DNA from: a virus
Virus record (IMG/VR): IMGVR_UViG_3300028557_000081
Coordinates: 1 to 40,723 of that record
Strand: one strand, 5' to 3'
DNA length: 40,723 nt
Part shown: positions 1 to 40,723 of the stretch, in pieces
Layout: each line of letters starts with the position of its first letter
How positions within the stretch are numbered: position 1 is the first letter of the stretch
Notes under the pieces: model-generated
What the model was told of the DNA's origin: nothing
Seen by the model: only the letters and a program-made list of their open reading frames with translations
Databases searched by the model: none
Position numbers and translations under genes: made by a program

Positions 1-2
1 CC

Positions 3-215
3 ACGCCGCACGGTGCGGTTCAGTTGGAGGCAAAAGATGGGGCGTCCATGCGTCTTAATATTGAAATCCCCGAGCACACCTCGGCAATCGTTCAGTTCCC
101 GTGTCGGGACCACCAGTCGTTTGTCGTGGATGGTCGAAACACCCATGTCCCTTCGGAAACATCCTTCCCGACCGTGAGACTCAGCCCGGGGCGACATGTG
201 CTTGCCTCACGGTGA
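3..215 (+). CDS. alpha-L-rhamnosidase, C-terminal end only (host gene)
   Basis: The frame is open from the left edge and ends at TGA 213-215; the rest of the gene lies outside the window. The visible residues (TPHGAVQLEAKDG, then NIEIPEHTSAIVQFP) match the closing beta-sandwich of bacterial alpha-L-rhamnosidases, where a 'TP.G.' turn is followed by 'v.iP.nt.A.v.lP'. The family releases terminal rhamnose from glycans. This is taken as chromosomal flank because the prophage genes begin only after it. The family call rests on about 70 residues. Confidence 0.72.
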   Translation, partial: TPHGAVQLEAKDGASMRLNIEIPEHTSAIVQFPCRDHQSFVVDGRNTHVPSETSFPTVRLSPGRHVLASR

Positions 216-346
216 GGCCACTCCCCCTGCCCTGCATGGGATTGGCAACAACCTTGATCAGATTACGCCGACAATGCCATGAGCCAATCGCAACCCCAGA
301 ACTTTTGTACGCCCCTGGGGAGGGTCGTGTCAATTTGTGGGAAGAA

Positions 347-388
347 CCGGCGGTTGTTTTCATGCCGCCGGGACATTTGCTTTTTTCT
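347..388 (+). terminator. candidate terminator after the rhamnosidase gene
   Basis: Inverted repeat CCGGCGG (347-353) and CCGCCGG (365-371) with an 11-nt loop, followed by a T-rich run at 381-386. It lies between two convergent host genes in the inferred pre-integration arrangement. Confidence 0.45.
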
Positions 389-389
389 G

Positions 390-398
390 TGAGCTATT
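390..398 (+). repeat. candidate attL core
   Basis: TGAGCTATT occurs here and again at 40575-40583, next to the integrase start. The stop codon of the leftmost prophage gene (394-396) lies inside this copy. A 9-bp match could arise by chance; its position at both outer gene edges is the main support. Confidence 0.4.
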
Positions 399-1074
399 CC
401 TCCCCCGTCCCGCCCCTCCCGAGCTTCGTCTTCACGCTCGCCGCCACCGGCACCACCTTGTCGATCTCCATGTTTTCCTCCGCTGAATACAGCGTATGGC
501 GGGCAGTGTGGAATTCCTTGGTCGGCTTGAACACTGCTTTTGCGCTCAGGGCAGCCCCGGCGTTGTGGCGGGCGAACAGGGCTTGGAGTTCGCCGATGAT
601 CTCTTCGGCCGCGGCTTCCGGGATCAGGTCGCCCTTGATCTTCAACTCGAAGCTCTGCTTGAAGAAGGAGGCTCCCTTCTCGCCAGTCACGCGCAGGATG
701 GCCGCATCGTCGGTCGTGCCCCGGTAAGAGTTTGAGAACCCGACCCGCACAAGCTTGTCACCGGCCTTGGCTTCAAGCGACGAGGCGACTGCCATCTGAC
801 CGGAGTAGTGGGCGAAGTAGAACGGCTTGGCGATGGCGATCAGCTCGTCCTTCTCAATCGCGAGACTGCCCTCCAAGGCTTCAAGTTGCTCACTTTTTTC
901 GAGGATGCCCTCAACGAGCATGGCCACCTGTCCGTCTGGATCTGGCAGTTCGGGATACGTCTTGGCAGCTTTTGCCGCTGGTGCCGTTGTTGCGATTCCC
1001 GCGAGGTTGAACCGCTTGAGCCCGGTTGCGGGAGCGACCGGGGCGGCTGTTGCTGTCGATGATTTGGTTTTCAT
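394..1074 (-). CDS. conserved prophage protein of unknown function
   Basis: 226 residues. A low-complexity Ala/Thr/Pro-rich N-terminus (about residues 1-45) is followed by a helical segment with 'EGILEKSEQLEALEGSLAIEKDEL', then a mixed alpha/beta region. I see no catalytic motif or membrane segment and do not recognise the family. The ATG is at 1074 and the leader (1075-1125) shares the TCCATCGC and CGCGA-type inverted repeat of leader family A. It is the last leftward gene before the candidate attachment core. Composition and smooth amino acid usage make it a real gene, but the role is unknown. Confidence 0.75.
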   Translation of the reverse strand: MKTKSSTATAAPVAPATGLKRFNLAGIATTAPAAKAAKTYPELPDPDGQVAMLVEGILEKSEQLEALEGSLAIEKDELIAIAKPFYFAHYSGQMAVASSLEAKAGDKLVRVGFSNSYRGTTDDAAILRVTGEKGASFFKQSFELKIKGDLIPEAAAEEIIGELQALFARHNAGAALSAKAVFKPTKEFHTARHTLYSAEENMEIDKVVPVAASVKTKLGRGGTGEE

Positions 1075-1125
1075 ACCGCCATGAGCCTCGTTCGCGATGC
1101 TCGCGGTAATCCATCGCAGATGGGG
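1075..1125 (-). promoter_or_regulatory. leader family A, copy 1
   Basis: Plus-strand TCCATCGC at 1110-1117 and the paired CGCGA/TCGCG steps at 1093-1106 correspond to the conserved core of the leaders at 8483-8610 and 11004-11113. This is the most diverged copy. Confidence 0.45.
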
Positions 1126-1204
1126 GTGCTTGGAGGGTGCGTGCGGATTCCGGTTTCAAATCCAAAACAGCCTGATTATCCTGTCCCATACAAACTTCCC
1201 CGCC

Positions 1205-1516
1205 ATGGCCAATCTCACGAAACGCGATCTTGTGATCCAGATCAGCAAGGAAACCGGAATCATTCAGACGGAAGTATTTACCGTCATCCAGCAAACACTC
1301 GACGCCATCACTTCCGCACTTGCTTCCGGGCGTGACGTGGAACTGCGGAACTTCGGCGTATTCGAGGTCCGTCTGACAAAGTCCCGCGTCGGTCGCAATC
1401 CGAAGAAACCAGAGACGGACGTGACGATACCGGCTCGGGCGACCGTGAAGTTCAAAGCTGGAAAAATCATGCGCCAGCGGGTGCTTCTGCGGACCCAGGA
1501 ACTCAGCAAAAAGTAG
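1205..1516 (+). CDS. HU/IHF-family DNA-binding protein
   Basis: 103 residues from ATG 1205 (MANLTKRDL). The opening 'TKRDLVIQIS..TG', the 'VELRNFGVFEVR' strand, 'GRNPKKPET' and 'IPARATVKFKAGK' are the canonical dimerisation core and DNA-bending arm of the HU/IHF family. The arm carries the proline that intercalates at DNA kinks. The longer frame back to 1097 lacks family sequence, so 1205 is preferred. It is expressed rightward, opposite to its neighbours, and probably acts as a nucleoid protein or as an accessory factor in site-specific recombination or packaging. The spacing resembles HU proteins of Verrucomicrobiota (family impression). Confidence 0.93.
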   Translation: MANLTKRDLVIQISKETGIIQTEVFTVIQQTLDAITSALASGRDVELRNFGVFEVRLTKSRVGRNPKKPETDVTIPARATVKFKAGKIMRQRVLLRTQELSKK

Positions 1517-1519
1517 GCT

Positions 1520-2212
1520 TCAATTTACGAAGCGGTGCTTGATCATCGCTCGGCACTCCTCCGTGTCGCTGCGAAGTTGGATGGGATACGGTGCATTGCC
1601 TCGCTTCATCACCACTCCCTCGAAGAAGTCGCAGCGCAGGCGGCGGTTGATCGCTTTCAGGCCAACGTAGAAAGCCAACACGCGGGTTTCCTCGTCACGG
1701 ACTGATTGCGGCAGGAGCAGGACGTTTTCGGGGAACGATTCCCACTCACCCGTGGACAGTCGCTCGGTTTCGACCAGCCCGGCGAGGAACTCCCGCCGCT
1801 CCTCGTAGATCGGCGATCCAGATTCAGGGATCCAGTCCAGGACGACGAGACTGCCCCGCCCGATCTGATGCCTGCGTTCGAGAGCTTCACAATCCGCCCA
1901 CACGAGGCCGCTGCCTGCGAGCGGACGCAGTTGAACCAGAGCGGATTCAAACTCCCGCTCGATCGTGAGTCGCTGGCCGTGGCGGTTCCACATGGCTCCG
2001 GTCGGCGTGTGAACGAGCGCTCGCCATCCGTTGAATTTTGGCTCAGCGAACCAGATCCCGGATTTCTTCGGGGCGAGTTCGAGCTTTCCACCCCGGATCG
2101 GACGCGCCGGGAACGTAGGTGGATGCGTCGGGATGGGGTCGGATTTTTCGTTTATCAGGCTTTGGTGGCTCATTTGGCGGGCGGCGGGTAAGGAGATAAC
2201 CCCAGCGCTCAT
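1520..2212 (-). CDS. ATP-dependent DNA/RNA ligase-like nucleotidyltransferase with KxNG motif
   Basis: 230 residues. Motif I is 'EPKFNGWR' (K59-F-N-G), where most DNA ligases have KxDG. Motif III-like 'WADCEA' lies at about 105-110, motif IV 'FFEGVVMK' at 196-203 and a motif V lysine in 'MIKHRF' near 225. No OB-fold domain follows, so it is a nucleotidyltransferase core only. The KxNG variant is closer to some RNA ligases than to T7-type DNA ligases, so the substrate is open. The ATG at 2212 overlaps the stop of the gene upstream (ATGA). A second, full-length ligase is at 9462-10343. Confidence 0.72.
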   Translation of the reverse strand: MSAGVISLPAARQMSHQSLINEKSDPIPTHPPTFPARPIRGGKLELAPKKSGIWFAEPKFNGWRALVHTPTGAMWNRHGQRLTIEREFESALVQLRPLAGSGLVWADCEALERRHQIGRGSLVVLDWIPESGSPIYEERREFLAGLVETERLSTGEWESFPENVLLLPQSVRDEETRVLAFYVGLKAINRRLRCDFFEGVVMKRGNAPYPIQLRSDTEECRAMIKHRFVN

Positions 2213-2550
2213 TCCCTTCGCATGAGGACCGAGAGGCAGCGTTCCTCGGAAATGAGGATCACGGGGATCATGCCCGCGGGGATCGCGGCGATCTGCTTCG
2301 CGTTCGGCCAGCCGTGGGCGAGAAGCGCGTTCGCGTCTTTGATTGTGAGGGCGAGCGTGAACGCCGGATACGCCCCGCCCGCCTTGATCGCATCACGCTT
2401 CTCCGCGCAGTTGGGCTGGTAATACGAGGCGATTTCAAACCCAACCGAATCCTCCAAGTCGAGGATCACAAACACGGGTGCCTTCGGGCTCGTGCCAAAC
2501 GAGGCAACGTCCCGGTGATAATTCAGGATGGCGGATTGGCGTGGCGTCAT
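2209..2550 (-). CDS. small protein of unknown function
   Basis: 113 residues from ATG 2550, chosen because it overlaps the upstream stop as ATGA. The N-terminal half has 'APVFVILDLEDSVGFEIASYYQPNCAEKRDAI'; the C-terminal half has 'IPAGMIPVILISEERCL'. The composition is that of a folded alpha/beta protein. I see no recognisable active site or membrane segment. It is translationally coupled to the ligase-like gene downstream and the 61-residue gene upstream. Confidence 0.7.
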   Translation of the reverse strand: MTPRQSAILNYHRDVASFGTSPKAPVFVILDLEDSVGFEIASYYQPNCAEKRDAIKAGGAYPAFTLALTIKDANALLAHGWPNAKQIAAIPAGMIPVILISEERCLSVLMRRE

Positions 2551-2732
2551 GGCTTGTAGGGAATCGGCGGGTTGCACTTTCTCGCGATGTCTTTGACCAG
2601 CACGGGAATGATATGCGGGTTCAACCGGGCGTCATAGACGACGATGAACGGACTCTCTTTCCCCCGCCGCCAAATGGCGCGGAAGTCTTTCGTGTAGCCG
2701 ACTTGGGCGGCTCCTTCGCAGGGTGATTTCAT
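2547..2732 (-). CDS. small basic protein of unknown function
   Basis: 61 residues (MKSPCEGAAQVGYTKDF...). The start is ATG 2732, which overlaps the upstream stop as ATGA; a TTG at 2753 is possible but less likely. It contains 'FIVVYDARLNPHIIPVLVKDIARKCNPP'. Family not recognised. It sits in an unbroken chain of four ATGA-coupled genes (2935 to 1520), so its product is probably made at a level tied to its neighbours. Confidence 0.6.
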   Translation of the reverse strand: MKSPCEGAAQVGYTKDFRAIWRRGKESPFIVVYDARLNPHIIPVLVKDIARKCNPPIPYKP

Positions 2733-2935
2733 ATTGTTCTCAGGTTGTCGCAATTACTCCAGTCCGAGTCGAAGTCGTCCGCCGCATCCCAAAAGGGAGA
2801 GGCGAATCCCTCGCGCTCGAACGACTCGCTCACGATCTGGGTGGCCTCTTCTGCGGATGCAGCTTCCACTTGGACCTTCCCGTAGCTGGGCACATCGGCG
2901 GCAACGATCACGGTGAATTTTTTCATGTCAGTCAT
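2729..2935 (-). CDS. small acidic protein of unknown function
   Basis: 68 residues from ATG 2935 (MTDMKKFTVIVAADVP); an ATG at 2926 is the alternative. After a short beta-rich start it is acidic, ending 'WDAADDFDSDWSNCDNLRTI'. It overlaps the stop of the Cys-rich gene upstream (2928-2930) and its own stop overlaps the next ATG. Family not recognised. Confidence 0.6.
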   Translation of the reverse strand: MTDMKKFTVIVAADVPSYGKVQVEAASAEEATQIVSESFEREGFASPFWDAADDFDSDWSNCDNLRTI

Positions 2936-3167
2936 GGGTTCCGAAACGGCGCTCACCGTGAACGGGGCAGTTGAAAGCGATTTCGCACACGCAGCAGATC
3001 TGCTCGGCTTGGGTGCAACATGCCACCCGCGCCAGAGCCACCGTGCGCTGGCAATCCGCCGAGCACGCCACCGCCTGAACCCACCGGCGGGCAAGATGAA
3101 GATGCGGAGCATCGTGTTCGATTCCGCAGGCCGGACAGCGGGCGAGGTCGTAATGGGCGGCAATCAT
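2928..3167 (-). CDS. small cysteine-rich, probably zinc-binding protein
   Basis: 79 residues. 'CPACGIEH' at 11-18, 'CSADC' at about 35-39, 'CCVCEIAF' near 58 and 'CPVHG' near 68 give two likely Cys/His metal sites of zinc-ribbon type. It starts 2 nt after the stop of the AAA+ gene and is probably translated with it. No specific family recognised. Likely roles for such phage proteins are nucleic-acid or protein binding (inference). Confidence 0.65.
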   Translation of the reverse strand: MIAAHYDLARCPACGIEHDAPHLHLARRWVQAVACSADCQRTVALARVACCTQAEQICCVCEIAFNCPVHGERRFGTHD

Positions 3168-3169
3168 GG

Positions 3170-4075
3170 TCAGTTCAGGTTGACGTCAGCCGTGCGGCCC
3201 TCGTGCGCCTTCTTGCCCGCCTGCACTTTGCGGATCTCGGCTAGCAAAGTTTCCTCGCTCAGCCGCCAGTTCGCCGGATCAGGGTCAACCGATGCGGCGT
3301 GAATCGCGTTCAGGCAGACGTTCAGGATGTCTCCGCCGGAGAGCCCGCGGGAACTCATGGCCACGTTCCGCAGGTCGGCGCTCACCCGGCCGATGCTGGG
3401 CAGATGTGAGCGGAATATCCTCTCCCGCATCGAGGCGTTGGGCAGGGCGAACTCCACATGACGGGCAATCCGGCGAAGGATCGCTTCGTCGTAATTGCCG
3501 AACAGGTTCGTCGTCATCACGACAACTCCGCCGAACCGGTCGAGTTCCTGCATGAGCGCGTTGCGGTTTTGGTTGATCGAAGTGGCGCAGCTCTCGCCCA
3601 TCGCCACTCGGCGGGAAAGCAGGCTGTCGGCTTCATCGAAGAACAGTACCGCTTCGGCCTCCGCAGCCTCCTTGAACGCTTTCGCGATGTGCTTGGCCGT
3701 GTCGCCCAGATATTTGCTGATGATCTGGCTGTAATCGACTTGGTAGAGCGGCTTGCCGAGCCTCCACGCGATGCCCAGGGCGGCGCGGGTCTTCCCCGTT
3801 CCCGGCGGGCCGTAGAAGTTCAGGATGCAGCGCCCGGCCTGCGGCTGGATCTCGCTCAATTTCCAAACCGCCTCCAACTGCTCGCGCATCTCAATAGAGC
3901 GGAGCGCTGCGGCGATGTCCTCGCGCACCGTGCTGTGGAGCACGAGGCGGTCGAGGTCGTGGCGGGGTTCAGGATCAACGAGGATTCCGACCGGCGCGGC
4001 CTGCTGCTCTCTGCGGCGCGGGCGCGGCGTGCGGTGGTCCTCACGGTCCTCCATCATTTCATTGTCGTCTGGCAT
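3170..4075 (-). CDS. AAA+ ATPase (FtsH/Cdc48-like core)
   Basis: 301 residues from ATG 4075. Walker A GPPGTGKT at 89-96, pore-loop-like 'KYLGD' at about 121-125, Walker B LFFDEAD at 144-150, sensor 1 'TTN' at 188-190 and a paired arginine finger 'RR' at 201-202 are all intact. The small helical lid follows. The first ~50 residues are charged and low in complexity. Classical AAA proteins of this type remodel or unfold proteins as hexameric rings; the substrate is unknown. It has its own leader (4076-4144, family B). The frame upstream of 4075 is leader sequence. Confidence 0.88.
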   Translation of the reverse strand: MPDDNEMMEDREDHRTPRPRRREQQAAPVGILVDPEPRHDLDRLVLHSTVREDIAAALRSIEMREQLEAVWKLSEIQPQAGRCILNFYGPPGTGKTRAALGIAWRLGKPLYQVDYSQIISKYLGDTAKHIAKAFKEAAEAEAVLFFDEADSLLSRRVAMGESCATSINQNRNALMQELDRFGGVVVMTTNLFGNYDEAILRRIARHVEFALPNASMRERIFRSHLPSIGRVSADLRNVAMSSRGLSGGDILNVCLNAIHAASVDPDPANWRLSEETLLAEIRKVQAGKKAHEGRTADVNLN

Positions 4076-4144
4076 TTTCTTGTCTTTCTGGTTGCTGCGT
4101 TGGTGCGCCGCCAACTACGTCACCCGCGTAGTCATTGGCGCAGG
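4076..4144 (-). promoter_or_regulatory. leader family B, copy 1
   Basis: Shares with 7460-7530 the plus-strand blocks CTTTCTGGTTG, GCGCCGCC, and the inverted repeat CTACG...CGTAG (here 4115-4131) followed by a CAT and GCGCA. It lies directly before the AAA+ gene start. Confidence 0.6.
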
Positions 4145-4148
4145 AAAA

Positions 4149-4484
4149 TCATTCGTATCGGCTGTGCGGGAACACCTTTTTCATCATCCGCACAAAGGGC
4201 TTGGTGCCGTAGTTGCCCCGGATCATCGGGCTGACCGTCTCGTCGTAGAACTGCGTCCACGGAACGGCTTCGGTCTTCCGCCCGGCGCGCTCTCCATACA
4301 TCCGGATGTAATCCGCATCGCAGATGAACTCGATCTGGTCTTTCTGCGAGCGGCCCCCGTCGCCCATGTCGCCGCCGATTGCGCTGTAGGTCGCCCAGCA
4401 GGCGGCGCTGAAGCGTTTGAACTGGTTCTCCGTCAGGCCGCAGAGATCGGCCTTCGGGCTGTCTTGTTGGATTGTTGCTGTCAT
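4149..4484 (-). CDS. protein of unknown function
   Basis: 111 residues from ATG 4484, which overlaps the stop of the upstream papain-like gene (ATGA). AAGGAGG in its leader is a good ribosome-binding site. The protein has 'LTENQFKRFSAACWATYSAIGGDMGDGG' then 'IEFICDADYIRMYG' and 'VSPMIRGNYGTKPFVRMMKKVFP'. It looks like a compact helical protein. Family not recognised. The other long frame here (to 4521) is unlike natural protein and is rejected. Confidence 0.72.
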   Translation of the reverse strand: MTATIQQDSPKADLCGLTENQFKRFSAACWATYSAIGGDMGDGGRSQKDQIEFICDADYIRMYGERAGRKTEAVPWTQFYDETVSPMIRGNYGTKPFVRMMKKVFPHSRYE

Positions 4485-4543
4485 CCTCCTTGGCCTCTCG
4501 CAGTTCCCACACTGAGTCCATCAGTATTTGGCACCATTTTTCG
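4481..4543 (-). promoter_or_regulatory. leader family A, copy 2
   Basis: The 22 bp at 4481-4502 (plus strand, TCATCCTCC... to ...CTCTCGCA) are identical to 11000-11021. GTCCATC (4516-4522) and CACCATTTTT (4532-4541) follow as in that copy. Here the leader also encodes the C-terminus of the upstream gene, so it was probably acquired by recombination. Confidence 0.7.
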
Positions 4544-4846
4544 TGGTGCCTCCCACGGCCCGTAGTGTAGGGCTTCGAGCATCAACCTGCGGGCTTCCGA
4601 GGGCGAATACCGCGCCACGCTGGCAGTGATTTTCCCGATGGCGTAGTAGGCATGCTTGCGGGCGCACACGATCCGTCCGTTGCTCGGGTCAATGACGGCA
4701 TCGCCGATTTCGGCCCATGCGTGCCCGTAGCGGATTCCGGCAATCGGCCCCTGTCCTGTCACTTCGCCGTGGACGAGCAGGATTCCCGGGCATCGTGCAT
4801 TCCCGATCACGAATCTCGCCGCAGCCTCATAGCAATCGCCATTCAT
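4481..4846 (-). CDS. predicted papain-like (transglutaminase/NlpC-type) hydrolase
   Basis: 121 residues from ATG 4846 (ATGA overlap with the clamp-loader-like gene). 'GDCYEAAARF' (C5), 'YGHAWAE' (H42) and 'AVIDPSNG' (D53) have the order and surroundings of a Cys-His-Asp papain-like triad. No full family match is claimed. The last ~18 residues (after KMVPNTDGL) are encoded by a repeated leader block and may be recombination-derived. If active it could cleave or transfer amide bonds, which is of interest beside the amidoligase and RadC-like genes of the same operon. Confidence 0.62.
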   Translation of the reverse strand: MNGDCYEAAARFVIGNARCPGILLVHGEVTGQGPIAGIRYGHAWAEIGDAVIDPSNGRIVCARKHAYYAIGKITASVARYSPSEARRLMLEALHYGPWEAPRKMVPNTDGLSVGTARGQGG

Positions 4847-5472
4847 GCCGCCGCCCTCATGTCGATTGCGCTTTCCAGATCCGCGAGCGCGGCCCGCACG
4901 CACCCGCCGCTCCCGACGGCGATTTCCTGGGCGAGCCGCTTCGGGGCCTTCCACCGGCGGATCAGCCACTGCGCGATTTCATCCGACTCGGGACCGGTGA
5001 TTTTGAACGCTTGGAAACGCGTTTGAAACCGTTCCGTGAGCAGGTCGAGTTGGAGGTTGCTCGTGCCGATGAGCGCCCGCCCCGGCCGCAGCCGGTCGAG
5101 GTAGGAAAGCATCAGGTCTTGGGCCTCGCGGGAACAGCGGTCCAACTCGTTCACGATCCGCACGCTCCACCCGCCACCGAACATGCTGACGTAGGCGAGC
5201 CCGTCCATCCACCGGCGCACAGCCTCCACCGTGATCTCGCGCCCGTTGTGATCCTCGATCGCACAGGGTTCGCCGCCGGTCAGCTCGCGGGCCACCATTT
5301 CGGCAATCGTCGTCTTGCCAACCCCTGGCGGCCCGTAGAGCAGGATCTTCATCGGGCCGTCCTTGCCGGTGCGGATCCTCCGAGCTTTGGCAACAAGCGC
5401 ACGCGCAGCGGTCCTGGCGGAACCGATCAGGTCATCCGGCACGACCGGGCGGAATGAGGCAGGCGATTTCAT
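4843..5472 (-). CDS. AAA+ ATPase, clamp-loader/Holliday-helicase-like
   Basis: 209 residues from ATG 5472. Walker A GPPGVGKT at 47-54; Walker B region 'VRIVNELDR' (104-112) has Asn-Glu in place of the usual Asp-Glu; sensor 1 'ALIGTSN' near 133-139; a lid with 'IAQWLIRRWK'. The size and the 'EAQDLMLSYLDRL' segment resemble RFC/DnaX-type AAA domains, without collar or tau domains. The Asn in Walker B could weaken ATP hydrolysis. Start and stop are both coupled to neighbours by ATGA overlaps. Confidence 0.85.
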   Translation of the reverse strand: MKSPASFRPVVPDDLIGSARTAARALVAKARRIRTGKDGPMKILLYGPPGVGKTTIAEMVARELTGGEPCAIEDHNGREITVEAVRRWMDGLAYVSMFGGGWSVRIVNELDRCSREAQDLMLSYLDRLRPGRALIGTSNLQLDLLTERFQTRFQAFKITGPESDEIAQWLIRRWKAPKRLAQEIAVGSGGCVRAALADLESAIDMRAAA

Positions 5473-5924
5473 AGCACTCCCGCCTCCCGGAAGCTGAAGC
5501 AGGAATTCGTGCCAACGATCAGGTGGTCCAGCAGGTTGATCTGGATGATGCGTCCGGCCTCGGCGAGCCGCTGGGTGATCCGCCGGTCGGCTTCGCTGGG
5601 GAGAGCCATGCCGCTTGGGTGGTTGTGGATCACCAGAACGGCATAGGCCCCAATCGCCACCGCCGCCCGGAACACATCGCGGGGATGGACGGTGCATTCA
5701 TTCAACGTCCCGATCCCGACGAGCGTGTGCCCGACTGGCGAGAGGCGGGTGTTGAGCATAACTGCCACGCACATCTCTCGCTCGGGGTCATACCACGGCA
5801 TCGCCGTGATCTTCTCCCGCCAGTAGGTCGCGGCGGAGTTCGCATCATCAACCCGCATTGATCCCGGTGTTTCGTTGAGCCGCTGGACCCGGATCTCGAA
5901 CGTGGATTTTCCGTAGCGCGTCAT
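5469..5924 (-). CDS. RadC/JAB-fold (JAMM-motif) protein
   Basis: 151 residues from ATG 5924. The JAMM signature is present: E50, then 'HNHPSG' (H100, H102) and 'SEAD' (S110, D113). 'LLDHLIVG' and 'FSFREAGVL' complete the RadC-type domain. It lacks the helix-hairpin-helix N-terminus of full-length RadC, as do many plasmid and phage versions. The family is predicted to bind zinc and hydrolyse amide or isopeptide bonds; RadC itself has no proven enzymatic role. Both ends are coupled to neighbours by ATGA. Confidence 0.9.
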   Translation of the reverse strand: MTRYGKSTFEIRVQRLNETPGSMRVDDANSAATYWREKITAMPWYDPEREMCVAVMLNTRLSPVGHTLVGIGTLNECTVHPRDVFRAAVAIGAYAVLVIHNHPSGMALPSEADRRITQRLAEAGRIIQINLLDHLIVGTNSCFSFREAGVL

Positions 5925-6052
5925 GGCTGGCCCTCCAGTTTCCGGGCAATGGCGGCGACCGCCTCCGCTCCCTTCTTGTAAACCACGACCGCGATCAGTT
6001 CGTCCTCGCGCCACACCGCCCAGAACCGGTTGTATCTGGCGACCCGGATCAT
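5921..6052 (-). CDS. 43-residue protein of unknown function
   Basis: MIRVARYNRFWAVWREDEL... from ATG 6052, coupled at both ends by ATGA overlaps, which is the main support for so small a gene. It looks like a single beta-hairpin plus helix ('YNRFWAVWREDELIAVVVYKKGAEAV'). Confidence 0.6.
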   Translation of the reverse strand: MIRVARYNRFWAVWREDELIAVVVYKKGAEAVAAIARKLEGQP

Positions 6053-6243
6053 GGCAGTTCCTCCTGCGTTGACGGTGCCCGGCGCTCCCAATCCAGGGCG
6101 GCAGCTTCCGCTTGCTCGTGGGTGGGGAAGTTCTCCCCAATCCACCGCTCGAATGCCCCGCCCTCATCCCGGCCCCCGCGCACGACTGTCCAGCCCCGCC
6201 AAAGGGCGGCGGGGACAACTTCCGGCTGATGGAGCGCGTTCAT
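6049..6243 (-). CDS. 64-residue protein of unknown function
   Basis: From ATG 6243 (ATGA overlap with the gene upstream). 'GWTVVRGG' and 'WIGENFPTHEQAEAAALDWE' suggest a short beta-strand and helix fold like other tiny phage early proteins. Family not recognised. Confidence 0.62.
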   Translation of the reverse strand: MNALHQPEVVPAALWRGWTVVRGGRDEGGAFERWIGENFPTHEQAEAAALDWERRAPSTQEELP

Positions 6244-6830
6244 TTCGCCCACCCCTCTCTGCGGATGCGGGCCTTGAGCGTGTTGATCGGCACGTTGAAC
6301 TCCGCCGCCGTCTGCTTCACGCTCCGGTCTTTCCGGTAACGGCGTCTGATTGCCTTCCAGTCCGGCCCGAGGATCGCACGGATGGGTGCTGGAATTGGCC
6401 GTATTTCCGCACGCCGCTTCACCGCTGGGGTAGCAGTATTGCCCTCGGGGTCATTGAACGTGCGGTAGCGCGACGTGGAGAGCGGGTTGAACCGCTCTGT
6501 CGGCTTGTCCTTCTCCAGCCGCGACATCCGCTGCTCGATCCCCTCAAGCGCGGTGCCCGTCATGGCTTTCACCGCCGATCCCACGAGTTTCGGGATGTCC
6601 AAGGATCTCCTGCCTCCCCGCACCGTGGCAATTTCGGCGATCTGGGATGTCACGATCTCGCGGATCAATTCCAGCGGGATTTCCGTGACCACGTAGACGA
6701 CGCCCGTGAGGCTTTCCAGCCCGAGAGCCTGCTTCATCTTTTCTCGGGCCTCGCGGGGCGTTTCCGCCTCGACCCGCTCATCGAACACAATCTCGCTCGA
6801 CCGGCTCGCAACGATTTTGAAGAGTTTCAT
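6240..6830 (-). CDS. protein with C-terminal helix-turn-helix
   Basis: 196 residues from ATG 6830, preceded by GGAGGT and overlapping the upstream stop as ATGA. The C-terminus 'YRKDRSVKQTAAEFNVPINTLKARIRREGW' reads as an HTH of transposase/sigma-like type ('AAEFNVPINTLKARI' as recognition helix). The N-terminal half ('FDERVEAETPREAREKMKQALGLESLTGVVYVV') is alpha/beta and unassigned. Probably DNA-binding; it could regulate this operon. Confidence 0.72.
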   Translation of the reverse strand: MKLFKIVASRSSEIVFDERVEAETPREAREKMKQALGLESLTGVVYVVTEIPLELIREIVTSQIAEIATVRGGRRSLDIPKLVGSAVKAMTGTALEGIEQRMSRLEKDKPTERFNPLSTSRYRTFNDPEGNTATPAVKRRAEIRPIPAPIRAILGPDWKAIRRRYRKDRSVKQTAAEFNVPINTLKARIRREGWAK

Positions 6831-7459
6831 GCGACCTCCTTCTCCGCCGACCAGAGGGCGAGTTGATCGGTGGGTTTCTTCATCCAACGAACATTCCCCG
6901 AGCGTTCGAGTTCGTAGAGGAACCCGAGGTTCGAGCACCGCATCCCGCGCCACTCCCGCCAGTCACCGAAGAGGTTCGTTTTCGTCGCCCCCATGAGCAC
7001 GAACCGTCCGTCCACGCTCTGGAGCAAATCCGGATCGTGCAGGTGGTTTACAAGCAGGGCCATCACCCGGCTGTCGCTGATCGGCCCGCCGACTTTCCGT
7101 TTCTCCGTTTTCTCGATGTAGGAGAGCGCATCTTTGAACCCGCCCCATGTCCCGTTGTGGAACAGGACGCGGCTGGCTTTGCCTACAAGGGCGGTTTGCG
7201 CCGACTTGTTCACCGGGAACGGGTGGCAAAGCTCCGGACTCACCCCTCCCACGCTCGCCCAACGGAAGTGGATCACGATCTCCCCCTTGAGCTTGCGCAG
7301 CAGTTGATGCACTTCGATGGGACCAAGGTTTTTGGTCCACCGCACTTCTCCCTTTGCCCGCCATGCCACTCCCGCCCCATGCGGGTTGGCAGCAGCGCAG
7401 GCCATCAGGGTGTTCAGGCCCGGCCTCACTTTCGGCGGGCACACGATGATTACACACAT
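6827..7459 (-). CDS. class II glutamine amidotransferase-like protein (Ntn hydrolase)
   Basis: 210 residues. It begins MC, so removal of Met would expose the catalytic Cys of the class II glutaminase family. 'NPHGAGVAW' (25-33), 'VIHFRWAS', 'CHPFPV' and 'LFHNGTW' are the family's substrate and oxyanion-hole motifs in order. No synthase domain follows. In phages and other mobile elements such stand-alone domains are known beside amidoligases, and the next gene upstream is one. It would release ammonia from glutamine or itself transfer an amide. Preceded by a family B leader. Confidence 0.82.
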   Translation of the reverse strand: MCVIIVCPPKVRPGLNTLMACAAANPHGAGVAWRAKGEVRWTKNLGPIEVHQLLRKLKGEIVIHFRWASVGGVSPELCHPFPVNKSAQTALVGKASRVLFHNGTWGGFKDALSYIEKTEKRKVGGPISDSRVMALLVNHLHDPDLLQSVDGRFVLMGATKTNLFGDWREWRGMRCSNLGFLYELERSGNVRWMKKPTDQLALWSAEKEVA

Positions 7460-7530
7460 ACTACGTTTTCCTTTCTGGTTGTTTGGTTGCTTCTGCGCCG
7501 CCGACTACGCACATCGCGTAGCCATGAGCG
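7460..7530 (-). promoter_or_regulatory. leader family B, copy 2
   Basis: Occupies most of the 78-bp gap between the amidoligase stop and the amidotransferase start. Matches 4076-4144, including CTACGcacatcgCGTAG (7505-7521). Confidence 0.6.
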
Positions 7531-7537
7531 CAAATAA

Positions 7538-8482
7538 TTAGAGATTGGCGTCGGCATACCGTCCGTCGAATTGGCGGCAGAGGCGCAGGGCCTCGCGGCT
7601 GTGGTTGGAAAAGTCGTCGTGCAGGCGGCCGAAGAGTCCGAGGGCAACCGGGCGGTTGCTCCCGGTCCACCCGAGGTAATCCCAGAGGAACTTCACCGAC
7701 TCGACCGCGTTGCGGGTGCGGGCCTGCTGGAGCTTGTTCTTTTTGAACCCCCCGAGGCATTGCACTTCGTGGGCGCGGCGACAGAGCCCGAGCGCGGTTC
7801 CCACATGATGCTGGACTTTGGCGAGACTGACCGTGCCGGCGAACGCACGGAACTCAACGAGCCCGTGCGACATGAGCTTTCTAAAATTGACCATCCCGCG
7901 CCCGCACGCCACCGCCGCTTGTTCCTTGCGCCGGATATCCGGCGCTACCTGCATCTGCTTGACCAAGGTTGCCACGTCCTCCGCGAACGTGTGGCTGAAG
8001 TGGTTCAGGTGACGTCCGGTCCCCGTCTGGCCGTAGATCGCGCGCGCGTGCCACTGGGCGATGTGGGCAAGCTTTCGGGCGAAGTCCGCACGGGCTTGGA
8101 CGTCTGATGTTCCGATCACGCTGTCCACGCTCACGGTCACATGGCACCCGCATGAATCGTTCACCCGCGCCCCGATCCCGTTCATCCATCCAACGAAGTC
8201 GCAGAGCTTCGCCACCCCGTCCTCGCCGTGGAGAATGGGCGACACAAATTCGCAGGCCATCTCCCCGGATTGATACCGGATCGAGCCGTCGCGTTCGGCT
8301 TTCCAATAAGCGCGGTTGAAGTTCGGGGCGGCGATGATGGTGGATTCATTGAGGCGAACTCCGCCGGTCACGGGACTGCCCCCGTGGTAGGAACCGACCG
8401 TGATTCCGCTCGCGGCGGGAATGGCGGTTTCCAGTTCAATTCCGAAGCGGATCTGCGTGGCTTTGATGTCTTGAGGTCTCAT
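7538..8482 (-). CDS. amidoligase (COOH-NH2 ligase, glutamine-synthetase-like fold)
   Basis: 314 residues from ATG 8482. 'FGIELET' (13-19), 'GEMACEFVSPIL' (73-84), 'CGCHVTVSV' (111-119) and 'GLVEFRAFAGT' (207-217) are the core motifs of the amidoligase family: metal/ATP-binding acidic residues, a His-containing strand and the E-F-R strand. The family is predicted to make amide or isopeptide bonds using ATP; targets are mostly unknown. Pairing with the adjacent class II amidotransferase is a previously noted genomic association (Iyer, Aravind and colleagues). The longer frame upstream (to 8593) is conserved leader DNA. Confidence 0.85.
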   Translation of the reverse strand: MRPQDIKATQIRFGIELETAIPAASGITVGSYHGGSPVTGGVRLNESTIIAAPNFNRAYWKAERDGSIRYQSGEMACEFVSPILHGEDGVAKLCDFVGWMNGIGARVNDSCGCHVTVSVDSVIGTSDVQARADFARKLAHIAQWHARAIYGQTGTGRHLNHFSHTFAEDVATLVKQMQVAPDIRRKEQAAVACGRGMVNFRKLMSHGLVEFRAFAGTVSLAKVQHHVGTALGLCRRAHEVQCLGGFKKNKLQQARTRNAVESVKFLWDYLGWTGSNRPVALGLFGRLHDDFSNHSREALRLCRQFDGRYADANL

Positions 8483-8610
8483 TGTAGTGGTTGCTGATTG
8501 CGACCCTTGCCTCGCGCAGACGCCCGCGTTGTGTCCATCGGAAATGAACGCCATATTTAACGCCCATTTATCTGATAATGAACATGTTGGCATGAAAGTT
8601 GAATGGGCCG
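8483..8610 (-). promoter_or_regulatory. leader family A, copy 3
   Basis: GTCCATCG (8533-8540), AAATGAAC (8542-8549), then GTTGGC (8586-8591), GAAAGTTGAA (8594-8603) and GGCCG (8606-8610) all recur in the same order and spacing as at 11004-11113. This is the best-preserved pair and probably contains the promoter for the amidoligase operon. Confidence 0.68.
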
Positions 8611-8751
8611 CACGGAGACCCTCAGACAGCGTTTATCAGGCGTAGGAAGCCGTTTGCTGCGACCCCCACAAAGGAGTCGGAGACCGCGGGTGGTATAGGT
8701 GGATTCCGAAATCCCGCGTTTTCGTTCTGTCACGCGTTCCGTGCGGAGCCG

Positions 8752-8757
8752 TAGAAT
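8752..8757 (+). promoter_or_regulatory. -10 box of a probable leaderless transcript
   Basis: TAGAAT lies 7 nt before the ATG of the YecH-like gene, the same geometry as TAGGAT before the Xre gene at 15840. No convincing -35 box is visible. Confidence 0.45.
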
Positions 8758-8764
8758 GCCGCCC

Positions 8765-9013
8765 ATGACCACCAATCAAATTCACGGACACGAAATCATG
8801 GAGCTCGTCGGCAAATACCCCGAGGGCATTTCGATAGCCACGCTCTCCGACATAGTGGCCCACGAGTTCGGAACGGACACCCGCTTCTTCACGTGTTCGG
8901 CGGCAGGGATGACTCTCCAAGAGCTTCTGACCATCCTCGTCGAACGGGACAAATTCCAACTCCGCGACAACCTGGTCTTTCCCGGCGGATCACCGGCCTG
9001 CAACCACGACTGA
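8765..9013 (+). CDS. YecH-like (DUF2492) metal-binding protein
   Basis: 82 residues from ATG 8765. 'IHGHEIMELV', 'FGTDTRFFTCSAAGMT' and 'LVERDKFQL' reproduce the YecH/DUF2492 pattern (IHGHEV... FG...RFHTCSA.GM). The conserved His and Cys residues are predicted metal ligands; biological role unknown. It is a host-type gene on the strand opposite to the surrounding operon, so it is a likely moron. It is 1 nt upstream of the secreted-protein gene and probably co-transcribed with it. Confidence 0.85.
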   Translation: MTTNQIHGHEIMELVGKYPEGISIATLSDIVAHEFGTDTRFFTCSAAGMTLQELLTILVERDKFQLRDNLVFPGGSPACNHD

Positions 9014-9014
9014 T

Positions 9015-9458
9015 ATGCGACATCTCCTGCTCACACTCCTCATGCTTGTTGCCCCGGTTTCGGGCTTCGCCGCTGACACGAAGACGGATTCTGACAAGGC
9101 AGGGGCAGTTGCCCTGACCTTCATCAACGGCTACGTCAAAGCGTCCAATGCCAGAAACTGGGATTCAGTGAAGTGGGTGGCCTCCAGCCCTCTCGTCACG
9201 GACAACTTCAAGCGCACGCTGAAACAGATGATCGCCGATGGATTCCGGAAAGATCCTGAGCTCGGCCTCGGTGCGGATCCCGTCATTGACGGTCAGGACT
9301 GTCCGGAACGCTTTACTCTCAAATCGGTGAAGGCATCTGGCGACACGGCAGACATTGTAGTTGTCGGGCCGAAGGACTTCCCGATGCATATCAAGATGCG
9401 GGCAGTGAGAGCGGACGGCAAATGGCTCGTGGATGCTTCGGGCATGATGCTCCGATGA
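9015..9458 (+). CDS. secreted NTF2-like protein
   Basis: 147 residues with a clear signal peptide (MRHLLLTLLMLVAPVSGFAA, cleavage after about residue 20). The mature part has 'VTDNFKRTLKQMI', 'DPVIDGQDCPERFTLKSVKASGDTADIVV' and ends 'VRADGKWLVDASGMM', the layout of small periplasmic NTF2-like proteins such as DUF3828. Together with the YecH-like gene it forms a two-gene rightward cassette that may alter the lysogen's envelope (inference). Confidence 0.75.
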   Translation: MRHLLLTLLMLVAPVSGFAADTKTDSDKAGAVALTFINGYVKASNARNWDSVKWVASSPLVTDNFKRTLKQMIADGFRKDPELGLGADPVIDGQDCPERFTLKSVKASGDTADIVVVGPKDFPMHIKMRAVRADGKWLVDASGMMLR

Positions 9459-9461
9459 GTC

Positions 9462-10343
9462 TCACATATCCCAAGCCTCGCGGAACCCGACAAACTTCGG
9501 GAACCGGGGCGCATCTTTCGCTCCGCTCGGCTGGTGCTTGAACTTCACGAACTTGCCGATCAAGGACTCCCGTTTGATCCACAGGCTCACGCGGTCGATG
9601 CCGCCGAGCACATGGTTGTAGCCGAGCCGGAATTCCACGCCCGTATCGAGCGCACGCACGATGAACCCGCCGAGTTCTCCCCGGCCCACCATGCCCGCCT
9701 GCGCCATGCTTCGTTTCGTGCGCCCGAAGGCATCGCGCTCGGCTTCGTTCTGGTTCGTCATTCCCTCGTAAGGTTCAAGCACAACGGCCTCCGCGTCCTC
9801 AAACCGCTTGATCTTGAGCAGCCAGCCTTCGCGCTCGGTTGAACGCCCGCATTTATACGGACCTGCCGGATCGCGCACCATCACGCCCTCGTATCCCGCG
9901 GCGAGGCATTCTTCCTCGTAGGCGGCGAGTTGGACGGCGTCCTCGATCTCGACCGGCAACACTTTCTCCACATGGTCCCACTCGGGCAGGCGAGCGAGCT
10001 CCTGCATCCGGCAGGCATACGGAACGTCGACACCGTCGCTCACGTAATCAAAGACATGGAACACGAAATCCGGCTCGCCGCTTTCCCGGCCGATCGCGCT
10101 CGTGGTGGCATTGAACGTGCCGCCACGGAGCATCAGCTCCCCGTCCACTCCATCGGGCAGGTTCGCCTCGATCCACTCGCGGACGAACCGGTTGCTGATC
10201 GGCTTGTAGGACCGCGTCAGCGCCCGGCCTTCGATTTTCAGGCAGCGGATTCCGTCCAACTTGGGCGTAGCCAGCACGGGGAACCGCAGGGCCTCGGGTT
10301 GCTCGCATTTACCGGCGAGCATCGGCTTGGTGATTTTGCACAT
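9462..10343 (-). CDS. T7-type ATP-dependent DNA ligase
   Basis: About 293 residues from ATG 10343, which has AAGGAG 7 nt upstream; ATG 10349 overlaps the upstream stop but is too close to the Shine-Dalgarno. Motif I KLDGIR, motif III 'FVFHVFDYV', motif IV 'GYEGVMVRD' and motif V 'WLLKIKRFEDAEAVV' are intact, followed by the OB domain ending 'GAKDAPRFPKFVGFR'. It is a complete minimal DNA ligase that seals nicks using ATP. It contrasts with the OB-less KxNG protein at 1520-2212. Confidence 0.92.
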   Translation of the reverse strand: MCKITKPMLAGKCEQPEALRFPVLATPKLDGIRCLKIEGRALTRSYKPISNRFVREWIEANLPDGVDGELMLRGGTFNATTSAIGRESGEPDFVFHVFDYVSDGVDVPYACRMQELARLPEWDHVEKVLPVEIEDAVQLAAYEEECLAAGYEGVMVRDPAGPYKCGRSTEREGWLLKIKRFEDAEAVVLEPYEGMTNQNEAERDAFGRTKRSMAQAGMVGRGELGGFIVRALDTGVEFRLGYNHVLGGIDRVSLWIKRESLIGKFVKFKHQPSGAKDAPRFPKFVGFREAWDM

Positions 10344-10345
10344 AG

Positions 10346-10756
10346 TCATTCTCCTTTCAGGTGTTTGATGCACTCAGGTCCAAAGCCCGAATCCACAGAC
10401 TCGGGCACCGTCAATGTCTTGCCGCACCGCCCGCACTTCCCGCAGTGGCAAACCCTCACTTGGTCGGGAAGGTCGTTGCGTAACGACAATCTCCGCAGCA
10501 GCCACTCGAACGCCCTGGCGCTCGGGGCCGTGGGCGCGATCCTCGATTTCTTGCCGTGCCGGAAGCGGCTCCCGTCGAACACCGTGCCGAGGAACGAATA
10601 GTCGTGTTGGTTGTCGGCCCCGGTCAGAACGGAGACAAAGTGCGGCTTGTCGTCGTCCGGCTTGCGGACCTTGAACGTGAACCGGTTGCCCGTTTCCGCG
10701 TTCTCCACAGTGAAGAGCGCGTTTCCGGCCAGTATGAATTGAAGCGTGTCTTTCAT
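10346..10756 (-). CDS. phage protein with C-terminal zinc finger (DUF6011-like)
   Basis: 136 residues from ATG 10756. The C-terminal 'CHCGKCGRCGKTLTVPE' and 'SGFGPEC' match a zinc-binding motif seen in many phage early proteins ('C..CGr.Lt.P.S...GiGp.C'). The N-terminal ~100 residues are beta-rich ('NRFTFKVRKPDDDKPHFVSVLTG') and could be single-strand-binding, but that is not shown. A copy of the 16-bp palindrome (10472-10487) lies inside the gene and encodes LSLRND. Confidence 0.75.
   Translation of the reverse strand: MKDTLQFILAGNALFTVENAETGNRFTFKVRKPDDDKPHFVSVLTGADNQHDYSFLGTVFDGSRFRHGKKSRIAPTAPSARAFEWLLRRLSLRNDLPDQVRVCHCGKCGRCGKTLTVPESVDSGFGPECIKHLKGE
10472..10487. repeat. 16-bp palindrome, copy 1
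   Basis: GTCGTTGCGTAACGAC, inside the zinc-finger gene. One mismatch from a perfect inverted repeat. Confidence 0.75.
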
Positions 10757-10775
10757 GGTGCGTGACTCGCGTAGT

Positions 10776-11003
10776 TCAGTGGCAAAAAGAAAGGCCGGTG
10801 GCGGGTGCCACAGCGGCGATCCTTCCAATGAGCGTGCTGAGGTTGAATTTGCGCAGGCCCCGGTTTTCCACGTCATAGACGGTGATAAGACCGCGTTTCT
10901 GCAGGTTGGTCTCGGAAGTGGTAAAGCGCATCGTGCGGGCCTCGCCCGTGGCTTTGGTGAACGTTCCGACGTATTCTCTGCGTTGGTGGATGTTTGCTTT
11001 CAT
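10776..11003 (-). CDS. small SH3-barrel-like phage protein (DUF2693-like)
   Basis: 75 residues from ATG 11003, with AAGGAGG just upstream. 'VGTFTKATGEARTMRF' and 'LITVYDVENRGLRKFNLSTL' resemble the small SH3-like barrel proteins of phages and conjugative elements (pattern 'FtK..G..R.m ... l.VyD.e...yR.f'). Possible regulator or nucleic-acid binder. The frame upstream of 11003 is leader DNA, although it stays open. Confidence 0.68.
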   Translation of the reverse strand: MKANIHQRREYVGTFTKATGEARTMRFTTSETNLQKRGLITVYDVENRGLRKFNLSTLIGRIAAVAPATGLSFCH

Positions 11004-11113
11004 CCTCCTTGGCCTCTCGCAAAACCTTCGCGAGTGTCCATCGCAAATGAACACCATTTTTATCGGCCATTTTTCGCGTGTGGCCGAAGTTGGCGCGAAA
11101 GTTGAACAGGCCG
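11000..11113 (-). promoter_or_regulatory. leader family A, copy 4
   Basis: Contains the 22-bp block shared with 4481-4502, inverted repeat CTCGC/GCGAG just upstream of the Shine-Dalgarno, GTCCATCG (11036-11043), CACCATTTTT, and the distal GTTGGC..GAAAGTTGAA..GGCCG block (11089-11113). Confidence 0.72.
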
Positions 11114-11157
11114 TTTTGAGGGCTTCCGTGCCCGCTGTTTTCTGATACACAGCCCGT

Positions 11158-11376
11158 ATGGATTACGAGGCGTTCAATGACATGCTCGTCTTGCTCGGGC
11201 AGCAGCCGATTCCTGAGCCGAAAGAAGGATCAGAGAAGGAGAAGCTGCAACATATTCTGGATGTTTATACGGATCGCCTGATTGCAGCCAGTCCGGGCAA
11301 ATACGATTCGATCCCGCGTGACAGTATTCCCGAAGCCATCATCCAAGGCTTGCGAACTAGGATCGCAGAACTCTGA
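11158..11376 (+). CDS. small protein of unknown function
   Basis: 72 residues (MDYEAFNDMLVLLGQQPIPEPKEG...), mostly helical and acidic. A TGATAC hexamer ends 9 nt before the ATG and could be a -10 box of a short or absent leader. It is transcribed away from the operon promoter at 11004-11113, so the two promoters are back to back. Family not recognised. Confidence 0.6.
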   Translation: MDYEAFNDMLVLLGQQPIPEPKEGSEKEKLQHILDVYTDRLIAASPGKYDSIPRDSIPEAIIQGLRTRIAEL

Positions 11377-11398
11377 TGATCCGCTGATAACTGGCGGG

Positions 11399-11590
11399 CT
11401 ATGCTGCCGCGGCGGTTTCGATAGCGGGCTTTGGTGGCCGCGCCACGTATTCGCTCGCGTAGCGTTCCCCGACGGCGCGCAGATAGGCGATGCGCTCGAT
11501 GGCGGTCATGGCATCAAGCTTGAGGCTGGTCGCTTCCCGCCATTTGCGGGACTCGTCGACGGCATCAAAGGTTTTGGTCTTGGTTTCCAT
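11399..11590 (-). CDS. probable antitoxin partner of the PIN toxin
   Basis: 63 residues. 'METKTKTFDAVDESRKWREATSLKLDAMTAIERIAYLRAVGERY' resembles the small helical proteins encoded beside solitary PIN genes, which begin 'KTFD.V...R...E'. It overlaps the toxin gene by 26 bp, so it is translationally coupled. The toxin comes first, the reverse of the usual order. The antitoxin role is inferred from position. Confidence 0.6.
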   Translation of the reverse strand: METKTKTFDAVDESRKWREATSLKLDAMTAIERIAYLRAVGERYASEYVARPPKPAIETAAAA

Positions 11591-12038
11591 AAATTAACTC
11601 CAGTGGGTTAATGATACGCACGGTTTGGTATCCCTGCAATAAGTTCACGGCATTGAAGCCCGCCTCGCGCTGGACGTTGACCAGGTGCCGGAAGTTCCAA
11701 CTAACAAGAAAATCGATTTTCGCCACCGTGCAGGCGGCGACATGTCGGGCATCATCGGTGTATTTGGGGGTGAGGACCGCTTTTTCGATGTATTGAGCTG
11801 CGAGTTGCTCCATCTCGGGCGTGACAGACACAAGTGCGCCGGGATCAAATGTTTCGCGGAAAAGCTCACGAACATTTCCGGGGGCATTTGTGAGTTCATC
11901 GAAGGCGATGGTCGAACTTTGAAAACGCCACTGCCCCGCCTCCATCTGCCGCCAAAGCTCGCGGGTGGGTTCCTTCCACTCGTCATCGAAGTAGCCGCCC
12001 AAAACTGAGGTATCGAGATACAGTGTGGGTGTCCGCAT
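11565..12038 (-). CDS. PIN-domain toxin (predicted ribonuclease)
   Basis: 157 residues from ATG 12038. The N-terminal 'LYLDTSVLGGYFDDE' carries the first acidic residue (D9), 'FDELTN' supplies a conserved Glu, and 'YTDDARHVAACTVAKIDFLVSWNFRHLV' the remaining Asp residues and the SWN/FRH motif of the PIN fold. PIN toxins of type II systems cleave RNA. TAGTAA ends 7 nt before the ATG, suggesting a leaderless transcript. Confidence 0.85.
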   Translation of the reverse strand: MRTPTLYLDTSVLGGYFDDEWKEPTRELWRQMEAGQWRFQSSTIAFDELTNAPGNVRELFRETFDPGALVSVTPEMEQLAAQYIEKAVLTPKYTDDARHVAACTVAKIDFLVSWNFRHLVNVQREAGFNAVNLLQGYQTVRIINPLELIYGNQDQNL

Positions 12039-12088
12039 GTCGGCATTACTACCACAGCACCCAGCTCGAATGCGATCAGGTTTTCGGG

Positions 12089-12679
12089 CTACCCATTATC
12101 CACCAAATCATCGAACAACCCGGGCTGGAACGGCTGGAGGGCGGCATGCTCGGCGGAGAAGAACTGCGCTTTCGTGGCCCCTGATGCCTTGCCTTTGCGG
12201 GTGTGGCAGTCGAACGCGTAGTCGGGGATGGGGATGTATTCGGGCGCTTTGCGGAGATCGTCGGCGAGCGCGTCCGCATCCACTCCCTTCAACTGGTCAT
12301 AGACTAGGTTTTGCAAATGGTCCGGGTCGCGGCTTTTCTTGGCAGCACAGAGGATGATCACCGCTTTGGAAATGAAGATCCGGCCCTTGGCTTTCCGGGC
12401 CGGCACGTTGTCGTTCACGATCAGGTAGGAATCGTGGAGTGCCTTGACCTCCGCTGTGATCAGGCCCCAGCAATCTTCCGCGCTCACGGTGAGCAGACGC
12501 TTCCACACGTAGTTTCCGAAACCGCTGGCCCAGAGCTCCAACGCCCAGTATCCGGCGAGTTGGGTATCGGCGCGGCGGATCGCTTTCTGCATCGCGCTGC
12601 TAACTTCGCTGAATTTGTAATTCCTGATCGTGCGAAGTTCCATATCAGGTGGCCCAAGGCGGAAGAGTGGCTTTTCCAT
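12089..12679 (-). CDS. stand-alone MgsA/RarA C-terminal-domain protein
   Basis: 196 residues from ATG 12679. 'YKFSEVSSAMQKAIRRADTQLAGYWALELWASGFGNYVWKRL' and 'DYAFDCHTRKGKASG...FFSAEHAAL' match the C-terminal tetramerisation region of the RarA/MgsA/WRNIP1 family. The AAA+ domain that normally precedes it is absent. RarA acts at stalled replication forks, so this protein may engage host RarA, clamp-loader or SSB partners. Its leader has been split by the IS element at 12735. Confidence 0.78.
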   Translation of the reverse strand: MEKPLFRLGPPDMELRTIRNYKFSEVSSAMQKAIRRADTQLAGYWALELWASGFGNYVWKRLLTVSAEDCWGLITAEVKALHDSYLIVNDNVPARKAKGRIFISKAVIILCAAKKSRDPDHLQNLVYDQLKGVDADALADDLRKAPEYIPIPDYAFDCHTRKGKASGATKAQFFSAEHAALQPFQPGLFDDLVDNG

Positions 12680-12734
12680 GCCTTCCTCCTCTCGCGGAGA
12701 AAACTTTGTGTAAAACGCTGAATGTCACCATTTC
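12680..12734 (-). promoter_or_regulatory. leader family A, copy 5, cut by an IS element
   Basis: TCCTCCTCTCGCG near the Shine-Dalgarno and CACCATTT (12726-12733) correspond to the other family A leaders. The upstream part now lies beyond 14208, on the far side of the IS. Confidence 0.55.
12723..12734. repeat. target site duplication, left copy
   Basis: TGTCACCATTTC, repeated exactly at 14197-14208. Confidence 0.8.
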
Positions 12735-14196
12735 ACAGCCGTCCCATAGGAAATGCAAAAAAAGGCAGGGGAATGATGGACGGGGAGTTTTGAACCTGCC
12801 ATGTGGCAGGGTGTGAAAAACAAAAACCATCCCCGCCCATCGCGATCCAATCTCAGCGTTCTTCGCCAACTCTGCAACCTCATTCCTTCCCATCTCGTGC
12901 CAAATCTGGCGAGAGAGACCGGCGTTGCCAGTGCTTGCCGAACATTTTCGGCATGGAGTCATGTTGTGGCGATGCTCTACGCGCAGTTGACTCACTCCAT
13001 CGGGCTCAACGATGTGTGTGATGCGTTGCGCCTGCACAGTGGGCCTCTCTCGGCGATTCGGGGCGCGACGCCACCGAGCCGCAACGGGCTCTCGCACGCG
13101 GGCAAGGAGCGCAGTGCGTTGCTGGCGGAGAAGCTTTTCTGGTCCGTGCTCGGGCATCTTCAGACCCTCTCGCCAGGATTTGCCCGTGGACGGCGAGGCC
13201 GGGGAGTGGCACACAGGTTCCGCAGGGCGATCCACATTGTGGACTCCACAACTATTGAGCTGGTTGCCAAATGTATGGACTGGGCCAAGCATCGGCGGCG
13301 CAAGGCGGCCGCCAAGTGCCACATGCGGCTTGACCTCCAGAGCTTCCTGCCCAGCTTTGCCCTGATTGATACCGCCCGTCACAACGATGCCAAGCGGGCC
13401 AGAGAGGTCTGTGCGGGAGTGCAGTCCGGCGAGATTGTTGTCTTTGACAAGGCCTACGTGGACTTCAACCACCTCCACGACCTCTTCCTGCGGGGTGTCT
13501 TCTGGGTCACCCGCACCAAGACGAGCCACTGCTTCAAGGTCGTCAAGCGCCGCAAGTCCACCAATCCAAAGATTCTGACCGACGAGGAAGTCGTGCTCTC
13601 GCGCAAAGAGGCCTACGAAGGAAAATACCCGCAACGCATGCGGCGAGTGCGCGCTCTGGTCGAGGTGGACGGAGTCGAGCGGGAAATGGAGTTCCTGACT
13701 AATAATATGGAGTGGAGCGCGAGTAGTGTCGCCGACCTTTATCGGTGCCGCTGGGATATCGAAGTGTTCTTCAAGCAGATCAAGCAAACTCTCAAGCTCG
13801 CCGATTTTCTCGGCCACAGTGCCAACGCAGTCCGGTGGCAAGTCTGGAGCGCCCTGCTTTGCTACCTGCTGCTGCGCTATCAGGCATTCCTTTCGGGCTG
13901 GGGAAGCAGCTTTACCCGGCTTTTCACTCTGATTCGATCTGCTCTTTGGCAGCGGTTGGACTTGCTTGCGCTTTTGAAAAGCTGTGGGACAGCAGGCGGG
14001 GGCTTTCGAGCTATAGCCACGCCGGAATGCGCATATTTCCCTGCTTTCAGGCGCTAAGCTATGGGACAGCGGCTCTTTCATATGACTAATATCCCCATGA
14101 ATAACTGAACTTCTTAATGCTGTTTTTCGGACTTTGTAATCCGACCCGCTTCAATGCTTGATTGGAGTGTCGTTTTACGTCCGTGTGGGACAGCAC
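12735..14196 (+). mobile_element. IS4-family insertion sequence
   Basis: About 1462 bp with one transposase gene, flanked by a perfect 12-bp direct repeat as expected for the IS4 group. The ends share an imperfect inverted repeat: CAGCCGTCCCATAGG at 12736 and, on the other strand at 14196, GTGCTGTCCCACACGG. A further GTCCCATAG repeat lies inside at 14062-14070. Confidence 0.82.
12801..14057 (+). CDS. IS4-family transposase (DDE)
   Basis: 418 residues. N-terminal DNA-binding region, then the first catalytic Asp in 'IHIVDSTTIEL' (about 149), the second in 'IVVFDKAYVDF' (about 214) and the Y-(2)-R-(3)-D-(6)-K signature in 'LYRCRWDIEVFFKQIKQTLKL' that carries the catalytic Glu (about 324). The gene appears full-length and intact. 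The IS lies in an early-gene leader, so its own transcription runs away from the gene it separates. Confidence 0.93.
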   Translation: MWQGVKNKNHPRPSRSNLSVLRQLCNLIPSHLVPNLARETGVASACRTFSAWSHVVAMLYAQLTHSIGLNDVCDALRLHSGPLSAIRGATPPSRNGLSHAGKERSALLAEKLFWSVLGHLQTLSPGFARGRRGRGVAHRFRRAIHIVDSTTIELVAKCMDWAKHRRRKAAAKCHMRLDLQSFLPSFALIDTARHNDAKRAREVCAGVQSGEIVVFDKAYVDFNHLHDLFLRGVFWVTRTKTSHCFKVVKRRKSTNPKILTDEEVVLSRKEAYEGKYPQRMRRVRALVEVDGVEREMEFLTNNMEWSASSVADLYRCRWDIEVFFKQIKQTLKLADFLGHSANAVRWQVWSALLCYLLLRYQAFLSGWGSSFTRLFTLIRSALWQRLDLLALLKSCGTAGGGFRAIATPECAYFPAFRR

Positions 14197-14208
14197 TGTC
14201 ACCATTTC
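14197..14208. repeat. target site duplication, right copy
   Basis: TGTCACCATTTC, identical to 12723-12734. Removing the IS and one copy joins the two halves of the leader and a short frame that starts at 14280 on the minus strand. Confidence 0.8.
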
Positions 14209-14285
14209 CTTCATCACTGAAAGGATAACGCGGGGCAGGCGCGGGGCCGTAGCAGTTCCGGGGGTGCTTTGAAGGTGCCGCATTT

Positions 14286-14993
14286 TCAGGCGTCCAGATG
14301 GACCGACTGCCGCCGGTGAACGTCCACGACCACGCGGTCCTGGCTTTTGTATTTCTCGAAACGCATGTGGGCCTTCCACTTTGATTTGAGATATCGCTTC
14401 TCGGCGGCGATTCGCTCCTCCGACCGGAACAGGGAATTGCCCCCGAGGTTTTTGTCGCGCTCCTGGGCGAAACAGAACCGGGCCTCGTTCCAGACAAGGC
14501 GGTTGATCATCAACTCGGTCAGTGTGGCGTCGATGTCGCACTTGCACTTGAGGAGCTCGTCCCACTTCACGTCTTTCCCGATCACTCCAACTGCCCCGCC
14601 CATCCAGTGATGAACGCCGAACGGATCATTGCGCTGGAGCAGACGGGGATCGCTGCGCTGGTGCCAGCCGAATAGCCGCGCCCCGGCCCCGAACGCGCAA
14701 CGGGCCGTGTTTTCCACCATGGCGGCGGTTTCATCGACCGAGAGCTTCCGGACCTTCAGGGCCACCATGCACATGGCGGCCGAAATATCATCGTCCATCA
14801 TGACCAGACATTCCTCGGCGAAGTGGGCGACGATCCAATTCCGCACGGCGCTCACCCCGCTGATCGCGTCGGGGATCCCGACTTTCTCAAGCGGGATGTG
14901 GGAGTAGCTGGCGATTTCGGATTCCGGCACAACGAGAGTGGCCGCCGGGAAGAGCCGGTGCGTTGTGATCGACCGCTGGCGGCTGCGGCTCAT
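14286..14993 (-). CDS. TAGT-like GT-A glycosyltransferase
   Basis: 235 residues from ATG 14993. 'MSRSRQRSITTHRLFPAATLVVPESEIASY', 'ISGVSAVRNWIVAHF' and the metal-binding 'VMMDDDI' are typical of the phage TET-associated glycosyltransferase type, which modifies hypermodified bases. No TET/JBP oxygenase or base-modifying partner is visible here, so the acceptor is unknown. The start is uncertain: the first beta-strand (AIRVVI) lies before this ATG, and the frame stays open through the tRNA to 15176. The 5' end may have been altered when the tRNA arrived. Confidence 0.66.
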   Translation of the reverse strand: MSRSRQRSITTHRLFPAATLVVPESEIASYSHIPLEKVGIPDAISGVSAVRNWIVAHFAEECLVMMDDDISAAMCMVALKVRKLSVDETAAMVENTARCAFGAGARLFGWHQRSDPRLLQRNDPFGVHHWMGGAVGVIGKDVKWDELLKCKCDIDATLTELMINRLVWNEARFCFAQERDKNLGGNSLFRSEERIAAEKRYLKSKWKAHMRFEKYKSQDRVVVDVHRRQSVHLDA

Positions 14994-15040
14994 GATAACG
15001 ACCCGGATCGCAATCGGACGAAGTTCGGGGAAATCCGGAA

Positions 15041-15115
15041 TGGTTGCAGGGCCGGGAGTTGAACCCGGATTTGCGGGGTATGAATCCGCCGTGACACCAC
15101 TTTCACTACCCTGCG
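15041..15115 (-). tRNA. tRNA-Met (anticodon CAT), CCA encoded
   Basis: 75 nt folding as a cloverleaf. Acceptor CGCAGGG/CCCTGCA with a C1-A72 mismatch; D stem GTGA/TCAC; anticodon stem GCGGA/CCCGC with one A-C mismatch and loop TTCATAC; T arm CCGGG-TTCAACT-CCCGG; discriminator A and CCA. C1-A72 is a mark of initiator tRNA, but T11-A24 and the missing GGG/CCC anticodon stem are elongator-like. A tRNA-Ile read with lysidine is also possible. It overlaps the ParB-like stop codon (15106-15108, tRNA positions 8-10). Confidence 0.8.
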
Positions 15116-15777
15116 GTTGGAGATCCGGTTGCCGCTTTTTGCGCGAGTTCGATGAGTCTTTTTCCATGGAGGACACGGCCGATGCCGATTTTCTTGGTTT
15201 TGCGGGTGATTGAATAATCCACTTCCTTCACGCCGATGAGCTGGAGCGCGAGCATCCAGTCCCTCAAGTCGTGGAACATGAACACGAGGTAGTCATGGTG
15301 CTCGAATGCCTGGCATTCCATGCGCGGAATCGTTTCGAGGTCTTCGGCGGGATCTGCCTCGGCGAACAGTTTCGCGATTTCGTCCTCCATGAAACCGGTG
15401 AGTTCGATATCGAAACTGGGATCGCTCTCCCGCAATTTATCTACGACCCGCTTGAGATCGTCCTCGTCGAGTTCCGCGAGTTCAGAGAGCCGGTTGTCGG
15501 CGAGCAGGTCGGCCAGTTCCGCCGCATCCGACTCATAATCCTGGATGTCCACCGGCACGGTGTCGCAGCCGATGAGCAATGCTGCTTCAAGCCGGCCGTG
15601 GCCGCGGACGATCAGCCCGCTCCGTTTGCTCACGGTGATCGGTGATCGCCACCCCTGTTCCTGTATAATCGCTGCAAGAAGCTGGATCTGGTGGGCGCTG
15701 TGCCGGTTCGGGTTGACCGGGTTCGGTTTGAGTTTCCGGGGATCAACGAGCTGGTTATGGGCGCAGTGGACTGTCAC
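15106..15777 (-). CDS. ParB/Srx-fold N-terminal-domain protein
   Basis: 223 residues. The start is taken as GTG 15777 because TTGAC lies 15 nt before it, as at other starts of this element; the frame extends to 15867. 'LKPNPVNPNRHSAHQIQLLAAIIQEQGW', 'IVRGHGRLEAALLIG' and 'LLADNRLSELAELD' are the ParB nuclease-like domain. No KorB-type HTH follows, so it is the phage/methylase-associated type rather than a plasmid centromere binder. The end has 'DYLVFMFHDLRDW'. Its last codons and stop are shared with the tRNA. Confidence 0.85.
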   Translation of the reverse strand: MTVHCAHNQLVDPRKLKPNPVNPNRHSAHQIQLLAAIIQEQGWRSPITVSKRSGLIVRGHGRLEAALLIGCDTVPVDIQDYESDAAELADLLADNRLSELAELDEDDLKRVVDKLRESDPSFDIELTGFMEDEIAKLFAEADPAEDLETIPRMECQAFEHHDYLVFMFHDLRDWMLALQLIGVKEVDYSITRKTKKIGIGRVLHGKRLIELAQKAATGSPTAG

Positions 15778-15790
15778 AGCCTCGCCACCG

Positions 15791-15808
15791 CTGTCAACCG
15801 CTTGACAG
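15791..15808. promoter_or_regulatory. divergent operator between ParB-like and Xre genes
   Basis: CTGTCAACCGCTTGACAG is a perfect inverted repeat (7-bp arms, 4-bp centre). Each arm supplies a TTGACA reading outward. A half-like CTGTCACAG lies at 15771-15779. This is a natural binding site for the Xre-type regulator at 15840. Confidence 0.6.
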
Positions 15809-15832
15809 TCGGGTGCGTGTCTCGCGTAGGAT
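15802..15832 (+). promoter_or_regulatory. promoter of the Xre-type gene
   Basis: TTGACA (15802-15807), a 19-bp spacer, and TAGGAT (15827-15832), 7 nt before the ATG. This predicts a leaderless or nearly leaderless mRNA whose -35 box lies inside the palindrome, so autorepression is plausible. Confidence 0.6.
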
Positions 15833-15839
15833 CGCCGCC

Positions 15840-16022
15840 ATGACGCGGAAGGAATTCCAACGGACAATCCAGCGCTGGCGGGCGAAAAATGGTTTCACCC
15901 AGCAGGACGCCGCCGATCACCTCGGGATTTCTATCCGCACGCTCCAGAACTGGGAAATCGCCAGAAACATGCCCAACGGGTATGGGCTCAAGGCTCTGCT
16001 GGCGGAATTGAAAAAGCGCTGA
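15840..16022 (+). CDS. Xre-family helix-turn-helix regulator
   Basis: 60 residues from ATG 15840. 'WRAKNGFTQQDAADHLGISIRTLQNWEIARNMPNG' is a five-helix Xre/Cro-type DNA-binding domain, with 'IRTLQNWE' as recognition helix. At this length it is DNA-binding domain only, Cro-like. It faces the ParB-like gene across the palindromic operator and may be the lysis/lysogeny or early-gene switch. Confidence 0.85.
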   Translation: MTRKEFQRTIQRWRAKNGFTQQDAADHLGISIRTLQNWEIARNMPNGYGLKALLAELKKR

Positions 16023-16026
16023 CGGG

Positions 16027-16050
16027 GGCCGGCGAAACCCGGCCTGCCCC
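16027..16050. terminator. candidate hairpin between convergent genes
   Basis: GGCCGG (16027-16032) and CCGGCC (16039-16044) form a stem; CCTGCCCC (16043-16050) can pair alternatively with GGGGCAGG at 16095-16102. There is no T run. Confidence 0.35.
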
Positions 16051-16104
16051 GGTTTCCACACGCAGGCTTCCGAGTTCGCCGCACAAACGCGGGCGGGGCA
16101 GGTT

Positions 16105-16434
16105 TCACAGGCATGGCGGCACATCGCCATCCACGAGCATCCGCGTAATCTTGAGCATGAACAGGGCCGTTTTCTCGTTCACGGGCGAGATGGATAAAGT
16201 TGCCCACCCCTTCCAGAACCTGAATCCCTGCCACGCGTAAACACCCCTGAGCCAGTCACCGTCGCGTTGCAGCACCGACGCAGCACACGGCCCGTTCGCG
16301 TCTTGGAGCACCGCCTCGATGGCCGAGTGGAGCCCGAGACGGACCGCCATCCTGCGCGCACTGGCCTCGTCCATGTCCTTGAGCAAGACCGCCCCCTCGG
16401 GCAGCGGCAAAAACACCGCATCCGCGTGATTCAT
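16105..16434 (-). CDS. protein of unknown function
   Basis: 109 residues from ATG 16434, with GGGAGGG as Shine-Dalgarno; the ATG overlaps the stop of the HTH gene upstream (ATGA). It has 'LPLPEGAVLLKDMDEASARRMAVRLGLHSAIEAVL' then a beta-rich 'DWLRGVYAWQGFRFWKGWATLSISPVNEKTALFML'. Family not recognised. Co-transcription with the excisionase-like gene suggests an early or regulatory role. Confidence 0.68.
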   Translation of the reverse strand: MNHADAVFLPLPEGAVLLKDMDEASARRMAVRLGLHSAIEAVLQDANGPCAASVLQRDGDWLRGVYAWQGFRFWKGWATLSISPVNEKTALFMLKITRMLVDGDVPPCL

Positions 16435-16679
16435 GGCCGCCCTCCCAGATCAGGGTTCGCCTGCCGGCGCTTCCGCTCCACGTGCGACGGCAGCCGCCTG
16501 TTCCCGCAGAGGTAGGCTTCGATTTCGGCGAGTTTGTAGCGCACGCTCGACCCGAGCTGGACGAACGGCAGCCCCCGCTTCCGGAGGTTTGCCATGTGGC
16601 GGACGGATACGTGCAGGTGGTCGGCGAGTTGCTGTTCTGTCAGCCACTCGCCCGGTTTGGTGGATGTGTTTTCACTCAT
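16431..16679 (-). CDS. excisionase/MerR-type helix-turn-helix protein
   Basis: 82 residues from ATG 16679. 'EWLTEQQLADHLHVSVRHMANLRKRGLPFVQLGSSVRYKLAEIEAYL' is the winged-helix fold of the HTH_17/excisionase family ('lt..elA..l.vs...v..lrr.glp....g..vry...ev..yl'). Possible recombination directionality factor for the serine integrase, or a regulator; the sequence does not decide. TTGAC precedes the ATG by 14 nt and GGAAGGGGG lies in between. Confidence 0.8.
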   Translation of the reverse strand: MSENTSTKPGEWLTEQQLADHLHVSVRHMANLRKRGLPFVQLGSSVRYKLAEIEAYLCGNRRLPSHVERKRRQANPDLGGRP

Positions 16680-16693
16680 CCCCCTTCCGCCGT

Positions 16694-16698
16694 GTCAA
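16694..16698 (-). promoter_or_regulatory. TTGAC box, 14 nt before the HTH start at 16679
   Basis: Minus-strand example, so the motif is not tied to one direction of transcription. Confidence 0.6.
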
Positions 16699-16709
16699 CT
16701 TGCGCTCCG

Positions 16710-16725
16710 GTCGTTACGTAACAAC
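16710..16725. repeat. 16-bp palindrome, copy 2
   Basis: GTCGTTACGTAACAAC with a perfect GTTACGTAAC centre; intergenic. Confidence 0.8.
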
Positions 16726-17026
16726 CTTTCTGCAAATTCATCCCAGCAGCGCCCGCCGGATCTCTTCATCATTCTGGTCTTGCGCTTCCTCAAATTCCAG
16801 AAATCACCGTTCCCGGCGACTGCCCGAAATGAGCGAAACGGAATTTCTCCCCCAAGTAGGCTTACGGGATGCCCTCGGATAGACTTGGGGAGACAAATAG
16901 AATTTCCATCAGACCAACAACGCCCTGCGAGTTGCAAAACGAGTTCGTTGTGCGCATGTCAAGAACGCCGTTTTCTGCGGTCAAAGGCCACTTCCCGGAC
17001 AAGCGATTTGCCGAACTTGTGGGCGG

Positions 17027-17031
17027 TTGAC
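17027..17031 (+). promoter_or_regulatory. TTGAC box, 14 nt before the small terminase start
   Basis: Followed by TCCATCCCGCGTGG and ATG 17046. No Shine-Dalgarno is visible. Confidence 0.6.
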
Positions 17032-17045
17032 TCCATCCCGCGTGG

Positions 17046-17651
17046 ATGGAACCGATTCCACCCGAGGTAGCGCGCAAACTTCTCAACCGTGATTTCTCCA
17101 ACCTGATCCAGCGGGTTCAGGGAGGCGGGAAGCTCACGCGTTCCGAGCGCAATATGCTCCAGGCGATGGCGGCCGGGTCGGTGGCAAGCGGGATCACGCT
17201 GGCGGCGAACTACAACGAACTGGCCGAGGCGCTCGGGGTGACGCGTCAGGCGATCCATTCCTGGCGGAAACTCGAAGGCGCACCGGAGGCGAATGCCAAC
17301 GGCACGCACGAAGTGGCTGTCTGGCGGGAGTTCGTCAAACAGCGCGGGCTCAAAAACGAAGAGGACGTGTCGGATGTGGAGTCGTCGCTCAAAGCCCGGA
17401 AGCTGCTGGCCGAGGTGATGGAGCGCGAGTTCCGGCTCCAGGTGAAGCAGGGCGAATACGTGCTCCTCGATGACGTGAAGACCCGGTGGGCCTACCACGT
17501 CGGGCAGGCTGTGGCGCTCCTGCGCAAGCGGCTTGAACAGGAAATCCCGCCGATCCTCTCCGGCCTCGATGCGATTGCGATCCGCAAAGAACTTTCCATC
17601 GCCGTGGATGAATTCGCGGCAATCCTCCATGACGGCGAACAAGCTGGATAA
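17046..17651 (+). CDS. terminase small subunit (Nu1-like)
   Basis: 201 residues. An N-terminal HTH ('YNELAEALGVTRQAIHSWRKLEGAPE') and a C-terminal half with 'RKLLAEVMEREFRLQVKQGEYVLLDDVKTRW' and 'LRKRLEQEIPPIL' match phage Nu1-type DNA-recognition subunits. It would bind the packaging site and dock the large subunit encoded next, which it overlaps by 23 bp. It opens the structural module. Confidence 0.85.
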   Translation: MEPIPPEVARKLLNRDFSNLIQRVQGGGKLTRSERNMLQAMAAGSVASGITLAANYNELAEALGVTRQAIHSWRKLEGAPEANANGTHEVAVWREFVKQRGLKNEEDVSDVESSLKARKLLAEVMEREFRLQVKQGEYVLLDDVKTRWAYHVGQAVALLRKRLEQEIPPILSGLDAIAIRKELSIAVDEFAAILHDGEQAG

Positions 17652-19452
17652 AATCTGGAGGAATGTCTGGCGGCCGCCGGACCGCCGTCCCCCGTGGGCA
17701 TGGGCGGAGGAACACATTGCCTCGATCCCGTATTCACCGGTGCCAGGCAGGTTCCGCTCGGACCACTCACCATGGCTGCGCGAGCCGCTGGAGGCATTGG
17801 TAGATCCAAGCGTCCGCATCGTTTCGATCATCGCCGCCATCCAGTGCGGAAAGACGAGCGTGGGCGAGGTCGGCATCTCCTACATTATCGCAAATCTTCC
17901 CGGTCCCGCGCTCTGGCTTGACCAGACCGACGAGGACGCCCGAGACCAAAGCGAATCCCGCCTCCAGAAGCTGTTCGATGAATGCGCCCCGGTGCGTGCG
18001 CTCTACCCCCGCGATCGGCACAAAAAGAAAACCGCCGCGATCCAGTTTTCTAACGGCATGACGCTCTGGATTCTTGGGGCACACAACAAGACGAACCTTC
18101 AGCGACGGTCGATCCGATATCTCATCGCCGATGAATGCTGGCGGTACCCGCCCGGCCACATGGCCGAAGCCGAAGCGCGAGTCACCGCATTCGGTTGGCT
18201 CGGCAAATGCCTGTTCATGAGCCAGGCCGGGGAGGAAGGCGACGATACCTCCCGAAAATTCGAGACGACCGACCAGCGGGAATGGACGTTCGCCTGCCCG
18301 AAATGCGGCACCCGCCAGCCATTCAAGTGGGAGAACGTCGAATGGAGCAAATCCGCCCGCCGGGACGACTACGAATGGGATTACGGCGAAGTGCGCCAGA
18401 CCGCCTCGCTGCGCTGCGATGGCTGCAACCACTACTTCGAGGATACGGACAGGGTCCGGCGGGAGCTGAATGCGACCGGCAAATTCGTCCCGCAGAACCT
18501 GCACGCATCTCCCGAGAACGCCGGATTCCATTGGAATTCCCTATGCGCGATGAGCTGGGGACGGCTCGCCGAGCTTTACCTGCGGGCGAAAGCGGTTTCC
18601 CGGCAGGGTGATTTTTCTCTCCTCCAACAATTTTACCAGAAGCGGCTCGCGATCCCGTGGCGAGAAACCAGCGAGGACTACAAACTGGAAATCGAACGCA
18701 CCGGATACCGGAAGGGCGAGCTATGGGACGAAGAGGCGGCATTCGACAAAACCGGGCGCATCATTCCCGGCCCGTATGACCCGGCCGCGATATCGGCTCC
18801 CCTGCGCGTGCTCACCGTGGACGTGCAGATGGATCACCTGTTCGCCGTGGTTCGTGCCTGGAGCGCGAACGGTTCCTCCCGGCTTATCTGGAACGAGAGA
18901 ATCCTCACGTTCGAGGACATCCGCACCTTGCAGGAACGGTTTACGGTCCACCCGAACCTCGTGTTCCTTGATGCCGGCCACGCCGCCTACGAAGTCTATC
19001 GGCAATGCTCGGAATACGGCTGGACGGCCCTCATTGGCGACCGCCGCCCAACATTCGTTCACCGGGGCCGGGATGGAAAATCCGTCCACCGGTTTTACTC
19101 GCCCCGCCGCAAGGTGGTCCTCGGCCACAACAAAAGCTGCTCGGTCTTCTACTGGTCGAATCTCAACTGCAAAGACATCCTCGCCCGGCTCCGGCGGAAC
19201 CAACGCCCGGAGAAAGGCGCGACATGGGAAGTGCCCGACGACATCGACGACGACTACCTCGCCCAGATGGAAAGTGAACACCGGGTCAAGGACGGAGGTA
19301 AGTGGCTCTGGAAACAGATCGGTTCTCGCCCGAACCATCTCTGGGACTGCGAAGCAATGCAGGTCGTGGCCGTCGTCATGCTCAAGCTGGTCGGACGGGA
19401 GTTTTCCGCCGCAGATCCCGTTACAGAAGATCAAGGGAGTCAGCCGGAATGA
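17629..19452 (+). CDS. terminase large subunit (lambda gpA type)
   Basis: 607 residues from ATG 17629. 'PWLREPLEALVDPSVRIVSIIAAIQCGKTSVGE' is the Walker A region of the GpA family (Gln-Cys-Gly-Lys-Thr). 'SIRYLIADECWR' is the Walker B/DE region; 'CPKCGTRQPF...CDGCNHYF' is the family's zinc-binding insertion; 'LTVDVQMDHLFAVVRAW' and 'DAGHAAYEVYRQC' are the RNase H-like nuclease strands. ATP-driven packaging motor and nuclease. Full length for the family. Confidence 0.95.
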   Translation: MTANKLDKIWRNVWRPPDRRPPWAWAEEHIASIPYSPVPGRFRSDHSPWLREPLEALVDPSVRIVSIIAAIQCGKTSVGEVGISYIIANLPGPALWLDQTDEDARDQSESRLQKLFDECAPVRALYPRDRHKKKTAAIQFSNGMTLWILGAHNKTNLQRRSIRYLIADECWRYPPGHMAEAEARVTAFGWLGKCLFMSQAGEEGDDTSRKFETTDQREWTFACPKCGTRQPFKWENVEWSKSARRDDYEWDYGEVRQTASLRCDGCNHYFEDTDRVRRELNATGKFVPQNLHASPENAGFHWNSLCAMSWGRLAELYLRAKAVSRQGDFSLLQQFYQKRLAIPWRETSEDYKLEIERTGYRKGELWDEEAAFDKTGRIIPGPYDPAAISAPLRVLTVDVQMDHLFAVVRAWSANGSSRLIWNERILTFEDIRTLQERFTVHPNLVFLDAGHAAYEVYRQCSEYGWTALIGDRRPTFVHRGRDGKSVHRFYSPRRKVVLGHNKSCSVFYWSNLNCKDILARLRRNQRPEKGATWEVPDDIDDDYLAQMESEHRVKDGGKWLWKQIGSRPNHLWDCEAMQVVAVVMLKLVGREFSAADPVTEDQGSQPE

Positions 19453-19463
19453 CACCCTTTCGG

Positions 19464-19468
19464 TTGAC
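19464..19468 (+). promoter_or_regulatory. TTGAC box, 14 nt before the endolysin start
   Basis: Followed by GGCGCGTCGGGTTC and ATG 19483. Confidence 0.6.
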
Positions 19469-19482
19469 GGCGCGTCGGGTTC

Positions 19483-19998
19483 ATGGACCCGATCAAACGA
19501 CTCCTGGAAATCGCCACCCACGAGGTGGGCACACACGAAGAAGGCGGCAACAACCGCGGACCCCGCATCGTCGAATACCAATCCGCCACATGGCTCAAAC
19601 CCGCCCCATGGCCGTGGTGCGCCGCCTTCATCTGCTGGATCCTGCGCGAATGGCTGAAGTCGCCGGAGGTTTTGGCGAAATTGTCGTTACGTAACAACAA
19701 GGAGATCGAAAACTGGCGGCCAAAGACGGCTGGCGCTTTCGACTTCGAGCGGTGGGCGAAGGAAAAGGGACTTGCCGTCCTGAACAAGAAATCGCTCGCG
19801 AAGGCCGGGGATCTCGTCGTTTTTGACTTCTCCCACATCGGGTTGGTCGTGAAGGACCAGATTTCACGGGAATCGATCGAATGTATCGAGGGCAACACGA
19901 ACAGCGCTGGCTTGCGCGACAGCAACGCGGGTGATGGCGTGTGGCGCAAGCGTCGGTCGGCCAGTCTGGTTCGCTCATTGATCAGGCTCCTCCGTTGA
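19483..19998 (+). CDS. CHAP-type endolysin
   Basis: 171 residues. 'PWPWCAAFICWIL' holds the catalytic Cys, 'AGDLVVFDFSHIGLVV' the His, and 'CIEGNTNSAG' the third polar residue of a CHAP (papain-like) amidase/peptidase. The N-terminal 'LEIATHEVGTHEEGGNNRGPRI' is typical. It would cleave peptidoglycan cross-bridges or stems. No signal peptide is visible, so release needs a holin (candidates 37092, 38205). Its position between terminase and connector is unusual. A palindrome copy adds the stretch 'KLSLRNN'. Confidence 0.88.
   Translation: MDPIKRLLEIATHEVGTHEEGGNNRGPRIVEYQSATWLKPAPWPWCAAFICWILREWLKSPEVLAKLSLRNNKEIENWRPKTAGAFDFERWAKEKGLAVLNKKSLAKAGDLVVFDFSHIGLVVKDQISRESIECIEGNTNSAGLRDSNAGDGVWRKRRSASLVRSLIRLLR
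19683..19698. repeat. 16-bp palindrome, copy 3
   Basis: GTCGTTACGTAACAAC, inside the endolysin gene, in frame as LSLRNN. Confidence 0.8.
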
Positions 19999-19999
19999 C
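19995..19999 (+). promoter_or_regulatory. TTGAC box, 14 nt before the connector start
   Basis: The TGA within it is the endolysin stop codon; ATG 20014 follows. Confidence 0.6.
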
Positions 20000-20013
20000 A
20001 CCCGCCGTCCGGC

Positions 20014-20265
20014 ATGGCTGCCATCGACTATTCCATCGGGTTCACCCGTGCCGAGGTGGAGAAAATCTTCGCGATCCACAAGGCGGAACTGGAGAAAACG
20101 CTCGCCTCATGGACGGATTCCGGGTCGGCGGTGACCAAGCGCCGGTTGGACGAAATCCATGTCGTGATCGCGGCCTGCCAGGATGCGCTGCGCAAACTTG
20201 CCCCTGACGACTACGGATGCGGGCGGCGTGTCGTCCAATCCACCGTTGACTTTATCCCGCGATGA
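20014..20265 (+). CDS. small head protein, gpW-like by position
   Basis: 83 residues, mostly helical: 'FTRAEVEKIFAIHKAELEKTLASWTDSGSAVTKRRLDEIHVVIAACQDAL'. In lambda-type genomes a small head-completion protein (gpW) lies between large terminase and portal, as here. The sequence does not itself prove that identity. Its stop overlaps the portal start (ATGA). Confidence 0.62.
   Translation: MAAIDYSIGFTRAEVEKIFAIHKAELEKTLASWTDSGSAVTKRRLDEIHVVIAACQDALRKLAPDDYGCGRRVVQSTVDFIPR
20246..20250 (+). promoter_or_regulatory. TTGAC box, 11 nt before the portal start
   Basis: Lies inside the end of the upstream gene and is the shortest spacing of the set (ATG 20262). Confidence 0.45.
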
Positions 20266-21719
20266 AGCTGATCCCAAAACTCGCCCGGTTCGTTGTCCCG
20301 GCCGCATTCCTGCCGAAAGCCTGGGCGTCTCCCTACGATGCGGCGAACTGGTCGCCCGCCCGCGGACGCGTGCCCGGCTCCGCTCCCCGCGATGCCAAGC
20401 TCGACCTTTCGCCTGGAGTCAGGACGGAACTCGTGCGGCGATCCCGCTATCTCCACCGCAATTCCGGGTTCGTGCGCGAGATGGTCTCCAACATGGCGAT
20501 CTATTCCACGGGCGACGGCATACGTCCCCAGGCGCAATCGACGGATCCCGACTGGAATCGGCGAGCTGAGGAAATCTTCCGCCGGTGGTCGGCGCAGTGC
20601 GAAGTGACAAATCGGTTTTCCTTCGAGGAATGCCAGTCACTCGTCTGCCGGGGAATGGATGTGGACGGCGAGTTCTTCGTCTTGAAAACCCGCGACCGCA
20701 GCGGATTCGCGAAGATCCAGCTCATCGAAACACACCGGATCGGAGACGATTCCGAAGAAACATGCGATGGAGTCGGGCTCGCATCGGACGGCTCGCCGTC
20801 ATTCTACCGCCTGATTGAAGATGCCGGTCCCCGCGACATCCCGGCGGCTTCGATGCTCCACGTTTTTGAGCCCGAGTCAGTGAGTGCGGTGCGCAATGCA
20901 CCGACGATCCAGCATTCGATCAATCACATGCTCGATGAAATGGAGCTCCTCGCGCTTGAAAAACATGCGGTGAAGGACAACGCAGACGTGGCACGGGTCC
21001 TCAAAACGGCGCGTGGGGAAGTCGAGGACACCGGAGACTTTTCCATCGGCGCACAAGCCAATCAACCTCAGGCGAGCGACGCCGCCCAGCTCCAGAAAAT
21101 CATAGGCGGGAAATTGGTCGCTCTCAAACCCGACGAATCCTTGGACAGCTTCCAGTCGAACCGCCCATCGCCCACGTTTACCGGGTTCCTTCAGCACCTG
21201 CGCAGGGACTCTGCGCTCGGCGTGTTGCCATACGAATTCGCTGCCGACTCCAGCAGCATTGGAGGGGCCGGAGTGAGACTGGTCGTGGCCAAAGCGGACA
21301 GACGGTTCTCGTATCGTCAGTTGATCCTCATCAATCGGCTGATCGAGCCGGTATGGGCGTATGTGATCGGCGATGCCATTGCGAGGGGCGAACTAGCTCC
21401 TCAACCACAATGGTGGAAAATTTCCTCAACCACTCCCAGGCGTGTGACCGTGGATGCTGGACGCGAGGCCCAGCAGAACCGGGCAGATGTGGAAATGGGG
21501 CTCAAAACGATTTCGCAAAGCTATGGCGAATTGGGTCTCGATTTTGAAGAGGAGATGCGAGTGCGTGCCCGCAACGCGAGGTTCCTGGTGGAACTTGCAG
21601 CCGAATACCAGATCCCGCTTGAGATGCTGTGGCGGCCAAGCGGCGGAACATCGGCAACTCCTGCCGTTGGAGAAATCCAAGACCCGCCGGCACTTTCGGG
21701 AATGAGGCAGCCGGGTTAA
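20262..21719 (+). CDS. portal protein (lambda gpB family)
   Basis: 485 residues. 'DLSPGVRTELVRRSRYLHRNSGFVREMVSNM' and 'TDPDWNRRAEEIFRRW' near the N-terminus, 'RGMDVDGEFFVL', 'LIETHRI' and 'AASMLHVF' centrally, and 'QQNRADVEMGLKTISQSYGELGLDFEEE' near the C-terminus follow the lambda-type portal layout. It forms the dodecameric ring through which DNA is packaged. Length fits the family. Confidence 0.93.
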   Translation: MKLIPKLARFVVPAAFLPKAWASPYDAANWSPARGRVPGSAPRDAKLDLSPGVRTELVRRSRYLHRNSGFVREMVSNMAIYSTGDGIRPQAQSTDPDWNRRAEEIFRRWSAQCEVTNRFSFEECQSLVCRGMDVDGEFFVLKTRDRSGFAKIQLIETHRIGDDSEETCDGVGLASDGSPSFYRLIEDAGPRDIPAASMLHVFEPESVSAVRNAPTIQHSINHMLDEMELLALEKHAVKDNADVARVLKTARGEVEDTGDFSIGAQANQPQASDAAQLQKIIGGKLVALKPDESLDSFQSNRPSPTFTGFLQHLRRDSALGVLPYEFAADSSSIGGAGVRLVVAKADRRFSYRQLILINRLIEPVWAYVIGDAIARGELAPQPQWWKISSTTPRRVTVDAGREAQQNRADVEMGLKTISQSYGELGLDFEEEMRVRARNARFLVELAAEYQIPLEMLWRPSGGTSATPAVGEIQDPPALSGMRQPG

Positions 21720-21898
21720 GGAGCTGCGTCGATGGACGTTACTTCGCCTGAGTGGCAGACAATCCGCAGGGTCATCGGGATGCAACACACGCTGCAATCT
21801 TCCACCGTCTCGTAGTTGCCCTGCGTGGTATCCACCTCGACTGTGAATTTCTCCCAGCAGTGCGGGCACTGAACCTCTGAAGGAATAAGGCAATCCAT
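21716..21898 (-). CDS. CPXCG-motif cysteine-rich protein (moron)
   Basis: 60 residues from ATG 21898. 'VQCPHCWEKFTVEVDTTQGNYETVEDCSVCCIPMTLRIV' matches the widespread CPXCG family (CP.CGe...vD.s.g....EDC.vCC.P), with Trp where the fourth motif residue is normally Cys/Gly. A probable zinc ribbon of unknown role. It is antisense between portal and protease, a host-type gene carried in the structural module. TTGCGC and TACGTT (16-bp spacing) end 6 nt before the ATG and may be its promoter. Confidence 0.85.
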   Translation of the reverse strand: MDCLIPSEVQCPHCWEKFTVEVDTTQGNYETVEDCSVCCIPMTLRIVCHSGEVTSIDAAP

Positions 21899-21918
21899 AA
21901 CCTGAACGTAGCACCTCG

Positions 21919-21923
21919 TTGAC
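21919..21923 (+). promoter_or_regulatory. TTGAC box, 14 nt before the S49 protease start
   Basis: Supports the GTG at 21938 as start. It overlaps the promoter region of the antisense CPXCG gene. Confidence 0.6.
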
Positions 21924-21937
21924 ATCGCGCAACGGGA

Positions 21938-23383
21938 GTGAACCTCACACTCCTTCAAAAACAGCCATGGTTGATCGCGCCCGAAGCTCTCGGGGCGATG
22001 GTCGCCGCCACGAAATCGTTCTTCGACAACTCACCGGCCCTTCCTGACCGCCCGATCTCGCCCTGCCTTTCCGTGGAAGACGGCGTGGGAGTTGTCGCCA
22101 TAACCGGCCCGATGCTCCGCAACCCGGACATTTTTGACCGGATCATCTTGGGCGCATGCGACACCGGGGAACTCATCAATGCGGTGGCCGAGGCGGCTGC
22201 CCGTCCCGACATCGAGGCGATCTTCCTCGACATCGATTCCCCTGGCGGATCGGTCAACGGCACACCGGAACTTGCCCAGGCAGTTGCTGACGCCTCCAAG
22301 ACAAAATACGTCTATGCGTTCAGTGCCGGCCAGATGTGTTCGGCCGCGTACTGGGTCGCGAGCCAGGCGGATGCGATCTATGCCACCCCGAGCGCACGGA
22401 TCGGATCCATCGGTGTGATCCTCCCGGTCGTGGATTCCTCGGCCGCGTTTGAGCAGGCGGGACTGAAGGTGGAAGTCTTTGCGGCGGGCAAATTCAAAAG
22501 CGCTGGCACTCCCGGCACGAGCCTTACCGACGACCAGCGGGCTTGGCTCCAATCGGAGGTCGAGGAAACCGCCGGGGATTTTCATGCCGCCGTGCTTGCC
22601 CGCGGTCGCAAGATCCCGGACGAGGCGATGGAAGGGCAGACGTTTTCGGCCCGCCGCGCCATGCGCTTCAACCTGGCAGGAATGGTGGCGGGCCGGGCGG
22701 AAGCGCTGTCCCGGTTGCGCAAACTTCATGTTCGTTCGGTTGACACGGGTTCCGGTGCAATGAGCGCACCATCGATCGAAAACGAACTCGCCCAAGCCCG
22801 TGAGCAAATCACCCGCTTGGAAGCTGACGCTGCGGCCCGGGATTCACTCCTGAGCGAAGCCAACACCAAATTCACCGAGGCCACCGCCAGCGCGACCGGC
22901 CTGCAAGCCCGCCTGGAGGTTCTCGAATCCGAGCGCCAGATCGAGGCGGAATCTCTCGCCCAACTTCGTGCAGACCTTGATGCCGCCCACACCACAAATG
23001 CTTCGCTCACCAGCGACAAGGACGTGCTCGCCGGCCAGCTCAGGGATCTTGAGGCACGTAATGCCGCGCTCGAACTCAGTTTCAACGAAGCAGGGGTCCG
23101 CAGTGCCGCTCTCGACGCCAGTCTGAAGGAAATCAAAGCCCGCAACGCCGCCCTGGAAGCCGCTGAGCAGGATCTTGAAAAGCGGGCCTCGCTCCGCGCC
23201 GCCCAGATCATCGCCGAAACCGGCACTTCGGCTCCGGCCAATGTGACCCCCAAAGGCGAGCAGCAGACGGCCAGCCTTCTGGAGCAGTTCCGGGCGATCA
23301 CCGACCCAGGCGCGCAGACCGCCTTCTGGCAGAACCTCAATGACAAGCAGAAGGCCCTCATCCTCTCACAATCCAACAAGTAA
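21938..23383 (+). CDS. S49-family capsid maturation protease fused to scaffold
   Basis: 481 residues from GTG 21938. 'VVAITGPM', 'IFLDIDSPGGSV', the nucleophile region 'AFSAGQMCSAAYWVASQAD' and the catalytic Lys in 'FAAGKFKSAGTP' are the SppA/ClpP-fold serine-lysine protease used in lambda-type heads (gpC). Residues from about 275 to the end are a long coiled coil and serve as internal scaffold. Expected to process itself and the scaffold during head assembly. An internal start (22760) lies at the domain boundary. Confidence 0.9.
   Translation: MNLTLLQKQPWLIAPEALGAMVAATKSFFDNSPALPDRPISPCLSVEDGVGVVAITGPMLRNPDIFDRIILGACDTGELINAVAEAAARPDIEAIFLDIDSPGGSVNGTPELAQAVADASKTKYVYAFSAGQMCSAAYWVASQADAIYATPSARIGSIGVILPVVDSSAAFEQAGLKVEVFAAGKFKSAGTPGTSLTDDQRAWLQSEVEETAGDFHAAVLARGRKIPDEAMEGQTFSARRAMRFNLAGMVAGRAEALSRLRKLHVRSVDTGSGAMSAPSIENELAQAREQITRLEADAAARDSLLSEANTKFTEATASATGLQARLEVLESERQIEAESLAQLRADLDAAHTTNASLTSDKDVLAGQLRDLEARNAALELSFNEAGVRSAALDASLKEIKARNAALEAAEQDLEKRASLRAAQIIAETGTSAPANVTPKGEQQTASLLEQFRAITDPGAQTAFWQNLNDKQKALILSQSNK
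22740..22744 (+). promoter_or_regulatory. TTGAC box, 15 nt before an internal ATG
   Basis: Lies inside the protease reading frame (RSVDTGSGAM). This is the only case within a gene, and it sits exactly at the protease/scaffold boundary. Confidence 0.65.
22760..23383 (+). CDS. nested scaffold protein (internal start, Nu3-like)
   Basis: 207 residues in the same frame as the protease, from ATG 22760. Almost entirely coiled coil ('LAQAREQITRLEADAAARDSL', 'LRDLEARNAALELSF', 'LKEIKARNAALEAAEQDLEK') with a C-terminal domain 'LLEQFRAITDPGAQTAFWQNLNDKQKALIL' of the kind that binds capsid subunits. Lambda makes Nu3 the same way from the end of gene C. The evidence for separate synthesis is the start-associated motif at 22740. 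Confidence 0.7.
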   Translation: MSAPSIENELAQAREQITRLEADAAARDSLLSEANTKFTEATASATGLQARLEVLESERQIEAESLAQLRADLDAAHTTNASLTSDKDVLAGQLRDLEARNAALELSFNEAGVRSAALDASLKEIKARNAALEAAEQDLEKRASLRAAQIIAETGTSAPANVTPKGEQQTASLLEQFRAITDPGAQTAFWQNLNDKQKALILSQSNK

Positions 23384-23389
23384 CATCCC

Positions 23390-24280
23390 ATGGCCAACAC
23401 ACTCACCAACCTCAAAGACGTCAAAGTCGCGCAGTCGGCCATCAAGCCGTTCATGGCGACGCTCCTGCCCATCCGGGCGTTTTCCAGCAACCTCTCGCCC
23501 GAGCCCGCCGACAAGCTCGACACGATCCGCGTCCCGATCGTGGGCGCGCCCAGCCCGGCCAGCGACTTCGGCGGAAGTTACACGGCCAACGTGGATTCCT
23601 CGATCGACGTGGCTCCTGTGCAATTGAACCGGCACAAATACAAAACGGTCCACGTCACCGCCCGCGAGGCTTCCGAGACCGCCCTCAACGTGTTGGAAAC
23701 TCTCGTTGGCAGCGCGGTCAAGCAGCTTGCCCAGGATGTCCTCCAGGACATCTTCACGGAGATCACCGCCGCCAACTACGGGGATCCCGCAATCGCGGCC
23801 CTGGCCTCGACCGCCTTCGACTACAAGAAGGTGCTCGGCGTGCGGGAATCCTGCGCAAATGCGAGGATGCCGAGCACGGACCGCGCGCTCGTCCTGGATG
23901 CCGCCTACTTCAGCAACCTGCTCGGCGACGATATCGTGGCCAAGAGCTTCATGACGCCGGTCGCGCTTCCGGGCGTTGTCGATGGCGTCATCCGCCGCTT
24001 GGCCGGGTTCGACGTGTATGAAACCACGATCCTGCCCAACACCGAGAAGCTGGTCGGGTTCGCCGGGCACCCGAGCTGCCTCGCGGTGGCCATGCGCTAC
24101 CTCGAACCGGTGGCCCAATACGACGAGGCGGGTGCTGTGACCGACCCCCTCACCGGGCTCACCTTCGGCTACCTGCGCTACACCGAGACCAGCTCCAACC
24201 GGATCTTTGTCACCGTCGAATGCCTCTACGGCTTCAAGGTGGCGATCCCAAGCGGCCTCAAGCGTATCGTCAAACCCTGA
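23390..24280 (+). CDS. major capsid protein (HK97-fold)
   Basis: 296 residues, 6 bp after the scaffold. 'MATLLPIRAFSSNLSPEPADKLDTIRVPI', 'VHVTAREASETALNVLETLVGSAVKQLAQDVLQDIF', 'DRALVLDAAYFSNLLGD' and a C-terminal 'FVTVECLYGFKVAIPSGLKRI' (major-capsid style 'e...G......p.gi.....') fit small HK97-fold capsid proteins. No separate decoration protein gene is seen beside it. A strong terminator follows. Confidence 0.88.
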   Translation: MANTLTNLKDVKVAQSAIKPFMATLLPIRAFSSNLSPEPADKLDTIRVPIVGAPSPASDFGGSYTANVDSSIDVAPVQLNRHKYKTVHVTAREASETALNVLETLVGSAVKQLAQDVLQDIFTEITAANYGDPAIAALASTAFDYKKVLGVRESCANARMPSTDRALVLDAAYFSNLLGDDIVAKSFMTPVALPGVVDGVIRRLAGFDVYETTILPNTEKLVGFAGHPSCLAVAMRYLEPVAQYDEAGAVTDPLTGLTFGYLRYTETSSNRIFVTVECLYGFKVAIPSGLKRIVKP

Positions 24281-24298
24281 TTGGTTGGTTCGGTTGCA

Positions 24299-24336
24299 AG
24301 CCCCCGCATCAGCAATGGTGCGGGGGTTTTGTGTTT
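24299..24336 (+). terminator. rho-independent terminator after the capsid gene
   Basis: Stem CCCCCGCA (24301-24308) / TGCGGGGG (24319-24326), 10-nt loop, then TTTTGTGTTT. Downstream tail genes therefore need read-through, antitermination or a new promoter. Confidence 0.9.
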
Positions 24337-24402
24337 AGCGATTGCCGTGAAAATCTCCGCCATCGCCTTGACCGAAGCTCGGGATTGATGGATGTTACCG
24401 GC

Positions 24403-24579
24403 ATGAGCGCCACCGTGAAAAAGACACCTGCGACCACGGGAACCAAATTCGCCGCAGAAGCCCGTAAGCAGTGCAACAAGATTTCCGATGAATCCCGGAT
24501 GGAACTTACCGCTGCGGCCATGCGACTGATCTACCACAACCAGACAGGAGCGGAGAAAGCTGTTGCGCATCGCCGTTGA
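24403..24579 (+). CDS. probable antitoxin of the second PIN module
   Basis: 58 residues from ATG 24403 (24388 is an alternative). A basic start ('MSATVKKTPATTGTKFAAEARKQCNKISDESRMELTAAAM') and a helical end. It overlaps the PIN gene by 17 bp, the usual coupling for an antitoxin-toxin pair. The assignment rests on position. Confidence 0.58.
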   Translation: MSATVKKTPATTGTKFAAEARKQCNKISDESRMELTAAAMRLIYHNQTGAEKAVAHRR

Positions 24580-25072
24580 TGCCAACGTCCTGATGGACGA
24601 GGAGAATGGGGATGCGGATGTTCTTGATGCGTTGTCAGTGATCCGGAAGCGAATTGCCCGGGTCCAGTTTTTCGCCACGGAAACTGTTACTCAGGAACTC
24701 GCCTGGCTGTCGGCAAATGGTGCCACCAGCTTGCGCCGAACGCTCGCCACAGGGGCACTCATGCAGCTTTTGGCCCGTGGATATACTCCTCTTGCCATGT
24801 CTGCGGTGGAACGAGGGATAGCCGGTGAAATTGGATTGAAATTGAGGATGAAAAACATCATCCCGCACGAGGAAGAGAACGATGCCACTTTGTTGGCCGA
24901 GGCGGCATTGAAGGGATGCGAGATTCTTCTGACCAGCGACCAACATCTTCTTGAGGCCAATAAAGATGCCGAAAAGTTTTGGAAAGTCCTCAAGGATTCC
25001 GACGTGCAGGCGCACCAGATCATCATTGCCCGCCCCCGTGAAATCGTTCGTTCCTTTTCCTTGAGCCGGTAG
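24563..25072 (+). CDS. PIN-domain toxin
   Basis: 169 residues from TTG 24563. 'IAVDANVLMDEENGDADVLDAL' has the first acidic cluster, 'TVTQELAWL' the conserved Glu, and 'EENDATLLAEAALKGCEILLTSDQHLLEA' the later Asp residues. Predicted Mg-dependent ribonuclease. The pair is inserted directly behind the capsid terminator and before the head-tail genes, in a place normally free of cargo; it may stabilise the prophage or abort other phages (inference). Confidence 0.85.
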   Translation: MRIAVDANVLMDEENGDADVLDALSVIRKRIARVQFFATETVTQELAWLSANGATSLRRTLATGALMQLLARGYTPLAMSAVERGIAGEIGLKLRMKNIIPHEEENDATLLAEAALKGCEILLTSDQHLLEANKDAEKFWKVLKDSDVQAHQIIIARPREIVRSFSLSR

Positions 25073-25077
25073 AACCG

Positions 25078-25082
25078 TTGAC
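25078..25082 (+). promoter_or_regulatory. TTGAC box, 14 nt before the start at 25097
   Basis: Followed by ACGCCCGGCGGGGC, which can form a short GCCC/GGGC hairpin just before the ATG. Confidence 0.6.
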
Positions 25083-25096
25083 ACGCCCGGCGGGGC

Positions 25097-25402
25097 ATGT
25101 CCATCCACGATGAAATGGCCGCTGATGTGGCCGGGATTTTTTCCGAGTTCGGCAAAGAAGTCGCAATCGCCGGGCGTATTCTGCCGGCCCTGATTTCCGA
25201 ACCGCAGGAAACAGTTGAACTCGGAGCGGGCGGATTTACCGCCTCCGGAAATTTCACGGTAAAGTTGTTACGTAACGACATTCCGGCGATTCCGCCGATC
25301 GGGGAGACGCTCACATACGCCGGGGAAACCTTCCGAGTCGTGCGGGTGTCGAACCGTCCGCCACATCCTCTCGTCACCCTCACCGTGGAGCCGGTCGAAT
25401 GA
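25097..25402 (+). CDS. head-tail connector-type protein
   Basis: 101 residues. After a helical start, 'ISEPQETVELGAGGFTASGNFTVKLLRNDIPAIPPIGETLTYAGETFRVVRV' is a beta-rich module like the small head-tail joining proteins (lambda FII type): 'p..G..i...g..y.V..v'. A palindrome copy (25264-25279) encodes LLRND within the predicted loop. Position fits a head-tail connector. Confidence 0.62.
   Translation: MSIHDEMAADVAGIFSEFGKEVAIAGRILPALISEPQETVELGAGGFTASGNFTVKLLRNDIPAIPPIGETLTYAGETFRVVRVSNRPPHPLVTLTVEPVE
25264..25279. repeat. 16-bp palindrome, copy 4
   Basis: GTTGTTACGTAACGAC, in frame as LLRND; the exact reverse complement of copies 2 and 3. Confidence 0.8.
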
Positions 25403-25800
25403 ATGCCGACATCGAAAAGGGATTCGTGGCGGTGATCCAGGCTGCGATGCCGAGCGTTCACGTGCGCGAGGCCACGAGTTCGAAACCTCACCCCTCGGAC
25501 GCCCAGATGGTGATCGTCCAGTGCTCCGAATGCGAGCATGTGGCGGGACCGCTTTACCGGGCGACTGTGAAAGTGCATCTCGGCACACCGGCTTTCGACA
25601 TGGGCGAGGCCCAGCACCGGGAGGCGGCGGGGATGCTGGCGCTTTCGCTTCTCGATCCAACCGAGGGGAAAGTCGTGTTTGATGCCGGTGCCGGCAGCGT
25701 TTCACTCCACGGGTTCCATGTCCGATCTCAGAGCGAAGATATCCTCGAGAATACTTGGCGTTCGAGCATCGAACTGGTCGCCGGCATCCGTCTCGGTTGA
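25399..25800 (+). CDS. probable tail terminator protein
   Basis: 133 residues, start overlapping the upstream stop (ATGA). 'IQAAMPSVHVREATSSKPHPSDAQMVIVQCSECEHVAGPLYRATVKVHLGTPAF' and 'ENTWRSSIELVAGIRL' have the alpha-beta layout of tail terminators (lambda gpU-like): a helix, then strands describing a local measurement protein. Position between connector and tube genes supports this; the sequence alone is not decisive. Confidence 0.55.
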   Translation: MNADIEKGFVAVIQAAMPSVHVREATSSKPHPSDAQMVIVQCSECEHVAGPLYRATVKVHLGTPAFDMGEAQHREAAGMLALSLLDPTEGKVVFDAGAGSVSLHGFHVRSQSEDILENTWRSSIELVAGIRLG

Positions 25801-25801
25801 C
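25797..25801 (+). promoter_or_regulatory. TTGAC box, 14 nt before the start at 25816
   Basis: Its TGA is the stop codon of the upstream gene. Confidence 0.6.
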
Positions 25802-25815
25802 ACGTCCTCCGGTGC

Positions 25816-26034
25816 ATGGCCGCCGATACCACCGACCCGAAAGCCCAACCAGAACTTCGCCGCTCCGCTTACGATTTCTGCGAGCAGGCGCTCGCCCGGT
25901 TTGAGGCATCGCCCAAAGAAACCCGCCCGAAGGGATTTTCTGTTGCCCGCTCGCAGACGATCTCCGGTGACACGGTTCAACGCTCCTACATCATCCAGTT
26001 CGATCTGAAACTGACCGGCTGCGAACTCCCCTGA
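25816..26034 (+). CDS. small tail-region protein of unknown function
   Basis: 72 residues: a hydrophilic start, a helix 'RRSAYDFCEQALARFEASPKET' and a beta end 'DTVQRSYIIQFDLKLTGCELP'. No family recognised. It is 1 bp from the first tube-like gene. Confidence 0.62.
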   Translation: MAADTTDPKAQPELRRSAYDFCEQALARFEASPKETRPKGFSVARSQTISGDTVQRSYIIQFDLKLTGCELP

Positions 26035-26035
26035 C

Positions 26036-26344
26036 ATGGCCTTTGCGACGATCAACCTCTTTGGCGTGACCGACCCGGCTGCCGGATACCTTCAGGAATC
26101 CTCGCAGGAAAAGAGCGTCGAGGTCGCGACCTGCAAGGACGCCACGGGAGTCACCAAGTTGGCCGTGCCCAAAGGCGTTGTCACCACCACGGTCACGCTC
26201 AAAGGCAAGGGCACGTATGCGCCATCGGTTTCAAGGAACACGGGCATCGGAGCCACTGCCGTCATCACCTCCGCGAAGGCGTCCGAGAGCAACGACGACT
26301 TCCCCGACTACGAGATCACTTACCAGAAGTTTGCATCCACCTGA
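26036..26344 (+). CDS. tail tube-like protein, copy A
   Basis: 102 residues, beta-rich: 'INLFGVTDPAAGYLQESSQEKSVEVATCKDATG', 'TTTVTLKGKGTYAP' and the end 'ITSAKASESNDDFPDYEITYQKF'. The last segment is clearly related to the next gene's end. Its place just before the chaperone genes suits a major tail (tube) protein, although it is short for that role. Confidence 0.6.
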   Translation: MAFATINLFGVTDPAAGYLQESSQEKSVEVATCKDATGVTKLAVPKGVVTTTVTLKGKGTYAPSVSRNTGIGATAVITSAKASESNDDFPDYEITYQKFAST

Positions 26345-26349
26345 TTTTT

Positions 26350-26664
26350 ATGGCTTCACCCACTGACATCGGCATCACACTCGTCACCGAGGCCACCGCT
26401 CAATCGGCGGAGGTTTCGAGCAAAGGCGACGTCAAAATCCTCGCCGACCGGAGCGGCAACTATTCGAACGCCGCCGTCCAGGATCCCACGTTTGAATTCA
26501 GCGTGCGCGGCAAGGGCGCTGCGTGCCCGGTGGCGCTCAAGGCGGCGACTGCCCCGACGGGCGTGAGCGGCAAGGTCATCGTGACCACCGTGAAGGAATC
26601 CACCAAGAACGACGACTGGGAGGAATGGGAGTATTCCGGCCAAGGCTACCCGTCGGCCACCTGA
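26350..26664 (+). CDS. tail tube-like protein, copy B
   Basis: 104 residues. 'FEFSVRGKGAACP' and 'VIVTTVKESTKNDDWEEWEYSGQGYPS' align with the same positions of the upstream gene (KGKG...; ESNDDF..YE). The two are probably tandem paralogues that together build or cap the tube. Confidence 0.6.
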   Translation: MASPTDIGITLVTEATAQSAEVSSKGDVKILADRSGNYSNAAVQDPTFEFSVRGKGAACPVALKAATAPTGVSGKVIVTTVKESTKNDDWEEWEYSGQGYPSAT

Positions 26665-26693
26665 TCCGTTTTCAACAACCAACCGATCCCATC

Positions 26694-27188
26694 ATGACAA
26701 ACGGCCAATCATTCCACTGGATTGCGGAGGAGGCGAAAGCCCAGCAGACGCCCGAGGGCAAACTGCGCTTCGCCAACAACCCGCTCACGAGTCCCAACAC
26801 CCAGCTCATCGCCGCCGCGCTGACGAGCGGGTTCAAGCTGGTCGAACCTGGCGGGTTCCGCGACACGGTCGAGCAAACCGAGAACGGCCCGCTGCGCCGG
26901 GTCGAGTGGTTCATCGATGGCGGCTCGCGAGGGATCTTCAAATCCCCCGATGAGGAAATCGAATTCCCCGAGTTCCGCCGCCGGTTCGAGAGCGAGGAAT
27001 GGTGCCTGGCCAATCCGGACCACCCGATTTCATTTCTTCGCTGGGCATTCCGCGCCCATAGCCAGCTCCGCGACCGGATCCGCACGCTCAAGCCTGCCGC
27101 CCTCGTGCGCCGGGGCAACCGGCAAGTCACGCTACCGGCCGATCTTCCCGAAGACAAACGCCAGAAACTTCTCTCCTACCTCAAATGA
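26694..27188 (+). CDS. tail-region protein of unknown function
   Basis: 164 residues from ATG 26694. 'LIAAALTSGFKLVEPGGFRDTVEQTENGPLRRVEWFIDGG' and 'SPDEEIEFPEFRRRFESEEWCLANPDHPISFLRWAFRAH' are distinctive but not assigned. Its stop overlaps the chaperone start (ATGA), so it may be part of tail assembly. Confidence 0.65.
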   Translation: MTNGQSFHWIAEEAKAQQTPEGKLRFANNPLTSPNTQLIAAALTSGFKLVEPGGFRDTVEQTENGPLRRVEWFIDGGSRGIFKSPDEEIEFPEFRRRFESEEWCLANPDHPISFLRWAFRAHSQLRDRIRTLKPAALVRRGNRQVTLPADLPEDKRQKLLSYLK

Positions 27189-27574
27189 ACGACGCCACCG
27201 ATTTCCTCCGTCCAGCCGCCGAACCCGCCGGACTCAAGCTCCGTCCGCTTTCCAGCGGTTCGTATGCGATCCTCCACCGCACCGGAAACGCATTTGTCGT
27301 GCCTCCGGGCAATACGGCTCCGGATCACCTCACGGCCGCGCTCGAATACGCCTACATTCACGGTGCTCCACTGGAAGTGGTTCTGCGGGCAGCATATTCG
27401 GCTTCGGATGTCTTCCACGCCGAGGTATTCCGCTTTTCCCAGGCGATCCCGGTTGCCGACATCCCGGCGATCATTCGAGAGGTCGAGGCTGGGCTCACTG
27501 CTGCCGCCTCGCAGTCCGTGGACGTGATCCCGCGCCCTGGCACGGAAGACAAGGACGCGCCCCCAAACTCCTAG
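27185..27574 (+). CDS. tail assembly chaperone (gpG-like)
   Basis: 129 residues ending at TAG 27572-27574. A compact alpha/beta domain ('GNAFVVPPGNTAPDHLTAALEYAYIHG', 'AIPVADIPAIIREVEAGL'). Position just upstream of the tape measure region and the frameshift site near its end identify it as the G-type chaperone. Most ribosomes would make this short form. Confidence 0.72.
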   Translation: MNDATDFLRPAAEPAGLKLRPLSSGSYAILHRTGNAFVVPPGNTAPDHLTAALEYAYIHGAPLEVVLRAAYSASDVFHAEVFRFSQAIPVADIPAIIREVEAGLTAAASQSVDVIPRPGTEDKDAPPNS

Positions 27575-27789
27575 CGCCAGCGTGGATCGCCTCGCGCGTA
27601 TTCACGCTGGCCGAAAAGACCGGCTGGCCGGAAGCCTTCATTTTGTGGGAACTCCCGCTCTGGCGGGCACTCGCCTACCAGCATTGCGCGCTCTGGCAAT
27701 CCGGTGCATGGACGGTCGCTCCGTCGGCTCCGGTCGAGGAGCAGATCACTCAGTTGACCGCGCTCCAGATCGAAGACGATGAGCCTTGA
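27185..27789 (+). CDS. tail assembly chaperone GT fusion by -1 frameshift
   Basis: A -1 slip at 27562-27568 continues the chaperone into the next frame: ...DKDAPP then KLLAPAWIASRVFTLAEKTG, ending EDDEP at 27787, about 201 residues. The added domain ('WPEAFILWELPLWRALAYQHCALWQ') is the T-type part. In lambda the G and GT proteins coat the tape measure during tail assembly. Confidence 0.75.
27562..27568 (+). promoter_or_regulatory. -1 ribosomal frameshift site
   Basis: CCCAAAC read in the zero frame as C CCA AAC, the correct phase for a slip to CCC AAA. It lies two codons before the zero-frame stop. Confidence 0.75.
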
Positions 27790-28474
27790 ACTCGATAAGA
27801 CAAAGTTTGATGCAGCCCTGAAGGAATTCCGGCGCAATGGCAAACGTGCGGCTGAGGTGGTCCTGCGGGAACAGGCACGGGGCGTGCTGCGGAAAATCAT
27901 CGACTGGACACCGCCCGGCGGCAAAAACGCAACGGGGCAAGGGGCTAAGAAGCGGGGCGAGGCTAAAGTCGAGCGCGATATCCTCAAACTCATGCAGCCC
28001 TACGTCCCGCCCAAGGCTCCCGCAAACATTCTTCGGGCGGCAGGCATGTTCGTGGAGGATGCATCAAACGCATCTCCCGCCGCCATCCACAAAGCCAACC
28101 GCTCACCAACCGGGCGGGTGAACCGGAAACTCAATCCGCGAATCAAAATCAAGGCGTCCGACTTGAAACGCTACATCGCTTCAAAAAAGAAGATGGTTGG
28201 ATTCCTGGCATCGGGGTGGAAAGCGGCTGCCACAAAACTAGGCGTGCCGGTCCCGGCATGGGTCTCGAGGCATTCCGCTCCCGGTGAGGGCAAGATCAAA
28301 TCAAATGCCGTAGCGATTGAGGTTGTCGCCACCAACAAGGTCAAGGGCTCGCCCGCACTCGACATCGAGCGGCGGGTTCAAAGCGCCATCGATTCCCAGG
28401 CGGCGGCTATGGTGAGGAGGTTGGAAAGCTTTGCCGTGCGCGAGGCGGCGAGGAAGGCGGGATTTAGAGCCTGA
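27779..28474 (+). CDS. minor tail/virion protein (gpZ or HK97 gp10-like)
   Basis: 231 basic residues. 'FDAALKEFRRNGKRAAEVVLREQARGVLRKIIDWTPPGG' resembles tail-completion proteins of the lambda gpZ/HK97 gp10 class (helix, then 'v...TP..tG.l...'). 'NPRIKIKASDLKRYIASKKKMVGFLASGWKAAATKLG' also follows that pattern. It lies between the chaperone and the tape measure, later than usual for this class. Its start overlaps the end of the GT frame. Confidence 0.6.
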   Translation: MSLELDKTKFDAALKEFRRNGKRAAEVVLREQARGVLRKIIDWTPPGGKNATGQGAKKRGEAKVERDILKLMQPYVPPKAPANILRAAGMFVEDASNASPAAIHKANRSPTGRVNRKLNPRIKIKASDLKRYIASKKKMVGFLASGWKAAATKLGVPVPAWVSRHSAPGEGKIKSNAVAIEVVATNKVKGSPALDIERRVQSAIDSQAAAMVRRLESFAVREAARKAGFRA

Positions 28475-28479
28475 TTGAC
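28475..28479 (+). promoter_or_regulatory. TTGAC box, 14 nt before the tape measure start
   Basis: Supports GTG 28494 as start. The upstream stop TGA is immediately before the box. Confidence 0.6.
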
Positions 28480-28493
28480 ACGCCCCCTGCGGC

Positions 28494-30896
28494 GTGGCCG
28501 ACATCACAGCCAGATTTCGTCTCGATATTTCCGGCATTGATGCCGCGCTTGCTCGTGTAGCTGCGGCGACAATTTCTGTTCAGGGAGCATTTGCCGCGGC
28601 GAACGCGGCCCTTGCACCATTCGCGAGCGCTTTCTCCGCAATCAAAGAATCCCTCGACCTGGGCGGGCAGCTCACGGACATGAGCGCCCAGACCGGGATC
28701 GCGGTGGGCGATCTTGTCGTGTTGCGCCAAGCATTCGCCAACGCGGGCATGGATGCCGAGCAAGTCGGTCCGGCGATCAACCGGCTCCAGAAGGCTCTCG
28801 GCGGGATCAACGAGGACGGTGAGCCGACGAACAAGGCTCTTTCTGCCCTCGGGATCTCGATGGCGGAACTCCAGTCGCTCAACCCGGCCGAACAATTTGC
28901 GCGGGTATCGGCTGCGCTTGCGGCGATTCCTGACACGACCGAGCGGGCGGCAACTGCCATGGGGATCTTCGGGCGCAAGGGGGCCGCGTTGCAGGCGATT
29001 TTCCTTGATGGCTCGGCAATGGACGTCGCCCGTCAGCAGGTTGGCGGGCTTGCGGACACGATGCAGGAGAACGCGTCAAAATTTGATTCCATATCGGACG
29101 CACTCGGGGCCGCGAATCTGAAAGGCCAGCAGCTTGCAGCCGGGTTCACTGCGGCCATCGCCCCAGCGCTGGAGGAAATCGGCAATGCCCTCAACGCGAC
29201 CGATCTCACCAACCTTGGCGAATCCCTGGGTGAAATCGCAGCGGCAGCCATCCGGTTCGGCCAGGTGCTTTCGGGCATGATCCCACAAATTGTCGGGGTA
29301 GTGGCCGCCATGGCCCTCTACCGCGCAGGTTTCGACACGAAGGTGGTGAGTGCCATGAGCAACATCGGCCCGGCGGCGACTCGTGCGTTCGCTCAGGTCC
29401 GCGTGGCCCTTGCCACGATGAACTTTTCGAGCGTGGGCGCGGCAGCACGCACCGCATTTTCCGGGATCGGCATGGCGGCACGCGGGGCAGCACTGGCCAT
29501 CAAGGGTGCCCTCATCTCGACCGGGATCGGCATCCTGATCGCGGGGATCGCGGCAGCCATCGAGGTGGTTATCGGAAAAATCCAGCAGGCGAAGGAAGCG
29601 ACCCGTGCGGCGGGGGCGGCGAGCAGCGACACGCTCAAGGCCGTGACCTCCATCGCGGCGGAAATGAAAACCGTGTCGAGCGAGGCTGACAAAGTCGATG
29701 TGGGCAAGCGCATCGACCAGGACATCGAAGCCGCCAAGGAATCGCTCGCCGGGCTCGCCGACCAGTTCGAGAATCTCACGCCCGAGCAGCGCAACGACAT
29801 TGCGGGAGAATACCGACAGCGCATCGCCCTCTTGGAGCAGATGAAGGCGAGCATGGCCGGAATCACCCCCGAGGTCATGGCCCAGCGGCAGGCCGAGAAG
29901 GATCGTGCGGCGGCACTGGAAGAAAGCCGGAGAAAAGCGGCATCGCTCAGCGGCGAGCTGGGCAAAAACAAGGAGGCCCTCGACAAGAAGATTGCGGATG
30001 CCGCGTTCAGCGACCTCTCCGCAGCCGACCAGAAATCGACGACGCTTGCGGGCGTCGGGCATTCCACCACCTCAGAGGTGGACCAACAGATCGCGCTCCT
30101 GGCCGCCAAGCGGGAATCATCCGCGCTCACCAACGATGAAGTGGTCCGCATGCAATCGCTCATGGATGCTCGCGAAAAGCTCATCGGGATCGAGCGGGAG
30201 CTTGCACGTGAAAAGGAACAGGCGGCCAAGAAAGCCGAGGAGGACGCGAAAAAGGAAGCAGAGGCAGCGGCGAAGCGTGCCGAGTTCACCCGCGACGTGA
30301 ACCGCGAAATCGCCCGTGCCCAGGCTGAGGCTTCCGGCGACAAGGAAACCGTCAAGCGGCTCGACCACGAGGCGCAGATTGCCCAGGAGACCAAACAGGG
30401 GATCTCGGCGGGACTGGATCCAAATGAAGCCGCACGGCTGGCGCGGGAGAAGGTTGGCGCACTCGACACGGCCGCAGCCGCCCAAAAAGACGAGGAAAAC
30501 CGAAAGACGCTCACCGCGCTCGATCTGGAAACCCGGCTTGCCGAGGCGAAGGCGGCCGGGAACAAAGAAGAGGCCGCCCGAATCGAATGGCTGCAAAAAT
30601 ACAACTCCGAGCTCGCCCGGCTGCGGGACGTGATGCCGGAAGCCGACGCGCAGGCGGCAGCCGCCAGGTTGGCCAACGCACAGTCTGCCGGTGATCCCCA
30701 AGCCGCACAGGAACGGTCCGGCGCACTCTATTCCTCCTCGATGGCCAAGATTGGTGCCGGCGGGAATTTCGTCTCTGGCGGATCGGATCCGATCCTGACC
30801 GAGAACCGTCGGCAGACATCAATCCTAGAGCGGATTGCGCGATCCGTCTCGCGCCAAGGCAGCCAGAGCACGGAGCTCAACTACACGCTCGCTTGA
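28494..30896 (+). CDS. tail tape measure protein
   Basis: 800 residues from GTG 28494. N-terminal 'FRLDISGIDAALARVAAATISVQGAFAAANAAL', a region like 'LTDMSAQTGIAVGDLVVLRQAFANAGMDAEQVGPAINRL' typical of tape measures, hydrophobic segments about 255-285 and 335-365 ('ALISTGIGILIAGIAAAIEVVIG'), then long charged coiled coils ('KEQAAKKAEEDAKKEAEAAAKRAEF'). Sets tail length; the size predicts a tail of roughly 120 nm by the usual 1.5 angstrom per residue rule. Confidence 0.92.
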   Translation: MADITARFRLDISGIDAALARVAAATISVQGAFAAANAALAPFASAFSAIKESLDLGGQLTDMSAQTGIAVGDLVVLRQAFANAGMDAEQVGPAINRLQKALGGINEDGEPTNKALSALGISMAELQSLNPAEQFARVSAALAAIPDTTERAATAMGIFGRKGAALQAIFLDGSAMDVARQQVGGLADTMQENASKFDSISDALGAANLKGQQLAAGFTAAIAPALEEIGNALNATDLTNLGESLGEIAAAAIRFGQVLSGMIPQIVGVVAAMALYRAGFDTKVVSAMSNIGPAATRAFAQVRVALATMNFSSVGAAARTAFSGIGMAARGAALAIKGALISTGIGILIAGIAAAIEVVIGKIQQAKEATRAAGAASSDTLKAVTSIAAEMKTVSSEADKVDVGKRIDQDIEAAKESLAGLADQFENLTPEQRNDIAGEYRQRIALLEQMKASMAGITPEVMAQRQAEKDRAAALEESRRKAASLSGELGKNKEALDKKIADAAFSDLSAADQKSTTLAGVGHSTTSEVDQQIALLAAKRESSALTNDEVVRMQSLMDAREKLIGIERELAREKEQAAKKAEEDAKKEAEAAAKRAEFTRDVNREIARAQAEASGDKETVKRLDHEAQIAQETKQGISAGLDPNEAARLAREKVGALDTAAAAQKDEENRKTLTALDLETRLAEAKAAGNKEEAARIEWLQKYNSELARLRDVMPEADAQAAAARLANAQSAGDPQAAQERSGALYSSSMAKIGAGGNFVSGGSDPILTENRRQTSILERIARSVSRQGSQSTELNYTLA

Positions 30897-30897
30897 C
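30893..30897 (+). promoter_or_regulatory. TTGAC box, 18 nt before the start at 30916
   Basis: Its TGA is the tape measure stop; the longest spacing in the set. Confidence 0.4.
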
Positions 30898-30915
30898 ACG
30901 GTTCCTTCGTTACCG

Positions 30916-31539
30916 ATGGCAGCCGTTCTCACAAAATCCGAATCTTCGACCGATTCCAAGGGGCGCGCCATCACCACGGAAACGTGGGAGGCGTTTGACG
31001 GGCCTCCTTCGGCACCGTCCGGCGCATCCAACATCAAGCGCACTCACACGGACGGAAAGCACACTCTCGTTTATGACAATACTGTCACCGACTCCAACTC
31101 GGGCGAGGAATACAGCGTCGAGGGCAGCATGTCGCAGGAGCCGATCGAGACGCACGAGAAGTTCAAAAGCATCAGCGCGGCGGACTGGAAGAAATGGAAC
31201 CTCTGGAAAAACAACCCGAACGACGAGAGTCTCAACGGGTGGAAGCCCGGCGAACAAAGTGGCCCGATTGCGACCTTGGCGGCACTCTACGACAAAGGGG
31301 TGACGGATTATCTGGTTCCCCGCGCGGTCGTGAGGATCACCAGGAGCGAGGGATCATCTCCCAGACTCTCCAAGCTCGGCAAAATTGATGCTCCCTCCGG
31401 CGCTCCCACGCTCCCGAGCGGGGCGAACTGGATGCTCACGGGCGCGAGCGGAGCGAAGCAGGAAGGCGGAAAGTGGAGCAACACTTACGAATACATGTCC
31501 AGCGGGCCGGCCGGATGGAATTCGGAAATTTACTCATGA
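30916..31539 (+). CDS. tail protein of unknown function
   Basis: 207 residues from ATG 30916, hydrophilic, rich in Ser, Thr, Gly and Lys ('ESSTDSKGRAITTETWEAFDG', 'VYDNTVTDSNSGEEYSVEGSMSQ'). 'YLVPRAVVRITRSEG' and 'ANWMLTGASGAKQEGGKWSNTYEYMSSGPAGW' look like beta structure. Follows the tape measure, where distal tail or baseplate proteins are expected. Confidence 0.65.
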   Translation: MAAVLTKSESSTDSKGRAITTETWEAFDGPPSAPSGASNIKRTHTDGKHTLVYDNTVTDSNSGEEYSVEGSMSQEPIETHEKFKSISAADWKKWNLWKNNPNDESLNGWKPGEQSGPIATLAALYDKGVTDYLVPRAVVRITRSEGSSPRLSKLGKIDAPSGAPTLPSGANWMLTGASGAKQEGGKWSNTYEYMSSGPAGWNSEIYS

Positions 31540-33209
31540 CGATCCCGACTTTTAAAAAAGGCGACAAGCTCTGGGCGGCGGACCTCCAAACCCTCGCGGA
31601 TGCCGTGCGGGCGAACCGCGTGCTCCCCGGCGCGGGCATCAGGATCACCGGTGGCCCGAACGGAACGACGGTGGCAGCCAACATCCCGCGCGGGGCAAAG
31701 TCGGGGACGATGACTCTGCATCAAGTCGATTTCGAGGACCTCATTCCCGACCCGTTCAAGATCATGCAGGAGGTGATGGACGAAATCCTCAACGCGTTCT
31801 ACGAGGCACTGCCAACGGCGGAAGCAATCGCCGGGGTGATCGAGAACCAGCTCCTGAACATGGACGACTACATGCCCACGGCCGAGGCGGTTGCGGCCAT
31901 CATCCAATCACGGATCGAATCGTATCTCATCGGTGGCGGCGGCGCTGAACTCTCGTTTGAGACTCTGTTCGACAGCTTCGCCAACTCGGCTCCGGGCGCT
32001 GAGGAAATCGCCTCAATGCTGATGCCGTATTTCCAGCCTGCGCTCGATGTCATGGAGGGGATCGACGCGCTGGTGCAGGAAAAGTATGAAGCCTACGCGA
32101 ACGTGGGGACGCTCATCACCGCACACTTCGCCGGGGCAAACGCCGGAGAGGGAGAGGCCAAACCGAGCCCCCCGAGCCCCGGCGACTACCTGTATTGCGA
32201 AGAGTTCGGGATCCTTTACACCGTGTTCCCGGTTGGCTACGAGTCCGGCATCCCGACGGCGAACCTGGTTTGGAGGGTTCATTTCCAAGTGGGCTCAGCA
32301 CCGCAAGGAGGCGGGGAGGACACCCGCGTCTGGTGGTGCGCCCTGACGACGTTCCCCGCGCCAGACATCGGGGCAATCTGCCGGATGCTGGGCAGGATCG
32401 GCGAAGACCTCATCAAGAAGTCGGTCGACCTCATTGCTGGCCCGGTGGCGGGACTCACCAAAACATTCGCCCGCTTCATCAAAAACGCTCTTTCGAAGCT
32501 CGATGAAATCCCGGATGCCGTCGGGCGGGCGGTGAAGGCTGCGCTTGATCTGATCTGGGAAGCGATCAACGCCCTCGCTGCCAGCATCCCCGGCCTCATC
32601 GCCAATGCTCTTCAAACCGTGTGGGACGAGATCAACAGAATGTGGAATAGCCTCACCTACGCGCTGGATAATGTTTCCCTCCTCTGGCAGGAAATCACAA
32701 AAGTTTACGAGTCGATCACCTCGCTCCAGGAAAAGATCACGGAAATCCTGGCGGACATCGCGCTGCTAAAAAACCCGACGAACTCGATCACGTATGTCGG
32801 GCACGACGGGCAGATGTATACGGCCCCGTCCGTGGCGCTGGGCACCTGCATTGGCGTCACCAAGCAAATGGACATCGACTGGATCGGGATCGATGGCAAC
32901 GGCCATGCGATGAAAGTTCTGATGTGGGACGGCACGTATATGCCGGAGGCCGTGAACTCAGAAACCCTGGAGTTGGTAAACTCGGAAGGCGACATCTACG
33001 AGGTCAACACGGTTGGCACTCCGATCAAGGGCAGCTCGATAAAGATCGACGTGAACTACCTCGATAATAACGGCGAACCCCAAAAGATTGAGGCATTCGC
33101 CATCCAGAGCACAGGCGAAACCGGGCTCATCAAAAAGGAGGACATCGAAATCTGCGTGGACGGATCGGCGCAAACGAAGACGTTCCTCGTCCAGGACGCA
33201 CCGGGGTAA
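31536..33209 (+). CDS. large tail/baseplate protein of unknown family
   Basis: 557 residues from ATG 31536 (ATGA overlap). Residues 1-60 resemble the 'W.A.dLn.L..av..n....gpgi....' start seen in many phage tail proteins. A middle region of amphipathic helices (about 290-415, 'DLIKKSVDLIAGPVAGLTKTFARFIKNAL', 'LWQEITKVYESITSLQEKITEIL') could be membrane-active or coiled. The C-terminal part is beta-rich. Probable distal tail component; family not recognised. Confidence 0.65.
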   Translation: MTIPTFKKGDKLWAADLQTLADAVRANRVLPGAGIRITGGPNGTTVAANIPRGAKSGTMTLHQVDFEDLIPDPFKIMQEVMDEILNAFYEALPTAEAIAGVIENQLLNMDDYMPTAEAVAAIIQSRIESYLIGGGGAELSFETLFDSFANSAPGAEEIASMLMPYFQPALDVMEGIDALVQEKYEAYANVGTLITAHFAGANAGEGEAKPSPPSPGDYLYCEEFGILYTVFPVGYESGIPTANLVWRVHFQVGSAPQGGGEDTRVWWCALTTFPAPDIGAICRMLGRIGEDLIKKSVDLIAGPVAGLTKTFARFIKNALSKLDEIPDAVGRAVKAALDLIWEAINALAASIPGLIANALQTVWDEINRMWNSLTYALDNVSLLWQEITKVYESITSLQEKITEILADIALLKNPTNSITYVGHDGQMYTAPSVALGTCIGVTKQMDIDWIGIDGNGHAMKVLMWDGTYMPEAVNSETLELVNSEGDIYEVNTVGTPIKGSSIKIDVNYLDNNGEPQKIEAFAIQSTGETGLIKKEDIEICVDGSAQTKTFLVQDAPG

Positions 33210-33211
33210 GC

Positions 33212-33670
33212 ATGGCAAAAAAGCTTCTCCAGCCATCAGATGGGGGCAACTGCGGCGGCTGCGTCGCCTGCCTGGACGCCCCATGCGACCTCACGCTTGT
33301 CCATGTGGACATGAACCGGTGCGAGGACGACATCTTCGGTATCTACATCGTGCGTTCCAATGGCTCCGAGCGCTTCATCCGGCAAATCGATCTCGTATCC
33401 ACACCAGCCGGGTGCTGCGGCTCTGATTACGAAACCGGCGAGGAATGCCCGGAAACCCGCATCGAAGTGCCGATCACGATCGAGGAGGCGGATCTCGACG
33501 CCTGCTGCAAGTTCACTATCGCTCTCCGCCTCGAAGGCACGAACTGCTGCAACACCTACACGCAATTTTCCATCAACGGCCCCGGCGGCGAGGTTTTCAG
33601 TCAAAGCTTCGGGCAGGAGGGGCTCACACAGAGTTTCGACATCCGCGACCTTTGCAACCCAGCCCCATGA
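33212..33670 (+). CDS. cysteine-rich tail-region protein
   Basis: 152 residues with at least 13 cysteines in pairs: 'CGGCVAC', 'CGS', 'CCKF', 'CCNT'. A beta-rich body ('FGIYIVRSNGSERFIRQIDL', 'CKFTIALRLEG'). The Cys spacing suggests metal clusters or disulphides exposed on the virion. Family not recognised. It overlaps the next gene by 4 bp and sits just before the fibre. Confidence 0.66.
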   Translation: MAKKLLQPSDGGNCGGCVACLDAPCDLTLVHVDMNRCEDDIFGIYIVRSNGSERFIRQIDLVSTPAGCCGSDYETGEECPETRIEVPITIEEADLDACCKFTIALRLEGTNCCNTYTQFSINGPGGEVFSQSFGQEGLTQSFDIRDLCNPAP

Positions 33671-34089
33671 TCCGCTTCACACTCGATCAACTGCGGGAAA
33701 AGGCGGCAATTCGCCCAGCAGGATATATGGAGGACGTGCTCGCGGCAGCCTCGGTGGAAGGCGACTCCGTCACGCTCGACCAGGCGGCTTACCAGATCCT
33801 CGCCGGCAAGTATCGTGGAACAAGCGCTGCGCCTCGCCCCCAGGAACCAACAGCCGCCGAACTGGCCGCCAATTTCAGTTCCGCACTCGCCCGGTGGTCG
33901 GCGGCGGGTTTTCCGGTGGTATCCCGCGAAATCTACGATGACCGTGCGGCCATCTGCGCCCCGTGCGAGTTCTGGGACGGAGCGGCCCGCCTCGGGCTTG
34001 GCAAATGCACGCATAAAAAATGCGGCTGCACAAAAATGAAGCGCTGGCTTGCCACGGAAAAATGCCCGCTTGGCAAGTGGGGCGATTGA
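33667..34089 (+). CDS. tail-region protein with C-terminal zinc-binding motif
   Basis: 140 residues from ATG 33667. The C-terminal 'ICAPCEFWDG', 'KCTHKKCGCTKMKRW' and 'KCPLGKW' form a CxxC...C...CxC...C metal site seen in several phage tail genes near fibres. The N-terminus is helical. Possible chaperone or structural zinc protein; no function assigned. TGA at 34087-34089 lies inside the next TTGAC box. Confidence 0.68.
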   Translation: MIRFTLDQLREKAAIRPAGYMEDVLAAASVEGDSVTLDQAAYQILAGKYRGTSAAPRPQEPTAAELAANFSSALARWSAAGFPVVSREIYDDRAAICAPCEFWDGAARLGLGKCTHKKCGCTKMKRWLATEKCPLGKWGD

Positions 34090-34090
34090 C
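34086..34090 (+). promoter_or_regulatory. TTGAC box, 15 nt before the tail fibre start
   Basis: CACGGG-CTC-CCCGTG (34089-34103) makes a perfect 6-bp hairpin between the box and ATG 34106. Confidence 0.62.
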
Positions 34091-34105
34091 ACGGGCTCCC
34101 CGTGC

Positions 34106-36565
34106 ATGAGGCTTTTCCTCGACCTCGATACCAGATCCTTCATCGAATCCGCGCAGTTCCAGCGGGCGGTTTCCTCGCTCGTGCTCAAGCGCCGCGACCA
34201 CCTGCCCGTGGATGTGCAATTTCTCCGCAGCGGGGTGGTTGTCGAACTCGCCACCGGAGCCACCGGAAAGCTCGGGCTCAAGGCGGACAAGGATTTCAAC
34301 GGCTCGTTTGCTGCCTCCGACCTTGAATGGACGAAAATCGGCACAGGCGACGCTACGACCTACCGGTTCGACCTCAGCCTGAACACCGTTCAGATCAATG
34401 CCCTGTTTGCCGGCGTGCCAACGCCATCATCGGTCGCGCTCATGCTCGAAATCGAATGGGCCGAGGCCGACCTGCGCACCAGCTCCAATACGCTCGCGGT
34501 CACGCTCGAAAACGACATTGTGCGCGGTGATGAAGGCGTAGCCGAAGAAGGCGGGCCGGTTTACCCGCTCCCCGCCGCAATCGAACTGATCGCCAGGAAA
34601 GGCCAAAACAGCGGCTATGCGGGCTTGGATGCCTCCGGGAAAGTGCCGGTCGCACAATTGCCGCAGACGGGGCCCGTCTTGCATGAAACTCCAAACCGAT
34701 TCACTGCCAACCACTCGGGATGGAAGGTTGGCGACATCATCCGGCAAGCGGGAGATTCGTCCGCGGCAGCACTTCGGCTCGAAGTCACAGGCGCTGTTCC
34801 TGGAAGTGTGCAGGAGGTCGTCGAAATCACGGCTTCTGCTGTCCCGGAGGGAGATATAAGCGGCTTTCAGCTTTACTCCAATTTTGGATCCAGCGACCAG
34901 GTGACCACGCCCGGCCCGCTTACCGCCGGCGAGCATGCAACAGCAATTTATTCCGCGCTGGTGAACTTTGGATCATGCAGCACTCCGCACGGCGATAATG
35001 CCGACGCATTGACCCTCACGTTCAATTCCCCAGGGACTACGGGGGCTTCGCTTTCAGGTGGGTTTGCGAATCTGAATGTTGTCACCCCGGGAGTGGATCA
35101 ATTGGAGTTCGGTTTCTACGGGGATTTCTACGACCAGAGCGGGAATTACTACTCAGCCTATACCGGAGTTTACGGTCCGATGCCTGCCGAAGGATTCGCA
35201 CAGGAAATTGCCAATTCTCTCACGAACAACATCCCGTTCCTTAATGTCGCAGTGAATGGAACGGTTGTCACAGCCAACTACAATTTCTCGGGCCAAGTCC
35301 CATCGCAGCCCAATTTCTACGATCCGATCGGAAACGGCCAGCTCTGGCAGGCGTCATTCACCGACGGGGTTACGGGTGTGCCGCCGGGCACCTTCCTTGT
35401 CAGCGACGCCTCTGCGCTGGGAAACGCCGGGGGATACAAAGGGATCGGCGACACCGTCGACTTCCTCTCGGGATACGGCGCGCCCTCCAACAGTGTCGGA
35501 TCCCTTGGCAACGGCTACGTCAATCTGAACAACGGCGACTTCTACCACCGCTCCGACACCGGCTGGTTCTTTGTCCTCAACATCAAGGGACCTCAGGGCT
35601 CGCAGGGTGCCACTGGTGCGACCGGCCCTGCGGGTGCCACTGGTGCTTCTAGCGCCAAACTTCCTCGACTGGGGATGCACAGGGCTTTTCATCTGCCCCC
35701 TCAAAGCCTCGCGCTCTCTTTCACTCCAATCAGAGGTTGCTTCGATGGCTCGTTCCTCTGGGCAACATCCGGCACGAGCCTGGCGAAGATTGACGTTCGC
35801 TCGTTTGTTCCCTCTGTGGTTGGGACATATTCGGTAGCGGTGGGGACCGCCTGCCAAGACGTCTGCTTCGACGGGTCCAATATCTGGATGACGAATGGTA
35901 GCACCACCATTTTCAAGATCAACGGCAGCACGGGGGCGAGTATCGGTTCCTACACCGTGGGTGGGGCGACGGGCGGCCTGTGCTTCGATGGGGCGAATCT
36001 CTGGGTTAGCCATTATGGGGCCTCGCCCCTGAGCCTGTCTAAAATCAACATCGCTACGGGTGCCGTTCTGGCGACCTACAACGTGCCTGACGCCAAATAT
36101 ATTTCCAGGTTTGCGACGGATGGTACCGACCTGTTCGTGCCTTGCGACTGGCTGAGTGCGGCTCCAGGCATTTGCCGGGTGAGAATCAGCGACGGAGTTC
36201 GCGTGGCGACTCACTCGATGCCAAACAACTACAACCTCAGCTCCAATGTATTTGACGGCTCCTTTTTGTGGCAAGCGGGTGGTGGTGGTTCGACAAACAC
36301 CGTTTACAAAGTCAATCCAAGCACCGGAGCTTACATGGGAGGTTTGCCGGAGAACTCGCTCACCTGGCCATATGTCGTGGCTTTTACAGAAACCCGCCTG
36401 TTCCTTGCCAATAACAATACGGTCAAGAGCTTCGACAAGATCACCCTGGCATTGCAGAACACGTATACGCTGCCCGGTTCCGTCTCATGGCTTCTATCCG
36501 ATGGGCTCTACATCTGGGCGGGGCAGCCCTCAGCCTTGGCAAAGATCGACACTGTCTTCCCGTAA
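34106..36565 (+). CDS. tail fibre with collagen-like stretch and C-terminal beta-propeller
   Basis: 819 residues from ATG 34106. N-terminal attachment region to about 195 ending 'GYAGLDASGKVPVAQLP', a typical fibre linker. Residues about 494-514 are Gly-X-Y triplets ('GPQGSQGATGATGPAGATGA'), a collagen-like trimeriser. After 515 about seven repeats of 'fDGs.lW......l.kid..tG' (e.g. 'VCFDGSNIWMTNGSTTIFKI', 'LCFDGANLWVSHYGASPLSL') predict a seven-bladed propeller that ends the protein. Likely receptor-binding tip. Confidence 0.85.
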   Translation: MRLFLDLDTRSFIESAQFQRAVSSLVLKRRDHLPVDVQFLRSGVVVELATGATGKLGLKADKDFNGSFAASDLEWTKIGTGDATTYRFDLSLNTVQINALFAGVPTPSSVALMLEIEWAEADLRTSSNTLAVTLENDIVRGDEGVAEEGGPVYPLPAAIELIARKGQNSGYAGLDASGKVPVAQLPQTGPVLHETPNRFTANHSGWKVGDIIRQAGDSSAAALRLEVTGAVPGSVQEVVEITASAVPEGDISGFQLYSNFGSSDQVTTPGPLTAGEHATAIYSALVNFGSCSTPHGDNADALTLTFNSPGTTGASLSGGFANLNVVTPGVDQLEFGFYGDFYDQSGNYYSAYTGVYGPMPAEGFAQEIANSLTNNIPFLNVAVNGTVVTANYNFSGQVPSQPNFYDPIGNGQLWQASFTDGVTGVPPGTFLVSDASALGNAGGYKGIGDTVDFLSGYGAPSNSVGSLGNGYVNLNNGDFYHRSDTGWFFVLNIKGPQGSQGATGATGPAGATGASSAKLPRLGMHRAFHLPPQSLALSFTPIRGCFDGSFLWATSGTSLAKIDVRSFVPSVVGTYSVAVGTACQDVCFDGSNIWMTNGSTTIFKINGSTGASIGSYTVGGATGGLCFDGANLWVSHYGASPLSLSKINIATGAVLATYNVPDAKYISRFATDGTDLFVPCDWLSAAPGICRVRISDGVRVATHSMPNNYNLSSNVFDGSFLWQAGGGGSTNTVYKVNPSTGAYMGGLPENSLTWPYVVAFTETRLFLANNNTVKSFDKITLALQNTYTLPGSVSWLLSDGLYIWAGQPSALAKIDTVFP

Positions 36566-36570
36566 TCACC

Positions 36571-37092
36571 ATGAAATTCTCCATCACCCCATCCCCAACC
36601 GGCACCCACGTCGCCAAGAACGGGCGGCGCGTAAACATTGTCACTGCCGAAAACGGCAAGGACTACGAATCCGAAGCGGCCTTTCTCACTGCCATGGGAA
36701 TCCAGCCGCTCGCGCTTTTCGTCGCCAAGCAAACCGCCATTGCCGAACTCCAACAGGCCCATGAGAAATCTCTCCGCGACGGAATTACTCCAGATGGGGC
36801 GGCATTTGTCCTGCCGGCGGAAATCGAGTGGCAGAACAAATTCACGGGAATGGTGACGCTCCTGCAAACGGCGCTCCTGGCCGCATCAAACAAAGCAGGC
36901 AGGGACGCCATTCTTGCGGCCCCATCAGTCATTCCCGACAAAACGGGCGCGATCCACCCTATCACGAATCAGGATCTCCTGGCCCTACTGAGCTCCTACG
37001 GGCTGAAAATCCAGACGAAGGAAGTCGTCCTCGCAACCAAACAAGCTGAAATCGCAGCAGCGGCAACGCTTGCTGACCTGGCACCGAAATAA
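36571..37092 (+). CDS. fibre-associated protein of unknown function
   Basis: 173 residues from ATG 36571. N-terminal beta segment 'MKFSITPSPTGTHVAKNGRRVNIVTAENGKDYESEAAFLTAMG', a helix-rich centre ('TAIAELQQAHEKSLRDGI'), then 'VLPAEIEWQNKFTGMVTLLQTALLAASNKAGRDAI'. It directly follows the fibre, where fibre assembly chaperones are common. Its stop shares bases with the next start (TAATG). Confidence 0.62.
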   Translation: MKFSITPSPTGTHVAKNGRRVNIVTAENGKDYESEAAFLTAMGIQPLALFVAKQTAIAELQQAHEKSLRDGITPDGAAFVLPAEIEWQNKFTGMVTLLQTALLAASNKAGRDAILAAPSVIPDKTGAIHPITNQDLLALLSSYGLKIQTKEVVLATKQAEIAAAATLADLAPK

Positions 37093-37370
37093 TGGAAAAC
37101 GACCCACTCCACGAGCTTGCCGGTCGCTGCGACTTGTGCCGGGAATCCGTCCGCGACCGACTGGCCGCCTTCGACCGCCGCCTCCTCGCGCTCGAAATCA
37201 TCGTCCGCGGCGAGGACGGCCGCAACGGGATGAAGGCTCAGCTCACGGGGCTCTGTGAGCGTTTTGACGCCTTCGAGAAGAAAGCCATCCGGTGGATTGC
37301 GGTCGGCACCAGTCTGCCGGGCATCGTGGTCGGGGTAGTCGCCGTGCTAAAATTCCTGGGACGGATTTGA
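37092..37370 (+). CDS. small membrane protein, holin candidate
   Basis: 92 residues. Charged N-terminal half with 'CDLCRES', then one membrane segment 'AIRWIAVGTSLPGIVVGVVAVLKFL' near the end. A single C-terminal transmembrane span after a helical cytoplasmic part is seen in some holin-like phage proteins. Not decisive. The gene ends the fibre operon. Confidence 0.6.
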   Translation: MENDPLHELAGRCDLCRESVRDRLAAFDRRLLALEIIVRGEDGRNGMKAQLTGLCERFDAFEKKAIRWIAVGTSLPGIVVGVVAVLKFLGRI

Positions 37371-37412
37371 GGGGTGCAGATTCGGCTAGAAAAGCCAGTA
37401 GTGATGTCGGCG

Positions 37413-38078
37413 CTAAAATCGCACACGCTTTTCTACCATTCCTACTCCCTGTTGAGGATACATGCGAGTGAACGGTTCCAGAGATGGGACATATACCGTT
37501 GTGGTTACGTTCGTCATGTTGCAGAATAGGTGATGAATTGACTCGAAGGTTGATCCATGCGGATTATGCCCGCTTGCACTTCGAGTGAGACGGCAGTTGC
37601 CGTCAATATCTGGCCCCTCGAGCATTTCGAGGAAGAGTATTGCTGAGGAGTGCAGGAACGCTCTCATCGCATCCCTTCGTTGGATCTCCCGCTGCGGGGT
37701 TATTTGACCCTCTAGAAAGCGATCCCATGCGAGGTCAGCTACATCATTGTAGGGACGGACGTCCGAAATCGCGAATCCATGCTGAATGGTCAGAGCGCTG
37801 ATGCGGTCGTCAATAGGCTGAAGAACATCATCTTCAACCCAAAATCGAAACCTGATGCTTCGAAAATTGCCGCCGTCTTCAAACTGCGGAGGAATCTGTG
37901 CGATGTCACAATCGCCCGCAGACGCATTTCGATCCTCTCCATACCTCGAAAACCAAAAAGCGGAAATGGATGGAAACTCGGCTAAAAGCGGGCGAATAAT
38001 TTTGCCAACGACATTTTCTGCGAAATGTTCGTTCGCAATCGCTGGCAGGACAAAAATGCGAGTCTGGCGAGGCGTCAT
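37413..38078 (-). CDS. antisense moron of unknown function
   Basis: 221 residues from ATG 38078. 'NVVGKIIRPLLAEFPSISAFWFSRYGEDRNASAGDCDIAQIPPQFEDGG' and 'FRSIRFRFWVEDDVLQPIDDRISAL' recall the 'FiRY......hlRfRf' pattern of thiopeptide-type lantibiotic dehydratase C-terminal domains, but too weakly to assign. Base composition is less GC-rich than its neighbours, suggesting a recent arrival. TAATTT ends 7 nt before the ATG and could be a -10 box. Confidence 0.65.
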   Translation of the reverse strand: MTPRQTRIFVLPAIANEHFAENVVGKIIRPLLAEFPSISAFWFSRYGEDRNASAGDCDIAQIPPQFEDGGNFRSIRFRFWVEDDVLQPIDDRISALTIQHGFAISDVRPYNDVADLAWDRFLEGQITPQREIQRRDAMRAFLHSSAILFLEMLEGPDIDGNCRLTRSASGHNPHGSTFESIHHLFCNMTNVTTTVYVPSLEPFTRMYPQQGVGMVEKRVRF

Positions 38079-38185
38079 ATCCGCAAATTAGCGCCATCCT
38101 ACCTGCGGGGAAGCTTGTAATCGCGATGGGATTAAGTTTATCAGCCGGTTTTCCCGCGTTTCCGGTGACCGATGTAGGGGAGTGG

Positions 38186-38190
38186 TTGAC
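38186..38190 (+). promoter_or_regulatory. TTGAC box, 14 nt before the start at 38205
   Basis: TGCCG-ACT-CCGGCA can form a hairpin between the box and the ATG. No gene stops here, so the box is not merely a stop codon context. Confidence 0.62.
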
Positions 38191-38204
38191 ATGCCGACTC
38201 CGGC

Positions 38205-38396
38205 ATGAACGCCATCAAAATCCTCACTCTCGTCGGCAAAGTTGCCGGAGTCATCGCCGGTCTCAATGTCATCCCGTTCGTCCCGCCCCAATACGGGCTC
38301 TTCATCTTCGCCGGGGCCTCGATCCTCAAGGACGTGGTGAATCGGGTGGGTGATCTCGTGGACGACGGCAAGCAGAACGATTCGTTCAAGGCCTGA
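38205..38396 (+). CDS. small membrane protein, holin candidate
   Basis: 63 residues: 'ILTLVGKVAGVIAGLNVIPFVPPQYGLFIFAGASIL' gives two short hydrophobic stretches, followed by a charged tail 'DLVDDGKQNDSFKA'. Its position directly before the spanin pair makes it the better holin candidate. Confidence 0.62.
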   Translation: MNAIKILTLVGKVAGVIAGLNVIPFVPPQYGLFIFAGASILKDVVNRVGDLVDDGKQNDSFKA

Positions 38397-38401
38397 TCCC
38401 C

Positions 38402-38572
38402 ATGTGGACGGCAATCCTCGCCCTCCTTCAATCCGTGCCGGTCGTAGCCCGGATCGTGGAAAAGCTCACGCCAACCCGGCGCGAGCGGCTGATCGACAAA
38501 ATCCGCACCGACAAACAGCATGAACGTGAGCAGATCGATACTTGGGTTGATCGCGGCGGCAGCCCTCAATAG
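38402..38572 (+). CDS. Rz-like inner-membrane spanin
   Basis: 56 residues from ATG 38402. An N-terminal hydrophobic segment 'MWTAILALLQSVPVVARIV' and a charged helix 'RRERLIDKIRTDKQHEREQID' give the N-in, periplasmic-helix layout of an i-spanin, although it is very short. It overlaps the lipoprotein gene in another frame, the classic Rz/Rz1 arrangement. Confidence 0.65.
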   Translation: MWTAILALLQSVPVVARIVEKLTPTRRERLIDKIRTDKQHEREQIDTWVDRGGSPQ

Positions 38573-38759
38573 TTGTTGCGTAACAACTTCGAGCGTTCCT
38601 CCGCTCCCCGACGGCAATGTGCGCCGCCTCCTTCAATCCTACCCGCAGGAAGCCGAGAAAGCCCGCGTTGCCGCACCCGCTTTCACCCGCGACGCATTGA
38701 AGACGATCTCCGGGTTGGAGGAGCAGGTCTTGGTTCTCGGCGTGCTGCCCGAGCCGTGA
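38520..38759 (+). CDS. Rz1-like outer-membrane spanin lipoprotein
   Basis: 79 residues. 'MNVSRSILGLIAAAALNSC' is a lipoprotein signal peptide with lipobox-like 'LNSC' (Cys about 19). The mature part is Pro/Ala-rich at first ('VPPLPDGN') then helical. It starts inside the i-spanin gene in another frame and extends beyond it. Would fuse outer and inner membranes at lysis, so the host is diderm. Confidence 0.7.
   Translation: MNVSRSILGLIAAAALNSCCVTTSSVPPLPDGNVRRLLQSYPQEAEKARVAAPAFTRDALKTISGLEEQVLVLGVLPEP
38572..38587. repeat. 16-bp palindrome, copy 5
   Basis: GTTGTTGCGTAACAAC, at the i-spanin stop and inside the Rz1-like signal region, read there as CCVTT, not LRN. Confidence 0.75.
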
Positions 38760-38762
38760 ATC

Positions 38763-38978
38763 TCACTCCTTGATAAAACGCATCGTCTCCTGCTTCACGG
38801 CGGCGATCAATTTTTCTGCGCGCACGTCTGCCAAGTGGCTGTTGACCACGAACAGGGCATGCACCACGCCGGGGATCCAGAAACAGAGCGTGAGCATCAA
38901 ATTCAGAATCGCCTGAAACGGCTTCCCGCAAAGCAGCACCGCAACCGGAGGCAACACGATGGCGAGCAAGTAGCGCAT
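38763..38978 (-). CDS. Pmp3/YqaE-family membrane protein (moron)
   Basis: 71 residues. 'LLAIVLPPVAVLLCGKPFQAILNLMLTLCFWIPGVVHALFVV' is the two-helix Pmp3/YqaE signature (LPP..V.l..G....lN..Lt...wiPG.iHA). A small inner-membrane protein linked to membrane potential and stress in other organisms. Convergent with the spanin gene (3-bp gap) and probably expressed from the lysogen. Confidence 0.9.
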   Translation of the reverse strand: MRYLLAIVLPPVAVLLCGKPFQAILNLMLTLCFWIPGVVHALFVVNSHLADVRAEKLIAAVKQETMRFIKE

Positions 38979-39009
38979 GGGAGTATTCTGGATCCCGGCC
39001 GATTTGGGT

Positions 39010-40575
39010 TCAATCGCGATTTTTCAATTTGCCGACCTTTGAATGCTTCCCCTTTTTCGCTGGAAGGGCGTTCTTAACTCGCCCCGGCTTATCCATTTTC
39101 CGTCTGGATACCGGCTCGCTCGAAAGAACCTCAATCGAACCACCCTCCTCCGTATAACGCACTTCCCGGCCATCGAAGGTTTTGACGGTAAACCAGCGTT
39201 CCTGCGGATGGACTTCAATGCGCTCAATAATCGCCCGGGCGTTTTCCTTCAGCTTGGAAGCATCCCTCCAATCAACATGGTCCAGATCCATGCTGGGGGC
39301 AGAGCTATCGACCTTCATCTCCGCAATCCGGCTCTCCAATTCTTTTTTCTCGGATTCAAGCAGGCGCAGTTTTTCATGAGCCCCGGCGGAAAAGCCCTCC
39401 GCAATAAAATCAACCAGCCGCGGGATCTTCGCCTCGATCTCGTCTTTCCGCTTGAGGGCGTCCTCCAATTCCTGATTCTGCTTTTTGGCCGAGGGCGGGC
39501 ATGTCGTGATGGCTTCACAGGCACCAATCAATGCTTCCAGAAACCGACCGTAGTGCCATGTGATGCGCGGAGCTGCTCCAACCGTGGCGGCGGCATCCAC
39601 CAGATAAGAGTAACCCCGCGCTTCATCCGAAACGAGACGCATCATTTTCCGTCCGGTCATCACGTTGTAAAGCAAGCCCGCTATCGGGTTTCCCTGTCCC
39701 CGGCCCCGATACGATGACCGGGTGCGGCGAATCCGCTGGACCGTGGAATACAAATCCATCGGGACCACGGCGGGGTAGTATCCCGGAACGGGGTCGCAGA
39801 GAACCCGCTTGCCGTCCACCGTGCGCCCCAACTGAAACTCCCCAATCACGGCGCGGGAATCCAAGATGTTCTTGATACCCGTCGGATACCACCGGATCCC
39901 TTTGCCCATTCTGGGAACATTCTCCCGTTGCAAAATCTGGGCGATCTGAAGCCCTCCCTTCCCCTGTGCCGACATCTGGAAGATTCGCTTTACGATTTTC
40001 GCCTTCTCCGGAATCACCTCAAACTTTTTCCGGTCGGCACTGAGCTTCAACCATCCGGGGCACAAGGCCGTGATCTTCTCAGTCCCGGCCCGGCCACGTT
40101 TTGCATCCCATGCCTGAGTGCTCCGCATCGACTTGATCCGGCTTTCCTCGTTCGCCCGGCTCAGGATCGTCAGGCTGATGATCAGGTCCGTGAAATTTCC
40201 GTCATTGATCCGCTTCTTGTCGTAGACCCGTTCATCAGCCAAAGTCACCACCACGATCCCGGCATTGATGATCCCGAGGAACATCTGCAGCGCATACGTG
40301 ATGTCGGTTCGGGACAATCGGTCCAGGCTTTCCACGATCAGGTAGGAACCGGGTTCGATAGCCCCGGATTCCACCCGGCTCAGGAACGCCTTCAGCGCCC
40401 CCTTGTCCGCATTCTTGCTCCGGAACGCCGAGACCCCGAGGTCGCGGTAGTTCTCCACCAGCGGGATCCCGTTCTTCTGGCACCAGTTTTTCGCCAGCGT
40501 AGTTTGACGGCGCAGGGAGTCTCCGTGTATTTGGTCAGCAGTGGAAAACCTCAAATACGAATAGGCCTTATGCAT
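39010..40575 (-). CDS. large serine recombinase (integrase)
   Basis: 521 residues. 'YLRFSTADQIHGDSLRRQ' has the catalytic Ser (about 11), 'IVESLDRLSRTDITYALQMF' and 'DGNFTDLIISLTILSRANEESRIKSMR' complete the resolvase domain. The recombinase domain ('GGLQIAQILQRENVPR', 'WYPTGIKNILDSRAVIGEFQLGR') and a C-terminal coiled coil ('KKQNQELEDALKRKDEIEAKI') follow. The usual zinc ribbon (C..C) is replaced by 'LLYNVMTGRKMMRLV', with no cysteines. Its 5' end abuts the candidate attR, as expected. It would catalyse attP x attB integration. Confidence 0.93.
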   Translation of the reverse strand: MHKAYSYLRFSTADQIHGDSLRRQTTLAKNWCQKNGIPLVENYRDLGVSAFRSKNADKGALKAFLSRVESGAIEPGSYLIVESLDRLSRTDITYALQMFLGIINAGIVVVTLADERVYDKKRINDGNFTDLIISLTILSRANEESRIKSMRSTQAWDAKRGRAGTEKITALCPGWLKLSADRKKFEVIPEKAKIVKRIFQMSAQGKGGLQIAQILQRENVPRMGKGIRWYPTGIKNILDSRAVIGEFQLGRTVDGKRVLCDPVPGYYPAVVPMDLYSTVQRIRRTRSSYRGRGQGNPIAGLLYNVMTGRKMMRLVSDEARGYSYLVDAAATVGAAPRITWHYGRFLEALIGACEAITTCPPSAKKQNQELEDALKRKDEIEAKIPRLVDFIAEGFSAGAHEKLRLLESEKKELESRIAEMKVDSSAPSMDLDHVDWRDASKLKENARAIIERIEVHPQERWFTVKTFDGREVRYTEEGGSIEVLSSEPVSRRKMDKPGRVKNALPAKKGKHSKVGKLKNRD

Positions 40576-40583
40576 GAGCTATT
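40575..40583 (+). repeat. candidate attR core
   Basis: TGAGCTATT, matching 390-398. The first base is the last base of the integrase ATG complement; the last base is the final base of the flanking host gene's stop codon. Confidence 0.4.
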
Positions 40584-40723
40584 TATGCCGCTGATGGATT
40601 GTGTGGTAAAGTATAAAGTAGGGAGCAGCCTTTGGTGCCAAAAGCAAGTGGGAGCAGGTCATCGGGGACGTTCGCCAGAAAAATCTCGCTCTCTGAGGTG
40701 GCGTAGAGTATGTTCCGACCATG
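40583..40723 (-). CDS. unidentified host gene, C-terminal 46 residues
   Basis: Open on the minus strand from the right edge (HGRNILYATSESEIFLANVPDDLLPL...SAA) to TAA 40585-40583. The stop shares a base with the candidate attachment core and would be kept in the unoccupied site, so integration appears not to truncate it. Too short to name. Confidence 0.55.
   Translation of the reverse strand, partial: HGRNILYATSESEIFLANVPDDLLPLAFGTKGCSLLYTLPHNPSAA

Follow-up and report, generated by a model that had tools for sequence, protein, structure and literature searches.

Does the leftward gene set between positions 3170 and 8482 of this phage genome encode one system for the making, breaking and remodelling of amide bonds, as the first-pass annotation had proposed, or do only some of its genes act together? 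The window, i.e. the whole stretch of 40,723 nucleotides that was analysed, belongs to a temperate phage of Verrucomicrobiota, judging from the names of the sequence records, which point to this group in 52 of 53 host matches. The existence, coordinates and strand of the genes listed for this locus were all verified, and the features that matter here are as follows.

7538..8482, minus strand: AMDL, a GS-fold amidoligase (PF12224) of 314 aa that begins with the ATG at 8482; core of the unit
6827..7459, minus strand: GAT2, a stand-alone class II (Ntn) glutamine amidotransferase of 210 aa; core of the unit
6240..6830, minus strand: small protein, possibly with a helix-turn-helix at its C-terminus; the usual downstream neighbour
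6049..6243, minus strand: 64-aa ORF
5921..6052, minus strand: 43-aa conserved microprotein
5469..5924, minus strand: RadC/JAB-fold protein; accessory
4843..5472, minus strand: AAAp2, a clamp-loader-like AAA+ domain outside the amidation unit; probable partner of c1
4481..4846, minus strand: CHD, a predicted Cys-His-Asp protein of 121 aa; accessory
4149..4484, minus strand: 111-aa ORF without a family match in Pfam, PHROG or PADLOC
3170..4075, minus strand: AAAp1, a classical, IetA-like AAA+ ATPase; accessory
12089..12679, minus strand: c1, a stand-alone RarA/MgsA C-terminal-like domain
9462..10343, minus strand: phage DNA ligase (context)
14286-14993: TET-associated-type glycosyltransferase (TAGT; PF20691, score at its cutoff)

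The AMDL-GAT2 pair sits in the early/replication region of the phage genome, and most relatives have the DNA ligase gene (phrog_114, 1.1e-56) directly upstream of the unit. A ParB-like protein is also encoded by the phage. The set had been described as mostly ATGA-coupled, which is true of the stretch from GAT2 through the 111-aa ORF with its seven 4-base stop/start overlaps, but not of its two ends, as AMDL is separated from GAT2 by 78 intergenic bases and AAAp1 likewise stands outside the overlapping chain.

The assignment of AMDL to the amidoligases was upheld by Pfam (PF12224, E=2e-9), and an alignment of 27 sequences reveals the invariant residues E16xE18, E78, H114, R157-H158, R195, and E210xR212. 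For GAT2, the window protein alone gives a weak class II amidotransferase match (E=0.025), while the family call is sustained through its homologues, 28 of 35 of which match GATase_6 (best 1.8e-7), and by its fold. Sequence-profile searches of AMDL and GAT2 against the PDB yielded no significant match, and fold searches were therefore used. The AF2 model of GAT2 (pLDDT 91) clearly agrees with GlmS/PurF glutaminases, with Foldseek matches to GlmS, GFAT, and PurF at probability 1.00. The AMDL model (pLDDT 87.5) agrees weakly with glutamine-synthetase-type ligases; its best Foldseek matches are YbdK, GS, Dop, PafA, and GshA, all remote (TM 0.3-0.47). Among the homologues that have a residue at the respective position, Cys2, His64, and Arg66 of GAT2 are conserved in 112/112, Asn102 and Gly103 in 110/110, and Ser128 and Asp129 in 108/108, leaving the Cys/Arg/Asn-Gly/Asp catalytic set intact. 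Conservation of catalytic residues in homologues, on which the original proposal hung, thus holds for both enzymes. Neither protein has a defence match in PADLOC.

AMDL adjoins GAT2 in all 69 relatives in which this could be tested (45/45 viral contigs and 24/24 host genomes), and in two of them, L010 and L047, the pair is intact in a rearranged gene order. Moreover, when GAT2 by itself served as the query of an independent scan, an amidoligase lay beside GAT2 in 26/26 testable loci of distant phages, a count that comprises GAT2 loci with sequence on the amidoligase side, one further locus being cut by the contig end. These distant GAT2 genes are mostly 34-43% identical, and many lie in unrelated neighbourhoods. 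By reciprocal searches, this phage-type class II amidotransferase has an amidoligase next to it in every sampled viral contig that allows the test, and the predicted association of the two families proved right and very strong. Not every amidoligase is paired in this way, as Porphyromonas phages carry one with no annotated amidotransferase nearby. By these co-occurrence counts, AMDL and GAT2 are the only listed genes that form a unit, which turns a loose prediction about an operon into two enzymes that can be tested as a unit.

We were curious to know whether the remaining genes take part as well, i.e. whether the whole operon is one conjugation system in which AMDL and GAT2 link, RadC and CHD cut, and two AAA+ proteins remodel. 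The seven consecutive overlaps and the fact that a minority of relatives have RadC close to AMDL speak for it, and the family calls of RadC (PF04002, 3e-35) and of both AAA+ proteins were upheld by Pfam. However, across the 38 loci with at least 6.5 kb of downstream sequence, RadC occurs in 7, at variable positions and in several gene orders, CHD in 2, and AAAp1 in 15; the JAB peptidase is accordingly not linked to the ligase. Lack of co-occurrence in other elements, which the first-pass annotation itself had named as telling against its proposal, is what these neighbourhoods reveal for RadC and CHD. The remodelling role given to the AAA+ proteins did not stand either, as AAAp2 is clamp-loader-like and travels with the RarA-C gene, and AAAp1 is present in under half of the loci. 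Besides, none of these genes is found beside the distant pairs; the exceptions are AAAp2, accompanied by c1, in one group, and AAAp1 at L150. The make-break-remodel system was rejected on these co-occurrence counts, and we regard a single operon-wide function as very improbable; RadC, CHD, and AAAp1 would rather be passengers of the early region.

The hydrolase label of CHD, a protein present in only a few relatives, is unproven because C5/H42/D53, retained in four relatives, read Ser/His/Glu in a fifth. The protein matches no family of Pfam, PHROGs, or PADLOC, and the search of the GenBank phage collection gave no homologue. The protein annotated as HTH is found in 34/38 loci and has sigma-70 region 4-like matches, but all of these are sub-threshold, and no counterpart was seen in the distant AMDL-GAT2 phages. 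The 64-aa ORF is confined to a few close relatives (6 loci counting the window). AAAp1 matches PF00004 (2.5e-25) and PADLOC IetA (1.1e-36), yet no subtilase (IetS) family was seen among the Pfam-scanned proteins, and a viral scan with AAAp1 returned three loci only, all on contigs already in the set.

That an amidoligase and a class II amidotransferase occur together in phages was already predicted, and the combination is indeed a published phage cassette of LUZ24-like, PSA-HP1, phiEco32, and OM43 phages (PMC3890496, PMC5498523, PMC10580990). In the LUZ24-like/phiEco32-like podophages, exemplified by UFV-P2 ORFs 21-29 and by the 'peptidoglycan modification cassette' of Pseudoalteromonas phage PSA-HP1 (PMC3890496, PMC5498523), Amidoligase_2 likewise lies near a class II glutamine amidotransferase in the early region, surrounded by genes of DNA metabolism, and its action on peptidoglycan peptides is a literature prediction (PMC5498523). 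OM43 phages MEP401/402 were reported with an amidoligase (PF12224) and a GATase (PF13522) together (PMC10580990), the same two enzyme families as in the window but in marine phages of OM43 bacteria, so likened by family alone. Unlike in the podophages, the two genes of the window are directly adjacent and reside in a temperate phage of Verrucomicrobiota. Pfam scans of the window proteins detected no ATP-grasp enzyme, second amidoligase (COOH-NH2_lig in the podophages), or gamma-glutamyl cyclotransferase; the full peptidoglycan cassette is therefore absent, and the pair is a reduced member, whose lack of the ATP-grasp and cyclotransferase partners hints at which step of the cassette is essential. 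Arthrobacter phage Ottawa also carries adjacent genes for an amidoligase (gp65, PF12224 1.2e-33) and a GATase_6 protein (gp66, 3.5e-14), but its host is actinobacterial, and the identity of its amidoligase is about 33% across one third of the protein. The range of such cassettes is extended here to temperate phages of Verrucomicrobiota, about which, to the best of our knowledge, almost nothing is known; a cultured carrier is Chthoniobacter flavus Ellin428, in whose record the AMDL reading frame is interrupted. GatD, the partner of MurT, is a class I-type amidotransferase. MurT is Mur-ligase-like, and MurT-GatD offers a parallel in working only, glutamine-dependent amidation by a ligase and a separate amidotransferase, with no homology claimed (PMC3267633).

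We consider it probable that AMDL and GAT2 are a functional unit modifying a host-derived peptide, with RadC, CHD, and AAAp1 as passengers and AAAp2 belonging with c1. The N-terminal cysteine of GAT2 would hydrolyse glutamine and free ammonia, and AMDL would activate a carboxylate with ATP and join it to this ammonia or to an amine. The target would most likely be a cell-wall stem peptide or a gamma-glutamyl compound, and the phage may gain, for example, against superinfection. A lead to the chemistry comes from phage C75C1, which has both Amidoligase_2 and a GAT2 homologue, but a few genes apart; there the homologue carries a fused gamma-glutamylamine cyclotransferase (GGACT domain, 2.7e-21), an enzyme that the window lacks, and this fusion near Amidoligase_2 ties the pair to gamma-glutamyl chemistry. 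As the fixed core pair stands beside ligase and clamp-loader-like genes without gamma-glutamyl recycling enzymes, its target might instead be a macromolecule of the replication complex (a phage or host protein, or DNA) and not the cell wall, which we hold to be rather unlikely.

Similar genes have been classed as auxiliary metabolic genes (PMC10945688, PMC10580990), and the pair could raise glutamine/ammonia assimilation of the host, in line with the proposal made for Planctomycetes phage ZRK32. For bulk nitrogen, however, a ligase supplied by a glutaminase would amount to a futile cycle; the pair moreover belongs to the core genes of the phage lineage and has genes of DNA metabolism around it, so that this role appears unlikely. 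It is also quite doubtful that AMDL-GAT2, the TAGT, and the ParB-like protein together decorate phage DNA bases. TAGT enzymes do act on T-even DNA (PMC13390438), the PF20691 match reaches its cutoff, and seven loci of distant phages have a related glycosyltransferase gene upstream of the pair; at most other distant GAT2 loci, some of them short, it was not found, and the scanned window proteins include no TET/JBP, dCMP hydroxymethylase, or cytosine methyltransferase family. The link of the glycosyltransferase to the pair is thus only partial.

The occurrence of PafA and Dop among the remote fold matches of AMDL raises the thought of Pup-like tagging, in which AMDL would join a short polypeptide of the phage to its targets, for instance the 43-aa protein kept near the pair in 32/38 loci. 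An alignment of 63 sequences of this microprotein reveals a conserved internal core (RYxxRxWAVxxDGELLAVxVYxKGAxAVA) and a variable tail without a conserved C-terminal Glu/Gln, and the ORF was rejected as a tag on account of this tail. It was not found in distant phages that retain AMDL-GAT2, and pupylation needs no glutaminase; we give this mechanism hardly any credence.

AAAp2, which our preferred reading sets apart from the amidating pair, matches RFC, HolB, and RuvB and is a clamp-loader-clade AAA+ domain. It probably pairs with the separate gene c1, present in 51/52 loci (window counted), as a split RarA-like protein, and on account of both features it is likely a replication/recombination ATPase. 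Profile matches of c1 point to RarA-type structures (PDB 3bge, 2.9e-10; E. coli RarA 3pvs, 9.2e-8). AAAp2 directly precedes c1 only in L010, L158-L160, and L171, and the c1 homologue in L158 matches NCBIfam RarA (5e-8).

The leftward genes that a first-pass annotation had reported at 3170-8482 are present as described, in a 40,723-base IMG/VR virus record that also carries terminase, portal, head, tail and integrase genes.

7538-8482, minus strand: amidoligase (AMDL), 314 aa
6827-7459, minus strand: class II glutamine amidotransferase (GAT2), 210 aa
6240-6830, minus strand: small protein (HTH)
5921-6052, minus strand: 43-aa ORF
5469-5924, minus strand: RadC
4843-5472, minus strand: clamp-loader-like AAA+ protein (AAAp2)
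4481-4846, minus strand: predicted Cys-His-Asp protein (CHD)
4149-4484, minus strand: 111-aa ORF
3170-4075, minus strand: AAA+ ATPase (AAAp1)

AMDL starts with the ATG at 8482, matching the start position of its homologues, and lies 78 bases from GAT2, from which seven 4-base overlaps link the genes as far as the 111-aa ORF. AMDL, RadC and the two AAA+ proteins have firm family labels; that of GAT2 is indirect (homologues and fold), that of HTH is weak, and CHD has none.

A viral scan seeded with AMDL gave 51 loci and a genome scan 53, the latter from 52 Verrucomicrobiota and one Planctomycete by record title (MAG titles for most records). The Verrucomicrobiota loci include Chthoniobacterales, Akkermansiaceae, Verrucomicrobiaceae, Prosthecobacter and others, with the cultured Chthoniobacter flavus Ellin428 among them. 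All locus searches matched exact peptide patterns and are thus biased toward near relatives; the GenBank phage collection yielded no close phage. In the Ellin428 prophage (L084 10001-10957), a TGA breaks the amidoligase frame within locally disturbed sequence, and relatives hold intact copies. Six host loci, mostly from Akkermansiaceae (L088, L099, L100, L101, L102 and L108), carry an amidoligase fragment followed by HTH and/or AAAp2 pieces, with GAT2 undetected; they represent either decaying prophages or assembly artefacts.

The usual gene order is ligase, AMDL, GAT2, zero to two genes, HTH, 43-aa ORF and AAAp2, but with synteny extending over the entire early region, gene order by itself is a weak argument, and three stronger tests were applied. 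Contig fragments and near-duplicates are numerous among the loci, and locus counts therefore do not represent independent events. Where a locus extends 6.5 kb or more downstream (n=38; 21 viral and 17 host), GAT2 occurs in 38/38, HTH in 34, the 43-aa ORF in 32, AAAp2 in 34, AAAp1 in 15, RadC in seven and CHD in two. AMDL, GAT2 and HTH stay together in the rearranged genomes L010 and L047. A scan seeded with GAT2 only reached 27 distant loci, 26 of them with an adjacent amidoligase (in L162 downstream of GAT2, PF12224 E=1.2e-9); in the remaining one, L171, the contig end cuts off the test. Some of these amidoligases are divergent, matching AMDL profile-to-profile over only 52 columns (E=7e-6), yet retain its ExE, DxSV, GE, CGxHxH and ExR signature. 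HTH, the 43-aa ORF, RadC and CHD were not found in most of these distant phages. AMDL-GAT2 is thus the sole pair that behaves as a unit, and of the make-break-remodel operon proposed at first, the amidoligase/amidotransferase association stands while the membership of RadC, CHD and AAAp1 does not.

The catalytic residues proved to be conserved. AMDL E16xE18, E78, H114, R157-H158, R195 and E210xR212 are invariant in 27/27 aligned members, as are GAT2 C2, H64, R66, N102-G103, S128 and D129 wherever covered (113 distinct sequences). Confident single-chain AlphaFold models (pLDDT 87.5 for AMDL, 91.3 for GAT2) place AMDL remotely in the glutamine synthetase/YbdK/GshA/PafA-Dop superfamily (Foldseek TM 0.3-0.47); for GAT2 the Foldseek match is to the glutaminase domains of GlmS, GFAT and PurF (probability 1.00).

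Class II amidotransferases release ammonia from glutamine, and GS-fold enzymes activate carboxylates with ATP and form amides. GAT2 is likely a glutaminase and AMDL an amide-forming enzyme; GAT2 would supply ammonia and AMDL would convert an ATP-activated carboxylate to an amide, a coupling suggested by their strict pairing. Informative for the cassette chemistry is phage C75C1 (L183 5001-5897), where a GAT2 homologue and a gamma-glutamylamine cyclotransferase (PF06094 2.7e-21) form a single fusion protein, encoded near an Amidoligase_2; this fusion points to gamma-glutamyl products. Amidoligase_2 with class II amidotransferase is documented in the early regions of UFV-P2/LUZ24-like phages (PMC3890496), PSA-HP1 and relatives (PMC5498523), OM43 phages (PMC10580990) and a Planctomycetes phage (PMC10945688), so the window adds a member to a known cassette type. 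It shares the pair but is a reduced form: no ATP-grasp enzyme, second amidoligase or cyclotransferase was found among its scanned proteins. For podophage cassettes, peptidoglycan modification against superinfection was proposed (PMC5498523; PMC10580990), and the cell wall is our leading guess for the AMDL-GAT2 target.

AAAp2 best matches RFC, HolB and RuvB, and the gene at 12089-12679 (c1), found in 51/52 loci including the window, encodes a match to the C-terminal domain of RarA/MgsA (3bge 2.9e-10; E. coli RarA 3pvs 9.2e-8). In L010, L158-L160 and L171 the two genes lie directly next to each other. Both are conserved through the lineage; they probably form a split ATPase of the RarA type, with a role in replication/recombination, and may act together. 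AAAp1, which is optional in the lineage, resembles the anti-phage ATPase IetA (PADLOC 1.1e-36); the IetS subtilase family was not found in the Pfam-scanned proteins. RadC, too, is optional, and its place in the early region shifts between loci. Four relatives retain the Cys, His and Asp predicted as catalytic in CHD; L013 does not.

A TET-associated-type glycosyltransferase (14286-14993, PF20691 at cutoff) adjoins a ParB-like protein (15106-15777), both being conserved near the terminase, and seven distant phage loci carry a related glycosyltransferase upstream of amidoligase-GAT2. A tRNA-Met (CAT) at 15041-15115 lies between the two genes and overlaps the end of the ParB-like one. A DDE_Tnp_1 match (9.7e-23) among the scanned proteins probably belongs to the ORF at 12966-14057, a probable transposase gene. 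Two ATP-dependent DNA ligase-like genes (1520-2212 and 9462-10343) occur in this one small phage, the former as a short, divergent copy.
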